Part shown: positions 1-64,000 of the stretch, one piece after another | Position numbering within the stretch: the stretch's first letter is position 1 | Layout: every line of letters starts with the position of its first letter | Source of the DNA: Zelonia costaricensis | Taxonomy: Eukaryota > Euglenozoa > Kinetoplastea > Trypanosomatida > Trypanosomatidae | DNA: 64,000 nucleotides | Assembly: GCA_030849075.1 (NCBI GenBank) | Contig: JASAOO010003556.1 | Location: 62,001-126,000 of the forward strand | Direction of reading: 5' to 3' | Position numbers and translations under genes: made by a program | Notes under the pieces: model-generated | The model's input: only the letters and a program-made list of their open reading frames with translations | What the model was told of the DNA's origin: nothing | Database searches by the model: none

Positions 1-736
1 CCGAGCAGCGCAGCCGCAGCGACAGGCCGCGCAGCACCTGCCGCGCCACGCGGGCCGCCTCCTCGCTGCGGTTCAGACGGCTGTCGTGCGCCCTGCTCCC
101 GACGTACTTCGCAACCGTCGCCGTCGCCTCTGCCTTCTGCCGGCGGAAGCGGTACAGCCGCCACACAGGAAGGAAGAGCCGGCGCAGCGTGCTGCGCGCC
201 GCCGCGACGGTGAGCACCCGCTTCGGCGCCGCCACGGCGTTGGTGTGCTGGGAGTGGTTGGAAGTGTCCAGCGCGTCCTCAATGGCAACCGGGTTCAACT
301 GCAGCTTTGGTGGCGACCGGCGCGACATCTTGGGCGACCACGGCGCGAAGGTGGAGCTGAGCACCACACCACCAAAGCCGCAGTTCAGCGGCGACGCCAC
401 CTCGTTGTCGTTCTCCGCCTCAGGGCGGCCTGCAGGCTCGCCGGGCACTGCGGTCGCGAGGGGGCGGCTGGCGCGCCGCGGGCGACTTGGGCCGTTGCTG
501 CTGCCCGCGAAGGACTCACAGGCCCCGCGCAGTGTCCGCTGCCACGGGATGGGAGAGGTCGGCGAGAAGACGTACCGAGGCACGTGGCGCGGGGCCGCCA
601 GCGTCACCCGCCGCGCCCCTGAAGCGGCGAGGCCATCGCTGTGGTAGGTCCGCCGGCGCGGCGCGCCTGAGGTCGGCGGGCACGGCATCATGGGCGGGAG
701 GGCCGCCACGGTGGAGGCGGACCGCTGTTTCTGCAT
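1..736 (-). CDS. Hypothetical protein, N-terminal part only (runs off left edge)
   Basis: A minus-strand frame stays open from a Met codon at 734-736 to the edge of the window, so about 245 N-terminal residues are present and the C terminus is missing. The first 150 residues are rich in Ser, Pro, Arg and Ala and look disordered. From about residue 170 the protein becomes basic and probably helical (RRLFLPVWRLYRFRRQKAEA is typical). No domain was recognised and no function is offered. The start is the first in-frame Met; the frame remains open upstream without another Met as far as I followed it (to about 880). Met16 and Met17 are possible alternatives. The strand agrees with the neighbouring genes and the codons are GC-rich at third positions, which supports a real gene. 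Confidence 0.62.
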   Translation of the reverse strand, partial: MQKQRSASTVAALPPMMPCPPTSGAPRRRTYHSDGLAASGARRVTLAAPRHVPRYVFSPTSPIPWQRTLRGACESFAGSSNGPSRPRRASRPLATAVPGEPAGRPEAENDNEVASPLNCGFGGVVLSSTFAPWSPKMSRRSPPKLQLNPVAIEDALDTSNHSQHTNAVAAPKRVLTVAAARSTLRRLFLPVWRLYRFRRQKAEATATVAKYVGSRAHDSRLNRSEEAARVARQVLRGLSLRLRCS

Positions 737-1974
737 CGTTGGACTGCGAGGTGGGGACACGGGACTCGGGGGAGAGTGCGGTGTATGTAAAGGTCTAGGT
801 AAACAAGAAGAAAAACGAATGCGCCAACGAGGAAAGGAAGACGGAAGGCGGGGTCTACGCTGCACAGCACTCAGCCGCCACGGAAGTGCGTGACAGGAAG
901 CTGCTGCTTGCGAGTGGAGTGAGGGGCGGCAATGAGAGTCTTCGAGACGGACCTTGAGCTGGAACTGCAGCAGCGCGGCGCGTGTCTGGGATTTGAGAAG
1001 GAAGTCAATGTGAGAGATGGCACCCAGGCGAGTGACCTCGAACTAGGCAGCAGAGCGCTATATGCGCACCGACACACACAGACACACAGACACCTGCACA
1101 CTCGCGCAGACTTGCGCGTGGACACGTCGTATGAAGGGCGTGCAGGAAAGAAAGAAGGAGAGAGCGCCACGAAGGAGGAGAGAAGCAGACATGTTCGCAG
1201 GTGAGAAGTACGAAGGGTGCGCAGCTCGCCGACAACGCAGCGGCCTCTTCGAACGGAGCGGCGAAGCGATCACGTACCGTGTCGCGCGACTTGCAAAACG
1301 CGGCCACGTAGAGGCCGGACGAGCACAGGTCTGTGGGCAATTGTGCTCTCCATACATCAGCGAGCGCACTTCCCTGTCGGCCTGCTCGCCTCTCTGTCGT
1401 GCTGATCTGCTCCGTGACACCGCGAAGAGCGTAGAGAAGTGTCAAGGGCTGTGGCGGTGCCTGCGCGCAAGGGAGGGGGAGGGCAGCCCCGGTGCATCGC
1501 ATACCAAGCGCGTAATTCTCTTCGTTGGGGAAGTTTTTGCATTAGCATAGGCAGAGATCTCTCAACAGGCGGGGGGAGGGGGGTCGACGAGAAGGGGGAC
1601 GATGTCATACAAAAGGGACGCACACTCGTGCTCCACAAAAACAAGGGGGGAAACGCGGCAGAGGACGCACAAGGAATGCGCATCACCATGACACCGCCAC
1701 CGCGACGCCCCTCATCATCTTCACAGAAACATCCGAGGCCAGCAGCCGGGGTGAGAGGAAGGGAAAGGGGAAGGGGGGTGCACCGCACGGCGAGTTGGCG
1801 AGCGCCGTGTACGGACGTGACGATGCCTCCCCCCCCCTTCCCCTTCCCCTCATCCCTCCTCCCTATCAACTTCCGCGCCGCCTGCTCTTCATGGTGACCT
1901 CACGTGTGCGCCGCGCACGGCTGCGGTGCATCAGTTTTTTCTTCCCTCTCTGCGCCTCCTTCGTTACGCCTCCC
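737..1974. other. Intergenic spacer, no gene seen
   Basis: This 1.2 kb separates the stop of EMC3 from the start of the partial gene on the left. It holds a short imperfect (CA)n tract at 1071-1093, several G runs, and C/T-rich stretches near 1830-1860. Open frames here have biased, repetitive composition and no recognisable domain. It should contain the EMC3 3' UTR and the 5' UTR/splice acceptor of the next gene, which I cannot place exactly. Confidence 0.7.
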
Positions 1975-2757
1975 TCAGTTGCGCCGCGACGCCGCCGCGC
2001 TCTTGGAGCGCTTCTGCGCGCGCCACTTCTTCAGCAGCACCTCCGGCGCCTTCGCGTAGGCCCAGCGGTGGCGGTCCTTGACGAACTCGAGCTCCTCGGA
2101 GATCTGCTTGAAGACCTTGCCGAAGTCGACTGGCTGGGCGGGTGTCTGCTGCATCTGCTGCTGCATCATCGCGCTCTGGTCCTCCGACTCGACGTCCTCG
2201 CCGAGGACGAGCTGGAGCAGCCCCTGGTTGCCCGACATGATGAGGAAGTACAGGCTCAGCGAGGTGACGTAGTTGCAGTTCAGGACATCAATCTCCAGCC
2301 CGCGCTGCATCATCTCACGGAAGCGGTGCGACAGCGGAAAGGGGAACTTGGCCACGACGAAGCCGGAGAAAAAGTACGAGACGAGCATCATCATGCCGAT
2401 GTTGGGCACCATCATCATGAACTGGTTCTTCATCATGCCCATCATGATGTTCGGGTCGTTCATCATTTCCATCGGGTTGACAGGGTCGACCTCCTTCTTG
2501 AGCACCGTGCTGAGCATGCGGTCGGCGCGGCGCTTGAAGGACTCCGGGCAGAGTGCGCCGCCAGTCGTGAGCAGCATGCGGCCGTAGTTCTGAATGTTTG
2601 TGTTGCAGATACGGGCCATGTTCGGCTTGGACGGCGAGTTCATGAGAATCGTAACGTAGTGGCGCAGCACACCGACAAAGAGCACAATGACGATGAGCGG
2701 CAGCAGCACCCAGTCCCGGATGCTGGGATCCAGCAAGATGTTCTGCTCGGCCGCCAT
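1975..2757 (-). CDS. EMC3: ER membrane protein complex subunit 3 (EMC3/TMEM111 family)
   Basis: EMC3 is a core subunit of the endoplasmic reticulum membrane protein complex, an Oxa1/YidC-superfamily insertase for tail-anchored and multipass proteins. The 260-residue product has the family layout: an N-terminal motif LLDPSIRDWVLLPLIVIVLF leading into membrane segment 1 (about 12-32), a cytosolic Met-rich helical stretch with DPNIMMGMMKNQ, a second hydrophobic segment followed by FFSGFVVAKFPFPLSHRF, a third at about 165-185 (VTSLSLYFLIMSG), then LVLGED and a charged tail. The start chosen is the Met before AAEQNILL, because the extra 119 in-frame residues upstream are translated (CA)n and low-complexity DNA. 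The length is typical for the family. Identification is strong. Confidence 0.93.
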   Translation of the reverse strand: MAAEQNILLDPSIRDWVLLPLIVIVLFVGVLRHYVTILMNSPSKPNMARICNTNIQNYGRMLLTTGGALCPESFKRRADRMLSTVLKKEVDPVNPMEMMNDPNIMMGMMKNQFMMMVPNIGMMMLVSYFFSGFVVAKFPFPLSHRFREMMQRGLEIDVLNCNYVTSLSLYFLIMSGNQGLLQLVLGEDVESEDQSAMMQQQMQQTPAQPVDFGKVFKQISEELEFVKDRHRWAYAKAPEVLLKKWRAQKRSKSAAASRRN

Positions 2758-3435
2758 GTTTGCCTGCTCTACACACACACACACACGCACACGGTTGGGG
2801 CGGGGGGGAGAGGCGCGATACGGTGCAGACAGTGTCTTTTCCTCCTTGGTGAAAAGCAGAGGCGGAGGAACAGGAGTTAGCGAGGGGGCTGGGGACCTGT
2901 GACGCACCAGATACACGGTAAACGAAGCGGATTCCGTTTCTGTTGTGTGTGTGTGTGTGTGTGTGCGTGTGTACGTGGAGACAGGAAAGTCGAGGTGATG
3001 CGGTGGGCACCGGGGAAGGGAAGTTTCGCGGCAGAGAGGAGCGAGGAGGCAGAAGGGCAGTGAGTGGGCAGCAGCGCTGGAACACGGTCTCCGCCACGTC
3101 GGAGTCGCGAAGCTCAATCGTAGAGGAGAGGGGAAAGGCAGGGAAGAACCAAGGCAGTGCAGCGGCCGCCAACGCTGTTGACCGTGCGCCTCCTCGCTGT
3201 TGTGCGGGGGCTGTACGTGCGCAGGGTCGGTGAACGCGCCGTGGGGGTGCGCTCTTGCTCCTCGTTCTCTTCGGATGGTGGACGGAGGAGACCAGAAGCG
3301 TGCGCCTCCAGCTCGGTAGGCCTTGTCCAGCGACTCGCACTCCCGCGTCTGCGCCCACTGTGCGCTTTCCTGTCGTTTATGGGTGTTCCTGATGGAGCGA
3401 GACCGCCACGGACGTTACAGTCGCAGCCTCCGTGC
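2758..3435. other. Intergenic spacer with facing CA and TG microsatellites
   Basis: The spacer upstream of EMC3 contains an (AC)n tract at 2771-2792, only 14 bases before the EMC3 start codon, and a (TG)n tract at 2944-2971. The two are complementary, so a transcript could pair them. The rest is purine-rich on the plus strand, that is, pyrimidine-rich in the EMC3 transcript. No gene is seen. Confidence 0.65.
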
Positions 3436-3732
3436 CGTCCTTGAGCGCTGCGGCAGGAGGACACGACACTGGCCCAGAGCGTGACCACCCCTCGACGTGG
3501 CCACTGCATCTCAAGAATGTCTCTAGGGCAAACCTGGAGGCGATGCGGGCAATGTCTGCCCGAACTTGCCGACATCCAGATCAACGCGCTGCGCGCGCTT
3601 CGGTTCTTCGGAGCCTCAGTGGTTTCGATTCTGCCACACACTCACGAGCTAAACGAAAAGAAACACGGAACACGAGCGAGGGGACCTGGAGCGAGCGGTC
3701 CGGGACGGGACGGGCGCCGCCCCCCCCTACCA

Positions 3733-4068
3733 GCTGATGCGCACGCTGTGGTGGTGCGTTGGATGCCAGAGCACAAAAGACGCAGGCGCCTCATCACTCA
3801 GCCAGCCCTGGGTGGACCAATCAGCAAGAAGAGCGCTCGCGTGTTCTTCGTCGTTCGCCAGCATCTACTCGGCAGGATCTCACGGCAGCAGTGCTACGTG
3901 CTGCAGAGTGACTTCAATGCCCTCTATGACGCGATCCCGCTCCCTCCGGAGAGCAGAAATGCGTTTGCTTTTCGCGCCCGTGGCGTTTATGGCAGGTGCT
4001 GCACGCTGCCCACCGGCGCTCGCTGGAGCGTCGCAGGTGGGCGAGCAAGCACCTGTAAACTAACCGAT
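3733..4068 (+). pseudogene. Reverse transcriptase fragment of the retroelement
   Basis: One open stretch of 112 codons carries the best preserved part of the element. It includes VVRWMPEHKRRRRLITQPAL (basic motif before the palm), SDFNALYDAIPL at 3907-3942 (the palm motif A with its catalytic Asp in a DF..YDAIPL context typical of DIRS-like RTs), NAFAFR, and LPTGARWSV at 4006-4032 (the LPxG box). The frame continues in both directions, but similarity is lost after about 4068; the motif with the second pair of aspartates is not intact in any frame. It lies on the strand opposite to the flanking genes and is presumably not expressed as protein. Confidence 0.7.
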
Positions 4069-4089
4069 GTGAGAAGCTCACCATCACTC

Positions 4090-4740
4090 ACACGACGGTG
4101 GACAAAACACCGTCTGCGGCGACCATGGGTCGGGAGGGTCCATTGTTGTGCTACCTGCTGGCGCGCGCTGCGCATTAAAAGAGCAGCGAATGCGGCGAGG
4201 TCCTCTGCCCGACCCGCTCCCACCACCCTGCGGAGCCCTCCTTGCGGCCACCGATGAAGAGCTGCTTGCAATGGCACGCAGAGTCATCGCATCTCTCGGA
4301 GAGAGCGGACGGTCCGAAAGCCGGGGAAGTCGGTCGCGAAGCTGTCCCTGGGTTTGCAACAGCAAAGCTGCACGAACCGCGAGTTTATGAGCGCAATCAC
4401 GCTCATGACGTACATAGTCCACACAACGCGGTTGGCCCCGGCAGAGGCTTACCGCCTCATGGCGGTTTGCGGCGGAGTGATTCCGCCGGTGGAGCGTGGG
4501 CGCCTCTGTGAAGAGACGAGGCCTTACCGTGCAGCACCGGCGCAGGAGAGACTCGCCTCCCTCGGCCCTCAACTCCTGCAAACGCAGGGGTGGCAGAGTA
4601 CCCCACCCTCGGGTGGGGCGTGCCGATGGAGGACAGTGCGTACGGCCTCACTGTGTACACACACGCGGCGCGCCGCGGGTGGCGAGCAGTTTTACCACGG
4701 CGCGACAGCCGCGCGGAAGGCGATGCAGCAGCGACGGTGG
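4090..4740 (+). pseudogene. RT thumb / RNase H fragments of the retroelement, multiply frameshifted
   Basis: Three short stretches in different frames continue the element. Around 4230-4310 is ATDEELLAMARRVIASLGE. From 4387 is MSAITLMTYIVHTTRLAPAE, followed by AYRLM. From about 4647 is LTVYTHAARRGWRAVLPRRD, which looks like the first RNase H strand, with His in place of the usual catalytic Asp (VYTDA-type motif). Frame changes between them and the lost Asp mark pseudogenisation. The right end fades at about 4840. Confidence 0.55.
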
Positions 4741-4840
4741 GACGCGACCCAGCGCCAACACCTGGGACGCGCGGAGGCACTAACTGTAGGGTTCGAGGCG
4801 GTGTCGCCATAAAAGGAGCTGCCAGAACCGACAGCTGATG

Positions 4841-5796
4841 GCGCGAAGTGCGCAGAAGTGGGAGTGCGGGTCGCTAGACGACGCCAAATTATAGGGCGGC
4901 GCGGGTTTCTGCTTATCCCAGTCCGCCATCCTCAGAAAAACAAGTTGTGATGCGACTACTTAACACCCAGAGGTAGAGTGCCTCTGGACATGGCAGTAAG
5001 CGTCCACACAAGGGCCATCCCGCGTCCCACTTGAAGGCTGTTGCCCACAGCCAAATTTCTATTACACCCTCAAGGGGCAATTCATGGCGGGGAGGGGGGG
5101 GAGGCAGAAAGCGGTCAAGGGGCGGTGGAGGGTGTGGTTCCCTAACGCTTACTGCCTTCTTTTTTTGTGAATCGAAGGTGGTGTACAAAGGAGAGGGAGA
5201 GTGACGGAGCGGTTGGCGTGGCGGAGCCGGACTGCTGGTCTGCGAGCAGACGTCTTCGAGTGAAGTACGTGAGAGGCTTCGGAGGGCAGCTTATTCTGTT
5301 GTCGTGTTTTTCTAGTTCTGGGTCCCGGGGGGAGGGAGGAAGTTCAGTTCACATTTCCGTTGGCCGACTCGTCCAGTTTCCTTGGCACGGCACCGTTGGC
5401 GCACGCGGTTCTTGAGCAGAGGACACAACTGCCACGGTGTCGGATAGAATGTGCCGACGGGGGATGGCCACCCCACCCCACCCCCTGTTTCGACCGGCTT
5501 CTACCGGGAGATGACTTCTTGGTTTCTTTTTTTTTTTTTCGGTGGAGGAGCTGAGGCGCAAAGTCACCCTCGAGAGTCGGAGCAGACTACGCGGCGTGAG
5601 CGTACCCAGGACACACCACTGCGGAAGATGAGTAAAGGAGCACCTCAGAGACGGAGGCATCGCGTCGTGAGCGGGAGATCTTTGCCACGTCACCACGTTG
5701 AACACCGGCCTCACACGAAGGCAGGCGCGGATGAAAGAGTCACGCACGCCTTTTTTGTTTCGTCAGGCTCAACGGTGGTTGCCCTGCAGAAGTCGG
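4841..5796. other. Intergenic spacer downstream of PIP kinase
   Basis: Just under 1 kb lies between the retroelement remnant and the PIP kinase stop codon. Its first part (4870-5060) is relatively AT-rich and might be further decayed element sequence, but I could not recognise any protein motif there. A run of T at 5528-5539 is the longest homopolymer. No gene is supported. Confidence 0.55.
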
Positions 5797-7176
5797 TCAC
5801 CCGCTTCGCGGCTCCTCGTGCACGTCGGGGAAGATCATCTTGGTAAAGGAGGAGATGCGCTTGGCGTACTGGCTGGGTGGGATCGTGGACAGCGTCTTCT
5901 GCTCCCACAGAAATGACTTGAAGAAGTTGGCGCTCTTCTTCTTGATGGTGTACTTGGTCAGCATGTCGATGATGCCCACGTAGTAGATCTCCTGGTCGTA
6001 CAAGCTGTGCACCCCACCGGCGAACTCAGAGAGAGTAACGAACTTGAGAGACTTGTCCCCCTCTGGCTTGTTCGAGTTGCGCAGCGGCGATGACGGCCGC
6101 ACCTCGGCACACGGCGCTGTTGCGGCGGCCGCGCCGTGAGGGGCGGCCATCTTCATGTTCTCGATAACATACCGTCGACCGGAGCGCGATGTCTTGTTCT
6201 CCTGATAGGCGACGCCGATGAGCAGCGAGTAGTCCATGAGACCGGCGGAGTTGAGAAACTGATAGTCGCCGAGCAGCTGCTGCAGCAGTCGCTTGCGGGT
6301 GTTGTGCGGCAGCCAGAAAAGCCGCGTCAGGTCCTTGTCGTGCAGTGTCGACAGCTTCTGCGCGTCCGCGGCGCCCTTGACCACGACGGCATCGGTCGCC
6401 GACCCCTTCTTGTAGCCGGCGGCGGTGGCGTTCGGGTTTACGACGACGTCCCGGTTCTTTGGGGTTTCGATGAGGTACGGGTCTGGCTCGTAGGCGCGGC
6501 GGATGAGGTGGGGGAAGTACTGGTACTTGCCCGGCTTGGGGATGCGGCCCTTGATGTCCCACTTCTCGTGCAGCACCGAGGCGGCGCCGAAGACGTCGTT
6601 GAAGCAGAGAACGTAGCCCACCTCGCCACGCACGGACACCTTCAGTAGCATGTAAAAGCGCATGAGGAGGCTGCTGGGGTTGCTGGCGATGTGCAGCGCG
6701 TAGAGATGGAGAACGTGCAGCAGCACGTGCACCTCCTCCTCCGCGATGGTCTTGCACATGAAGGACATGGTCTTGGACTTGAGAAAGAGCGCCTGCGAGC
6801 GGCCCTCGCCCAGCTCCATCTTGAGGCGCTCCTCCGGCAGCGTCCACTCGTCGGCGAAGCGCTCCTCGGCAACGCCCTCGACCTGCCGCACAAAGTAGAA
6901 GACATCCGGCGCGTACTCGGTCACGTGCACGTCCACCGTCACCCCTTTGCTGTCTGTGGAGGGCACCGTGAGCTCCTGCACTGCCGCGCAGTCCTCCGGC
7001 TTGATGGACTTCGAGTGCTCCGCGAGGCCGCTGTGGGTGCGGCGCACCATCGCCGTCGCGGTTGAGGCGGCCTCAGCCCTGCGCAGCTGGTCGGCGGCCG
7101 TGACCTTGAGGGCGGCAGCGACCTGCAGCGCCGTCAGCCCGCGGCCGCTTGTTGCAGCCCCGCCAACCTGCCCCAT
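5797..7176 (-). CDS. Phosphatidylinositol phosphate kinase family protein (PIP5K-like)
   Basis: The 459-residue product has the PIP kinase core fold, which phosphorylates phosphatidylinositol phosphates on membranes. Visible family blocks in order are: SKTMSFMCKTIAEEE (N-lobe), LLMRFYMLLKVSV with FNDVFG, HEKWDIKGR (counterpart of the K-F-D-L-K-G-S block), a variable insert, LNSAGLMDYSLLIGV (catalytic MDYSLL motif), YYVGIIDMLTKYTIKKKSA (IIDxLxxY metal-binding motif), and PPSQYAKRISSFTKMIF at the C terminus. The start MGQVGGAATSG was chosen because upstream in-frame residues are low complexity; Gly2 makes N-myristoylation possible, an inference only. Substrate specificity (PI4P versus PI5P or PI3P) cannot be told from the sequence. 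It is a single gene in the leftward unit, 0.7 kb from its upstream neighbour. Confidence 0.88.
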   Translation of the reverse strand: MGQVGGAATSGRGLTALQVAAALKVTAADQLRRAEAASTATAMVRRTHSGLAEHSKSIKPEDCAAVQELTVPSTDSKGVTVDVHVTEYAPDVFYFVRQVEGVAEERFADEWTLPEERLKMELGEGRSQALFLKSKTMSFMCKTIAEEEVHVLLHVLHLYALHIASNPSSLLMRFYMLLKVSVRGEVGYVLCFNDVFGAASVLHEKWDIKGRIPKPGKYQYFPHLIRRAYEPDPYLIETPKNRDVVVNPNATAAGYKKGSATDAVVVKGAADAQKLSTLHDKDLTRLFWLPHNTRKRLLQQLLGDYQFLNSAGLMDYSLLIGVAYQENKTSRSGRRYVIENMKMAAPHGAAAATAPCAEVRPSSPLRNSNKPEGDKSLKFVTLSEFAGGVHSLYDQEIYYVGIIDMLTKYTIKKKSANFFKSFLWEQKTLSTIPPSQYAKRISSFTKMIFPDVHEEPRSG

Positions 7177-7889
7177 GATAACAGACCACGCGCCAGCACG
7201 AGTACACCGTGAAGCGACTTTATAGAAGTGTGTGGTAGAGTGAGGAGGAGAGAATAGGAGCACGGGAGGTGCGTCTTCGCTGGCACTAGTAATAGGGGGA
7301 GGAGGGAGGGCGAGACCGTGAACCTCCGTTAAGCGGTACGAGGGCGTCGCACGGTCAAGGATCCACCACGCTGCTGTGGTGGAGAGAGGTGGACTGGTGC
7401 AAGCGTTGCGCAGGTGTGCAAGGGGGGGGGAGGGGAAGAAAAGGAGAAGGTGCGGGGGAGGCGCAGTCAGCACGAAACAGTGGACGAGCTGCAGCGAAAC
7501 TGACCGTGCATGGAGAGTCACGTCTGCGCTCTGGGCAGAACGTGAAAAAGTCCGTTAGTCTTCACATAGCGTGCAGTGAAGTCGTACGCTTGCTGTTGCT
7601 CTCCGAGCTCACGCACGCACACAAACACGCGCACGCAGCCAGCAAACTATCTCCTTCACACTTGGAGCATCCGATTTTCAAGATACTCACGCAGCTAGCG
7701 CTCTTCAAGTTCTTTTCTTTTTTCTTGACGGCGGCGCCAGACTGCGCCGACACCACGATTACGCATTGTCATGTGTTGAGGGAAGCGAGGGCTGGGGGGG
7801 GGGAGGCTCTCTCTCTGCGGCTCCTCACTTCGGCCCCACACCGCGGGGCCCCGTGCCCGTCACCCCCCCCCTCTCGCCGCAGCCCAGGT
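7177..7889. other. Intergenic spacer
   Basis: About 0.7 kb between the small protein at 7890-8297 and the PIP kinase. It has plus-strand G runs near 7425 and 7794-7802 and a T/C-rich patch at 7705-7730. No coding sequence or RNA gene is apparent. Confidence 0.6.
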
Positions 7890-8297
7890 TCAGTCCTTGC
7901 GGAACTTGCGCATGAGCTTCTCCTTCAGCGAGAGCCCCTGCTCGCCCGATGGCGCCTCTGGTGGCGGCGTCGGCTGGCTCGGCGGCTGCGGCTGGCCGTT
8001 CGCCTCGTCGCGGCGGCGCTTGTGCGACAGGATCTGCTGCAGAATGTACGCCTCTGTGGCCTGCTGCGAGGCGGCGGGTGCGGCTGGCGCTGAAGAGGCG
8101 GGCGACGGCCCATTGGACGAGTTCTCTGGGGGCAGGTAGACGCCGGCTGACGCAGACGCGGAGCCGGTGGAGGCGGCGCTGCCAAAGATCTTCGCCTTCA
8201 TAGCGCGGCGGCGCTGCTCGCGCCAGTCCTCGGAGTTGGCGCAGAGCTTCAGCAGCTCCGGGTTGACATTGGTCAGATCCCCGTCGCAGTCCGCCAT
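7890..8297 (-). CDS. Small conserved-looking hypothetical protein (135 aa)
   Basis: The product is 135 residues. The N-terminal 40 are acidic/basic and helical (NPELLKLCANSEDWREQRRR, then AMKAKIF). The middle is an Ala/Ser/Pro-rich linker. The C terminus has a charged helix with HKRRRDE and ends in SLKEKLMRKFRKD. No known domain is recognised; the charged ends with a flexible centre suggest a binding partner of a complex, which is a guess. The strand matches the unit, the codons are GC3-rich, and no upstream in-frame Met competes closely. I regard it as real but of unknown function. Confidence 0.68.
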   Translation of the reverse strand: MADCDGDLTNVNPELLKLCANSEDWREQRRRAMKAKIFGSAASTGSASASAGVYLPPENSSNGPSPASSAPAAPAASQQATEAYILQQILSHKRRRDEANGQPQPPSQPTPPPEAPSGEQGLSLKEKLMRKFRKD

Positions 8298-8985
8298 GGC
8301 TGCCGTGGCAAGGTGGAGAAGAGGCGGCGATGGTCGTGCGCACCGAAGGGCGCTTCACCGAAAGTGTCGATGTGCGACTGCAGGCGCGAGGAGGGGGAGG
8401 GGAGGAGGTGTAAGCGCGTGGCGTGCCCGTGAACTGCGGACGAGTGTGCGTGGCCGGAGCAGAAGTGGGAGAGGGAGTGAAGCAGAAAAAAAGAAGGAGG
8501 CGGTTGGGAAGGGGCGACACGAACAGGAGCGCCGACTGAACGAGCTGTGACGGCGTTGCACGGCACCTCCTTCGCATGTGCGTACTCTCCGCACCAGCAG
8601 GTGCTGGCCTCACCGCCCCTGCGCAGAGAAGACGGGGTGCGGACTGCAGAAGCGAGCCGACAGCTGTGCGCCGGCATTGCCGAAAAGGGGCCCAACGATG
8701 CGGTTATTTCTTGCACGTTGTGCAGCGGCTGCCGTCGTGCGTGTGAGTGTCATTTCTCGTTGTTCTTGCGAAGAGCGAAGGCGCGCGCCGTGGCACGTGC
8801 GCGCAGCCCAGAAGCACAGAGTCCGGCACGGCGGCAAGAAGCCACGTTGCCTACACGCGGTTGGAGGTGCGGGCGACGATGCAAACAAGGCAGCGAACAG
8901 ACGCCGACCGATTCCACGGTCTGGTGCACGCAAAGAGGTGAAGAGCAAAGGCAAACGGGGACAGAAAAGCAATGCCGACATTGTT
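8298..8985. other. Intergenic spacer leading into the 79-bp repeat region
   Basis: Sequence between the small protein and the first 79-bp repeat. It is GC-rich and low in A/T until about 8700, after which composition becomes more mixed. Arg-rich open frames on the plus strand (8580-8980) show no domain. In the transcript the pyrimidine-rich parts (8460-8520 on the minus strand) could serve the trans-splice acceptor of the 7890-8297 gene. Confidence 0.5.
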
Positions 8986-9064
8986 GTTCATAGTAACTAT
9001 GACAATGTGATATCTGTGTATGATCATCGAGTGGTCACGGAAAGCATGGATAAGTTCGAATCAT
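8986..9064 (+). repeat. 79-bp repeat, copy 1 of 3
   Basis: Perfectly identical to the copies at 9367-9445 and 9704-9782. It begins with a short inverted repeat (TCATAG-TAA-CTATGA), contains the palindromes GATATC, TGATCA and TTCGAA, and ends at GAATCAT. It is markedly AT-richer than the surroundings. It includes GTTCGAATC, which matches the RNA polymerase III B-box consensus, and 19 bases upstream TCATCGAGTGG, a poor A-box match. Read as protein, every copy gives VHSNYDNVISVYDHRVVTES followed by MDKFES and a stop. In copy 1 the flank CATTGT upstream could extend the first hairpin. The strand shown is arbitrary. Identity of the element is unknown. Confidence 0.9.
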
Positions 9065-9261
9065 GACAAGCAACTCGGCTGATCACGGCGGCGCAGCGTG
9101 CACAGCACAACTTGCACTGGACTCACCGTGCCTTCCTCCACAGCGTCTCGCAAAACAAACAGTTCTTGATGTCGTTGAATAACCTCGCCGGGTATGGGCA
9201 AACGTGCGGCGAAGGACCTAAAGACATCTGTCACGTAGCAAGCAGACAAGAGTACCCGCAC
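9061..9261 (-). other. Protein-like minus-strand reading frame between repeat copies 1 and 2
   Basis: A 66-codon frame reads FRSFAARLPIPGEVIQRHQE, then LFVLRDAVEEG, which looks more like folded protein than the neighbouring translations, although the codons are not strongly GC3-biased. It has no recognisable family and overlaps the end of repeat copy 1. It may be a fragment of a decayed gene or element, or chance. Confidence 0.2.
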
Positions 9262-9366
9262 CCTCTCATCACGTCGAGTCCTCTATGCACGACACGTTCC
9301 TCTTCTTCCTCCGCATACGCAACCCAAGCCCACGCGCGCACGCAGAGGCGTGGCACAAGGCGGCTC

Positions 9367-9445
9367 GTTCATAGTAACTATGACAATGTGATATCTGTGT
9401 ATGATCATCGAGTGGTCACGGAAAGCATGGATAAGTTCGAATCAT
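9367..9445 (+). repeat. 79-bp repeat, copy 2 of 3
   Basis: Identical to copies 1 and 3 over 79 bases. It shares the extra upstream bases CGGCTC with copy 3 and the downstream AAC with copy 3, where copy 1 has GAC. Start-to-start distance from copy 1 is 381 bases. The spacer before it shows no similarity to the spacer that follows. Confidence 0.9.
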
Positions 9446-9703
9446 AACAACCGTGTGCATGGGTCTCTCTCTACGGCAAGCCCAGCACCCAGCCCGTGCT
9501 CACGGCGCTGCCGCTTGCATTAGGACCTCAGAAGTCACTCTTCTGTCTCCACTGACCTCAAACTGGGTAGCCCTCTACCAACACGCCCCAACAACTGCGC
9601 CACTCATCACCCTCAGGCTTTGATCTCGAGAGACATCGGTGCGCAAAGGGGAAGGAGGTCTGGCAACGCCCCACAACGGACGCGCAGCGCGACGAAGCGG
9701 CTC

Positions 9704-9782
9704 GTTCATAGTAACTATGACAATGTGATATCTGTGTATGATCATCGAGTGGTCACGGAAAGCATGGATAAGTTCGAATCAT
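9704..9782 (+). repeat. 79-bp repeat, copy 3 of 3
   Basis: Identical to copies 1 and 2 over 79 bases, 337 bases after copy 2. Identity with copy 2 extends at least six bases upstream and three downstream, so copies 2 and 3 appear the more recent pair. No fourth copy was seen in the window on either strand. Confidence 0.9.
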
Positions 9783-9973
9783 AACTGCTGCAGTTGATCG
9801 GCGCACGCCGAGCGGTTTCGGCACTCGGCACGGATGTGCTCGTCGCCCGTCGTCTCACCGTCACCAAGCGAGTACCGTGCCCACCAGGTCTAAAGGAGCT
9901 AGCCGCAACACCCAGGCGCAGATCAGAGGGGGTAGACCACGCTAAATGATCCGGAAGTGCTTCAGTGAGGGAA

Positions 9974-10315
9974 TCAGTTCAAACAGAACGCATAATTCAA
10001 AGGATCATCGTCTCTGCCACCTGGTGTACACCGCTCTTCATGGCATCCACTCAATCCAGCATGCACGCACAAACACACAAGCAAATCAGTAATTGCAAGC
10101 GGTGTGTGCGTGCTGCTGAGTCGGTTAGCCAGTCGTGCTATCTCGGGCTTATTTTCTGCGAAGCGATCCATTAAGAACGAGGCAGCCTTCGCGGTAAGCA
10201 TCACCCTTATCAAACCAGTTCTATCATGCACGTCGACTCGTGCGAGCAGTGACAACTCAGGCAGCTCCATATGCGGTGCGACTGCGGCGGCACTTGGACC
10301 GGTGTGTTGCCCCAT
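9974..10315 (-). CDS. Possible small protein of 113 residues, uncertain
   Basis: A minus-strand frame starting at MGQHTGPSAAAVAPHMELPE continues through LSLLARVDVHDRTG, then IRVMLTAKAASFLMDRFAEN and LANRL, which reads like a compact folded domain. The last 40 residues look like untranslated DNA. Third positions are only about half G/C, unlike the 75-85 percent typical of the other genes, so this may be an old, lowly expressed gene, a decayed one, or a chance frame. A longer in-frame extension to 10633 is Pro/Arg-rich and probably not translated. No family was recognised. Confidence 0.35.
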   Translation of the reverse strand: MGQHTGPSAAAVAPHMELPELSLLARVDVHDRTGLIRVMLTAKAASFLMDRFAENKPEIARLANRLSSTHTPLAITDLLVCLCVHAGLSGCHEERCTPGGRDDDPLNYAFCLN

Positions 10316-11263
10316 GTCGAGGGTTGTCGGCCGGCAAGATGCCTTGCAGAGGGCCCGCGATCTTTGGACGAAAAGCGCCGCAAACGTGTGCACGGGTGGG
10401 GCGGAGGAGGGGCGGGGAGGGGGAGAAGAAGCATGTGCGTTGGTGTGCGAGTAAGGTCGCCCTCGTGTACTCGGATGCAGAGGTGAAGGAGGGGGGGGTC
10501 GGAGACGGCGGAGCAGATTCTCAAAGCTGAGGGTACGGGCACTGTGCTGTGCGAGAGTGAGACGAAGCACGTGGCGAGTCCAGCAGCGGGACGACTTCCC
10601 TCGCCACCTCAGCAGGCGCGCAACAAGAGCCACGAGTCGTCCATCGGCGGTGCCGGCACCGCAGAAGAGCCGGCGCGCGCCGATGGGTGAGGAGGGAGAA
10701 GTTGCACTGGTTCTGCGACGTCGTCTGTCGAACAGACACCAGCTTTACGCGTTTTCACAGAAAGAGAGGGGGCCACGTGATACTCCGCGCCGACGTTCTC
10801 CGTGGCGCACTGTGTGAACCCGAAAGCTGCACTTTTTTGTACTCGGATGCGACGCCGTGGGCAGGGAGTAGAGGTGGGGGGGGGGGGTGAAGCGCCGCTC
10901 TATCACCGCCCGAAAGAGAACACCAGCACAACTGCGTGCCAGCGGCAGGTGGGGTGTGGGGTGTGGGGTGAGGTGGGAGACCAGTGCAGCCGCATCCACC
11001 GCTGCCGCGCACTCTCTCGTTGCACACCCTCGCGGCAGTGGAGAAGCGCACCTGCCTCCACTTTTCTCTCTATGTCCTTCACAGCCGCTCTTCTATGAGA
11101 AATTAGAATGCACACCTTTGAACAAAGTGCGGTGGGTGCGGGTTTTAATGGAGGGAGGGGGGGCAGTCGCGAGACGGCACGCCCACAGTACGAAGCAGGA
11201 TAAGGACACGGGGAAGAACGCAAAGAGGGAAAGAGAACTCGTCAGCGCCCCTCGGTGCGCGTT
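10316..11263. other. Intergenic spacer with G runs
   Basis: Spacer of 0.95 kb downstream of the 679-residue protein gene. Plus-strand runs of G occur near 10490, 10876-10887 and 11154-11163; these are C runs in the leftward transcript. No gene or RNA is recognised. Confidence 0.6.
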
Positions 11264-13303
11264 TCACGGCTTCGGGGACGCTACACTCAGCAGCGCGTAA
11301 GGGTCGTACCAGAGGGGCACCGACACGGCGGCGCTGGCCGAGCGCGGCTGCGCGTGCAGGATCTTCTCCAGCCGTTCGCGCCACTCGAACTGCGTTTGCT
11401 CCGCGTAAGCGCGCTTTGCGTTGAGAAAGCGGACGGTGTCCTCCTCAAGCCTCGTGCACAGCGGCGGAACGCGCAGCTCGAGCGGCAGGCGGACGGCCGA
11501 GAAGACGTTGACGCGCGGCACAACCCAGCGCTGCATGTCCACGTTGTCGCTCAGCACCGCGCGCAGGTCGCCTCCGCCGCCGCTCTCGGCGCGCCGGCGC
11601 TTCAGCGGGTTGTCCAGCGCTGTCTCGTCCGGCCGCGGAGGCTTGAAGACGAAGCGCTGCTCCATCACGAGGAGCAGGGCTCCCCACACGGCGCGCTTCT
11701 CCTCAGGAATGGCGGGCTGCGTGCGCAGCCAGGTGAGGTCGCGGGTGCGGCGCTGGGACATGTCCGTTAGCCACGCCTGCTGCGACATGCCGCCCCACGC
11801 CGCGACACGCCAGCGGGCGAGCTGCTCCACAAGCTGCATGAGCGGCCCCGCCTCCTCGGCCTGGATGAAGTGCGAGGCGAAGCGGCGGAAGGACAGCAGG
11901 CCGCCGAGGCGCTCGAACACCGTCTGCACGCCGCCGCTGGAGGCGGCCAGCACGTCCATCACAACGAGCATCTCCCCCGTCTGCTCCGTCATCTCGCACA
12001 ACCGCAGCAGACCAGGCAGGGCCTCGATGCGCTCGTCCGGAAAGGCCCGCGTGGGCTCGCCGCCCTTTACGTGAGCGAGCACCGACAGCCAGAAGAGATG
12101 CCGCATCTCCGGCGGCATCTGCTTCACCCCGGTCGAGGCCAGCGGCGGGGCGGCGGTCGCGCCACCGCCGTGCGCCCCGCCGCCGATGTGCTTCATCGGC
12201 AGCTTCACCGGTGGCCGCGGGCCGCCGACGCCGGGGGCGAGCGGCACCTTCGCGCCGACGGTGGTGACGGTGGTGCTGCCGGACAGGCGCCCCGCAAAGG
12301 GCGGCCGCACGTCCGACCCCGCTGCCACAGGGGGCGCCGCGGCTGCCGTTGTCGCCGGCCGGGGCGCGACGGGGGAAGCGGCGGCGGCCGTCATGGGGAG
12401 CTGCATCGCCTCGATCTTGTAGCCGGCCCCGCTGCGCAGGTACGTCTCCACCTTGACGCGCCGGTCGGACGCGGATGGGAAGCGGATGTTGGTTGACGCC
12501 TGGTCGCCCCCGTAGCGCGTCCCGCCCTTCACCCAGTCCATGTACTTGGTGTGGTACGTCTGCGCCGACAGCACCGTGTCCGGCACCCGGCTCATCGCCA
12601 TGAGCAGCGGCGTGAGCTGCCCTACAAAGGCGTCCCAAAGCGGCTTGAGCGGTCCGGGCTGCAGCGTGTCGTAGAGCAGCTTGAGGTTATCGCAGCAGCA
12701 GGCGAAGCAGATGGCCAGCTCGCCGGCGTTCCGCCAGGTGAAGCGCAGAAACTCGCGGCCGCCGCGCCGCGCCTGCTCCGCCTGTCGCTTGAACTCCAGG
12801 CGCACCTCCGTGACGAACATTTCGACGGCCACCCGGAAGTAGTCGAGGGTGCGGTGGCGCCGCTCCGGGTAGAGCGCCTTGTTGGTGCACAGCACCAGCA
12901 GCACTCGGTGCATCTCCTGCACGTCCTTGAGCCGCGGCAGCGGGATGTACTCCTTGTCGGGTCGGTCAAAGTGCAGGTCGGGGTTCAGCTGCACCTGCCG
13001 CAATGCCTGTGTTGCAGTCGAGTCTTGCGGTGTGCCGGCGGCTGCCTGGGCTGCGGCGGCGGGCCGCCCGGCAGCAGCGGAGGGGTCAACGCGCGAGGGC
13101 GACGAGGGCGCCGTGTCCGTGCGGGAGTCCACAGAGCCGCTGGAGGTCGAGCTGCGGCTGCCGCTGGTGCTGGAGGCGGTGCTGCTGGCGTCCTCGGAGT
13201 CCGTGCTGCTCACGGTAGAGGAGTCGCTCGAGCCGGCCGGCGATGGTGGGCGCCGGCCGCGCGCCGCGGCAGTCGCCGGAAGAGCGCTGCGGCTTGAAGA
13301 CAT
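11264..13303 (-). CDS. Hypothetical 679-residue protein with Ser-rich N terminus
   Basis: The first 95 residues are a Ser/Thr/Ala/Pro-rich, probably disordered stretch. Residues about 105-290 form a helical domain (EYIPLPRLKDVQEMHRVLLV, with FTWRNAGELAICFACCCDNL further on). A Pro/Ala/Gly linker follows, then a second helical domain from about residue 395 (MPPEMRHLFWLSVLAHVKGG; then the LLRLCEMTEQTGEMLVVMDV region and QLARWRVAAW). The second domain faintly recalls the TFIIS N-terminal (LW) helical bundle found in transcription factors, but I cannot confirm this. A basic KRRR near residue 573 could be a nuclear signal. The frame is GC3-rich and long, so a real gene is very likely; function is unknown. 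Confidence 0.86.
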   Translation of the reverse strand: MSSSRSALPATAAARGRRPPSPAGSSDSSTVSSTDSEDASSTASSTSGSRSSTSSGSVDSRTDTAPSSPSRVDPSAAAGRPAAAAQAAAGTPQDSTATQALRQVQLNPDLHFDRPDKEYIPLPRLKDVQEMHRVLLVLCTNKALYPERRHRTLDYFRVAVEMFVTEVRLEFKRQAEQARRGGREFLRFTWRNAGELAICFACCCDNLKLLYDTLQPGPLKPLWDAFVGQLTPLLMAMSRVPDTVLSAQTYHTKYMDWVKGGTRYGGDQASTNIRFPSASDRRVKVETYLRSGAGYKIEAMQLPMTAAAASPVAPRPATTAAAAPPVAAGSDVRPPFAGRLSGSTTVTTVGAKVPLAPGVGGPRPPVKLPMKHIGGGAHGGGATAAPPLASTGVKQMPPEMRHLFWLSVLAHVKGGEPTRAFPDERIEALPGLLRLCEMTEQTGEMLVVMDVLAASSGGVQTVFERLGGLLSFRRFASHFIQAEEAGPLMQLVEQLARWRVAAWGGMSQQAWLTDMSQRRTRDLTWLRTQPAIPEEKRAVWGALLLVMEQRFVFKPPRPDETALDNPLKRRRAESGGGGDLRAVLSDNVDMQRWVVPRVNVFSAVRLPLELRVPPLCTRLEEDTVRFLNAKRAYAEQTQFEWRERLEKILHAQPRSASAAVSVPLWYDPYALLSVASPKP

Positions 13304-14182
13304 GTCTAGCGTAGCCTCCGACTTGTTTGTGTGTGTGTGCGTTTATGTCCTACTCGGGCAAGCGGATCGGGGGTGGGGCAACGTCTGTGATCTCTTCTTG
13401 CACACGACGCGCACGAGGTGAGCGAGTTCGACAGGTCGTGGGGAAGGGGGAGGACACAAGACGCGGAAAGAAGTCAATGGAGAGTGGGGCGCATGAGCTC
13501 ACGCAGCAGCGGTTTCTATGGCGGTGGATTCCCTCCGCATCATCGCGTTGTCACCGACGGCTTTTCCGACACAACCATCGAAGTGCAACGGCGCGGGAGC
13601 TCCGGCTACCGCTGCAGGTGCGGCGTGCGGTGACGGAGCAGAGCAGCCCTCACCCCGTCGCACAGCTGAAGCGCTGGAAGTGCAGTGGCCGCATCGGTGT
13701 CCTCGCCGTGGGCACGGTTTGTGCGGGCTTACCGGTTCCCCTCGTTCCTTCTGTTTTTTTTTCTTTTCTTTTCTTTTCTTCAGCGCGTGTAGGGGAGCAT
13801 CAGCGTCGCTCGGGCAGCATGAGAAGTGAGAGGGGGTTGTATGGGGACGAGAGGTGCCGCCCGCGCGGAGGCGTTCCAGCACACCTGGCACTTCTGTACA
13901 TTTGAGAAGCAGAGTCGGAGGAACTAAGCACTTAAGGCAGTGGAAGGGGAGCAGTAGCAGAGAGAGGAAGCGAGTGAGGGAGAGGGCGGGGGCAGGGAAA
14001 CTACGGATCCAAGAGAAACAAGAAACGCAAATGGAAGCAGACCTCAAAAGAGGTGCCACACGTGTGTGGCACCGGAAAAAACTGAAACGAAAAGCCCATC
14101 AAGCGAGAAGCACAGAGGCATGACCGAAGAGTGTGAGTATCGTGGGCAGGCAGAGTTCGGACGCACACACGCAGCCCGGACA

Positions 14183-14184
<2 letters not shown>

Positions 14185-14217
<33 letters not shown>
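14185..14217. repeat. (CA)n microsatellite
   Basis: An uninterrupted CA dinucleotide run of 33 bases, among the longest in the window. Together with the TG run at 14387-14414 it could form a long hairpin in RNA. Confidence 0.95.
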
Positions 14218-14219
<2 letters not shown>

Positions 14220-14386
14220 GGCAGCACAACAAATGCGCGGGGGTAGGGAGGTGAGCATGCAGGTGAAGATGCAGCGGAAGCGCAAGCACAGGTCCTCCGT
14301 ATTCAGGCGCGCGTGTCAACACCTCTCCAGAGGCAAGGCCGCGCACTCAGCGCACGAGTGAGGGGGTGAGCCAAAAGCGGAACTGA

Positions 14387-14414
14387 TGTGTGTGTGTGTT
14401 TGTGTGTGTGTGTG
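14387..14414. repeat. (TG)n microsatellite
   Basis: TG dinucleotide run with one TT interruption, the complement of the CA run 170 bases to its left. Confidence 0.93.
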
Positions 14415-14466
14415 CGACGGACAGGTGTGCAGATCGGCACGTCGTCCGCAGTGCCGCTCGTTTCTT

Positions 14467-14925
14467 TCATGGCATCGTCGGTGACATGTCAGCGGTGGCC
14501 CGTTGGGGGCGGGCGACAGTTTCGTCGCAGCCAGCCAGGGCAAGGCCGGCGACGCGGTGCTGCAACCGGGCCTCCTGGGCAGCGAGCGCCTCCTCCAGCA
14601 GCGGCAGCGAGTCCCCACGCACGCGGCAGCCGACGTCGCCGCCGAGCCCCCGCATCCGCGACGCGTTTGCCTCCGCCGGGCGAGCACGCAGAGCGTACGC
14701 GTCCAGCACGGAGGCGCACACGCGCTCCGCTGTGAGCGGCGCGTCGCCACTGGCCGGCACCGGTGTTAAGGTGCGCATCAGGGCGGCGTGGTACATCATC
14801 GCAACCCTGGGTGGCGGGAGTCGTGTGATGAGCGCGGCGGTTTCGGGGTCGTCGATGAGCCGACGCATTAACTCGCCCATCACCGGTTGCAGCGCCTCGT
14901 TGCGCAGCACCCCGTCGGCGCCCAT
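14467..14925 (-). CDS. Hypothetical protein, 152 aa
   Basis: The product begins MGADGVLRNEALQPVMGELM, then RRLIDDPETAALITRLPPPR and VAMMYHAALMRT, predicted mostly helical. A middle helical stretch runs AERVCASVLDAYALRARPAE, and the C terminus is Ala/Leu-rich (PLLEEALAAQEARLQ). It is acidic-to-neutral, has no signal peptide or membrane segment, and no domain was recognised. The start at 14925 is preferred over one 18 codons upstream because the extension is Ser/Pro/Phe-rich pyrimidine tract. The strand and strong GC3 bias support a real gene. Confidence 0.66.
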   Translation of the reverse strand: MGADGVLRNEALQPVMGELMRRLIDDPETAALITRLPPPRVAMMYHAALMRTLTPVPASGDAPLTAERVCASVLDAYALRARPAEANASRMRGLGGDVGCRVRGDSLPLLEEALAAQEARLQHRVAGLALAGCDETVARPQRATADMSPTMP

Positions 14926-15966
14926 CCGCGTCGGTGGCTGCCGGGGAAGAGGAGAGAAGGACGAGCACGAGAACAGCACCGATTCGCGCCTACTCGATCA
15001 GCCAGTGAGAACGATTCGGGAAGAAAGCCGCTCTGCCCCCGTGATGAGTCGACGTGTCTGTGTATGTGTTACTTGCTGAATCAGGCACGCGCCAGTCAGA
15101 GGGGCGGACGTTCAGTACACACGAGGTGGGACAAGAAGGGGAGGGGCTGCGGGTGCGCGAAGAGAGCGGCGGCGACGTGTCTGCACATTGAACGTGGTGC
15201 ATCCGGTGCAAAGACGCCACGTGCATCGACGCCGTACGGGGGGGGGGGAGGAGGGGCCGGAAGCAACGGGAGGGCAGAAGTGGACAGAAAGGAGTATGAG
15301 AGGTGGGCGCAAAGGCGACGGTGGTGCGGCCACCGCCCACGTGCCCCTCAGACCGCGCTGGGACGACGAGTAGGTGAGGGCAAAAGACACGCAGCCACGG
15401 CGGACGTGTGCGTGTGGCAAGGGGGGGGGGGCCGCAATAGCCACGGACAGAGTCTCGTACCCGCGTCACCTCCCTCCCTCCCTCCCTCCCCCTCCGCGCG
15501 CAACAAACCCCACAGAGACAATACCAAAACAAGAGGGGGACGCGGTATTGGTTGATGCTCTCCTCTTTTCTTGTTTTGCTTGTGGTGAAGAGCGTACACG
15601 TACAGAGCCGAACAGTGGTCTCGGCAGGGGCAACACTCGAGAAGACTTCTACGAAGGACCGAACAAAGGGGGGAAAGCGAGCGATGCGCTCTCACAGTGG
15701 GGCAGGGGCGACGGCAACACCCACACCCCTCAAAAGACGGACAACTCGGATGCACATGCGCACACACGCGGCGCCATCCATCCTCCTCCTCCTCCCCTCA
15801 CCCCCCCCCCCACCCAAACACGCTTGTGAAAACAGAGAGCGGTTCGCATACCCTTTCTTTATGTGTATGCGGCGACAGGCAGAGGGCTTGCCTCGTCACG
15901 TCGAGGTTATCGTCGTGCCGGCTGTGCCGCGGCGAGACTCGAACGCGGCAAGCCTGGTGCGCGGCT
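14926..15966. other. Intergenic spacer
   Basis: About 1 kb between the PDZ protein and the 152-residue protein. It contains G runs at 15239-15249 and 15421-15430, a (CCCT)n-like tract at 15472-15494 and a C run near 15800-15810. Nothing coding is recognised. Confidence 0.6.
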
Positions 15967-17295
15967 CTAGAGCGGCGCCACAGTCAAGACGCGCACCCGG
16001 CCGGTGAAGGGGTCGTAGGAGGTGACCTTGATCGCGTGCCCCGCACTCCCGCGCAACGCCTCCTCGAATGCCGCCGGCGTCGACACGGGGGTGCGGCCCA
16101 CATGCGAGATGATGTAGCCGACGCCGAGCTGGTGCTCCGCAGCGGGGGAGCCGGCTACGACCTCGTCGAGAAGGACGCCGTCCCCCGCCGCACTCACGCG
16201 CACGCCTAGTCGCTCTGCCGCACTCGGCGGCGGTGGCTTCCGTGGCGGCACCTGCGACGCCGACGGCGGCGGCGGAGGGGAGCCGGCCCGCGGTGGAGGG
16301 CTGCGGCGGTTGCCATTGGGCTGCGGGGGCAGCGTCGTTGGGTGCGGGAGAGGGAGGGGAAGGGTGGGGGGCGCTGTGACGTCCACCGTGACCGTGTCGT
16401 GCGAGACATTCAGCGAGGGGTTGGCCACCGTGCCAAAGGCAGCGACGATGCGCTCGAGGTCGCGCAGCCGTGTCTCGACAGCGACCATGTCGGCCTGGCA
16501 CGCGGTGGTCGACTCGAGGTGGTCCAGCTGCTCCTGCACAAACTCTACCGCGACGACGGCCGTGTGCGTGTCGGCCAGCGGTGCGAGGGCAACGGCGTCG
16601 TGCGTTTCGGCGACAAAGGCGCTGTAGGAGGTGGTGAGCTCCTGTAGCTGCCGCTGGGTGCGGAGGCTGACCTCGTGCAGTTGCCCTACCATATCGCTCA
16701 CATCCGCCCGCACGGACGCGGCCAGCTCACTGCGCATCACCTCGAGCTCCTCCTTCGTCTGCTGCACAACGCCGCTGCAGACCCGATCGCGGAAGGCCTC
16801 CATGTGTGCCTGCGTGTCGGTCCGCATTGCCCGCAGCTGCTTCGCCGAGGTCGCCATGGCAATGTCGTTGATGCTCTTGAGGTCCTCGGCGTAGGTCTGC
16901 AGGCTCCGCTCAGCCGCGATGAGGACCGTCTCGTGCGACGCCCGCAGCGCTTCGTCCAGCACCGCGGGGTCCTCGACCTGCTTGTACATGAGCTGCGTCC
17001 GGCGGTCCGCCGCCTGCCGCTCCCTCGCGTCGCCGGCGCCGTGCCGCGGCGGTGGGCTGCGAACGGCTGCCGGGGAGGAGGAGGAGGTGGCGAGCGGGAC
17101 GCGTGCAGCTCTGCCAGAGGACGGGGACGCCGCCCCCTCCCAGCCGCCCGCGCCACCGCCTTGGCGCAGCTCCGTCTTGAAGAGCTCCGTGTCGTTCGCG
17201 TGTGCCACGAGGAGCGAGAGGACGTCGACGAGGTAGGACGGGCAAGTGCCGCTGTGGCACAGCACGTCGAACTTGCGGTTCAGCGCCGTCGTCAT
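15967..17295 (-). CDS. Coiled-coil protein with C-terminal PDZ-like domain
   Basis: The 442-residue product has four parts. An N-terminal helical region begins MTTALNRKFDVLCHSGTCPS. A Gly/Ser/Pro linker follows at about 55-100. A long charged helical region at about 110-300 reads as coiled coil (DEALRASHETVLIAAERSLQ, and QQTKEELEVMRSELAASVRA further on). After a Pro-rich linker (about 310-355) comes a compact C-terminal domain at about 360-442: GVRVSAAGDGVLLDEVVAGS then PAAEHQLGVGYIISHVGRTP. That pattern, ligand loop then V..GSPA....L..G..I..V.G..V, fits a PDZ or HtrA-type PDZ fold. No protease domain is present, so it is probably a scaffold protein. The start at 17295 was preferred to one 21 codons upstream because the extension is Pro/Phe-rich spacer translation. 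Confidence 0.82.
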   Translation of the reverse strand: MTTALNRKFDVLCHSGTCPSYLVDVLSLLVAHANDTELFKTELRQGGGAGGWEGAASPSSGRAARVPLATSSSSPAAVRSPPPRHGAGDARERQAADRRTQLMYKQVEDPAVLDEALRASHETVLIAAERSLQTYAEDLKSINDIAMATSAKQLRAMRTDTQAHMEAFRDRVCSGVVQQTKEELEVMRSELAASVRADVSDMVGQLHEVSLRTQRQLQELTTSYSAFVAETHDAVALAPLADTHTAVVAVEFVQEQLDHLESTTACQADMVAVETRLRDLERIVAAFGTVANPSLNVSHDTVTVDVTAPPTLPLPLPHPTTLPPQPNGNRRSPPPRAGSPPPPPSASQVPPRKPPPPSAAERLGVRVSAAGDGVLLDEVVAGSPAAEHQLGVGYIISHVGRTPVSTPAAFEEALRGSAGHAIKVTSYDPFTGRVRVLTVAPL

Positions 17296-18197
17296 TAGCG
17301 CAGATCGGGCAGGGAAGGGGGGAAATGGAGCAAGACAGACACGGAGAGGGACGTGCACACACGGCGAGAAGCTTTTGGGAGAGTGCAGTGAGCAGGAGAG
17401 GCGGACGTGCCCGTTGTGGGTGAGAGGGAGAGAAGCAGTGGGCAGATGGCAGCGAGGGAGTGTGGCCGAGAAGAGTCGTCGCGCGACGGCGACAGCCTGG
17501 AGGTCAGACGAGGCGGGTCTGCCGACAGAGTCCTGCTCACAGGGGCGCGGAAGCAGCAGCGGTGCGAAGTGAAGCAGCAGGAGGTGAAGAAAGGAAGTTG
17601 GGGAAACGACGTCTGTCTATGGACCGCACTAAAACGTCCTGATGCGCGTGCGAGCATCACAGAGAAGCGCTCGACAACCAAACGCACCGGTGCATTATCG
17701 ACAGGTCAAGCGGCCAGCACTGCAGCAAGAAGCCCCCCACCCACACCCCCGGGGGACAGTGCCAGGGTGACCCTCTATTTTTTGTTTTATTGTGACGAGC
17801 CCGTCGCAAAGGTCGCAGGCCCGTTTAACTAGTGCATGCGTGCATGTAGGCGTGTGTGTGTGTGTGTGTCTCAACGTGCTGTTGTGTTGGCACAACACAC
17901 ACATCAACATTGCTTGAGAGCGACGACTGCAGCGGGAGGGAAAGGCAGCGCGCGGAGTCGCTGGGGCTCGCCGAGCACCGGCTGTACGTGCACCAGCCAT
18001 GAGGAAAGGCGGGCGAGAGAAAGGGTGTGGCTGACACGCACTCCCGCAGTGCGACTCAGCGGGCAGCGCTGCAAAAAAACACAAGGAAAAAGGAGAGAGC
18101 AGCTGGAAACGTACAAGCATCACTTCAGGCGCGCTTCGCGGCAGCGCACAGCAACGCAGGGTTCAGGCGCAGCACCACCGGTGCGGCCGTGGGTCTG
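17296..18197. other. Intergenic spacer
   Basis: Spacer of 0.9 kb upstream of the PDZ protein gene and downstream of the 198-residue protein. It contains a (GT)n tract at 17852-17869 and a short AT-rich patch at 17770-17800. No gene is seen. Confidence 0.6.
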
Positions 18198-18794
18198 CTA
18201 CTCCTGCACAAAATGGCAGCGCTTCTTGTCACGGAGGGTGTTCATGAGTGACGTGTAGCGCGCCCGCACCGCCTCGCCGTCCGCCGAGGGGATCGGCAGG
18301 CGCTTCGCGATGAGTGTGAAGCAGGTGCTCCGCTCAATCATCATCTCTAGCACAAAACACATGCCCCGCTCCGTCACGCGCGTGCCGCTGATGTCGAGGA
18401 AGTCAATCTGCCCCGCCTGCGGCGAGAAGCGCAGCGTGTGGACGAGAAAGATGAAGGCGGAGTCGTCAAGGAAGGTGTTGTCCGTCGCGTAGATGCGGCG
18501 CGCGTTTGTCATGCGACCGTTCGCAATCGCGATGACGACCGGTAGCACTGGCACGCACTCTACGTGGAGGTCCGGCGCGTTGGAGACGAGCAGGTCAATC
18601 AGCATCTTCTTCTCCTCCTCCGTCTCCACCTCGCGCGCGAAGAAGCGGAAGAGCTGGTCAATCGAGAACTGCGTCTTGGCCGTCGCCTTCTTGATGCGCT
18701 CAAGCCGCTGCGCCTCCTCGATGATCTCCTTCCGCGTCGCCTCGGCCTCGCGCTGCAGCTCCGACACCGTCTTGCGGTCCCCGTCGCTGTACAT
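18198..18794 (-). CDS. Hypothetical protein, 198 aa, with an LRR-like segment
   Basis: The product starts MYSDGDRKTVSELQREAEAT with a charged helix (to about residue 60), followed by a globular part containing FSIDQLFRFFAREVETEEEK and KMLIDLLVSNAPD. A segment at about 120-150 (FIFLVHTLRFSPQAGQIDFL, then DISGTRVTERGM) has the L..LD.SGT.V...G pattern of a leucine-rich repeat of the RNI/LRR type, but only one clear repeat is visible. It ends in a basic helix (NTLRDKKRCHFVQE). The upstream in-frame extension is translated microsatellite, so the start at 18794 is firm. Function is unknown; the compact size and clean domain pattern suggest a conserved protein. Confidence 0.82.
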   Translation of the reverse strand: MYSDGDRKTVSELQREAEATRKEIIEEAQRLERIKKATAKTQFSIDQLFRFFAREVETEEEKKMLIDLLVSNAPDLHVECVPVLPVVIAIANGRMTNARRIYATDNTFLDDSAFIFLVHTLRFSPQAGQIDFLDISGTRVTERGMCFVLEMMIERSTCFTLIAKRLPIPSADGEAVRARYTSLMNTLRDKKRCHFVQE

Positions 18795-19901
18795 GGCTGC
18801 GCTGCAGACGGAGATGGAGTTTGAGTGGGATGGAAAAGGAAGGAGAAACGAGAAGCAAAACAACGCTGACACTCGAGGAGGCCGTGACAGACGTGGTGAC
18901 GCAGCCCGGAGGCACGGGAGCGTCGAACTCTGCAAGCAAGGCGCCAACGCAGTGAAGCACCTTGACTGGGAGCGCCGGCACCAGAGAGAGAGAGTGTGTG
19001 TGTGTGTGTGTGTGTGTTGCACCGAGAGAGATAGGCGGAGTGGGAGACAGAGGAGCGAAGTCGGACTGCAGGGCAATAAACGGCCCGAGAAGCTCCACCG
19101 CAGCAGAGAAAGGAGAGGGGGGGGTGAAAACGGTGCTCAACTGTGCACCGCCCTCTTCCCCCAAGTCCTGTCGGACCGCTGCTGCGTCCAGACGGCGCGC
19201 AGTCAAGTACGCAGTGGAGGCGGTACATCGGTCATTCACATGTGGCATTCGACGCAGTCGCGCGTAATGTACACCGGCGAGGTGGACATCCACTTTACAG
19301 GAAAAGAGAGGCGATACCTCACGTGAATCGGCACGCAGGGCCCCAACGCGCCTGTTTGCTTTCGTGTCTGCGTGCACAGAGATTCCAGATGGCCTACCCT
19401 CGCTGGCCAGGTGGGTGGGACGGTATTCGCACGGACGATTCGGAAGGAAAAGGTGGGGAGCACCAAGCACGGAAGGCCTGCCCCCACCGTTCCAATGCCG
19501 CACAAGTCGCGTCGTTTCCTTAGTCGGGGGCGACGGCGGGGTCGAGCCTTCCCCTCCCCTCCCACCCCCCCCCCTCCCTCCCTCCCTCCCCCCGCCCTCT
19601 CGCCACAGCTCACGGTAGGCGCACCGTGTGTACCTTTTTCTATGGAGAGAAGTCCGAAGGGGGCACCGCCGCCCTTGTTTCCGCTGAGGCCGACATCGTT
19701 GACACCGGACGGACACGTGCCTACAATCCGCCGCCATCCCTCGCGTGCACGGGTGAGGGCAGTAGCTCGACGCACCTCCTTGCGTGTGTGTGTGTACTAG
19801 TGTGTGTGTGTGTGTGTGTGTGTACTACTCTCCACTCTCCTTCCACGCCCTTCCCACCCCCTTCCACTCAGGCGGCACGCACCTCGCCCCCCCCCTCCCG
19901 C
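18795..19901. other. Intergenic spacer with microsatellites
   Basis: Spacer of 1.1 kb between the 198-residue protein and the amino-acid transporter stop. It carries (AG)n then (TG)n at 18983-19018, TG tracts at 19783-19795 and 19801-19823, and C/T-rich runs at 19555-19600, which are purine-rich in the leftward transcript. No gene is recognised. Confidence 0.6.
18983..19018. repeat. (AG)n(TG)n compound microsatellite
   Basis: About six AG units followed directly by twelve TG units. Confidence 0.93.
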
Positions 19902-21437
19902 TCAGAAAAAGTTGGACCGCACCGAGTTGTACGTGCCCGCAGTGCACACAAAAAGACCGAAGATGAACGTCAACCACGTCAGCGCCACGTGCTGCCAGCC
20001 CACCTCCGCCACGGTCCAGTAGCCAGAGCGCAGCGCAAAGAGGGCGGGAAGCAGAAACGACAGCGACCCGCCGCAGACGCCGCCGAGAACGTCGAAGAGG
20101 ACGCGGATGTTCGGCACGGCAATGCCGATGAGCAGCGCCAGCAGTGCGAGAACCCCGGCTATCGTGCTCGACAGCCACCCCGGGACCGGGTTCTCTTCGG
20201 CGCGGTAGCCCATCGCCATAACGACGGAGTCGCGCGTCGGGAAGATGGTCATCGGGAACGCCATCGTCACGGCGATCGCCATGCCGAGGTAGGCGATCTG
20301 CGCCGACGGGGCGTCGAGGTGCGACGCGAAGTTCACCAGCACGTTTGGGTTGACCTGCTCGCCAAAGCTCATCGCCCCGAAAACGCCCGTGACGATGTAC
20401 ACCAGCGTGCAGGTCGCCATGGAGTACGTCGTGCAGACACACATCCGCTTCACCGACCGCTCATGCATCTCCTCGTAGATCTTTGGCGCCACGGGCTGGC
20501 AGCTGTAGCTGAAGACGAACGTGGAGAGCGCGCCCAGCGTGCCAAAGTCGTAGCGGAACAGCGGCGCACGGGTGGCCGTGTGGGCGACCTTCTGCATCGT
20601 GGTGCCCGTCTTCAACTTACGGCTCTTCAGTGAGAACTGTTCCATTAGGGCACCGGCCAGCAGCAGCGTGGAGACGGTGCCCACGATGGAGGCGTACCGC
20701 AGTGTCTGGATCTTGCGTGCCAGCGACAGCGGAAACATCACGGCGGCCCAGAAGAGCAGCATGGCAGAGCGGCGGCCCACCTTGCCCGTCAGCCCGGCAA
20801 GATCGATGAGCGGCGTCAAGAAGTCGCCCATCACAACAATATACATGACCGCCACACCCCAGCAGAAGACCACGATGAGGACGGCCGTCACCTTCTCCGT
20901 GATCGGCCCGACGAGGTCCATCGCGAGCTCCTCGTAGGTCATGAGCTTGGTCAGTGCGATCACCTTGGTCAGCAGGAACACGCTGTAAATGGTGAGGTTG
21001 CACACCACGATAAGGGTCACCGTCCCCGTGACGGTGCCGCAGTGCTGCATCGCGTACGGCAGCGCCAGCGCGCCGGCCCCGCACGTCGCGGAGGCGAGGT
21101 TGAAGGCGCTCGAGACAAGGCCGCCGCCCTCCGCCATGTAGATGCGGTTGTAGAACATCGGCGACAGAGCCAGAAGGCGGCGGTCGCGGCGCGTGTAGAC
21201 TGGCACGCTGTGCGCGCGGCGCAGGTCGCTGCTGTTCGAACGCTCAGACTCGCTGTCCTTGAAGGCGGCGTGTGAGTAGGACATGCGTGACCGCCCGCGG
21301 TGCGGAAGCATCGGGCTCAGCTCGTTCAGGCTAACCGCCGGGTTGCTCATCCCCTCCACGTTGGCCATGCGGACCGGCGACCGCGACATCTCGAGCCGGT
21401 GTACAGGAAGCGGGTCTCGAGTGGTAAACTGGCGCAC
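19902..21437 (-). CDS. AAAP-family amino acid transporter
   Basis: The 511-residue product is a polytopic membrane protein of the amino acid/auxin permease family (Aa_trans), a large family of plasma-membrane or organellar amino-acid importers in trypanosomatids. About 100 N-terminal hydrophilic residues precede the first membrane segment, where the family signature SAFNLASATCGAGALALPYA is clear. Ten or eleven hydrophobic segments follow, including SVFLLTKVIALTKLMTYEEL, TFVFSYSCQPVAPKIYEEMH (the conserved F.F..Q....I..E block), MAIAVTMAFPMTIFPTRDSV and LFDVLGGVCGGSLSFLLPAL. Several Met codons (at 21437, 21389 and 21368) could start translation; the one at 21389 (MSRSPVRM) is a good alternative. 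The substrate cannot be read from sequence; related Leishmania proteins carry arginine, lysine, proline or neutral amino acids. Confidence 0.92.
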   Translation of the reverse strand: MRQFTTRDPLPVHRLEMSRSPVRMANVEGMSNPAVSLNELSPMLPHRGRSRMSYSHAAFKDSESERSNSSDLRRAHSVPVYTRRDRRLLALSPMFYNRIYMAEGGGLVSSAFNLASATCGAGALALPYAMQHCGTVTGTVTLIVVCNLTIYSVFLLTKVIALTKLMTYEELAMDLVGPITEKVTAVLIVVFCWGVAVMYIVVMGDFLTPLIDLAGLTGKVGRRSAMLLFWAAVMFPLSLARKIQTLRYASIVGTVSTLLLAGALMEQFSLKSRKLKTGTTMQKVAHTATRAPLFRYDFGTLGALSTFVFSYSCQPVAPKIYEEMHERSVKRMCVCTTYSMATCTLVYIVTGVFGAMSFGEQVNPNVLVNFASHLDAPSAQIAYLGMAIAVTMAFPMTIFPTRDSVVMAMGYRAEENPVPGWLSSTIAGVLALLALLIGIAVPNIRVLFDVLGGVCGGSLSFLLPALFALRSGYWTVAEVGWQHVALTWLTFIFGLFVCTAGTYNSVRSNFF

Positions 21438-22998
21438 GCACGATCACCGTGAAGAAGGGACAGGAAAGGGGTCGGGGGGCACGCCGAGGATGCTCGCAAA
21501 TGGAGGGAAAAGGCTCAAATGGTGCGACACGTGTCAAAGGCACGAGAGCGTGTGGCGCGGCGCCGTAGGGGGAGGGGTGAAGAAAGGGCAGTCGGGCAAG
21601 GTAGGCGAAGGCGGTGCTGTGACGCAAAGTACTGACGGCGCCCCTGCCGTGGAAAACGTAGAAGCACGGCAAGCGCACGCGAGCGAACTGCAAAGCACGC
21701 ACAGGTGCACGCTCAGCGGGGAGGGGAAAACGAGAGCAGGAAATAGGAGAAGCGACACGAATGTGTTGCGCTGACGCGAACCAATAAGAAAAAAAAAGAG
21801 ATGGAGCAAATGCGCCCAGCGAGAAGGTCGGTGCGGGGAGCTCACACAAACAGCGTGCGTGTGTGTGTGTGTGTGCGCGCTGTGGGTCCGCGCGAATTCG
21901 CGCTGCAGCAAAGCAGCCGTTGCGGTCTTGTTAGTGGATAGGGAGGGAGGCGAGAAGAAGGACCAATGTACAGGCGTCTCCGCAAGTTCTATGACACGTT
22001 TGTTTCTCTCTTCCAAGGTGGACCGCGTCCACACGACTCTCTCCGTGTTGCGAGGGCGACTCCCCTCCGCTGCGGTGTGAGACGCGCCGTGTGAGCGGCC
22101 CCGTCTCGTGCAAACGCCTTCGCGCGAACGCTGAGCCTCAAGAATCGGAAGCGCACCAGCGCGAAGCTCAAGGCACGAAGTAAAGAGAAAACAGATACAC
22201 GGCGACGCTGGAGGTGAAGCGTCCAGCTGCTGTGACAGCGGCAAGCGTGCGATGACCTCGCGGGGCGTTAGACGAGGGAAGAGGGGTGATACGCGGAGCC
22301 GCTGCGCTCTGTCGACGGACGCGCAAGAAGTGTCCGCGAGTGAGGGGGGGTGCGTGTGTGGAGGCGGCAGGGCGGCGAATGGACTTGAGGTATATTCAGA
22401 AAGAGGCGGAGGAAGGCGTGCAGCGCCAGGCACCAGGGTTGTGTCGTGGTTGTTGTGCTCTATGGCTGTGCGTTGCAGGCGTCCCGATCGCACGTGGCGT
22501 GGGAGAGCCGAGTGATGAAGCGGTTGGTGAGCAAGAAAAGGTCGGGGTGCGCGGAGACGGGGGTTAGGAGATGGAGAATGTGCGCCTGCAGAAGAGCGTC
22601 CGCCGAGCCGCCGAGGCGGCCCCTGGCGCGGCGCGTTACGCGGCATCAGGCGGAGAGCTCCAAGAAAGGGGCACTATTCGAGCCCAGCAGTCGAGGAATA
22701 GTTGCGGTTACAACGCATGCATTTTGTGCTCTTGTGCGTCTCAAGCACTCTCACAAAAAGAGGTGGAGCTTGCTTGCTTGCATCGAACCCTTCGGTGCCG
22801 CTTAGGCGTGCTACAGAGCAGAGGACGCACGATGCGGTTGGGGGCCCGCAGTCGCACACGCGCTCGCGCGGCGCGGCCTTCACAACCCAGGCGACGGACA
22901 CAGAAACCGGGGAGGGGGGAGGGCTAGGGGGCTACGGAGCAAGGGGGCAGCGACGGAACGAGGGAGGGGGAGGGGGGGCCGGCTCAAGGCGGCGCGGG
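21438..22998. other. Intergenic spacer, 1.56 kb
   Basis: It holds a (GT)n tract at 21855-21875, an A run at 21788-21798 and G runs at 22345-22351 and 22910-22978. A minus-strand frame stays open for 370 codons (21534-22646), but its translation is Pro/Ser/His/Arg-rich with stretches of translated microsatellite and no domain, so I do not call it a gene. The part near 22998 is the 3' UTR side of the TFIIA-like gene. Confidence 0.6.
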
Positions 22999-23532
22999 TT
23001 ACCGCTGCCACAGGCTCCAGGTAGCCTTTTTTTGCGTGTCGCCGCTGCTGGCGTTGAGGTCGTGGAGACGAACGCGCAGGTAGTCGAGCTGAATCGTCTC
23101 TGTCACACCGTGCTCGTCGCGCACCTCCACTGTCGGGTCCTTGAGCAGCAACGTCCACTCGTCGTCCACGAGGCGGTACACGGGGAAGGCGATGTTGCTG
23201 TCGTCGAAGGGCGCCGCGGCCTCCTCGGCGGGCGTCTGCGGCGGAGGAGCCGGCTGCGTCCCCGCCGCCTCCTGCGTGGACGGTGGGGCCGTGGCGGGGA
23301 CGTGGAGGGGCGGAGCGGCGGCCGTGATGGCCGCGTAGCCGCCGCCGCCGTCGGCGCTGGGCAGCGGGGTGCGCACGGTGAGGTGCGACATGAGCGGCGC
23401 CTCCGCCACGGCCGCCTCCATGGCGAGGTCAAAAACGCGCCACATCTCCTCCTCCTGCCGCTGTGTCAGGGGCGGCTGAATCTCAGCCAGCGTGGCCGCC
23501 AGCGCGAGGCCCGTCAGGCTTTTGCGATACAT
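22999..23532 (-). CDS. TFIIA gamma-like subunit (trypanosomatid TFIIA-2)
   Basis: The 177-residue product has the two-part TFIIA small-subunit layout. Residues 1-45, YRKSLTGLALAATLAEIQPP then the LTQRQEEEMWRVFDLAMEAA helix, match the N-terminal four-helix bundle (Y+.S..G.AL...L.E). Residues 115-160, FPVYRLVDDEWTLLLKDPTV followed by the IQLDYLRVRLHDL strand, match the C-terminal beta-barrel block (YR..D..WT..LKD). Between them lies a 65-residue Ala/Pro/Gly-rich insert that is absent from yeast and human TFIIA gamma, whose whole length is about 110-120. In trypanosomes, divergent TFIIA subunits work with SNAPc and TRF4 at the spliced-leader RNA promoter; that role is inferred here. The start is the Met of MYRKS; upstream residues are low complexity. 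Confidence 0.78.
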   Translation of the reverse strand: MYRKSLTGLALAATLAEIQPPLTQRQEEEMWRVFDLAMEAAVAEAPLMSHLTVRTPLPSADGGGGYAAITAAAPPLHVPATAPPSTQEAAGTQPAPPPQTPAEEAAAPFDDSNIAFPVYRLVDDEWTLLLKDPTVEVRDEHGVTETIQLDYLRVRLHDLNASSGDTQKKATWSLWQR

Positions 23533-24656
23533 GGCCGTGTGCGTGTGATGGCGTGTGTGCTCGGCGTCCCTATGCGCGAGCGCGCGCAGCTTACGCCACG
23601 TCAGCCGGCGTAGCAAGCGTGTGTTTGTGAAGGGGGCGGGGGAGGGGGAAAGAAATAGCGAGGAGGGAGTGAGTGATCGAGTACACGGTTTGGGAATAGG
23701 GAGAAGGCAGAACGCGGGCAAGCAACTACTGCTGAGGACAGCGGCTGCCACCGGCGACACCAGCTGGGCGCCAACGTGCATTGCTGCCTCCCGGCGCTGT
23801 GCGCAGCAGGGGCGAGGGCCATGTCCGCCTACGCAGCCCCAGGGGAGGGGAGGGGGTGGAGTGCCCACGCGCCGACGCACCAGCACACTTGGGTGTGTGC
23901 GTCCGCTCTGTCGATGCAGAACTGAGCCAAGGAGGACTGCGGGAGTTGGCCTGTGCCGGTTTGGGGGGACGGGGGAGTGTCTGTGTCTTTATGCGCCGCT
24001 TGGACGTACAGGCTTGTGAGTGCGTCGCTTCGGCACACGCTGAAGAAGACGAACAGGGTTCTGAGGGGGTGAGTGGCTCACCACCGACGCCGGGTGCACC
24101 ACGAAGGGGGATCAAACAACAACACCTGGCTCGCATCGGCACCACGCATGCCCCGGTCTAAAGAAAAGGGAAAGGGATGCTGGTGCAGCACACACACACA
24201 CTGACAGACAGACACGAAGGGCGGCTTCCTCTGCAAGCTCGGGGGTACTGTGAAGAGTTACACGGGGAACAAGGGAAAAGAGCGGAGGTGGGCGGCGAGG
24301 GACTGCACACAAGGGGGGTGGGCGGAGGGTGATGACGTCCACGCGGAGAACGGAAGCAGAGGACGAAATGCCAGTGACACGGGCGTGAGAAGAAAGTTCG
24401 GCTGCCTTGCGCGTGTCAAATGGTGCAACCAGGCGCGTACAAGAGGGAAACTGCACACGCTCTCGAGTCCCCTTTCCCCGCCCCCTCCCTCTCCTCTCCT
24501 CACGCGCTCTGCGAGTTTCACACCGATGACTGGCGCCTTTACTCGCCCGTCGCCCTGGGCGGCGTGCTCTGCAGTGTGTGCGCCTCTCACCATGGTCACG
24601 GCTCCGAATCGGGTCAAACGGGGGTGGGGGGCGCCGCGGCCGCCGCGTCACGCGGC
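23533..24656. other. Intergenic spacer
   Basis: Spacer of 1.1 kb containing a short (CA)n at 24189-24201 and purine-rich plus-strand segments at 23632-23680 and 24260-24370. No gene is recognised on either strand. Confidence 0.6.
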
Positions 24657-26093
24657 TCACGCCGGGGCAGTGATGCCGTACACCTTCGCAATGAACTGCG
24701 ACCGCTCCTCCAGCGTCGCCCTGGCCTTCGGCAGGAGGTTGTCCTTCTTGCGCCACTGCAGCAGCGCGGGAGTGGCGCGCGTCTCGTCCAGCATCCTCGT
24801 CTGCGCGTCGTTGTGCACGTTCAGCGAGGCGCAGGCCCACATGGCGTTGACGCGGGTGACCGGGTCCATGGCGACCCCGGGGTGAGCCGCAAAGAGCTGC
24901 GTGCAGACAAAGATCAGCTCATCGTTGCGCTCCTGCACGGCGGCGAAGCTGCTGAGAATAAGAGCGGCGTCCGCCACGTCGACGTAGCCGCCCTGGCGGT
25001 GCAGCGCGACGAAGCGCGAGGCGAGCAGCGGGAACAGTTCAGCGTCGAAGAGGTCGAAGGCGCTCAGCGCGTTGAGCACGACGCCGATCTCGTCGGGGCG
25101 GAAGTCCGCCGCCACCTTGCAGGCCCGCTCGGCCAGGGCGCCGAAGACGTCCTCGGAGACGACGTCGCCCTCGTAGTACGCGTGCGCCACCTTCGCAATC
25201 GACGCGGCGTCGAAGGTGTCAGCCGTGGCAACGATGCGGTTCCCGAGGCTCTCCATTACGTCGGGCTTCCCGCGCCCAGCGCGTACGACGCACGACACGA
25301 GCGAGGCCATGAGCGGTGCGGAGAGCTCGTTCAGCTGCCCGAGGAGGCGCTGCTCGTAGGCGGTGAAAAGGTCGTCGTCGATTTGGTGCAGCTCTGTAAA
25401 AGCGTCGAGGATCGTGAGGCTGATGATCGGCGATGCCTCGGTCGCCTTGCGCAGGGCGTGGTCGTGCAGCGTCAGCATGAGCGCCGGGTGCAGGAACTTC
25501 ACACGCGACACCGCGTAGGCGACGTTGGCGATGTGGGCCAGCGGCACGCGCGGGTCCTTGAGCACCTTGGCGCCGTTGTCCGCCAGCGCCTGGAACAGCC
25601 GCTCGTGGTGCACGCCGGAGCGGCCGTAGGCGTTGATCAGCACGGCCGTGGTCACCGCGTCCATGGTAGCTGCGCGTTCGCACAGAAGCGGAACAAACGT
25701 GAAGAGCACCTCGTGCAGCAGCGCGCTGCGGAGGACCAGGCAGCTATGCACGATGCGGGCGAGGGAGCTGACGTCCATTGCAGCCTCACCGTCGGCTGAG
25801 ATGCTCCCGTCGAGCGCGGCGTTGAAGGGCTGCCCCTTGGTCGTGTCGATGCGCAGCTGGGAGGCGACGTGGCAGATCTTGCACGCGGTGGCCGGCGTGT
25901 ACGCAGTCTTGATGTCGTCGAGCACCTCCACCTCGTACAGCTGCCGCCCGTAGCGCAGCAGTTCCGTCCGCCGGTCCTGTGCCGTTTGCAGCTGCTGCTG
26001 CACCTGGTCAATCGACGAGAGGAACGCGGCGGTCGTGATGGGGCGTGCGGCTGCCAAAGCGGCAGCCGGCAGGCACGCGATGAGGCGGCGCAT
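24657..26093 (-). CDS. Mitochondrial helical-repeat protein (FASTK/HPR-like), function unknown
   Basis: The 478-residue product begins with a plausible mitochondrial presequence (MRRLIACLPAAALAAARPIT). The rest is a regular series of paired helices of about 35-40 residues: VSSLARIVHSCLVLRSALLH, DAVTTAVLINAYGRSGVHHE, LAHIANVAYAVSRVKFLHPA, DAASIAKVAHAYYEGDVVSE, EIGVVLNALSAFDLFDAELF, VADAALILSSFAAVQERNDE. This 'D...LA....A......D..LF..L' pattern resembles the heptatricopeptide/FAST-kinase-like and kinetoplastid mitochondrial RNA-processing proteins (editing substrate-binding complexes or mitoribosome assembly). No C-terminal RAP domain is evident. An RNA-related mitochondrial role is therefore inferred, not shown. 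The start at 26093 is the first Met of the presequence. Confidence 0.82.
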   Translation of the reverse strand: MRRLIACLPAAALAAARPITTAAFLSSIDQVQQQLQTAQDRRTELLRYGRQLYEVEVLDDIKTAYTPATACKICHVASQLRIDTTKGQPFNAALDGSISADGEAAMDVSSLARIVHSCLVLRSALLHEVLFTFVPLLCERAATMDAVTTAVLINAYGRSGVHHERLFQALADNGAKVLKDPRVPLAHIANVAYAVSRVKFLHPALMLTLHDHALRKATEASPIISLTILDAFTELHQIDDDLFTAYEQRLLGQLNELSAPLMASLVSCVVRAGRGKPDVMESLGNRIVATADTFDAASIAKVAHAYYEGDVVSEDVFGALAERACKVAADFRPDEIGVVLNALSAFDLFDAELFPLLASRFVALHRQGGYVDVADAALILSSFAAVQERNDELIFVCTQLFAAHPGVAMDPVTRVNAMWACASLNVHNDAQTRMLDETRATPALLQWRKKDNLLPKARATLEERSQFIAKVYGITAPA

Positions 26094-27749
26094 TTCGCGC
26101 TCTGCGCTCGGTGGGGTGGGGGAGCTGAGACACCGTCGACACGAGCCCGCAGTCGATGCAGAAACAAATATGACACGCTAGACCTCAGAACAAAGCAAAG
26201 AAAGCCACCGAGCTGCACGACTTCCGCGCTGGAGAGTAACCTCGAAGGCTGTGCTTGGTTGTCGCTGCTGCGTAGAGGAAAGGGGATGGCCAGAGGAGGT
26301 TGGAGTTGTTGATGGCTTCGTCAAGAGAAGCTGCGTCGCTGCACGCTCGGTCCTTTTTGAGACTCTGTGAGAAGGTGCGAGGTGGCACGTGCCGTTGACG
26401 ACACCGTACGGACGGGGCACCGTAAACTTGTGTCCGACAAACAAGCAAAAGCACGGCTCTGTGGGAGAGACGGCGAGTGCGCGTCACGGCCTGGGCGCGC
26501 GGTACCGTGAGGGGGAAAAGATCTGCTGCTGTGGTGGCCCAGGTGCGGGGGACGAGGCATCGGCAAAGCGGCGCATAGATCCAGCCGTTCGAGGAGGGGC
26601 AGAACGAGAACACGTGAAATCCGGTACCACGGGAAGAGAAAACAAGGGAATGGGGCGCGTTCACCGTTGCTGACATATTGGGACAGTGTGGCAGCGAGTG
26701 AGCTGCGGCGAGTTAGCCGTTCCGGCCTCGTGTGGCCACAGCAGCAAGGCAGCACCTTGCATGCGCTTCCGGACAGCTGTCCGCGAACACGCGCTTCAGA
26801 GGGATGCTTCCCACCTGCGTTGGCTCCCCTTGCAACGCCCACCCATTCAGCAGGCTGATACGTCGTCGTTGCCGTTGTTGTTTTCTTTCGTGTTTGAGGT
26901 AGCCTGTGACAGGAGTGCCGCCTCTCGGCGTCCACAAGCGCGATGCGTCTAGGTGGGCACGTGCTTCATCCCGCCGCCGCCGCTTTTGCTTTTCGCGTCT
27001 CTTCACATTTGCATTCTCGCCTCTCAAAGCGGTCGTGGCCTTAGCACTTCTTTTCCCGCGCTTCTCGGACGGCGCACCGCAGGTAACGCCGCGTCGATGC
27101 AGAGCAGTGGAGTTGACAGTGGAGTTCAACTCTAGCGCCCGTTGTGCTGGAGGCCAAAGGGAGAGAAGAGAATGGGGTGACGGCAGTGATTGCAGGAGGA
27201 CAAGCGCAGCGTTGCGGTATTGCACGAGTCCCATCAGCAGTGATGGCAGAGGAAACACGCCCAAAACCCAAAAAAAAAAAAAGGCGGGGGCAGCCGCCGG
27301 AATCGGGCACAGGAACGGGGAGGGGAGGGGATGGGGGGAACAGTTCAACCATGCAAGGGGACAACCGCGGTGGGGCACTGAGGTGACGTGGGGCGCCAGG
27401 GGGAGACATAGAGTCAGACGGACGGACAGAGAGAAGCGGCGGCGAAGGAGGAAACGCGCACAGGCAGGCTCAACACGGCACTTCGAGCCGGAGAGTGCGG
27501 CTGCTCAGGGAGCCGACAACACGCGCCAGTCACGCCCCTCCGCCCCCGCCCCCCACGAGTCCCCCCCCCCCTCCCCGACAACCGCTTCGATTCCCAGCAT
27601 CCGTCGACCACCGCCAGCACTTTCCCCCTCCACCTCACCCCCCCCTCCCTCCGCAGCCGCGAAGGGCCCAACAAGTGACACGAGCACCCAGAGGCACGCA
27701 AAGAGTAATGATACACGCGACGAGGAAGGAACAGCAAGACGCTCACAGC
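26094..27749. other. Intergenic spacer, 1.66 kb
   Basis: It includes an A run at 27270-27282, a (TTG)n-like patch near 26870-26882, and C-rich stretches at 27540-27660 immediately downstream of the Ser/Pro/Ala-rich protein gene. Long frames with Arg/Ser/Pro composition are present on both strands, but none looks like a gene. Confidence 0.6.
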
Positions 27750-29249
27750 CTACAGCAGGCCGATGCTCTTCATGTACATGCGGGACTCGTAGCTGCCGTA
27801 GCCGTCGCTGAGGGAGTCGTCGTTCGGAGTGGTGCGCCGCCGCTGCCCCTCCTGGCTCTCCCGCGACGCGCTGTGCAGGTCGGCCGCAGCAGCGGTGGCG
27901 GCAGCGGTGGGGTCGCAGTGTGAGCTGGCTGCGGTGGCGCTCTGCAGTGGTCGGCTCTCACGCGCTCCACCGCCCGTCATCACCGGCACCCCTTCCGGCA
28001 CGGTGCCAGTCGACGCACCAGTGCTCGAGGCGGGCGGCAGAGTCCCCTCGCGTCCCCGGCGACTCTGCGCGGCGTCCACGGCCCCTGCAGAGGGCGGCGG
28101 CATGGCGCGGGTGGCGGCGGATGCGGCGGTGGTCGAGGCGGCGGCGGTGCGGCTCAGGGGCTGCCGCGCGGCCGCCTCCGGGGGCAGGCGGCGGTACGGC
28201 GGGACGAACGCGTCTGCAGCCGTGTAGGCGGTCGACGCCCCGTACGGGCCGGAGGCGGCGGTTGGCGGGCTGACGATGGGCGGCTGCCGATGCTGCGGTG
28301 CCTGCGAGGGGGGCTGCTGCGTGTCGAAGGAGGCGAAGCCGCTCGAGAAGGACGTCTGCGTGGTGCCGCCGTCGGGCCGCGAGAGGGGGCGCGGGTCCCC
28401 CCAGCTGGACCTCGCCACCGCGGCCGCAGCGCCCGTCGTCGGCGCGGTGGGCAGCCTGCTCATGGTGCTGGAGGAGCCGAGGAGCGGGTTGGCGCGGCGG
28501 CCGAGGGCGCTGGCGTGAGACGAGGTGCGGCTGTGCTGCCCTGCGCCGCTCGCCGACTGCAGCGAGGCGCTGTGTGGGTCCCACGGCGGGGCGAGCGCCG
28601 ACTCGAGCGAGCGCGACGTGCTCGGCACCGCGCTGCCGCCCAGTGCGCCGCCGGGGATCGGCCGCGACTGCTCCGACGGCGGGGTGCAGGCGCGCGAGTT
28701 CTCGAGCACGCTGGACATGGCCGGCACGCTAGAGGCGCCGGGGGCGGCGAGGCCCTGGCTGCTGTACACACTCGGGGGCGCCGAGCCTGCCATGGGCCGT
28801 GGCGGGGCGGCGCCTGCTAGTGCAGCCTCGGCGGTCGAAGTGCTGCGAGATGGCGGCGGAGCAGCCGGGGAGGCGGTGGCGGGGCTCGTGGACGTCGCCA
28901 GCCGGGGCTGGTGCCGAGCCTGCCGCTCAAGCGCAGCGAGGCGGTAGTTCACCTGCTGCGCCCACTCCGTCATGGTGTTGAGCTGCACATGGATGGCCTG
29001 CTGCTGGTGGTAGAGCAGCCGCAGCAGCACGCGGTCCTCCTTCGTGAAGGTGTCACTCTCCGTCGGCGAGCTCTCCGTCGACGCAGCCCGGGCGTCGCTC
29101 TCGCCGCTCAACGGCGCTGCTCTGCTCGCGTAGGCGGTGAATGGGGCCGGCCCGCCACGGCCGACGACGCTTGGATCTAAGTAAGGATGCGCAAACCCGT
29201 GCGTGGGGTACGGAGGCTCGGCGCCGCTGCCGGCGCTACCGGGGAACAT
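27750..29249 (-). CDS. Hypothetical Ser/Pro/Ala-rich protein, about 499 aa
   Basis: The protein starts MFPGSAGSGAEPPYPTHGFA; a Met 11 codons upstream (29282) is an alternative. One ordered segment stands out at about residues 65-110, KEDRVLLRLLYHQQQAIHVQ followed by LNTMTEWAQQVNYRLAALER, an amphipathic helix that could form a coiled coil. Nearly everything else is disordered Ser/Pro/Ala/Thr with Tyr-poor repeats, until a charged tail (SQEGQRRRTTPNDDSLSDGY) and the final GSYESRMYMKSIGLL. Such conserved tails after long disordered regions often bind partners. The codon bias (strong GC3) and the single long frame support coding. No function is offered. Confidence 0.8.
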   Translation of the reverse strand: MFPGSAGSGAEPPYPTHGFAHPYLDPSVVGRGGPAPFTAYASRAAPLSGESDARAASTESSPTESDTFTKEDRVLLRLLYHQQQAIHVQLNTMTEWAQQVNYRLAALERQARHQPRLATSTSPATASPAAPPPSRSTSTAEAALAGAAPPRPMAGSAPPSVYSSQGLAAPGASSVPAMSSVLENSRACTPPSEQSRPIPGGALGGSAVPSTSRSLESALAPPWDPHSASLQSASGAGQHSRTSSHASALGRRANPLLGSSSTMSRLPTAPTTGAAAAVARSSWGDPRPLSRPDGGTTQTSFSSGFASFDTQQPPSQAPQHRQPPIVSPPTAASGPYGASTAYTAADAFVPPYRRLPPEAAARQPLSRTAAASTTAASAATRAMPPPSAGAVDAAQSRRGREGTLPPASSTGASTGTVPEGVPVMTGGGARESRPLQSATAASSHCDPTAAATAAAADLHSASRESQEGQRRRTTPNDDSLSDGYGSYESRMYMKSIGLL

Positions 29250-30810
29250 TCGCCCGACCGCCGCACGGCCGTTGCACAACAAAAAAAAAAAGCGTGCCGC
29301 GGTGCAGCGAGAGCCGCGGGCTGCCTAGAATGCGCGGAGTGACGCGAATAGAGCGCGTCTGCACCGCGGGAGGGTGCGCGAATACACCACCGTGTTTGCC
29401 GCCGTCGCCCGCTGCAGCAGCCGTCCACACAAACCAAACGAAGAACTGCCACAGAAGCAGACAAGGCAAGAGCAGGGACCAGTGGCGATGGAGAGACCCG
29501 CTTCGAATTGCCGCGGGCACGGCGCTGAGGAGGCACAACCGCCAGCGATGGAGACGCCGCGCAGACACGCCTGGTGCGGCCGAGAAGATCGAACGAGAAG
29601 GAGGGAAGAAAGGAAGGGAGAAGCGGGAGATCTAAAATGACGAACAAGCCAGCTCAGCGTTCGCCGTACATGTACAAGGGAAGCAAAAAGGGAAAAGGGA
29701 AAAGAGCAAAGGGCGGAGCGGTAGGGAGGGGTACAAGAGAGGCCTCCGTTCAGCTCGCAAAAAAAGCAAGGAGGAAGTGGGGGAGGCGATGCGGCGCGCA
29801 CGCTCATCAACTTTGGATGGAAGCAGCGAATAGAACGCGTGTACGTGCGCGTCTGTGAGTGTGAGTGGACGGCCAACGCTGCGCCGCTCTTTGCCGCTCT
29901 TGTTGTGTAGGCGTGTGTCTCCTGGGGCCTCCGCGAAGGCGGTTCCCCCGTTCCGTTGTTGTTGGTGCTGGCGCTGCGGTGTAGTCGTGAACGCGCGCAC
30001 CGGCAAGTTACAGGGCAGCGGAAGAGGGTAAGGTGCAAGTGAAAAGCGGTGTTTGCATTGCGGCAGAGTGGAGGTCGAGGCAAAGGGCGGGTGGAGAGGG
30101 AGCGAAAGGACACGAGGGAAGGAAAAGAGTTGCCCCGCTGAAGCGGGTCGGCCCGCACCCCGCCGCGCGCCGCAGGGCAAGTACGAAGGCGTCGCAGTCC
30201 CCTTTGACAACGCGGTCGTCGTTGCCTAGGAAGTGCTCCCGTGCACCATGCGCCGCTTTCGACTTGCGCACCCTCACTGCTTCCTTTTTTTTTTTTGGTG
30301 GGTGACGTCGGTGAGATGCGGACACCGACCATAGCAGGAGGCGGACGGGCATAGCGCCACACCTTCTTGCTGCGTGCGGTGCGCGGCGGGAGCCGCTACT
30401 GCTGCCCCGAATTTGCGGCCTGGGACCTTTCCCTCGGAAAAGGAAGGGAGAGGGGGCGCTAGAGGCGCAACGTGACCACCAGCTCTTCATTCTCACCGTG
30501 CGTGTGTGTGTGTGTGTGTGTACGTCTTGGTTTGTTTCGTCTTCGGTCGTGCGAGATGGGGGAACGGGGGGAAGGGAGCAACTCAACAAGGGAACGGTAG
30601 CGGCTTTGCACACAGCGCAGGAAGCATCAACCACGGCGCAGCACACTGGGAACGAGCGACGGCGACAACGGAGAAAGAGTGGGGGGCGACAGAGGGAAAG
30701 GGGAAGAGACTGGGCGAGACGGGCTCACCCACGTGGCGGGGTTCGACGACCAAAGAAAACGAGAGACGGGAGGGGGGTGGGAGAGAAGAACACGGGTGGG
30801 GCTAGTAGGG

Positions 30811-30886
30811 GGGCGGGCACGGGAGAGTGGTCCACCTCGACGCTGGAACACTCAGCGGCACGTAACAGAAGATAGCGCCTGGCCTC
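30811..30886. repeat. 76-bp duplicate, left of the N gap
   Basis: Identical to 30943-31018. It is followed by GGGGG and then the gap. See the finding on the gap for interpretation. Confidence 0.95.
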
Positions 30887-30891
30887 GGGGG

Positions 30892-30942
30892 NNNNNNNNN
30901 NNNNNNNNNNNNNNNNNNNNNNNNNNNNNNNNNNNNNNNNNN
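30892..30942. other. Run of 51 unknown bases (assembly gap)
   Basis: A block of N. The identical sequences on both sides suggest that two contig ends overlap and were not merged, or that a tandem repeat was collapsed. Confidence 0.99.
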
Positions 30943-31018
30943 GGGCGGGCACGGGAGAGTGGTCCACCTCGACGCTGGAACACTCAGCGGCACGTAACAG
31001 AAGATAGCGCCTGGCCTC
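30943..31018. repeat. 76-bp duplicate, right of the N gap
   Basis: Identical to 30811-30886; it then continues into C-rich sequence (ACCCACCCACCCC) rather than the G run seen after the left copy. Confidence 0.95.
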
Positions 31019-31245
31019 ACCCACCCACCCCACCCCTCATCTCCGTCCCCCACAGCACCCTCAGACTCGAGTGGGCGCTGTGCCTCCGCTTCCAGGGACC
31101 TCCACTCATACAGATACGCTCGCACGTACACACGCATACACGTGCAAGAGTTCGAGCACACGTCGATGCTCGCAGCGGCACCCACCTACACTGCCTTGCT
31201 GGTCGGCGCAAAAGCCAATTCTGTCTCTCCCTTTTTCTTGTTTCA

Positions 31246-33102
31246 CTACGTGGGCAGCGAGTGGATGAAGTCCTTGCTGTTCAGCATGGACGTGGTGACG
31301 AGGGAGACGTGGGCCTCGATCTTGGCCGTGTACGGCTCCGCCGACGGGCCCGTGACACCGTCGTTGCCCAGCTTGCGCGTCACCTGCTTGCCAAAGTTCA
31401 GAAGCGCCTCCTGGTTGTTCTCGACGTTGCCCTCGTTAATCTGCGCCAGCAGCATCGCCTCGGAGAAGGTGTAGCCGCCGACGTAGACAACAATGATGTC
31501 CTTGGCGCGGACGTACGGGGCCTGGCCCGTGGGAATCGGGCAGCCAGCCACCTCCTGCACCGGGTAGTTCTCCACCGACAGTGTGCCGTTGTAGGCGCGG
31601 TTGACGAGCTTCTTAATGAGCGGCACGTGCTGCGTCAGCACGTTCTGCACGTCCTTGCCAAACTGGCCCACCGCCTTGGCCACCGCCTTGAACATGTGCC
31701 CCGTCGACGACCGGAAGATCTCGTGGCGCCGCTGGTCCTGCCCGGCGTACTCGACGAGACGGTCAATGAGCTGCACCTTCTCCTGCGGGCACTGGCGCTG
31801 CATCAGCTCCTGCTTCAGCTGTGTAATAATGTTGCCGGCCACCTTCTCGTAGTGCAGCTGGTACAGCATGACGATGCGCAGCGCGTCGTCGAGGTCGGTC
31901 TTCGGGTCCTGCACCACCTCCAGCACGAGCCGGCTGTGCTCTGTGACGTTGTTGTTCGAGATGATGTCTTGCTCAAGCACCGAGAGCCGCGTCAGGTTGC
32001 GGCCGTTGATCTCCGCCACGAGCTCGCTGGTGATGGCGCAGTGGCGGGTCACCTGCGCGGACTGCTTGCGAGCTTCGGGGAAGCGGTTCATGAAGTTCTT
32101 GATCTCGTCCAGCGAGACGGTGTTGCGGTCGAAGTTGTTCATCTCCTTGTACGCCTTGACCATCTCGCTCACCGCCACACACACCTGGCCCCAGTCGTCG
32201 TAGCGGTGCTGGCCAAAGAAGGCGTCCGTCTGCGGCGTCACAATGTGCACGCGGTCCTCCGGCTTCGCGTCGGGGTCGTCGATTGTGACCTCGTTGCCAC
32301 GCTGGAAGCCGATCAGCTCGTGGATCATCGCCTCGTACGTCCACGGCATGAGAAGCGGGGTGATGGGGTCGTCCTTGCGGTCCAGAATAACGAGCACGCT
32401 CTCCGTCGCCTTGAGGTCGGGGAAGGTGGCGTGCACGTTCTTCATCCGCGCCGCCACCTCGGCCGCGAGCTTCTCGGCCACCTTGCTGCCCTCGCGGTAC
32501 CGGATGACGGGCCGGCGGTTGGTGGAGAGCAGCATGCTGATCACGCCCTCAGACATCCGCTCCACCGACTTGGGGTCCCACTGGCTGTAGGCGATGGGAT
32601 TCATCAGCGGGCTCGGGCCCTTGGTCAGCGGCGACGGCTTCAGCTGCGTCAGGCAGACCCACTCCGTCACCGGAATGGAGTCGACGTACAGCTCGCCAAC
32701 GTGGGAGACGAGGTTGAGCACGTCCGCGTTGGCGAGTGACTGCACCAGTGTTGCGTCGAGCATGTAGGTGAAAAATATGTCGTACGAGGCGAAGTTGCCC
32801 TCTGCCAGCTCCTGGTACACCGACGTCAGCGAGGCCGCCGACGGGCGGCACACAATGACGCACGAAAAGTGCTTCATCGGGTAGCGCTCGCGGTTCGCCA
32901 GCATGTCGACAAGGACGATGTTGTGCTGCAGCAGCTGATGCTGCGAGTAGGCAACCGAGAGGATGCCGCGAACGGCGTCGTCGCAGAGGAGCACCTTAAG
33001 ACCGTCGGTCGAGCTGAAGGCGGTGTTGAAGTAGTTCCAGGCCTGCTCCATGCAGTTGCGGCGGCCCCGGTTCACCTTCGAGGCGGCGGGCGTCGAGGAC
33101 AT
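31246..33102 (-). CDS. VPS45: VPS45, Sec1/Munc18-family vesicle fusion regulator
   Basis: SM proteins bind syntaxin-type SNAREs and promote membrane fusion; VPS45 acts at the trans-Golgi/endosome. The 618-residue product contains the family blocks in order: GLKVLLCDDAVRGILSVAYS, NIVLVDMLANRER with the FSCVIVCRPSAASLTSVYQE block, the diagnostic VLVILDRKDDPITPLLMPWT followed by YEAMIHELIG, then RHEIFRSSTG and the C-terminal PYVRAKDIIVVYVGGYTFSE. The 'DRKDDPITPLL.PWTYEAMIHELIG' block favours VPS45 over Sec1, SLY1 or VPS33. The start at 33102 (MSSTPAASKV) was preferred to one 13 codons upstream, which is Arg-rich spacer translation. Length is slightly above the usual 570-600 residues because of a longer N terminus. 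Confidence 0.92.
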   Translation of the reverse strand: MSSTPAASKVNRGRRNCMEQAWNYFNTAFSSTDGLKVLLCDDAVRGILSVAYSQHQLLQHNIVLVDMLANRERYPMKHFSCVIVCRPSAASLTSVYQELAEGNFASYDIFFTYMLDATLVQSLANADVLNLVSHVGELYVDSIPVTEWVCLTQLKPSPLTKGPSPLMNPIAYSQWDPKSVERMSEGVISMLLSTNRRPVIRYREGSKVAEKLAAEVAARMKNVHATFPDLKATESVLVILDRKDDPITPLLMPWTYEAMIHELIGFQRGNEVTIDDPDAKPEDRVHIVTPQTDAFFGQHRYDDWGQVCVAVSEMVKAYKEMNNFDRNTVSLDEIKNFMNRFPEARKQSAQVTRHCAITSELVAEINGRNLTRLSVLEQDIISNNNVTEHSRLVLEVVQDPKTDLDDALRIVMLYQLHYEKVAGNIITQLKQELMQRQCPQEKVQLIDRLVEYAGQDQRRHEIFRSSTGHMFKAVAKAVGQFGKDVQNVLTQHVPLIKKLVNRAYNGTLSVENYPVQEVAGCPIPTGQAPYVRAKDIIVVYVGGYTFSEAMLLAQINEGNVENNQEALLNFGKQVTRKLGNDGVTGPSAEPYTAKIEAHVSLVTTSMLNSKDFIHSLPT

Positions 33103-34603
33103 TCTGACGGTGCGGCAGCGGCGAATGCGGCGTGCGAGCAAGGCAGGCAGAACGGCCGCGGAGAAAGGAACAAGCGTGAGAGGGCGGCAACGGCGTGGAG
33201 CGAAGAGCGGTCAGCGTCACTGGCACGAGACGCGCGCAGGAAGAGAACACAAAAGATATTGCGAAGAGGCCACAGAAGGGCTGCGGCAGGCCTGCGCGAC
33301 AGCTGGGGGACGGCTGCTTCTCTATCGACAGACAACGTGCGCAGCAGGGAAGGCTAGAGGGGATGTGACTGTGGTGTCTGACAAACCTAGGACGCACGGG
33401 AGCTAGCGCAGCACCAGCCACACCACCAATGAGTCTGTCGGCTGCCGGAGACGGTAAAGTGGCGAACTTCAACGCCGAACCAGCTCACCAAGGGAGGTAG
33501 GCGAGTGAGGCGCGCTGTGCGCTGAGTCCGACGGAACGGAGAAAAAAACAAACAAAAGACGCGTGTGTCAAATCGCAACAGCTCCTTTTGGTCGGTAACA
33601 CACGCTTACGCGCGTGTAACTCGTGTTTTGGCGTGCGCGTGAGACGGCGTGTGTGTGTGCGTGTGTGGACGTGGGTTTCAAGTGCGCGCGGGGGGGGGGG
33701 GCAGAGGGGGAGGGGAGAGGGGCACCGTGCTGCTAGAGTGCAGAGAGGTGTAGCGTGTCGCGGGTGGACAGGAAGAGGGGGTGGGGAAGACAAAGAGGTC
33801 TAAAGGTGTGCTACTGCAAAGGCCGAAGTCGATTGCCGTAGTGCAGACACGCATTCGCACCGTTGAGCGATGGGCGATCGACAAGGCGGGGGGAGGGCAG
33901 AGGAGAGAGAGAACGAAGGCAGTAAAGACGCATCTGCATTAGAGGGGGGAGGGCGGCAGCTCTTGTGCGATCGCTGATGCACACACGCAGGCAAGAGAAA
34001 GGGGAGGCAAGGACGCGAGACGGCGGTGCAGTGCATCACGACGTTCGTGGCGACGTGGTTGCACGCCGTCAAGAGGGTCGAGCTGAGGGTGAGGGTCTCC
34101 AGGGACGAAGCCGCCGACTCAACTCCCTACTTTCGTTCCGTGACGCTCTTTGTTTGTTAGCGGGGGCTCCCAAGCTTAATCGAGGCCACGCCGCAAGCCC
34201 AGATCCGGCACCGCTCGTGGAAGTCGGGAGTGGCGGCCGGGGAAAGCGGAAATGAAGGCCGAATATGACGCGCCCGTGATGCAGCGCCCACAGACGGGGT
34301 GAAGGGCTCCCCTCACTACTGCGGCAACTCGGTCGCGGAGAGAACGAGGAGCAGGGGGGAGGAGAGCAGGCTCGGGAAGCACGCTGGCTGGCACGCCGAC
34401 ACGGGAGCCGACACTGCCGCGGACCGGCAGCGCGCACCGCAAGCAACAAGGCAAATCAGACGTCCTGGCCATCAGGACGTCCTACGATGGGAGAGGGCAC
34501 CACAAGAAAGCCGTTCCGCGCGATTTTTACACACAGCCACACACGTACAGGCGTGCAGGTTGTCGGCGGTGACTGCGTGTGGGTGTGAGCGTGTCATTCC
34601 AGT
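33103..34603. other. Intergenic spacer
   Basis: Spacer of 1.5 kb between DUS2 and VPS45. It contains a (GT)n-like tract at 33649-33667, a G run at 33690-33701, and an AT-rich stretch at 33540-33590. No gene or RNA gene is recognised. Confidence 0.6.
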
Positions 34604-35869
34604 TCACGCGCACGCCTCTGCCGCCCCTTCGACACGGCGGTGCTTGGCGGCCCTCTCGCCCTCCGCCACACCCGTCGCATCCGAAGCGAGAGGGCGCTTT
34701 GCCGATGGAGCTGGCTTCTCGGGCAGCAGCTCCATCGTGTAGGCGCACGACTCCACGAGCTGCCTCTCCGCCGGCGTGATGCGGAAAAAGGTGCAGCAGT
34801 CGTCGTAGCTGCGCAGGTCGAGCTGCACCTCCTCCATGAGCGGCTTGAGCGCCTCGACCACTGGGAAGGCGCGGGTGAGGTGGTACTTGAAGTTGTTGAA
34901 GATCGACCGGTAGCGCACCGAGTAGAGAAAGAGCTCCCTCATGATGGCCATGGCGTGCGCCTGGACGTCGGCGCCGGGCGCTACAGGAGTGTCGTGGAAG
35001 CAGCGCGCGTCCTCGAGGGCTGCGCGGGCGATCATGGCGCTCTCGAACCCGTACTGCGCGCACTTCGCTTCGCCATCCTGCCGCGACAAGACGGAGCCGT
35101 TCAGGACAAGGCAGATGCCGCGGAAGGCCACGTCGGCCCGCAGCGCCTGAGCCACGTCCGCGGCGCGCTCGTACAGGGGTGCCGTCTCGGAGCGCTGGTC
35201 CGGCGTCCTCGCGTGGAGGGTGATGGCGTGCAGGACGGGGTGGGCCGCGGTGTGCTGCGCGGCCGTCACCATTGCCTTGAGCATCGCGACGGTTGCCTCG
35301 GTCGTGTCCTTGAGACGCGTCTTGAGGCTGACGGCGATGCGCCGGCCACCACGAGCGGACACGGCGGCCTCGCTGTTCACGGCATCGTGCACCGCCCGCA
35401 CGATGGCGCCGGCCACCTCGGGCCGCCGCATCAGCGCTGCGCCGAAGCCGTTCTGCACGCTGAACTTCTTCGGGCACCCCATGTTGAGGTCGACGCCGTC
35501 TACGTCCTCGCTGCCCACCAGCGCCGCCGCAGCCCCTCGCACGGGGTCGGCCACGCCGAGCTGCAGCACGACGCGCGGAGCGTTGCTGGGGCCAGCCGCC
35601 CCGGTCCGTGCCGACGTGCTCAGCACCACGGTGCGCTTGTATGCGTTCTTGAAGGCGTCGTAGGACACGTACTCGGCCATAGGAGTGTCTACGGTCGGGT
35701 AGCGGACCACCTCACGCTGGCAGGACGCCAGCTTCGCCGCCACCACCTCCTCCGTGAAGACGACGTCCGCGCCGTGTGCGGCACAGAGTGCGCGGAAGCC
35801 AGGGCTGCACACCCGCACCATCGGTGCCAGAATCGCCTTCTTGTAGAAGATTGAGTCCGCGGCCTCCAT
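34604..35869 (-). CDS. DUS2: tRNA-dihydrouridine synthase 2 (DUS2 family)
   Basis: DUS enzymes use FMN to reduce a uridine in the tRNA D-loop (position 20 for Dus2). The 421-residue product shows the TIM-barrel hallmarks: KKAILAPMVRVCSPGFRALC at the N terminus, DVVFTEEVVAAKL, the signature DLNMGCPKKFSVQNGFGAAL with the Cys that acts as general acid, SLKTRLKD, HAITLHARTPDQRSE (His in the HxRT box), VLNGSVLS and GFESAMIARAALED (phosphate binding). The Dus2-specific form of the signature (NMGCPK..S...G.GAAL) distinguishes it from Dus1, Dus3 and Dus4. The human enzyme carries a double-stranded-RNA-binding domain at its C terminus; here there is instead a short Lys/Arg-containing tail with KHRRVEG. 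The start is the first Met of the frame. Confidence 0.9.
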   Translation of the reverse strand: MEAADSIFYKKAILAPMVRVCSPGFRALCAAHGADVVFTEEVVAAKLASCQREVVRYPTVDTPMAEYVSYDAFKNAYKRTVVLSTSARTGAAGPSNAPRVVLQLGVADPVRGAAAALVGSEDVDGVDLNMGCPKKFSVQNGFGAALMRRPEVAGAIVRAVHDAVNSEAAVSARGGRRIAVSLKTRLKDTTEATVAMLKAMVTAAQHTAAHPVLHAITLHARTPDQRSETAPLYERAADVAQALRADVAFRGICLVLNGSVLSRQDGEAKCAQYGFESAMIARAALEDARCFHDTPVAPGADVQAHAMAIMRELFLYSVRYRSIFNNFKYHLTRAFPVVEALKPLMEEVQLDLRSYDDCCTFFRITPAERQLVESCAYTMELLPEKPAPSAKRPLASDATGVAEGERAAKHRRVEGAAEACA

Positions 35870-35904
35870 CCTGTACGAATGAAGGATGGGAAAGATGCCT
35901 CCTT

Positions 35905-35938
35905 ATGTGTGTGTGTGTGTGTGCGTGCGTGCGTGTGT
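35905..35938. repeat. (TG)n/(CGTG)n microsatellite
   Basis: Dinucleotide TG run passing into CGTG units; located in the presumed 5' UTR of the DUS2 gene. Confidence 0.92.
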
Positions 35939-37354
35939 CTCTGCACAAGGGTGCTGATCACCGCAGAGGAGCTGGAGTGCGGACGGCTTTCCCGTCGCAG
36001 CACCACCAAGCTCAGTGGGGTAGCAATCGCTGTCAAGCGAGGCAGGCACAGAAGAAGGGTGAATTTTGAGGAAGTGAAGAAGAGAAATAGAAGCGGGGCC
36101 AAACACAGTGCGACGCGCAACGTCGTGGGAAAGCCTGCGCTTGCCTCCGCCACATTCCTTTTTTTGGGGGACTGTTTGGCTGTTGCCTGGAATACCTCGC
36201 TGCACATCGCGTGTCTGCGCACAGAGGGCGGGCACGTGCGTCCCCCCGCGGCATCCCACAGCACCAATACAGCAGAGCTGCTTGCCGATATTTGACCTCG
36301 ACGTCCGCGTGAACTGCACCGCACAGAGACGACGGTGTATTCCTGCACGCGCCGCCGGCTGTGACACCAGCGGCTCCATCGATCGGCGCTGCCCACGGCG
36401 ACGCACCAAGTGCGCGGTCCTCTCGCTTGGAGGTGACCTTGTCTTGTCTTTTCATTGAGGGGGGGATCATACCTAGAAGAGCGAAAGAAACAGCGAGGGG
36501 GGAAACGACGCGAAATGAAGTACTTCCTTTTTGGTTTTTTTTGTGTGTGTGTGTGGTAGCGAGGCTCGCTGCCACTGCTACGACCCAACACCACCACCAC
36601 TACAGACTGGCGCCACAGTGCGCCGCGCAAGATCGCGCCACCCTCGCCTGCGCCTCCCCCCCCCCCCCACTTCGCCTAGACGCCGCTTTGCGTTCCACCG
36701 CAAGTCCATCCAGCTCTGCCTTTCGCCACCCCGGTGACCTCCTCCGAGAGTGGGCCACCCGGGGAGGGATAGGGGAGAAGCAGGGCAAGAATGCATGTCC
36801 GCAAACGCACTGAGACGTTCACAGACGTGCAAGCCGTGCCAGGAGGGGTGGTTGAAATCGCCCGAGAGGCGAAACAGGGGTGTGGGGGGCTGCAAACATG
36901 TGACTGACGAAGAGGGGAGAACAGAGGAGGGGTAGAGTGAGCTCGCGTGACGCCGACGTGCACGATTGCCAGGCTTCGCACGCGCGAGAGAGAGACGTAA
37001 ATATATGGAGGGAAGGGGAGTGTGATAAGTGCTAACGGGGTGTAAAGGCTGTAAACCAAAACGATGGAGGTGGTGGGAAGGATCAGTTCGGCACGTCAAC
37101 ACAAAAAAGCGACTACGGAGTGAAACACACACGTCAGTACAAAAGGGGGAAAAGAAGCGAGAAGAAACACTGCAAGGGCCGTCCGACGCAAGAGCAACGC
37201 GGGATAGGGACGCGAACGCGAGGAGGTCGATGCGAGCGATGTGCACACCCAAAAGGCCTGCCACATGGACTCGCACGCGCCCCTCTCTCCCCCCCCGTCC
37301 CCTGTGCTTGCGTATACTCTTGTGAGAGAGGAGCACCTGCTACTACACAAACGC

Positions 37355-37380
37355 ACCACCACCACCACCACCACCACCAC
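37355..37380. repeat. (ACC)n microsatellite
   Basis: Nearly nine ACC units, the only long trinucleotide run in a spacer of this window. Confidence 0.93.
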
Positions 37381-38109
37381 CTGCAACAACGCCCTGATCT
37401 TCCTCACGCCTTTACTTTGTTTTTTTTTTGGTCTTTCGTGTGTCTGGAGACGCGACCTTCCGCTTGTTTCGCCTCTCTGATGTCAGGCACTCGCCCACGC
37501 ACCGAGACACATGGGTCGGCGCGAACGCACACGCAAACACACACGGGGTGACAAGGCGGTGGTGCAAAACGAAGATGCCGTGCGGAGAGGGACTGAGAAA
37601 AGCGGCGCCAATGCGCACGACACGTGCGCACCCATCAACGCCGACAGCGGCAGCAGGAAGGAGACGGGGGGAGGGAAGGTGGCGGTGAGCGGGAGCTGTG
37701 CGCCGCGCCCTGCTGCTGACACCGCGAAAGCGGAAAAGCCGCCTGTCGCATGTCGGTACTCAGGGACGGCGAGAAGCCCCGCGCCACCACCCCACCCCAC
37801 CCCTGCCACCACCGCCACCCCAACTTGCCTCTCGCTGCTAGACCTGCCGGCCCCGCAACTAAACGCGGCCTTGTGCGCCAAGACCGTCCCGCACGCTGCA
37901 CTTCGTGTTGCCCGGCACCCGGTGTCTCCGAGAGACAGAGACTCCGTGTGCGTGTGTGTGTGCGGCGCACCCCGTGCGTACCTCGCTGTGCGCCCTCAGA
38001 CACCCAAGCAGCGTTTGCGCACCGCACCGCGCCAGTGCCCACTTGGCGGAAAAGAGGAGGACGCGAGAAGGGCAAGCCAGGACGACGCACGTGGAGGGTA
38101 GCCCCTACC

Positions 38110-38787
38110 TTACTCGGCGTTGAGGTACACGCCGAACTCGTGGAAGTCGCGGTCGAACTCGGCCTCGATCTCAGCGAACGTGTACGCCGGACCCTCATCG
38201 GCGGCCGGCTCATCCGTCCAGTCCGGGTGCATCACGAGCCACGGGCGGTTGTGGATGTAGAACCACTGCTGGCACATCGGGCACTTGGTCTTGCTGTAGC
38301 CCTTCATCATCATGTAGTAGTTCGACTGCGGCACGTGCGGGGCGCAGTTACCGAAGCACAGCACCATCTGCTGGTCGCCCGGGTTGCCGGTGCCCTCCAC
38401 ACGGATCGGCCGCTCCTCGCTGCCAATGGGCGGCTCGTACAGGTGGTTGACGGCGACGTACGGCCGGTCGTTCCACTCCTCGCGGTCGTGCTCCTCAAGC
38501 ATGAGAGTATCATCGGCCTCGAACATGTGCCACGCGCGCGCAGGCTCCTGCCAGTACAGACGGCCGAGACCCGTCACGACATCGTCGTACACCGGCAGGG
38601 ACTGGTCCATCAGCTTGCTCATGATCGGGCTCTTGCGCCAGTTCTCCGGCGGCTGCTGGAGCTCGTTGAGGTTGTGCGGCTGCACCGGGTAGGACTTATC
38701 CTGGTACGGCGCCGGGCCGTGCGAGCCGCCGCCGCTCAGCAGAGCGCGCGACGCCGCGAGGAGGGACAGCTGGGTTGTGCGAAGCAT
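38110..38787 (-). CDS. COX5b/trCOIV-like zinc-binding cytochrome c oxidase subunit
   Basis: The 225-residue product starts with a mitochondrial presequence-like stretch (MLRTTQLSLLAASRALLSGG). Its C-terminal half has GTGNPGDQQMVLCFGNCAPH, then YYMMMKGYSKTKCPMCQQWF. This C-x3-C / C-x2-C arrangement after a G..NP-type lead-in is what one sees in mammalian COX5B/yeast Cox4, the zinc-binding matrix subunit of complex IV. In kinetoplastids the homologue is called cytochrome c oxidase subunit IV (trCOIV) and is larger than the animal protein. Complex IV in the inner mitochondrial membrane transfers electrons from cytochrome c to oxygen. Assignment rests on the zinc-ligand pattern and overall size, so the exact subunit name is less sure than the family. 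Confidence 0.7.
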   Translation of the reverse strand: MLRTTQLSLLAASRALLSGGGSHGPAPYQDKSYPVQPHNLNELQQPPENWRKSPIMSKLMDQSLPVYDDVVTGLGRLYWQEPARAWHMFEADDTLMLEEHDREEWNDRPYVAVNHLYEPPIGSEERPIRVEGTGNPGDQQMVLCFGNCAPHVPQSNYYMMMKGYSKTKCPMCQQWFYIHNRPWLVMHPDWTDEPAADEGPAYTFAEIEAEFDRDFHEFGVYLNAE

Positions 38788-41322
38788 TAAGGACTACAGA
38801 TAAGGCGAAGAGGAAAAGGGGGAGGGGAGGTAGAGACTCAGGGCTTGGTCACACTTCAAGTTCCTTGACGTGCTACTGTTCATTCAATACGGGTTGCGTG
38901 AGTGGGGTGTTGAGGCAGAAGTGCGTTTTGGGGTGCACGAGCGGGGGAGGAGAGAGGAGAGAGGAGAGGTGGAACGGCGACGGACATCGGCACGCCAAAG
39001 GACGAGAAGCGCACGGGTCACCGGGATTCGCACGGCAGTTAGCCCGTGGCGCTCGAGAACAGCCGCAGCGCTTCAGCACCGTGGCACCGCTACGATGCTG
39101 CCGTGCCTTCATGCCAGCGAGAGAGAGGCAACGATGTGCTTTTTTCATGGCGAGAAGCCGTGCACGCATCGAGTGCGTGCGTGACCACAACGCGCAGTAT
39201 AAGCAGCAGCAGCACAGAACCACCGTTCAGTTTTTTTTCACTTCGAAGAATTCAAAAACATGCAAAAACAAAATGAGGTTGCCTCGTACAAATGAGAGCA
39301 ACGCCACAAGCCGCGGCAGACGTCCTCGCCGTTTTTTCTTGTCGTGCCCACCGAACGTCCCCACTCACCACACGCCACTTTCCAATCGTCTCTTCATCCG
39401 CTGCCGCATATTGCCGGCGCACACGAAGCGAGAAAGCGGGGAAGGCGGGAGGGGACGGGCACGGCTGGCCGAGTCGAGCACACCGACATAGCGGTGTGCG
39501 TCTTCCCCTTTCCTGTTTGCCTCCTCTCTTCTCTCTCAGTGCGTCGCGGGCTGATGTGACGACGTCCACGACAGTCAGTTTTTTTTCCCCCGCTGCTTGC
39601 ACCGTTGAGTGTCGCACATCTCACTGACGTGGAAAAGGCTCGTCAAGAGGCATACAACATCGGAAGAGAACAAAAAAAAAAGAGGCGTCTTGCGAGGAGC
39701 AAGCGCGCATACATACACCCGCACGCGCTCAGGGACAAAGGAGATCGACCGCCGCTGCAGGGGGCGAGGAGGAGAGGTGGCGGGGTTGGTGGGAGCTGCC
39801 GTGCAAGCAGCTCACGAGCAAGCCGCACAGGGTGGGGACAAGAGAAACAGAGAGGAGGGGGCAGGTTCAACAAGCCGCGCCGGATGTGTAGAGAGGAGGA
39901 ACAAAGAAGACCACGCAGCAGCAGAAATAACAAAAAAAAAAACACAAACACACACACGCACCCACACACACACACACACGAGCACGAGGTAGAGGATGAA
40001 CGCGGCAGTCAGCGCCACACGTGATAAGCAAGTGCTGAGCGTCGCCAGAAACCCTCTACCTTCAGCCATCCACATTGCCGCTCGACTCTTCTATCCTGGC
40101 GTGCCGCTTGCGTCCGCTCCGGCGATTCGTTGTTATACTGTTGCTGTTGCTTTTGCAGTTTACATGAAAGTGGTTCGGCGCGCAGGTCACGACTCGCACC
40201 GTCACGGACGGCTCTTGACGCTAGGGTAAAGAAGGGGGCTCGCGCAACGACACAGGCGCTCCGTCGGCGTGGTCGGGAGGGGGAGGAGACGCAGAGCGGT
40301 GCTTCTCCCCAACACGCTGTGCAACAAAAACGCACGCGGAACGCAAACACAGAAAAGAGGCGACACGCGTGGCACGCACTAGAGAGAGGCGGATGAACGA
40401 AGAAAAGAGATGGATAACCCAGCCCCGCCGCCTTCTCGACGCGGCGCCAACTTGACCCACACGCGCACTCAGACAGACGGCGATCAAGAATAGCACACCC
40501 TCACACACACACACACACACCAGCGCGGGTGCACGAAACAGAGAAGCGAAACATCGCTACGGCGTCGCTATAAACCAAAAGAAACAAAACGCACGCGGTA
40601 CTGCGAAGTCTTTTGGAAGGGGGGAACTGGGTGCACTTCAGCCACTGCGAGATTCTGTGCCGCCGCAGTGCACCGTCTCTTGCGCGGCACAATGGCAGAA
40701 GAACAGAGCACGCTGCAGTCCGCGCACGTCTGCGCGCCACACAGGAAGAGAGAAGAAGAAGAAAAGAGGGCAGAGCACGTGCAAGGTGGCCTGCGCGCAA
40801 CGCACACTGAGTCGGGTGCACGAGGTGAAAGCAGCAAAGCAAAAAAGACCAAAAAGGCACAAGAAAGGAAGGACGCGAATCGATCAATGACGACGAAGGC
40901 TCGTAACAACAACAAACAAGTCAAGGCAGGAGTGTGTGAGCCCAAGGAACCAGTGCGCGTGCCGTGCCGACTTCTTGCAGCCCCGCACACAGCTTCGTTT
41001 CCTCCTTTCCTCACCGCCTCCCCACTCCAGCCCCGGAATCCCCGTCCACCCGCCCGAGTGAGCCTGCCGGTGGAGGCGCTGGCGGGGACAAGTAAAACAA
41101 CGAGCCCCTCGAACACCTCTGCGTCTAGCAGGAACGCAGGGGGTCAGAGAAGGCGGGAGGGAGCGAGGAAAGGCGCTGGTACATGTACATGTCTATCAAA
41201 CATCTGGCGTGGCAGCGCACGCAATTGTGCGACAGCGGTAGCCGCTGCACGAACCTGAGCCGCTGGCGGGTCTCAAGCAATGGGCAGGCCACAACGCACG
41301 CGCTCTCGCCCACTCCCCGCGA
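38788..41322. other. Intergenic spacer, 2.5 kb
   Basis: It carries a purine tract at 38940-38970, T runs at 39229-39238 and 39579-39586, A runs at 39671-39681 and 39932-39942, a (CA)n tract at 39941-39980 and another at 40502-40521. The section 39,200-40,600 is relatively AT-rich. I see no gene or known RNA in it. Confidence 0.6.
39932..39980. repeat. A run followed by (CA)n microsatellite
   Basis: Eleven A residues, one C, then an interrupted CA run of about 38 bases. Confidence 0.92.
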
Positions 41323-42420
41323 CTAGGCGCGGCCCATCGCCTGCAGCATGCCGACGCTGGACGTGTTGTCGTTGGCGATGCGACCGCCGCCACCGCCACC
41401 GCCACCGCCACCGCCACCGCCGCCCATGCCGTAGCCGCCGCCGCGGTTGCTGAAGCGATCGCCGCCGAAGGCGCCACCGCCTCGCGTGGCGGGCGGGGTG
41501 GGGCGGCGTGCGCCGCCCCCGCCGAGCCCGGGCGCCGCCATCCCGCCGTCCCCTGCCGCCTTGGCCCGCGCCACACGACCGCCGCTGGCGATGTTCTGCT
41601 TGAGCGTCTCGCTCTGCTTCCGCATGGGCGGCGGCACGCGCCCCGCCGTCCCGCCGCCGCGCGTGGAGGCAACAGCGCCGGCGCGGAAGCCGGTGGGCGC
41701 CATGCCGGCCGGCCGCCCGCGCCCGGGGCTCATCGCGCCGCCGCCATAGGAGGGGGCGGACGGGGCGGATGTGCCCCACATGTTCTGCGCCTCAGAGTCG
41801 GCGCGCTTGGCGTTGCGGATCGCCGCGATGAACTCCTCGTGCTGTTGCCGCCAGTTGGTGCGCGGGGCGGGGGCGGGGGTGTAGCGGCTGGCCGCGCTGG
41901 TTGGCATGCCCAGGCGCTGCTTCGTGCGCCCCCCACCGCGCACCGAGCGCGGCGCCCCAAAGGCGCCGCCGGCGTACGCGTCGTCGCCGTCGCCGCTGGT
42001 GGCGCCGCGCTGCCGGCTGCTGTCGAAGACGCGGCGCTTGCGGTCACCCTTGCAGACGCTTTCGTGGTAGGCGATGCGGTCAAAGTTGAAGGTACGCCCA
42101 CACTTCGAGCAGGGGTGAAGGTTCATGTTGGCCGGTGCAACACTCTCAGGCGGCATGCTCTGCGTGTTCAGCGACCGGGCAGCCGCCACGCCGAAGCCGC
42201 GTGGCTGCTCGCTAAACGTGACGCCGGAGGAAGGGCCGGCGTTCGAGGTCCTGGCCGGCTGCTTGCCGTGGAGGGGCGGCATCACAGGCCGTGGTCCCTG
42301 CGGGTTGATCTGCCATCGCTTGATGGCCTTCTCATAGCACTGGGGAATGTGGATGTTGATTGATGCGGAGCCAAAGCCTCGGCCGCACAGCTGGCACGTG
42401 ATGAACTGTGGGCGCGGCAT
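41323..42420 (-). CDS. ZC2HC-type zinc-finger protein with Gly-rich C terminus
   Basis: The 365-residue product has two C2HC zinc fingers of the ZC2HC1 type. The first is at about 9-35, CQLCGRGFGSASINIHIPQC. The second is at about 104-122, CSKCGRTFNFDRIAYHESVC. Pairs of such fingers occur in the ZC2HC1A/B family and in several flagellar/cytoskeletal and RNA-related proteins; the biochemical role is not established. Downstream comes the NWRQQHEEFIAAIRNAKRAD helix, which is also typical of the family, and then an RG/GG-rich low-complexity tail including a run of 14 Gly near residues 330-345. The RG-rich tail suggests RNA binding or methylation, as an inference. The start at 42420 is followed directly by the first finger. 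Confidence 0.86.
   Translation of the reverse strand: MPRPQFITCQLCGRGFGSASINIHIPQCYEKAIKRWQINPQGPRPVMPPLHGKQPARTSNAGPSSGVTFSEQPRGFGVAAARSLNTQSMPPESVAPANMNLHPCSKCGRTFNFDRIAYHESVCKGDRKRRVFDSSRQRGATSGDGDDAYAGGAFGAPRSVRGGGRTKQRLGMPTSAASRYTPAPAPRTNWRQQHEEFIAAIRNAKRADSEAQNMWGTSAPSAPSYGGGAMSPGRGRPAGMAPTGFRAGAVASTRGGGTAGRVPPPMRKQSETLKQNIASGGRVARAKAAGDGGMAAPGLGGGGARRPTPPATRGGGAFGGDRFSNRGGGYGMGGGGGGGGGGGGGGRIANDNTSSVGMLQAMGRA
41380..41430. repeat. (CCACCG)n repeat coding for poly-Gly
   Basis: CCACCG hexamers at about 41387-41424 in the zinc-finger gene encode an uninterrupted Gly tract on the minus strand. Length is likely to vary between strains. Confidence 0.9.
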
Positions 42421-44180
42421 CTTGACTCTCTTGTTCTTCTTTGGAGCTCACCGCGGCACCACACGAGCACGCTGTTCCGCTGCTGTGTGAATGTCGGCGT
42501 GGGCGAGCTGTGCGACAACAGAGGGAGCACGGGAGAGAGAAAGAGAAGCGACGTGTGGGTTTCTACCGTTTGCGGGGTAGGGGAGACGGTGAGTGGGCTA
42601 GACGACGAGCTGCACCGCTGAGTGGTGAGCGGCGGTGTGCGCACTGGCCGTAACGGAAAAGAAGAGATCGAAGAAGGAAGGAGCTTGACGGTAGAGGAAA
42701 ACAGGGCGCGAGCAGCGGGCCACGACTGCGGCCCCCGTTGAGCAAGGTTGGCGGCACACGTGTCGGCTCGGGCCCGTCAGACACCGTCCTGCGACAAAGC
42801 TGTTCGTACTGAGTTGCGCAAGCAGCAGCTGCGTGTCCTCTTCTTCACCCTCGCGCACCTGTAGCGGACAGGTGAGAAAGACACAGCACAGCCTGAGCCC
42901 CCTTCTCCATGAACCGAGAGCCGACACCTCCAGCACACACTTGAGACACACGTTTTCACCGCTAGTTGATTCCGCTGTTGTAAAGCGGGTGTACAAGAGG
43001 TGCTCCGGACACCTCTTCAGCCGAAACGCGTGAGCTCCTGGGCCGCGGACAGGCCTTGTCTCTCTTTTCTTTTTCATCGTTGTATTGCGTTACGCACTCA
43101 TCGCTGCCGACTCCTGCTCTCTCTCTTCCGTCATCGCTTGGGTACCTTTTGCCCCTCGCTTCCTATCCTTCATCGACCACGACTCCACAGTGCCCCCCCC
43201 CCGGCAGCGCAAGCCCCACCCATCCACGTCCTCTGCTCCTCTCCCCTCCTCTCACGTCGATAAGAACGTGACAGGCGAACAAAGGGGCAGGAAAGAGATC
43301 CCCACCTCCTCCTTCCCAATTTCTTCGTCTTCGCAGTGGAACGGGGGCGCCGCGGAAAGACGAACGTTGTGCGCATTAGCGTGACCCGGCAGGTGGAAAC
43401 GCGCAGGAGTAGGGAAGGCGGATTGGAGGCGAGTGGCCGACACTCCCGCAGTACCGCTGGCTCATCACGACACCACTGTATAGGTGCGCGCGTCTGAAGC
43501 GAGGGGGGGCGAGACAAAGAGGAGGCGGTGAGCTGCGCGCGCGCGGGTGTAACTTTCTCTGCAACGGGCCACATTGCACGAGCGGGTCGAGGAGTGACGG
43601 AGGAAAGCGGAAGCGGGCGAAAGAGGCCAGAGAGCGAACAAGAGGGCAGAGACGGAGGGCGAGAGAAGGCGAGCAGCGCGGCGAGGGCACCCCAACACAC
43701 ACAAAACAGGCAGACAACACCGCCCGTTACACGCCGGAATGATACACCGCCGCAATTCTATGCCTCCCGTTCCGCAAACACACACAGACACACAGACACA
43801 CACGGAATCAAACATACAATCATAAGGCTTAACCAATCTTAAGAGGACAGGGAGGCAAAGGGAAACCACACACCCTCACAGCAAAGCACAGCACAGCACA
43901 GCAACATCAACTGCGAGAGCGACACCGTGTCGCGCGAAAAAGAGGGAAAAGGGGGGAAGCGCAACTCGAGGGAGAAAACAACGAGAGCGGTGGAGCAGAC
44001 CCGAAGCAGCAGCACAGGCCCCAAGGCGCCACCAGAGCACAGCTGCTCGGGTGTGAAGAGTCGTTCCACAAAGAAAAGAGAAAGGCAGCTCAATAAAAAA
44101 AAAAAAGAGCTGTCACTTCTTTTCCTGTGTGTGTGTGTCATGCAGCGGCGTATTACGCGCGGCACGGCGGCACTCTCGCT
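42421..44180. other. Intergenic spacer, 1.76 kb
   Basis: It contains a C run at 43192-43201, (CA)n at 43776-43803, and an A run at 44095-44106. The segment 42,950-43,330 is pyrimidine-rich on the plus strand, unusual for spacers of this unit. No gene is recognised. Confidence 0.6.
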
Positions 44181-45776
44181 TTAAAAGAAGCCCTGCCCAC
44201 CGCGAGGCCGGCGGCGACCGTTGCTCGAGCCCGGGAAGCCGCCGGAAAAGCTCGTGTGGTAGCCGCCGGGGAAGCCGCCCGCCGACTGGAAGCCGCCGCC
44301 GGAGTGGAAGCCGCCACCACCCTGGTTGAACATCATGTTCACGATGTTGGTGAAGTCTTGCTGGTTGCCGCCGCCGCCGAAGCTGAAGCCGCCCGGCATG
44401 TTGGCGCCCTCCACGTCGTTGTCCATCTGCCCCGAGTCGTACATGCGCTTCTTCTGTGGGTCGGACAAGACACCAAACGCCTCACCAATCTCCTTGAACT
44501 GCGTCTCGGCGTGCGTCTTCTCCTCCTCGCTGGCGTGGGCCCACTTGTCGGGGTGCCACTGCAGGCACGCCTTTTTATACGCCCGCTTGATGGTGTCCTG
44601 GTTGGACTCGTGCTGCGGCAGGTCCAGCACCTTGTAGTAGTCCTTGCGCTTCGCCTGCTTCGCGCGTGCCTTTAGCTGGCGCAGCTCCGCCTCGAACTTG
44701 CCGTCCTCTTCGGCGGCCTGCTGCATGTCCCGCACGGCGTCGTCGAACTTCTCGAGCTTCTCCTGAATGCGACTGCGGCGGGCGTAGACCTTGGCCGATA
44801 TGGCGCCGTTGTTGATGGCGAAATCGCAGTCGAGCAGGGCACCCTTGAAGTCGCCGAGGTCCATCCGGGCCGCCGCGCGGTTGCTGCGCAGCGTCGCGTT
44901 CATGCGAGCGTTCGTCGGGTCGCACTCAATGGCCTGCGTGTACGCCTCCACCGCCCCCTTCGCGTTCTTGCTCTTGAAAGCGTTGTTGCCGGTGTCCTTG
45001 TGTGCCTCTACGGCGCGGATGCGCTTGAGCAGAACGCGGGCCTTGGTGTTGTCAGGGTCCATCTGCAACGTCTCGCGCAAAATGCTCTGCGCGCTGGCAA
45101 AGCCGTCCTGGCCGCGGTAGTGCAAGACTAGCGCGCGCAGGTAAAGGTAGTGCGGGTCGGTGCTGTGTGCGTACGCGAAGGGTGAGAGCACCTTCGACGC
45201 CTCATCCGGCGCCGAGCACGCCTGCGCCTCGGCATAGGGGAAGGCGAGCGCAGAGCAGTCCGGAAACTCGCGGTACGTTCCGGCCAGCACCCGTGCGGCG
45301 TCCGTGTAGGCGCCGCTCTCGATCAACTGCTGTCCGCGCGGCACAACCTGGCTAGCTTGCTCGGCAGAGCGCACGAGGTCGCGCAGCTGCTTCACGTCCT
45401 GCGGCGTGGACTTGGGCGAGGAGGAGACCGCGATCAGCCCGGCCTTGAGGGCTGCCGAGGCCCGGCTAAACTCCCCGAGGTTGCACAGGGCGGTGTGGAG
45501 CCGCGAGTACGCCCTAGCGAAGGTACTGTCCAGCGCCACGGCCTGCTCGGCGTCGCGGGTGGCCTGCTGGTAGTCGCCCTTCTTGAGGTATGCGGCACTG
45601 CGATTGGAGTAGAGCACCGGCTCGGTCGGGTTTGCCTCGATGGCAGCGCTGTAATGGCTGATGGCCTCCCCAAACGCATTGGACTTGAACGCCTTGTTGC
45701 CCTGCTCCTTGAGGGACTCCCAGTCGCCCTTGCCGCTGGAGCTGGCGGCGGCGGCGGCGGATTCGTCCTGCGTCAT
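44181..45776 (-). CDS. TPR/J-domain co-chaperone, DNAJC7 (TPR2)-like
   Basis: DNAJC7-type proteins hold Hsp70 and Hsp90 together through TPR clamps and stimulate Hsp70 with a J domain. The 531-residue product has N-terminal TPRs (LKEQGNKAFKSNAFGEAISH at about 22-41, then the SNRSAAYLKKGDYQQATRDA repeat), further TPRs to about residue 340 (DTGNNAFKSKNAKGAVEAYT, RSNRAAARMDLGDFKGALLD), a J domain at about 378-450 with KDYYKVLDLPQHESNQDTIK and the essential HPD at 408-410, and a Gly/Phe-rich C-terminal region of about 80 residues. In human DNAJC7 the J domain is close to the C terminus, and here too. The start at 45776 was chosen because the 58-codon upstream extension is Ser/Pro/His-rich. Confidence 0.9.
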   Translation of the reverse strand: MTQDESAAAAASSSGKGDWESLKEQGNKAFKSNAFGEAISHYSAAIEANPTEPVLYSNRSAAYLKKGDYQQATRDAEQAVALDSTFARAYSRLHTALCNLGEFSRASAALKAGLIAVSSSPKSTPQDVKQLRDLVRSAEQASQVVPRGQQLIESGAYTDAARVLAGTYREFPDCSALAFPYAEAQACSAPDEASKVLSPFAYAHSTDPHYLYLRALVLHYRGQDGFASAQSILRETLQMDPDNTKARVLLKRIRAVEAHKDTGNNAFKSKNAKGAVEAYTQAIECDPTNARMNATLRSNRAAARMDLGDFKGALLDCDFAINNGAISAKVYARRSRIQEKLEKFDDAVRDMQQAAEEDGKFEAELRQLKARAKQAKRKDYYKVLDLPQHESNQDTIKRAYKKACLQWHPDKWAHASEEEKTHAETQFKEIGEAFGVLSDPQKKRMYDSGQMDNDVEGANMPGGFSFGGGGNQQDFTNIVNMMFNQGGGGFHSGGGFQSAGGFPGGYHTSFSGGFPGSSNGRRRPRGGQGFF

Positions 45777-48380
45777 CCTAAAGTGGAACGGGTGAGAGGC
45801 AGAGTGGGGGGACGAAGCACAGATCGTCCGGGCACTCGTCACAAATTCGCTTTGGTGGGGTGTAGGTAGACGCGTGCGGATTACACAAGACAAAGCGCAG
45901 AACTTACTCACAGAGTGACACGGAGAGACCGAGGGGGGAAGGAGCAACACGCTAACGAGGAGGAGGACGGCCCGCGCGGCGTCACGGAGCCCGAAAGCGG
46001 CACGTCAGCGGACAACAGCCAAAGATGAAGACGTCGAAGCCCAACCACGTTGACGACGACACAGTCCAACGTACAGCAGAGAAATGCAAGTGAGTGAACA
46101 CAGAAGCAGCGCAAAGCGGAACTGTGCGAAAAACCGAGGGCACAAGAGAGAGGAGAGGAAAGGAGGTTGTGTGCTCTAGAACCCAGCAACGCGATTCAGT
46201 CGCAGAACGCACGTGGGGAACAGTGCTAAAACTCGTGGTCGTGACGGCAACAGCAGGGGGGACGTCCGGTGTGATGAGGTGCGCAGAGCTCTCTTGTCGT
46301 CGATAGTCTCGCACAACTCTGAGCTGCCAGAACGCGAGCGCTACGTTTCCTTCGGTGTGTGAGCGTATTAATGGGGAGTGGGGTCGGGTGCGTGCATGTA
46401 GAGGAAGGGGAGGTGAGCAGCACAGAGATCGAATTGCGAAGTGGCGTCGCCAACCCGACGTGGTCGAGAGACGATGCGAGTACCGGCGTTGATGGCGTTT
46501 ACGGAAGAGAAGTGGGAGAGGAGGGAGACGGGAAGGGGAATGGGCGAAGCGTGGAGACGCGAAGTCGAGCGGAGCGCTGGCCGCAGTGGCCGCAGTGGCC
46601 AGTAGTCGGAAATGGACGGCAGCGCACTTTGGGGGAGAGGGAACGTAGGTAGTCGAGACTCACCCTTCCCCACCGCAGAGAGAGAGAGACACTCGCACGC
46701 TGCCACGCAGGTGGGCCGCTATTTGGATACGTAGTCGCTTTCTGCACAGCCGGAGTGCAGCCGCACACCCGCACACGCCAACGAGACGCGTGTTAACTAA
46801 AATGGGTGACGTTCTCCAGTGATTCACTTGAGTCGCTCCCGCTGCGCGCAAAGCGCATGTGCCCTCTACGCTCGATCACTTGGCGGCACACCCGCTGATC
46901 CGCAACAGGATGCTGCGGAGGAGGAGACGAGTGTGTCCCCCTGCGCCAGCACTCACACACTCACACACACGATGTCACGCAACGCGCTGGTGAGAGGCGA
47001 CAAATATACAACAGTCACACGCAGGCCAGAAAAAAAAGGGCAACTTGTAGGGCGCGAGAAGACGCGCCACAGAAAAACAAGAGGAATCGGGTATGCAGAA
47101 GAAGACGGAGGGAGGGAGGGGGGGCAGGACGAAGGAGGGAAAGGTGGAGAGCTGAAGGGGGACCGATGTGAACCAGGTGCATCTTCACGAGTGCGCAGGC
47201 AGGGGGCATATACGGAAAAAAAAAAGCTCGCGGCAGAAAGAAGGCGAGGGAGCGAGGAGCGGCAGCGCAGCAAAGCAGGAAGAGGGCGGGGTGTGAGAGA
47301 CCAGAATTGGCTCAGCATTAAACCAGGTCGGACGAGCGTGACGAAGAGCGGGAGAAGGTGAACGCGCAGCTCCACAAAGCCCTCTTCGCTCCCTCCAGCA
47401 TCAGCCACTATTCAACACGCAACAAAGAAAAGGGGGGAAAAGGAAAGAGGTGTGCGAAGCGGCGTTGAGGTTGAGTGGGGACGCGAATTACCTCGAGTGT
47501 GCGCGTGGGCGCGCGTGTGGACATCTATCCTCTTCTCACGCGCGTTTGACATCGTGGGTGCAGCCACGTGCACAAGCCGAGTGCAGAGGCGCTGGAGGCC
47601 ACTGGAGTGGGCATGATGGAGAGTGAAGAGGAGAGCGGGGGACAACTGCACGCGAGCACGCCGGGCCAGGGGACGCCCCCTGTGGCGGCGGCTTCCCCAA
47701 GTAGAACCTGACTTACGACTTCCACCACGCCGAACAGCGTCGCTCTGTCGATTGCTCTTGATGAGGGACGCCTCACAGAACGGGGAAATTTACGCCAATA
47801 CCAGCCGCCAAAACCCCCCGCGAACACCACGCCACTAATTAGCAGGAGAAGAAGAGCCGGAGCGAGATTCGGCAGAAGTGCAAAAAGAAGAACTTGATAA
47901 AGCGAACGGGGTGGGGTTGGGGAGGGGGAGGGGGCGTCAGAAGCGCGCAGTAAGTGGGGGCATTTCAACGACACTCAAAAGAGGAGGACAAAAGAACCAG
48001 AGGGGGGGTGGGGCGGCGTCGCACATAGGAAAGGTCGCACGCAACACGTTAGAGGATCTCGATGGCAGCCACGTACGGACCGAGAAAGACGCGCAGACAG
48101 CGAGCTAGTGGTGAGAAAAACACGAGCGAGCACGCATAATCGTAAGGGCTTTTCACTAATGGGGGAAAGAAAACAAGTAAGACGGGAGGAGGCAAGAGAG
48201 GCGGGAAAAGAAATGCGGGGCTGCATTCCATCCTTTTGACGCGATCGTGTGGAAGACAGCCGACGGCGGCGAGCCACCACGATCCTTCCACTTCGCCCAA
48301 GTCTGCGACAGCAGCATCCGGTGTCCACGGCGTCGGCGATGCGCTGGAAACGCAGCGAACCAAGGCGGCTGGCGCTGTCC
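45777..48380. other. Intergenic spacer, 2.6 kb, longest in the window
   Basis: It contains (CA)n at 46951-46970, A runs at 47030-47037 and 47215-47225, and purine-rich plus-strand segments at 46360-46640 and 47100-47290. A minus-strand frame at 47525-47974 has a hydrophobic stretch but arises from a pyrimidine-rich tract and is not called. The size leaves room for a short gene, but I see no support for one. Confidence 0.6.
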
Positions 48381-50633
48381 TCAAGGCGCCGTCGCTGTGG
48401 ATGAAGCCGCTGGGGGGAATAGCATCTCGCGCAGCATGTCATTGCGCGTGGCGACGATGACGTCGCGGCAGACGTCGTTGAGGGCGAACGAGAGGCCAAA
48501 CGTAAGGCTGCTGACGGTGAAGGAGAAGGGCATTTTGCGGTAGAGCGAGGCAACAGTCTGGGGGCTCTTGAGTAGCGACTGCACAGAGCTGGTGCCCAGC
48601 CGCTCGAACACGACGCGCTCCGCCTGGCGGTTGCGCTTCGCGACACTCAGCGGGTACGTAATGACAGACCCCACTAGCCCCGACGCCGCCCCTGCCGCCA
48701 TGTACTGCCCGAAGGTGTGGCAGCCGAGCCGCTCCTTCAGGTACTCGTACGAGGCGAAGCCGATTCCGGCGAGGGCGCCGACGCCCATCATGGAGAAGTA
48801 GCAGCCGTTCCACAGCGACGCCAGCCCGTGGCGCCGCGCTATCGAGCGGAGCAGCCAGAAGTAGGACTGGAAGCTGGGCACAGCGTTGACGGCGACGCGG
48901 GTGCGCAGGAGGTCGAGCGGGTACACGATGGCGGTGCCCAGCGCCGCAGCTGCAGCACCGGCCACGAAGTTCGTGTACGGGGTCGCCACGTGCGAGTACA
49001 TGAGCCGCTCCACTACAGACTGAAACAGGTCGAAAAAGCAGTAGGTGAGGGCACCGTACGGCCCCACCCGCAGCATCGTCACGTGCCCCGACGTCCACAT
49101 GTTTGGGCTTTGCTTCACCACCTGGTACAGCAGCTGCGCCCCCTTCTTGGCCGTCGCATTCTCTGTCATGCCCACCTGGTAGAGTATCTTGAGCCTGTCG
49201 AACGGGAGGGAGAAGAACTTCGCGGTCACTGCCGCGACGCCGCCGCAGAAGAAGGCCTCTGGAAGGGTGACAACGTTGCGGCGCGAGGAGTGCACGGCGG
49301 TTGTCTCGTAGTAGTTGCGGGTGCGGCGCTTGACCAAGTCGTTGACGGTGAAGCTGGTGGCGGTTGCGATGGGGCCCTTGATCCAGTTCATGGCGAGGCC
49401 CTTGTACAGCCCCTGCCGCAGCCCCTCCTCGCGGTACACCGTGATGAGCGCGTTGACGACGCCCGAGTAGCGGCCGGGAGTCACCTGCATGCGGCGCCGC
49501 ACAATGTCCAGCGGGTAGGTGGCCGACTGGGCGATGAGGCCGGCCAGACCGCCCGCCACGAGGCGCTGGTAAGTTGGAATCTCTTTGTCGGACTTCAGGT
49601 TCGACGCCTTGACGATGTAGTGCTTGAACGTCTCAAAGCACGCGAAGCTGCACCCGGCGTACGGGACGATGCCGACCAGGGTCGGAAACAGGCCCCCGTA
49701 GAGCGAGCGGATGCCCTGCTTCGCCGTGGCCTCTTTGAAGGCGGCACGGTAGCTCGGAAAGCGTCGCTTGCCAGAGCTGCTGCGCGCCGCAAAGCGCGCA
49801 CGCATGAGGTCGAGGGGGTAGGTACACGTCGTCGATGTGGCCCCGGCCAGGGAGCCGCTGATGAAGCGCAGCGTGACGGCGCGCGCCTCGTCGGGCGATC
49901 CGTCGGGGTAGGTGCGGCCGAGCACGGCGCGCAGCTTGCTGTGGTACAAGTCGAACGAGGCGTAGGTGATTGCCGCGTACGGCACGACGCGCAGCATCGT
50001 GGCGCCGTTGCCAATCCAGAGGCCCGTTATGCCAAACTCGCGCACCGTCGCGACGCCGAGGTACACGGCCGCGCGCAGGCTGAACGGCCGCGTCGACTCG
50101 ACCTGGAAAATGATCTTCACGCGGTCGCCCGGGGCGATGACAGTCTTGCTCACAGCCCCGGCAATGCCGCCGGCGGCGAAGCTCTCGATGAAGCGGACGA
50201 TCTCTTTTGCAAAGGAGCGCGTCTGGCTTGCATCACCAGCGCCGTCGTAGCCGTGCTTGACCACCAACACACTGTACTCGCCAGACCGGTCAAAGTCTAG
50301 TAGCTCCTCGCCGAGGGACGAGAAGGCGTGCCGGTTCTCCAGGCAAAACCGCGACCACTGCGCCTCCGTCAGGCCGCCCACGCCCGCGGTGTCGTAGCGC
50401 AGCACCAGGGCGCGCAGCTCCGGCTTTGGAAGTCCGCACAGCGGTGCCACCTTCTTCACAATCGTGTCCACCGGGATTATGAGGAGCTCCTGCTCCTTGC
50501 TAGCCGATGCCGCACCGGTGCTGAGTGCATTCGATGAAACTGGGGTGGCCGCGGGTGCCTTGCTAGAGCCCCCGCCGGCTGCCTCACTCGACTGCGCAGG
50601 CAGCGCTAACGACGGAGACGCGAGGGCCGTCAT
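48381..50633 (-). CDS. Double mitochondrial carrier: two fused SLC25 domains (six Solcar repeats)
   Basis: Mitochondrial carriers normally have three repeats in about 300 residues; this 750-residue protein has six. Repeats are at about 148-235 (PGDRVK), 254-340 (PLDLMR), 356-437 (PLDIVR), 457-545 (PFDRLK), 554-637 (PLDLLR) and 643-727 (PLSVAK). The first three closely resemble the CoA/nucleotide carriers SLC25A42 and Leu5p (GNGATMLRVVPYAAITYASF, FPTLVGIVPYAG and LYKGLAMNWIKGPIA). The second trio is more diverged; its last motif has Ser for the conserved acidic residue. An N-terminal extension of about 145 residues includes two EF-hand-like loops (DTAGVGGLTEAQ at 81-92, DFDRSGEY at 113-120) that lack the final Glu. 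It is presumably an inner-membrane transporter of a nucleotide-like cofactor; substrate and any calcium response are inferred. Confidence 0.9.
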   Translation of the reverse strand: MTALASPSLALPAQSSEAAGGGSSKAPAATPVSSNALSTGAASASKEQELLIIPVDTIVKKVAPLCGLPKPELRALVLRYDTAGVGGLTEAQWSRFCLENRHAFSSLGEELLDFDRSGEYSVLVVKHGYDGAGDASQTRSFAKEIVRFIESFAAGGIAGAVSKTVIAPGDRVKIIFQVESTRPFSLRAAVYLGVATVREFGITGLWIGNGATMLRVVPYAAITYASFDLYHSKLRAVLGRTYPDGSPDEARAVTLRFISGSLAGATSTTCTYPLDLMRARFAARSSSGKRRFPSYRAAFKEATAKQGIRSLYGGLFPTLVGIVPYAGCSFACFETFKHYIVKASNLKSDKEIPTYQRLVAGGLAGLIAQSATYPLDIVRRRMQVTPGRYSGVVNALITVYREEGLRQGLYKGLAMNWIKGPIATATSFTVNDLVKRRTRNYYETTAVHSSRRNVVTLPEAFFCGGVAAVTAKFFSLPFDRLKILYQVGMTENATAKKGAQLLYQVVKQSPNMWTSGHVTMLRVGPYGALTYCFFDLFQSVVERLMYSHVATPYTNFVAGAAAAALGTAIVYPLDLLRTRVAVNAVPSFQSYFWLLRSIARRHGLASLWNGCYFSMMGVGALAGIGFASYEYLKERLGCHTFGQYMAAGAASGLVGSVITYPLSVAKRNRQAERVVFERLGTSSVQSLLKSPQTVASLYRKMPFSFTVSSLTFGLSFALNDVCRDVIVATRNDMLREMLFPPAASSTATAP

Positions 50634-51549
50634 TTTCGATTATCTTCGATGACGCGTACAACACGTCGATACAGTGGGCACAAAAGAGATTTGAAAGCTG
50701 ACAAAAAAAAAACCGCACAGCGTATCCCAAGCAGTGACGCAGGAGTTCGAAGTTACAGCCTTTTTTTCGGCTTGCCTTTTTTGGGGCGGAGTTTCGCTGC
50801 GGAAAAAAAAGGCAGTGTATGCCAGAGCTACACAGCCCCAAACCAGCAGGGCAGAGAAGGTGGTAGGTACAAAGGAGGAAGACAGGACTAGGCTGGAAGA
50901 TAGAAGGTTGGATTCTAGCAGTGGTAGCTGACTCCGGGAACGGCAAAGAAAGAGACCGTTGCTATGATGGTGGTGCTCTCTTGGTCTTTGAGGCTGGGGG
51001 GGGGGTAATGACGCGAGTATGAGGAAGGGGGAGCAGGCGGTCGTTGGAAGTGTGGAAACGCACTGCTGACCTCGTGTTGTGAGCGCCGCGCGAAAAGAAG
51101 GGTCAACCAGTGGGTTAAAAGAGGCAGGAGTGGAACCAGCGCACGATAGGAGAGTGGACGCAAGCGAGCCTCTTGAGAGATGACGGCAACGAGGGTTGCA
51201 TTGCAACATCTTGGCAAACGGGTGTAGCGCGTGGCGTGCCCATGCGCACCTGTTGAAGCAAAGGGACGGTAAAGACCCGCTTTGAGAAGTCCTGATGCGG
51301 CTTTTGCTGCTCATGACGTGAAACGAGCAGCGGCGTGAAGCTGCAAAACAAACAAAAAATGTACATGAGCGGGATGAGAAAGGAGAAGCAAGAAGCGGTT
51401 CAAATTCAAAGCACGTGTTCACCAAACAACGCCACAGACCAGCTCACCGAGAAGGGGGGAAAACAAAGTTGACTGGCCCATCTGATTCCTCCCTCGCTAG
51501 CCTTTTGTAGCCCGTGCTCAACGTGGCAGCAAAACAAAGTTGCAGGGCG
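50634..51549. other. Intergenic spacer
   Basis: Spacer of 0.9 kb upstream of the double carrier. It includes A runs at 50702-50711 and 50802-50809, T runs at 50758-50767 and a G run at 50995-51004. From here to the strand-switch region the DNA is visibly richer in A/T than farther left. No gene is seen. Confidence 0.6.
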
Positions 51550-52881
51550 CTAATGCAGCCGCTCGAGTCCGTTCATATAAGCGTTCAGCTCCGACTTCAT
51601 GGCCCCGTACTCTGCCTTGTAGTCGGACGCCTCCAGCTCGTAAAGCCGCAGCCTGTCCGCTGTTGCGGCGAGCTGGCGCCGTGTGGCGGCGAGCTCGGCT
51701 CGCATTGTTTTCAAGTCCTGCTGTGTACCGCGGTCTTGCTCCAGCAGGTCCACATTTTCAGAGAGGTTCTTCTTCCAGCACGACTGCAGGTTCTCCACGT
51801 AAGCTTGAATCTCGAGCAACGACGGCATGTGCGTCACACCGGGGGCGAACGGCTTCGAGTTGGCGGCAGGCAAGCTCTCTCGGCGTACTAGAATTTCCGC
51901 ATTGCGAGCGTTCATTTTGCGCCCCATCTGCTTGAGAGCATGCGCTGCGTACTCTGCCTCCTCAGGCGACTGTGAGTCGAGTCCGCCGGACGTGGAGGTG
52001 CGGAGCCGCCTCATGGGTGGCAGCGACACAGGGCTAAACGGCTCAAACGGTGCCACAATGTGCTGCGTTGACGGGTCATAGTACGCCTCGAGCAAGTCGA
52101 GCTGCGGGATGCGGGACATGAGCTCACCGCAGAAGTGAGACGCAAAGTACATCATACACTCATCCGTCTCGTCGAACGGAGCGAACGCAAAGTCCTTGCG
52201 CTCGACGTGAAGCGTCGCAATCGGCACCTGCGGCTCGCCGCTCACCTCGTTCTGGTTGTAAACGGGGAAGATCAAGACGGAGCTCTTCCGCTCCGCCTCA
52301 TGGATGTGGCGGTTGAGTGCGATAGAGCTGCCCAGCACCTCGGCGTTTGCGTTGCCTAGGCACCGGTGGTGCACCTGACGCGGCGGAAAAACGGGCTTGC
52401 GCGACACATTGGCGATGGAAAAGACGTCGTCGCCGCGCTTCACAAAAATGTGGGCGTGCGAGGCGCGAAGGAGGCGTGCCGTCCCCTCTAGCAGGTTGTA
52501 AAGAGAACAGCACATCGCTTGTGAAACCTCTCGCGAAACGAATATCTTCGTATGCCGCTGTGGCGAGCCGGCTGACGCGCGCTTTTTCCCTTCCTTCTGC
52601 GACGCAGGCACGCGCGGGGGCGGCGACTTCGCCGGCGGCAGCTTTGTCGCCGGAGGGCGAGCCGCACCAGCCACGCCATCCGCAACGTCGGCGCTGCGCG
52701 CCGCGAACGAGTAGTTGAGCCCACTCTGCGACGCCTGGAAGCCCTGCGTCAGCCGGCCGGCAGCAACACGCAGCCGCTTCGAAAGCGGCGCCAGCTGGTC
52801 AGCGCGGAGGCAACCACTGACTGCGAGCAGTCGATCAATGATGCTCGCCACGAGGCATATTTCGTCCTTGACTTCCTCCAT
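51550..52881 (-). CDS. GAF-like domain protein with C-terminal coiled coil
   Basis: The 443-residue product begins MEEVKDEICLVASIIDRLLA. Residues about 100-270 look like a GAF fold: SREVSQAMCCSLYNLLEGTA (helix), RLLRASHAHIFVKRGDDVFS (strands), then LGSSIALNRHIHEAERKSSV, LIFPVYNQNEVSGEPQVPIA and TLHVERKDFAFAPFDETDEC with FASHFCGELMSRI (final strand and helix). GAF domains bind cyclic nucleotides or other small ligands, but key contact residues cannot be judged here. From about residue 345 to the end is coiled coil (SLLEIQAYVENLQSCWKKNL, then TMRAELAATRRQLAATADRL). The start at 52881 follows two bases after an 11-A tract in the mRNA; a Met six codons earlier lies in that tract and would encode Lys residues. 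Confidence 0.8.
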   Translation of the reverse strand: MEEVKDEICLVASIIDRLLAVSGCLRADQLAPLSKRLRVAAGRLTQGFQASQSGLNYSFAARSADVADGVAGAARPPATKLPPAKSPPPRVPASQKEGKKRASAGSPQRHTKIFVSREVSQAMCCSLYNLLEGTARLLRASHAHIFVKRGDDVFSIANVSRKPVFPPRQVHHRCLGNANAEVLGSSIALNRHIHEAERKSSVLIFPVYNQNEVSGEPQVPIATLHVERKDFAFAPFDETDECMMYFASHFCGELMSRIPQLDLLEAYYDPSTQHIVAPFEPFSPVSLPPMRRLRTSTSGGLDSQSPEEAEYAAHALKQMGRKMNARNAEILVRRESLPAANSKPFAPGVTHMPSLLEIQAYVENLQSCWKKNLSENVDLLEQDRGTQQDLKTMRAELAATRRQLAATADRLRLYELEASDYKAEYGAMKSELNAYMNGLERLH

Positions 52882-54205
52882 CGTTTTTTTTTTTCTCAAC
52901 TGGAGTCACCACCAGACCGCTGAATAGCACTAGGCGTGTTCTCGGTTGCTGCACCTGGGGATGGTCGACGCGCTGCATGTAAAAACCACAACCGATGTAA
53001 ACGTCGATCCGGAAAAAAGAAGGAAAAAGGTTGAGGAGCAGAGGTCAAAATACACTTTTTTTGTGAGGATTGTATCCGGCATTGCCGCTCTACGCGCTTG
53101 CCGGCTGCACGCACATTTTGCTTGCTCGCCAACAAAGTCGCAAGCTATCTTTTGCAGACCGCATGCTAGCCCCGGCCATCGTCATCTAGGCGTGCCGTTA
53201 CAGATATACATCCGCTTTCGCTTGTTTTCTTTTCTTGTGCAAAACCCCGCTGACGTACTCAAGCTCGCAGAGAAAAAAACGAGAAGATACAACCCTCTCA
53301 AGCTCGCACATTGCATAAGCCTTTCTCGGATGTTGTCTTTTTCCCCTCTTCTCTTGGGAAGTAGCGGCCTTACTTCGCCAGAGTGATGATGAGGTTGGCT
53401 TGGAGAACAGCTAAACCTAGCTTCCCCGCCGACTCTGTTGTGCATTTTTTGTGGTTGTTGCTGTTTAGAGGTGATTGCAGTGCTGAGACTCGTCCGGTTT
53501 GCAGCGCTATATACAGACTGAGCACCCGCGGCCAGAAAAAGAAAAAAAAAATGAGCGCAGAGAACGTAAAAGGGTCCACGGTCATCCCGTCACAAAGGCC
53601 AATCCTGAGCAAAAAGCGGATCAGCAATCTCCCGCGCTTCCACGTGCCGCGGCAGGCTTGAAAAGAAAGCGTGCAGGCTGCTTCTTCAGCGCGATTGCAC
53701 AGCAAGAGTGGAGGAGCGTTGGTGCACACCTTTTCTCTCTCTATCTCGCCTTGACTCTCTCCTATCGCGCCTGCTACCCTCTGCCTTTCTCTGCGAGGGT
53801 CGCACCCACGCAGTGAGATCAAGAACGGGGCAGGCGGCTGTAAATCGGAAGCGCGTGCGCTGTCTTTGATGGGCTGCAGGGGGGCGAGGATATAGAATGG
53901 AACGGGCACGTTGCGGCGGCGGCCCATAGTGTATGAAAGGGTATGCAACCACCAGGAAGGACGAAAAGCCGTGAATATAGGGTAAGCTCAAAAGATCGTG
54001 AACGGGAGACGGCGCACCACGCTGTCAGCTTGGGAGTCTAGACCAAAACGAAGACCTGAAGCAAATACGCCTAGATGCGTGCACACAAAGGGCACCGATC
54101 CAAGAAGCTGTGAAAAAAAAAATTGACAAGGCAGATGGAGAAGAAAAGCAGCACAAACGAAGCGTATCCGTCAGAGGCTGAGCGTGGGCACAGCATACGT
54201 CACAC
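52882..54205. other. Intergenic spacer, AT-richer than average
   Basis: Spacer of 1.3 kb with T run 52884-52894 (the A tract in front of the GAF-like gene), A runs near 53274 and 53541-53550, and an A run at 54112-54121. No gene is recognised; short frames on both strands lack domains. Confidence 0.6.
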
Positions 54206-55102
54206 TCAGCTCTTGAAAAATGGCGGCTTGAACTCAACAACGATGATCGTCATGTTGTCCGTTCCGGCCTTGACCGAGTTTGACGGGGCAAGACAGCGGT
54301 CCAGGACCTGTTCGCACACAAGACTAATGTCCACCGGAACTGGGTGACCGTTCTTGTCGATCTCCGTGTTGCGGATGAGGGTGCGCACCAGCTTGCAGCA
54401 CTCCTCGTTTGATAGCACGTCCCAGATGCCGTCACATCCAATTACAATAAACTCGTCATCGCTGCGTGACGGCGTAATTGTAATGTCGGGACACGCTGTC
54501 ACCGCCTGCTCGCACCAGTCCTTCGTCTCCATGGACTTGAAGTCGACATCACCCAGTGCACGACTAACCGCCAGAGTCATGTTCACTCGCCCGTTCTCAA
54601 CCTGGCACCCGGCCGCGACAATTCGAGCCTCTTCCGCAGGAACGGACGGCTTGTGGTCTACACTCAGTGGAACGACATTGCCACCACGGTACAGGACAGC
54701 GCGGCTATCACCTGCGTTTGCACAGACAATCTGCTGGTTGGCCAAATAAACGCAGTTCGCCGTGGTGCCACTCGAGGCAAACTTCTCGCAAATCTGCTTG
54801 TCCACCGCCTTGAAGGCTTCCTCGAACGCCGCCTTGAAGTCGCCTTTGCAGATCGCCACGCTCCGGAGCAATTCATCCAGCATGTGCGCTCGACAGTAAC
54901 GTGAGGCTTCGTCTGACTGATGGCCATCGAAGACGCCGAAAAATGCCTGGTCCTTGTTGCCGTCGAGGTTGAGCTGCGCAACGTGCGCGTCCTCCATGGA
55001 CTTGCGCCAGCCCTGCATGCTGCAGCATCCCACACGCAGGTGGGAGGTCTCGAACACCGTCGAGAATTTCTGAGTTTCTGGCTTCGCGAGCATATCACCC
55101 AT
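54206..55102 (-). CDS. Protein phosphatase 2C (PPM family)
   Basis: The 298-residue product is a single PP2C catalytic domain, a Mg/Mn-dependent Ser/Thr phosphatase. All metal-site and core motifs are present: MQGWRKSMEDAH (about 29-40), FFGVFDGHQ (54-62), SSGTTANCV, VCANAGDSRAVLYRGG, DHKPSVPAEEARI, LAVSRALGDVDF, VIGCDGIWDVLSNEE and AGTDNMTIIVVEF. The length equals a minimal PP2C with almost no extensions, so specificity must come from partners. MGDMLAKPETQ offers Gly2 for possible N-myristoylation. In Leishmania major I recall a PP2C gene shortly upstream of CRK3 on chromosome 36, which would agree with this order. The start is the only plausible Met before the first motif. Confidence 0.95.
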   Translation of the reverse strand: MGDMLAKPETQKFSTVFETSHLRVGCCSMQGWRKSMEDAHVAQLNLDGNKDQAFFGVFDGHQSDEASRYCRAHMLDELLRSVAICKGDFKAAFEEAFKAVDKQICEKFASSGTTANCVYLANQQIVCANAGDSRAVLYRGGNVVPLSVDHKPSVPAEEARIVAAGCQVENGRVNMTLAVSRALGDVDFKSMETKDWCEQAVTACPDITITPSRSDDEFIVIGCDGIWDVLSNEECCKLVRTLIRNTEIDKNGHPVPVDISLVCEQVLDRCLAPSNSVKAGTDNMTIIVVEFKPPFFKS

Positions 55103-55652
55103 TTTTCGTTCGCTACGAGAACTGTGTACAGACTAGGTCAAGGTGACGTGCCAGACGGATATACGGCAAGGACACGCACCAATCCATACTGTGGAGGGAA
55201 CACACAGGCGCATTCGTACAGAAAAGTAAGAGCACGCGGAAAAACAAGTCAACACGCAGCATTGTCGCATGATACGACGGTCCACAACCAGTAAAAGCAA
55301 ACAGAGTAACAGGGTGACAGCGAGAGAGAGGGAGTTTGCGCGAATAACGGTCACCTGAGAGTCACAGATGTGGGGCCCGGTCTGTACGAGCTGCAGGAGA
55401 GTCGTTTACCTCTGTCCACGCAGCAGCCTAGGCGGAGTGAAGTTACTTTCCGTTTTTTCTTTTCTTTGGTAGCTCGCCTTTAGCGCAGTTTCTCCGAATC
55501 CTCACAACAGCAGATAAGAGAGCAACGCCCATCACTTCGCGCAAAGGTCAAAACTCTCGGCCTTTCACAAACTCTAGCTCTCCGAATGCTCTGATTTTCA
55601 GACTGCCTGAGCACCGCAACGGAAGATGCGTCAACAAGAGGCTGAAAAACCC
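55103..55652. other. Intergenic spacer between SmD3-like gene and PP2C
   Basis: Spacer of 550 bases, short for this window. It has a T/C tract at 55450-55466 on the plus strand and mixed sequence otherwise. No gene is seen. Confidence 0.6.
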
Positions 55653-56081
55653 TCAGCGCAACTTGCGCCGCAGTTGCTTGCCTTTGTCGACTTTGCGAGG
55701 TGCCTTCTTTGCGCGCACAGGCCGTGGAGCCGGCGCTGCCACTGGGCGCGCGACAGGCAGACGCTTCAACGACTTTTTCAGCTGTTGCTGCACGGCATCC
55801 CTGCGCCACTGAAGACTCGGCGCCGCCTTCATCTCAGGTGGCAGCATGATCAGCCGCACATTCGAGCCGCGCACAGTGACGCGTTCGTGAAAGTCGTACG
55901 ATGAGTCTTTTGCCTGGTGACGGACGTCTACCAGCTCGACGTTGCCACGCAGGACATCGTAGTGCGCCAGCTTGCCCTTGAACGAGTCGCCGTCCACTGT
56001 CTCCACTGTCACACGCGCGTTGACAGCTTCAAACACTAGAGAAGCCGGGATATCCTTTTCTGCAGCTGACGAGTCCGCCAT
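55653..56081 (-). CDS. SMD3: Spliceosomal Sm protein, SmD3 type
   Basis: Sm proteins form the seven-member ring on U1, U2, U4 and U5 snRNAs; in trypanosomatids these act mainly in trans-splicing. The 142-residue product has the Sm1 motif at about 17-52 (IPASLVFEAVNARVTVETVD, then GDSFKGKLAHYDVLRGNVEL) and the Sm2 motif at about 65-81 (HERVTVRGSNVRLIMLPPEM). 'EA...VTVET..G..F.GKL' and the RGSNVR..MLP..M..AP block are characteristic of SmD3. The C-terminal 50 residues are basic (VRAKKAPRKVDKGKQLRRKL). Trypanosomes have both a canonical SmD3 and a U2-specific variant that replaces it; I cannot tell which this is. The start lies one base after an 11-A tract in the mRNA; upstream codons would be Lys-rich. 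Confidence 0.88.
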   Translation of the reverse strand: MADSSAAEKDIPASLVFEAVNARVTVETVDGDSFKGKLAHYDVLRGNVELVDVRHQAKDSSYDFHERVTVRGSNVRLIMLPPEMKAAPSLQWRRDAVQQQLKKSLKRLPVARPVAAPAPRPVRAKKAPRKVDKGKQLRRKLR

Positions 56082-56459
56082 CTTTTTTTTTTTCCTAGCA
56101 GTGAGGCTATAGGGCAGTTTGCGGGAAGTACAAGAGAAGTGGGGGGAACGTGGTGGCGTGCATGGAAGAAGCACCCTCAATTTCCTCTTCTTTACGGGCA
56201 GAGGAGGCGCTTTTGATGGCGTGCGCGCGTCGTTGTCGTCGTTGAGCAGAGCAGGGCGAAGAACTGCCCGTTTTTTTGAACTAGTGGGTTATTTCTTTTT
56301 TTTCTTTTCGCTTGCCTCGGCAAAGGCGATTAGAGGGCATTCCCAACACCAGGGTTACTGCAAACGTCAGGGCGCATAGGCTCGCTGGATGGTGGCTAAG
56401 CTGACTTGCTTCATGGTCCTTGGGGCCGCTGAACGTCGCGCTGGAGGGGCGGTGTGCAC

Positions 56460-56509
56460 GGGGGGGGGGGTGGGGAGTGAGGGGTGGTGCGGGGCGTGGG
56501 GGGGGGGGG
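56460..56509 (+). repeat. G-run cluster, potential G-quadruplex
   Basis: Within 50 bases the plus strand has G runs of 11, 4, 4, 4 and 12, separated by 1 to 5 or so bases, which satisfies the usual G-quadruplex pattern several times over. It lies centrally in the strand-switch region. Confidence 0.9.
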
Positions 56510-56788
56510 CGAAGAGCGAGAAAGAATCTGGGAATTGCAGCGAAACGGGGGGAAAGAAGGTAACCGATAGCACGACGTGTTGCTCAGGTACGCGTAAGGC
56601 CGCGTGGCCTCCAAGAGGAGCGAATGCTCGGCCCCCCCGCCCACGCTGCCATTGCTCCCCTTGCTTGTCTTGTGGCCTGCCGCCTTCAGCTGCACCCTGT
56701 TGCTCGTCGAAAACTGAGCGCGGCCGTCTGAATGCCGCCTGGTGCAGCTTGCGCCAACGCAACCATGTTTTTCATGCCGTCCCGCACA

Positions 56789-56835
56789 TCTTTCCGCTCC
56801 CGCCCACCTCTGCTCTCTCTGCGCACTCCAATCAG
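56789..56835 (+). promoter_or_regulatory. Probable trans-splice acceptor for the 56890 gene
   Basis: A polypyrimidine tract at 56789-56820 is followed by the first AG at 56834-56835, 54 bases before the start codon. This is the standard arrangement for spliced-leader addition. Confidence 0.55.
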
Positions 56836-56889
56836 TCTCACGCCACCAGACGCAAATCAGCTGCGCGAGGCACACTTTTCGTGACAGAC

Positions 56890-57504
56890 ATGAATTCATC
56901 TGACACTACCGGTGACAGTTCGGCTGGGGAGCCGCAGTACAACAACCGCATAAAGCTCACCTACGCGGAAACTGTGGTTTCCCTAGCCACCGCCATAGGA
57001 CTCGTGATCCTAGTCCTGCTAGATCTGCTTTACCGCAGCAGCTCACGCCACTCGATGCTCCTGCGTATCCAGCGCGAGACACGCTTCGACGGCGCCTACT
57101 TCCTCGGCAAACCCGCCGGCAACAGTGCGCGTGCGATTCTCGAAAATGGTCTGAAGACGCATGAGTTCCGTATTCTGAACCCGCCACAGTACGCGCGAGC
57201 CATTCCGGCAGTCGTTTCTGACTCTCGCGATGCAAAGCAGGACTGCGTAGAGATGTTGAGCAAGGTGCGCAGCATCTTGTCCAAGTCGTACGGCAGGTGT
57301 GCAGAGTTGATGTCGATGCGGTGCTGCCTCGCCTGCGTGAAAGGGGCTCTGCCGGTCGAGCAATCAGAGCGCTTTCTCCGCATCTACGAAAGGGTCATGT
57401 TCTGCTCCCACCGAGTGAACGGCGACGAGAAGCTTGTGACTTCCGAAGATATTCGCTACATGCACGCGTTTTTCTACAACAACGTTCTGAAAGTTCTCCA
57501 GTGA
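56890..57504 (+). CDS. Small single-pass membrane protein, function unknown
   Basis: The 204-residue product starts MNSSDTTGDSSAGEPQYNNR, then has one hydrophobic segment at about 30-50 (VVSLATAIGLVILVLLDLLY) followed by a basic stretch (RSSSRHSMLLRIQRETR), so the N terminus probably faces the lumen or outside. The remainder is globular: DGAYFLGKPAGNSARAILEN, then CVEMLSKVRSILSKSYGRCA, RCCLACVKGALPVEQSERFL and SEDIRYMHAFFYNNVLKVLQ. It is the first gene of the rightward unit. No family was recognised with confidence. The start at 56890 is supported by the AG acceptor just upstream; a longer frame back to 56389 runs through the G-rich block and is not plausible. Confidence 0.78.
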   Translation: MNSSDTTGDSSAGEPQYNNRIKLTYAETVVSLATAIGLVILVLLDLLYRSSSRHSMLLRIQRETRFDGAYFLGKPAGNSARAILENGLKTHEFRILNPPQYARAIPAVVSDSRDAKQDCVEMLSKVRSILSKSYGRCAELMSMRCCLACVKGALPVEQSERFLRIYERVMFCSHRVNGDEKLVTSEDIRYMHAFFYNNVLKVLQ

Positions 57505-58327
57505 ACAGCAAAACTGTCGCGACACTCCTATTTGACTGGCGTCACTGAAAGTCGGCAGAGCAAAACGCTCCTTTACCAGGCTTGGCTGCCTTCCAGCTTG
57601 CTCTTTCAGCCTCAGAAGGGGCTTTGCAGGATTTCTACGTGGATTATTACTGCCGAGTCATGGCTCTCCAAAAGATTCATCGCAGAACGTCATGTAGTCC
57701 AGCTTCCCAGCTGCTTTATGCTATTGCTTTTTTTTTTTTTTCGCGTTGACGTTTATGAGGTGCCGCTACAAAGCAAACGAAAAAAAGATACTCGTTACAG
57801 CTTTGCCGCGTGCACATCAATTTGTGCCAGAACTCTCATGTGCAAAGGTATCGTGACGTCGCGACTACCGCACGAGGAAAGAAATCTACGCTTGTGACAT
57901 CCCTTTGCAGAGACAGTGAGGAAGCATTGACCTTTTCATGTAGCGTAAAGTCACATTTGACGTGCCGCTCGTTAACTGTGGCGCTGAGCTGTTCACACTG
58001 CGAGCGAATGCCGACCCGAACACAAAAAATGAACTGGCGCAGGGCTCCGGCGGCTTCCCGGCGCGTACATTCACGGTTGATCATGATGCACTTGCGCAGA
58101 CTGATGCCCTCATTTCATCTTGCTCTATTGTATTCCGCGGTGTCATCGCACTCGATTCTTGGTTCAATGCAGTCTGCCTTAATTCTGCACGTTCGCTCGT
58201 CACACTGGCGCAGCTCTTTTTCTCGGTCTTCCTGAAAAAAAAAGGGTAGAACGCAAGAGGCTACATCCATAACAGCACCAAAAAAAAATAGTCAAGGAGA
58301 AGAAAAAAGCAAAAAAAAACGGGAAGC
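57505..58327. other. Intergenic spacer
   Basis: Spacer of 0.8 kb with a T run at 57728-57742, pyrimidine tract 58212-58233 and A-rich stretches at 58281-58319, the last ending 8 bases before the ubiquilin start. The pyrimidine tract probably drives trans-splicing of the ubiquilin mRNA; the exact AG is ambiguous. No gene is recognised. Confidence 0.6.
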
Positions 58328-59278
58328 ATGGCGATCACAATCAAACTCGCGAATGGCACCCAGCACACGGTGGAAGTGGCTGACTTTGGTGTGACTGTGA
58401 CCGAGCTCAAGAAGCAAATTGCTGAGACGCTGGAGATTCCTGCTGACGAGCAGCGTATCATCCTTCGCGGAAAGGTGCTCAAGGACGAGGGCGTTCTGTC
58501 AGCCGTGGGCATGGAGGACGGCAACGTCATCCACGTCGTGCGGAGCAAGAAGAACACTGCCGCCACCTCGAACCCGTCTGCTGCATCAACGGCAAACATA
58601 TCAGCGCCGTCTTCGGCGGTTGCCGTTCCTGCGCCGACGCCAAGTCAAGCCCAGCCCGTGCCGAGCGCAGCCAACCCGTATGCTGCGCTGATGAGCACCT
58701 TCGGCGCCCCGCAAGCGCCTACAGCCGGAGCCGGCCTGCCGGCCATGAACCCGTACGGCGGCATGGGGATGGGTGGTGCCGGTGCGGGTATGGACATGTT
58801 CGGCGCCGGTGCGCCCAACCCACAGCAGGCGATGGAGATGATGCAGAACCCGATGATGCAGCAGATGATGCAGCAGGCTCTCAGCAATCCCCAGTTTATG
58901 CAATACGTGATCCAAAGCAACCCACAGCTAGCGAGCATGCCGCCTCAGCAGCAGCAAGCCATCATTGAGATGATGCGCAACCCGCAAATGATGCAGCTGG
59001 CTATGGCGATGTCGGGTGGCCTTGGTGGTCCCGGGGCAACGCCACAGAGTGCTGCGGGTGCTGCACCGCAGGGAGCGGCACCCTCGCCTTTTGGCGCGGG
59101 CTTCAACCCCGCCATGTTTGCCCCACCAGTGCCGCAGGGTAACCCGCGCGAAGTCTACCGCGAACAGCTCCAGCAGCTCCGTGATATGGGCTTCCCGAAC
59201 GAGGAGGCCAACATCGCCGCTCTGCAGCAGGCGCAAGGGAATGTTCAGTTTGCGTTGGAGCGTCTGCTTGGCGCCTAG
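58328..59278 (+). CDS. DSK2: Ubiquilin/DSK2-type shuttle protein
   Basis: Ubiquilins carry ubiquitylated clients to the proteasome. The 316-residue product has an N-terminal ubiquitin-like domain at about 1-75 (MAITIKLANGTQHTVEVADF, IPADEQRIILRGKVLKDEGV), a low-complexity Ala/Pro/Ser linker, an STI1-type Met/Gln/Asn-Pro-rich region at about 160-225 (MEMMQNPMMQQMMQQALSNP, QAIIEMMRNPQMMQLAMAMS), and a C-terminal UBA domain at about 277-316 (YREQLQQLRDMGFPNEEANI, then ALQQAQGNVQFALERLLGA). The MGF loop and the LL near the end are the expected ubiquitin contacts. It is shorter than animal ubiquilins (about 550-600) because it has one STI1 block, as in yeast Dsk2. The start is immediately after an A-rich leader. 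Confidence 0.94.
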   Translation: MAITIKLANGTQHTVEVADFGVTVTELKKQIAETLEIPADEQRIILRGKVLKDEGVLSAVGMEDGNVIHVVRSKKNTAATSNPSAASTANISAPSSAVAVPAPTPSQAQPVPSAANPYAALMSTFGAPQAPTAGAGLPAMNPYGGMGMGGAGAGMDMFGAGAPNPQQAMEMMQNPMMQQMMQQALSNPQFMQYVIQSNPQLASMPPQQQQAIIEMMRNPQMMQLAMAMSGGLGGPGATPQSAAGAAPQGAAPSPFGAGFNPAMFAPPVPQGNPREVYREQLQQLRDMGFPNEEANIAALQQAQGNVQFALERLLGA

Positions 59279-60197
59279 CAGGCGCGCCAATTGCAAGGGT
59301 ACCGCTTTGTTTATTTTCTCTCAGTTCTGCTTCTCGGCAGCTGCCTTGTTTAACTATAGCCATTTGAACCACCATGAATGCTCTCGCCCGCTGCGACGAG
59401 AATCACAATGATTGAGCAGATGGAGTTTGAGGATCTGAACTCCATAGTGTAGGCGAGAACTAGTGAAAGGTCTGGTTGTTGTGCTTGCGGAGTCGTGCTT
59501 TGCAGATGCTCGTGCCTTGGAGCATGCTCTACCAAAAGGCAGCGATTGAAACGGGAAGACAACGTACGAGAGCTGTTAAAAAAAAAAAAGAGGAAGTAAC
59601 GGGCTGTGAAGACGGCAGTTGCGGCTATCAAAAAACGTACTACACGCTGGCGCTGTCCAAATACCACTCGCAGCGTAGGACGCAAAATGAGAAAACAAAG
59701 GAGTGGAAGGGACCTCTGCAGTGCGTACCGCGCTTGGAAACAAAGGAGAACAGAATAATGCCTCCACAGTCTTTCCTGCCGGGAGGCGACCTGCATTTCC
59801 ACCTCCTTCTCTTTCCGTCTTTCTCCACAAAACTCGCTCCACGCGCATTGGCGCACGCACGTGTGTACGTCTTCCGCGTGGGAAGCGCTTGAGCAGAAAC
59901 ACAGCTCCCCGAGAGTGCATCCCTTTCTTTTTTTTTTATCTTGCCCTATTGACTCTTCTTCTCTCCGTTACATAGAGCCCCAAACAGGCCCACATCAGCA
60001 CCCTGGCGGCTTGACTGAAAAGTACCTCACTTCACTTCGACCACTCTCATAGTAGGATCGTCCACTCGCTCACTATCCGCTCTCGCTGTTGAGGACACGA
60101 GACCACCTCACATTTTCTGTGACGGCCCAGACAAGAGTACTGTGACGCTTTTTCCTCCACCTCCTCGCTCCCTTTTTTTTCCTCAGCGTCGCAGTCC
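59279..60197. other. Intergenic spacer between ubiquilin and CRK3
   Basis: Spacer of 0.9 kb with A run 59579-59590, T runs at 59929-59938, and the pyrimidine tract leading to the CRK3 start. No gene is seen. Confidence 0.6.
60148..60186 (+). promoter_or_regulatory. Probable trans-splice acceptor for CRK3
   Basis: A long pyrimidine tract with very few purines ends in CCTCAG at 60181-60186. If this AG is used, the mRNA has only 11 bases between the spliced leader and the start codon at 60198. The next AG (60193-60194) would leave 3 bases. Confidence 0.55.
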
Positions 60198-61133
60198 ATG
60201 TCCACCTTCGGCCGTGTGACGACGCGCGGCGGCGAGGCTGGCACGCGTGACAGCCTGGAGCGCTACAATCGCCTCGACGTACTTGGCGAGGGCACCTACG
60301 GCGTCGTCTATCGTGCCGTGGACAAGATCACGGGACAGTACGTCGCCCTCAAGAAGGTGCGGCTGGACCGCACCGAGGAGGGCATCCCCCAGACCGCGCT
60401 GCGCGAGGTGTCGATTCTGCAGGAGTTCGACCACCCCAACATCGTGAACCTCCTCGATGTCATCTGCTCCGATGGGAAGCTCTACCTTGTGTTTGAATTC
60501 GTGGAGGCGGATCTGAAGAAGGCCATTGAAAAGCAGGAAGGCGGCTACGCCGGTATGGAGCTGAAGCGACTCATTTACCAGCTTCTCGACGCCCTTTACT
60601 TTTGCCACCGGCACCGCATCATTCACCGCGACCTGAAGCCGGCAAATATTCTTCTGACCGCGGGGAACGTGCTCAAGCTGGCTGACTTCGGCCTTGCCCG
60701 TGCGTTCCAGGTGCCGATGCACACGTACACGCACGAGGTTGTCACCCTGTGGTACCGTGCGCCGGAGATTCTGCTCGGTGAGAAGCACTACACCCCTGCC
60801 GTGGACATGTGGAGTGTCGGCTGCATTTTTGCGGAGCTGGCGCGCCGCAAGGTGCTCTTCCGCGGTGACAGCGAAATCGGGCAGCTGTTCGAGGTTTTCC
60901 AGGTGCTCGGCACTCCGGCTGACGCGGAGGGCTCCTGGCCAGGCGTCTCGCGACTCCCCGACTACCGCGACGTCTTCCCGAAGTGGCCGGCCAAGCGGCT
61001 GAATCAGGTGCTACCAGAGTTGCACCCCGACGCCATCGACCTCCTCTCGAAGATGCTGAAGTACGACCCCCGTGAGCGCATCTCGGCCAAAGAGGCCCTG
61101 CAGCATCCGTGGTTCAACGACCTTCGCTGGTGA
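60198..61133 (+). CDS. CRK3: cdc2-related kinase 3 (CRK3), cyclin-dependent kinase
   Basis: CRK3 is the trypanosomatid functional equivalent of CDK1, controlling the G2/M transition with mitotic cyclins. The 311-residue product has the full kinase core: GEGTYG (30-35, with the inhibitory Thr/Tyr pair of CDKs at 33-34), catalytic Lys52, the cyclin-binding helix PQTALRE (64-70, where CDK1 has PSTAIRE), HRDLKPAN (143-150), DFGLA (163-167), the activation loop with Thr178 in HTYTHEVVTLWYRAPE, and FPKWPAKRL/LSKMLKYDPRERISAK at the C terminus. Length and the N-terminal 18-residue extension (MSTFGRVTTRGGEAGTRD) match Leishmania CRK3, which I recall on chromosome 36 of L. major. The start is supported by the extension and by the splice acceptor just upstream. 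Confidence 0.96.
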   Translation: MSTFGRVTTRGGEAGTRDSLERYNRLDVLGEGTYGVVYRAVDKITGQYVALKKVRLDRTEEGIPQTALREVSILQEFDHPNIVNLLDVICSDGKLYLVFEFVEADLKKAIEKQEGGYAGMELKRLIYQLLDALYFCHRHRIIHRDLKPANILLTAGNVLKLADFGLARAFQVPMHTYTHEVVTLWYRAPEILLGEKHYTPAVDMWSVGCIFAELARRKVLFRGDSEIGQLFEVFQVLGTPADAEGSWPGVSRLPDYRDVFPKWPAKRLNQVLPELHPDAIDLLSKMLKYDPRERISAKEALQHPWFNDLRW

Positions 61134-62237
61134 TGGCGCGCCAAGCAGCCACTTCAGTCGCGGGCTTGATAGACGGAGGGGAAAAAAACGCAAGAGCAGC
61201 GCAGATGACTGGGTGTTCAGATCTTGCCAGATGCGTGCCCTTTTCTTTCTCCGGAGGCCAAACTGGCTCAGGCGTAGCGCTTTCTTCCCAGTTTTTTGTG
61301 CTCTCTCCCTCTCTGTGCCGCTTGCGGGCTTTCTTTAGACCACGTGCTGTCGACTTAGACCATCTTCGAGTTCTAGATGTTTCTTCCGAGCGCTTCTGCA
61401 CTCTCTTTCTTTGTGGTGCGCTATTTGCAGCACTACCACTTCGGCGTTGCTCCAAGTTGTTCGCGGCAATCTCTCACCCCCTCTCATTTGCTTCGGTGCT
61501 TGCCCGGCTGCTGCCCCTTGAACCCTTTTTGACACGATTTGCGCAGAGGCGCATCACTCGGTTTTCCTGCCGCGTGAGAAGCCAGATAGACACAGGTTTC
61601 GTTGTTTGCTTTTTTCCATCTAGATCCAGCGGCCCCGTCTTGTGCCGCAGCGACGGCTGTGCTTTGAACTGCCCTGTGAACGCTCTCCGTCGTCAAGAGA
61701 AGAGCGTCCCCACAAGGTCCATGACGAGGAAAAGACGAGCGCCGCGCCAAGGCACTCAGCGCCAGGTGCGCGGGTGCCTCGGCCTGCGTGCTGGTAAAGT
61801 CGTGGATCAGGGAAAAGGAAAAAAAGGATCTGCTTGCAGCATGGAAATGCGTTCTGCGAAGCGTGACCCTGAGCGGAAGCACGTCCTCAAGCTGCATGCA
61901 AAAGCCACTTGCTGCGTCTCCTCTGCAAATCGCGACCAAGACACACTCGCTCCACTCCGCACTCTCTCTCTCCTTTCTCCCACACGGCGTGTTTTTTTTG
62001 TTTTCTCATCACTTTCCAAAGTCCTCTTGAAGCGGTGTCTTACTCGCAAAACAAAACAAAACAACCACAGCGGCCTCAGGACCACCCTGGTCACCACCTT
62101 TGCCCTCACCAGCCCCGTCACATTGGTGGCCACGTTGGAGCGGGTGCGCGCCCACTCACACTCGCACAAGCAGCTCACAAAGGAGCAGGGCAGCACTCCT
62201 GAGAAGACGGTGAAAGGCACTCGCACGAGCAGCAAGC
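61134..62237. other. Intergenic spacer between CRK3 and the coiled-coil gene
   Basis: Spacer of 1.1 kb, pyrimidine-rich on the plus strand (61230-61520 and 61930-62035). A plus-strand frame stays open across most of it and into the next gene, but its translation is Phe/Ser/Leu/Arg-rich without domain and is not called a gene. It should contain the CRK3 3' UTR. Confidence 0.6.
61991..62021 (+). promoter_or_regulatory. Probable trans-splice acceptor for the 62238 gene
   Basis: Pyrimidine tract rich in T (61991-62017) followed by AAAG; the AG is at 62020-62021, about 216 bases before the start codon. Confidence 0.45.
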
Positions 62238-62984
62238 ATGGCGTCCACGAGCTACAACCGTGAGGTGGCCGTCGAGGTCGCGGAGGAGAACTACAGCCTA
62301 CAGAAGAGGCTTGCACGGCTCGAGAAGGAGGAGGAGCTGCAGCGGCAGGCGGCCGAGGATGAGGCCCGTTTCGACGAGGCTATCGACACCAGCGTCAACG
62401 ATAGGGTGCGACGCCGCAACAACGCTTTGCAAGAGGAGGTGACGGCGCTGGAGACGCAGCTCAAGGAGTTGCAGACGGTCAACGTCACAGACCTCCAGCA
62501 CGAATACACTCGCCTAGACACTCGGCGCGCGCGCTTGCTGAACGAGATTGCGGGCCTGCGCCGTGTTCTCGCGAACCAGAGCAAGGAGGTGAAGCGCGCC
62601 ACTCGCACCGTGAACGGCCAGCACGAGCTGCGCCGCCAGAACAATGAGAACCACGCAGCGGCGAACGCCGACATTCAGATGTTTCGTGAGAAGCGGGAGG
62701 CGCTAGCGAAGCAGACGCAGCACCTCATCGCGAAGGAGCGCCACCTAGAAGCGGAGCTGGAGACTCTTCCCGCCCCGGGCGAGGACCAGGAAGTCGTAAT
62801 TAGCCGCCTCAGGGAGGACAACGAGAAGCGTGATGGCACCATTGCGCGTCTGGAGGCGGCGATTAAGGAGGAGCAGGAGAGGAGCAGCCACGCTCCGGCC
62901 GAGACAAACACCGCGGACGACTTGCAAGCCTTGCGCGAAGAGTATGTCAAGCTGAACGACCAGCTGAAGCGTAGCAGGCGGTGA
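62238..62984 (+). CDS. Coiled-coil protein, 248 aa, function unknown
   Basis: The product is coiled coil almost throughout: VAEENYSLQKRLARLEKEEE at about 13-32, NALQEEVTALETQLKELQTV, HEYTRLDTRRARLLNEIAGL and VISRLREDNEKRDGTIARLE, ending in ALREEYVKLNDQLKRSRR. Breaks in the heptads occur near residues 75-85 and 180-190 (the latter with ETLPAPGEDQE). There is no signal, membrane segment or catalytic motif. Such proteins in trypanosomatids are often flagellar, basal-body or cytoskeletal, but nothing here decides it. The start MASTSYNREV is the first Met after the probable acceptor, and GC3 rises sharply at this point. Confidence 0.85.
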   Translation: MASTSYNREVAVEVAEENYSLQKRLARLEKEEELQRQAAEDEARFDEAIDTSVNDRVRRRNNALQEEVTALETQLKELQTVNVTDLQHEYTRLDTRRARLLNEIAGLRRVLANQSKEVKRATRTVNGQHELRRQNNENHAAANADIQMFREKREALAKQTQHLIAKERHLEAELETLPAPGEDQEVVISRLREDNEKRDGTIARLEAAIKEEQERSSHAPAETNTADDLQALREEYVKLNDQLKRSRR

Positions 62985-64000
62985 TGCTGCGAGAGGCCGC
63001 CTTGTAGTCAGTTGCAACGGGACTAGGGCCCCTCTCCCCGTTTCCCAGCTCGGGCCGCAGCCCGTCACAGATGGTTGTCCGCCTCCGTGCGCACCCGCTG
63101 CTGTCTTCGTTTTTCTGTGTCCTGCTGAGCTGCATCTCTCGCCCACCCCTTCTCACCGCGGCAAGCTGGCCAGCGGGGGGGGGGTGGGGGCAAAAGAGAG
63201 AAGGTGCGCGTTGCTGCACCACATGTACCATACACGCCTCACCGTGTGGCTTTGGTTCTCGTCAAGAACGTCTCTCTTCTTGAAAAAAGAAAGAGGAGGA
63301 GTGGCACGGAGGGGGAGGGAGCAACTCGGGCACATGCAGGAGCCCGACTCTCCGCCCTCGCCTTTGTTGCTTTTCCTACGTTGTGCACCATGTAAAACTC
63401 TTCTCTTGAAACCCACCTCAACGGTTCGTACCGCGCGAAGTGTCAGCGAAAAGAAAGCAAAGGGGTGGGCGGAGGGGTGGGGGGTGGGGAAGAGAGAGTG
63501 AAAGCACTCCCGTCTCTCTCCCTCTTCTAGGCAAAGTCGTTTGACACGCAGCTTCCTCGTCACCAAAGCGGGGAGTGATCCTCCCGGGCGAGGTCCTTTG
63601 TTTGCGCTTCAAGCTGTGGAGGGGTGGTCAGACAAGTCGCCAGTGTCCCGAGCGTCGCGCGCAGCTCCTCTCGCGAGGGGCCATGGTGAGGCACGCGTGC
63701 TACCCCACTCGCGCAGCTCTGGGTCCCTTTTTCATCCTCCCTCTTTCGAGTCTCTCCCGCAAACGTGCATTGGGAGTGCGAGGCACGGGGCAGGGGAAGG
63801 GGAGGGGGAGGGAAGGGGCGGCGGAGGCGTGGCACGAGTGCGTGGGCTCTGCAGGTTTCGCAAGGCCTTTTCCTAGCACTCAGGTGCTTCTTTATGGACA
63901 GCCGATTCTTGACCGGTTGGACTTTGTGTCACTCTTTGCGCGCGTTCACATGCATACACACGTGCATACACACATACACACACACACTTACAGCGCGCTA
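62985..64000. other. Intergenic spacer at right edge
   Basis: One kilobase downstream of the coiled-coil gene. It holds G runs at 63175-63183 and 63478-63488, purine-rich stretches near 63290-63320 and 63790-63825, and an interrupted (CA)n tract at 63947-63988 at the edge. No gene is recognised; the next gene presumably starts outside the window. Confidence 0.55.
63947..63988. repeat. Interrupted (CA)n microsatellite
   Basis: CA units interrupted by TG, TA and GTG, about 42 bases. Confidence 0.85.

What the first reader, a model, noticed from the sequence alone, without database searches (positions are those of the whole stretch)
8986..9782. A 79-bp sequence repeated three times with perfect identity among unrelated spacers
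Copies at 8986-9064, 9367-9445 and 9704-9782 are identical over 79 bases, while the roughly 300- and 258-bp spacers between them show no similarity. That pattern suggests either a functional unit kept identical or a recent spread of a short element. It is AT-richer than its surroundings, begins with a small hairpin (TCATAG-TAA-CTATGA), and contains GTTCGAATC, a match to the polymerase III B box. An open reading of 26 codons ends in a stop at the same place in all copies, although the stop differs (TGA in copy 1, TAA in copies 2 and 3). It does not fold as a tRNA, lacks snoRNA C/D boxes and an AGA box, and is not a snRNA I recognise. It could be a new small RNA (for example tRNA-like), a short mobile unit, or a peptide-coding module.
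Basis: partly seen in the sequence, partly recalled or inferred. Interest (0 to 1): 0.78.

Follow-up and report, generated by a model that had tools for sequence, protein, structure and literature searches.

The report
Triplicated C/D snoRNA gene (SNORD46-like)
The thrice-repeated 79-base sequence is most likely a small gene for a guide RNA that directs a chemical mark onto one adenosine of the ribosome, a known kind of gene in a trypanosomatid, with unusual but mutually compensating recognition motifs.

Summary
The repeat is real: three copies identical over 79 bp, with no further match in the searches of the 28.7-Mb assembly. It lies in a ~3-kb intergenic stretch of a trypanosomatid gene array whose neighbouring ORFs run on the minus strand. 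Read on that strand, each copy has the layout of a box C/D snoRNA: C (AUGAUUC), D' (GUGA), C' (AUGAUCA), D (AUGA) and a short terminal stem. The identical block begins at the first base of box C and ends two bases after box D. The 12 nt directly upstream of box D (GTCATAGTTACT) are the antisense element of the SNORD46/snR63/PFS14/GlsR7 snoRNAs, assigned to 2'-O-methylation of LSU rRNA at yeast Am2256 = human Am3739. The boxes deviate from consensus in complementary pairs (C6:D1 = U-A; C'6:D'1 = C-G); AUGAUU/AUGA is described in Guillardia nucleomorph snoRNAs. No exact match to this guide with a canonical box D was found in the assembly. The host's own rRNA could not be retrieved and no expression data were available. 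Verdict: a new member of a known kind; interest modest.

The parts
8984..9069 (-). C/D snoRNA gene, copy 1 (box C to box D plus 4-bp terminal stem UUGU/ACAA)
9365..9450 (-). C/D snoRNA gene, copy 2 (terminal stem UUGU/ACGA, one U.G)
9702..9787 (-). C/D snoRNA gene, copy 3 (terminal stem GU/AC only)
9058..9064 (-). box C, copy 1: AUGAUUC (copies 2, 3 at 9439-9445, 9776-9782)
   Evidence: consensus RUGAUGA
9035..9038 (-). box D', copy 1: GUGA (9416-9419, 9753-9756)
9021..9027 (-). box C', copy 1: AUGAUCA (9402-9408, 9739-9745); position 6 C is complementary to box D' G1
8992..9003 (-). antisense element, copy 1: GUCAUAGUUACU, complementary to LSU rRNA AGUAACUAUGAC (9373-9384, 9710-9721)
8988..8991 (-). 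box D, copy 1: AUGA (9369-9372, 9706-9709); A1 is complementary to box C U6
9039..9054 (-). possible second guide upstream of box D', copy 1: CUUAUCCAUGCUUUCC; target not established
8298..11263 (-). intergenic host region between a 679-aa ORF (11264-13303 -) and a conserved 135-aa gene (7890-8297 -)

Best explanation
[quoted passage not shown] Boxes C and D fold into a kink-turn that binds Snu13/15.5K and recruits Nop56, Nop58 and fibrillarin. The 12 nt upstream of box D pair with LSU rRNA AGUAACUAUGAC and place the second A of AGUAAC (fifth nucleotide from box D) for 2'-O-methylation: the SNORD46/snR63 site, yeast Am2256 = human Am3739. Shown from sequence: the identical copies, strand context, box layout, the match to the published antisense element, and no other exact copy of guide plus box D in the assembly. 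Inferred: transcription, processing, kink-turn formation, methylation.
For: (1) The identical block starts at the first base of box C and ends 2 nt after box D. (2) GUCAUAGUUACU abutting a UGA box matches the 3' end of P. falciparum PFS14 (GTCATAGTTACTCTGATT; 28S Am2551 = yeast LSU Am2256) and shares TCATAGTTACT plus box D with E. histolytica Me-Eh-LSU-A2333. Rfam models GlsR7 and SNORD46 match this part on the minus strand near their 3' ends, below gathering score. [quoted passage not shown] (3) The box C and D deviations compensate (C6:D1 U-A); the same AUGAUU/AUGA pair is described in G. theta GtNM-R12-14, citing archaeal mutational work (Kuhn 2002) in which restoring the pair restored protein binding. 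C'6:D'1 (C-G) is complementary too. (4) The full C-D'-C'-D layout, with or without stem I, occurs in the 64-kb window, both strands, only at these 3 places; 2 of 20,000 Markov shuffles (36 without stem I) have it. (5) The one variable base of the 82-nt unit lies just before box C, an unpaired kink-turn position (position recalled); copies 1 and 2 keep four terminal pairs (ACAA to ACGA). (6) A perfect 12-bp match to a 47-nt LSU stretch: 0 of 2,000 shuffles; among 638 minus-strand 84-mers sampled every 100 bases only the one overlapping copy 2. (7) Most trypanosomatid snoRNA genes are clustered and transcribed polycistronically by Pol II (PMC6562600).
Against: Neither box matches the consensus (C 2 mismatches, D 1). 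No Rfam model reaches its gathering score; of 6 weak rows two are on the plus strand, one of them GlsR7 again (10.3 bits, the palindromic part), and a spacer stretch also gave 5 weak C/D-type rows, so weak Rfam rows are not specific. The outer C/D pair alone is not specific: 20 places in the window fit it, 5 with stem I, the three copies included. By the rule of PMC8413462 C'/D' needs a first stem I base pair to bind Snu13; here that position is C opposite C, so the internal motif may not be functional (that paper lists yeast snR63 among motifs lacking it). Free-RNA energy is no better than shuffles (z +0.04 plus, +1.0 minus), and the guide can pair with box D in a 6-bp hairpin. Copy 3 has only a 2-bp terminal stem. 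No expression or cross-species data. The layout test was written after seeing the sequence.
Confidence: 0.9

Rival explanations
1. Degenerate snoRNA copies (pseudogenes): three recently spread, no longer functional copies of a C/D snoRNA whose working gene is elsewhere or unassembled.
For: Box C and box D both deviate from consensus; the published snoRNAs with this antisense element have CTGA.
Against: The deviations are complementary at both box pairs, and AUGAUU/AUGA occurs in described snoRNAs. Three copies stay identical while spacers share nothing. No exact match to the guide with a canonical box D was found in the assembly.
Confidence: 0.05
2. An H/ACA-like (AGA-box) trypanosomatid snoRNA on the minus strand: a hairpin with a pocket followed by CAC-AGA-UAU.
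For: The minimum-energy fold of the minus strand has a pocket-like hairpin, and ACAGAUAU would place an AGA box 3 nt from a possible 3' end, as in the published model.
Against: It would leave ~24 identical nt unexplained, including the whole antisense element. The fold is weaker than most shuffles (163 of 200 fold at least as well). The crude H/ACA-like model gave 1,847,073 candidates in L. major, so a fit says little. No target was tested.
Confidence: 0.03
3. A DNA or mRNA regulatory element, short mobile unit or peptide module with no snoRNA function.
For: Palindromic stretches and a 26-codon plus-strand open frame.
Against: Only three clustered copies found in the genome. The plus frame has GC3 0.42 against 0.82-0.90 in five window ORFs. 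No match among solved structures at E up to 10. It does not explain the antisense element or the boxes.
Confidence: 0.02

Closest known systems
SNORD46 (U46, human; Rfam RF00218) and snR63 (yeast; Am2256/Am3739)
   Same: Antisense element against the same LSU stretch, directly upstream of box D (SNORD46 consensus UUGUCAUAGUUAC); same predicted LSU adenosine. The snR63 sequence itself was not seen
   Different: Box C/D are AUGAUUC/AUGA instead of RUGAUGA/CUGA; the Rfam model aligns only over guide and box D; three local copies
PFS14 (Plasmodium), Me-Eh-LSU-A2333 (Entamoeba), GlsR7 (Giardia; RF02476), GtNM-R8 (Guillardia nucleomorph)
   Same: Antisense element against the same LSU stretch, abutting box D (the GtNM-R8 sequence itself was not seen)
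   Different: PFS14, Me-Eh-LSU-A2333 and the GlsR7 model use CUGA; lengths differ (PFS14 147 nt)
Guillardia theta nucleomorph snoRNAs GtNM-R12 to R14
   Same: Same compensated box pair AUGAUU / AUGA
   Different: Other targets; different lineage
Plant snoU36a (Rfam RF01302)
   Same: Full-length sub-threshold alignment (15.7 bits, gathering 45); its consensus also reads AUGAUU near the 5' end and AUGA near the 3' end
   Different: Different sequence upstream of box D; E 0.67, so not evidence of descent

Membership tests
Box C/D snoRNA | Box C RUGAUGA near the 5' end | tested here: inconclusive
   AUGAUUC: 5 of 7 positions; UGAU core kept; G6 to U matched by box D A1
Box C/D snoRNA | Box D CUGA near the 3' end | tested here: inconclusive
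   AUGA: 3 of 4 positions. AUGA is reported as box D in 2 of 41 E. histolytica C/D snoRNAs and in G. theta GtNM-R12-14
Box C/D snoRNA | Tandem G.A pairs and flanking stem I able to form a C/D kink-turn | tested here: met
   By sequence only: UGA in C and D; stem I U-A and G-C in all 3 copies, 4 pairs in copies 1 and 2
Box C/D snoRNA | Functional C'/D' motif (optional in eukaryotes) | tested here: inconclusive
   UGA in both and C6:D1 complementary, but no first stem I pair (C opposite C), which PMC8413462 holds necessary
Box C/D snoRNA | 10-21 nt antisense to rRNA directly upstream of D or D' | tested here: met
   12 nt upstream of D, equal to the published element; own rRNA not available
Box C/D snoRNA | Size about 60-100 nt | tested here: met
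   About 82-86 nt from terminal stem to terminal stem; range from PMC3542256
SNORD46/snR63 group | Guide against LSU Am2256 (yeast) / Am3739 (human) on the D side | tested here: met
   Guide identity and position; methylation itself not testable
SNORD46/snR63 group | Rfam model score above gathering | tested here: not met
   RF00218 10.9 bits of 40; RF02476 11.5 of 75, each covering guide + box D only. The group is named here for shared target, not proven descent
Expressed snoRNP | Stable RNA bound by fibrillarin/Snu13 | not testable with these tools
   No expression or protein-binding data
Trypanosomatid H/ACA-like RNA | Hairpin with pocket and AGA box 3 nt from the 3' end, 57-91 nt | tested here: inconclusive
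   A weak version can be drawn but leaves the guide/box D part unexplained
Pol III gene / tRNA-like RNA | tRNA fold, or a T-run soon after the unit | tested here: not met
   No tRNA called. No run of 4 T soon after copies 2 and 3, or after any copy on the plus strand; copy 1 has TTTT 16 nt downstream on the minus strand

The most novel reading that the evidence does not exclude
In this trypanosomatid the only guide found for the SNORD46 site carries a double compensatory switch of its box motifs (C/D pair G-C to U-A, C'/D' pair G-C to C-G) and is kept identical in three copies, presumably by gene conversion or purifying selection. It would show that the first stem II pair of both motifs can be swapped in nature without loss of guide function, and that scans requiring canonical boxes miss such genes in kinetoplastids. 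(Odds lowered from 0.5 to 0.4 on checking: the C'/D' motif lacks the first stem I pair, so its swap may be chance.)
Probability: 0.4. Interest if true: 0.4.

Novelty: new member of a known kind. Interest (0 to 1): 0.3.

Why it matters
It turns an unexplained repeat into an ordinary, testable gene: a kinetoplastid guide for a methylation site reported or predicted in yeast, human, Neurospora, Dictyostelium, Plasmodium, Giardia and Guillardia. It also gives a natural example in which the kink-turn boxes depart from consensus but stay complementary, and warns that annotation relying on RUGAUGA/CUGA or on Rfam thresholds can overlook such genes.

Tried and rejected
Rejected: the SRP-associated tRNA-like RNA (sRNA-76/sRNA-85) as identity. 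The passages seen concern a tRNA-like molecule, and no tRNA is called here; its sequence was not compared. The 79-bp signature of trypanosomatid retroposons is a recalled coincidence of length; it was not compared, and the unit is not dispersed. Peptide module: codon usage and solved structures give no support. Bacterial or viral origin: no exact match to a 24-mer in viral contigs or a 40-mer in genome contigs.

Led nowhere: Rfam at gathering score (0 matches) and at E up to 10 on larger stretches, where nothing matched the unit alone (one minus-strand lncRNA row spans part of copy 2); C/D rows appeared only when 101 bp were scanned (6 rows: 4 minus, 2 plus). As a partial control a 101-bp spacer stretch gave 0 rows at the same setting, but the other spacer (111 bp) gave 5 weak C/D-type rows, so such rows alone are not specific. 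The second guide (upstream of D'): 11 of 12 positions pair (9 Watson-Crick, 2 G.U) with the recalled LSU stretch AAGCGCGGGUAA, but box D' is then 3 nt further on, and 11 of 638 window 84-mers and 4 of 2,000 shuffles do as well (35 of 2,000 without the Watson-Crick minimum), so I do not claim it. The 113-aa minus ORF 9974-10315 had no homologue at E 0.001 (18 candidates). PMC5693986 passages did not settle whether Leishmania carries the methyl mark. The L. major and T. brucei genome-wide snoRNA papers are not held, so I cannot say whether this RNA is already listed there. A text search for guide and box words found 4 papers, none on trypanosomatids by title: two with snoRNAs, a barley small RNA that holds the same guide plus CTGA, and PMC12180492 on the R2 retrotransposon (listing only).

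Papers: of PMC2613932 outline, abstract and passages were seen; of the other 13 fetched papers passages only. Kuhn 2002 is known only through PMC6461891.

Full report
Observation. The three copies at 8986-9064, 9367-9445 and 9704-9782 are identical over 79 bases, and the two spacers share no repeat family with each other. A search of the 28.7-Mb, 755-contig assembly lists exactly these three places; two sub-patterns with up to 3 mismatches list no others, and the reversed control patterns none. An identity of this length is not chance. The unit is AT-rich (38% GC; 0.28% of window 79-mers are as low, the copies included).

Setting. The window comes from a trypanosomatid. A 135-aa minus-strand ORF at 7890-8297 has 16 relatives at E 0.001; the 12 with a named source are all trypanosomatids (Novymonas 58% identity, Leptomonas, Leishmania, Porcisia, Trypanosoma), and the closest, 97%, is unnamed. 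The next ORFs on either side, a PIP5K-domain ORF at 5797-7176 and a 679-aa ORF at 11264-13303, are also on the minus strand. A 113-aa ORF in between has no homologue at E 0.001 and is probably not a gene, so the repeats sit in a ~3-kb intergenic stretch of a minus-strand gene array. Most trypanosomatid snoRNA genes are clustered, transcribed polycistronically by Pol II, and processed from trans-spliced, polyadenylated precursors (PMC6562600, passages). The strand to read is therefore the minus strand.

Anatomy on the minus strand (copy 1). 5'-UUGU-C-[AUGAUUC]-GAA-CUUAUCCAUGCUUUCC-[GUGA]-CCACUCG-[AUGAUCA]-...-GUCAUAGUUACU-[AUGA]-ACAA-3'. This is the order C, D', C', D with a terminal stem. The identical block begins at the first base of box C and ends two bases after box D. 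With the next three bases the unit is 82 nt with one variable base; that base lies just before box C, which I recall as an unpaired kink-turn bulge position. Terminal pairs U-A and G-C are present in all copies; copies 1 and 2 keep two more (ACAA against ACGA, both pairing with UUGU).

Box chemistry. Consensus boxes are RUGAUGA and CUGA (PMC3542256). Here position 6 of box C is U and position 1 of box D is A; position 6 of box C' is C and position 1 of box D' is G. The consensus G-C pair between these positions would thus be replaced by U-A and by C-G. The first swap, AUGAUU with AUGA, is described for Guillardia nucleomorph snoRNAs GtNM-R12 to R14; that paper calls it compensatory and cites archaeal mutational work in which restoring the pair restored protein binding and folding (PMC6461891, passages). 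AUGA is box D in 2 of 41 E. histolytica C/D snoRNAs. The consensus of plant snoU36a, aligned full length below threshold, also reads AUGAUU and AUGA. A scan for the whole layout, with Watson-Crick C6:D1 and C'6:D'1, finds in the 64-kb window on both strands only the three copies, with or without two stem I pairs. Markov shuffles of one 100-nt copy region show it in 2 of 20,000 (36 without stem I). The outer C/D pair alone is common: 20 places, 5 with stem I, the copies included. The test was designed after seeing the sequence. A caution: by PMC8413462 (passages) a eukaryotic C'/D' motif needs a first stem I pair to bind Snu13; here those bases are C and C, so the internal motif may not be functional. 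The same paper lists yeast snR63 among motifs lacking that pair.

Target. The 12 nt abutting box D, GUCAUAGUUACU, are the D-guide of a known group. P. falciparum PFS14 ends GTCATAGTTACTCTGATT and is assigned to 28S Am2551 = yeast LSU Am2256 (PMC2656528, passages). E. histolytica Me-Eh-LSU-A2333 ends TTTCATAGTTACTCTGAAC (PMC3542256). The Rfam models GlsR7 (Giardia) and SNORD46 align to this part on the minus strand, at 11.5 and 10.9 bits, below gathering; GlsR7 also matches the palindromic part on the plus strand at 10.3 bits. [quoted passage not shown] Am2256 (snR63) equals human Am3739 (U46) and Dictyostelium Am2522; the Arabidopsis column is empty there (PMC8817022). Neurospora CD33 guides the same site from its D side (PMC2780460). 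By the fifth-nucleotide rule (PMC3542256) the methylated residue is the second A of AGUAAC. Within the assembly, GTCATAGTTACTNTGA occurs only at the three copies and CATAGTTACTCTGA nowhere, both as exact patterns.

Limits. The host's rRNA could not be read: 11 family searches did not complete, and three universal-motif searches found nothing in the assembly, so rDNA seems not to be assembled or is withheld. Free-RNA folding energy is unremarkable on both strands, and the guide can pair with box D in a hairpin. Weak C/D-type Rfam rows also appear in one of two spacer stretches tested. The target of the element upstream of D' is open: pairing with a second LSU stretch is suggestive but not specific. 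No homologous locus from another trypanosomatid could be fetched, and the published L. major and T. brucei snoRNA lists were not held, so I do not claim that this RNA is unreported.

Mechanism. Most likely (0.9) the three copies are one C/D snoRNA gene at raised dosage. The polycistronic transcript is trimmed to ~80-86 nt, Snu13 binds the C/D kink-turn, Nop56, Nop58 and fibrillarin join, and the D-guide pairs with LSU rRNA for 2'-O-methylation. Shown: copies, strand context, boxes, guide identity, no other exact guide copy. Inferred: transcription, processing, assembly, methylation. Pattern and length are then ordinary: RNA genes kept alike among unrelated spacers.

Noticed in passing
window 9528-9616, minus strand: A perfect box C (GTGATGA at 9610) with CTGA 79 nt downstream inside spacer 2: a possible second C/D snoRNA of a cluster, target unknown; a further perfect box C at 9272 (spacer 1) has no CTGA in range. 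Chance is not excluded: the window has 24 RTGATGA, 4 of them with CTGA in range.
   Followed up: partly
window 30811-30972: A run of N (30892-30942) is followed directly by a 30-mer that also occurs at 30811, just before the run, as if an overlap was left unmerged.
   Followed up: no
window about 55100-56390: Of ORFs of 250 aa or more, 19 of 24 up to 55.1 kb are on the minus strand and 4 of 4 from 56.4 kb on the plus strand: a likely divergent strand-switch (transcription start) region.
   Followed up: no
window 59060-59136, minus strand: tRNA-Phe (GAA) lying inside a plus-strand ORF, 58328-59278, against the direction of the right-hand array.
   Followed up: no
whole assembly G000: Universal LSU and SSU rRNA motifs are not found, so rDNA appears to be unassembled or withheld.
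   Followed up: partly
window 7890-8297, minus strand: A 135-aa protein found across trypanosomatids; the source names shown say only hypothetical or uncharacterized.
   Followed up: no
paper PMC7020447 (barley small RNAs): A 'novel miRNA' listed there, ctttgtcatagttactctgatag, holds the same guide plus CTGA; it may be a fragment of a plant snoRNA of this group rather than a miRNA (inference).
   Followed up: no
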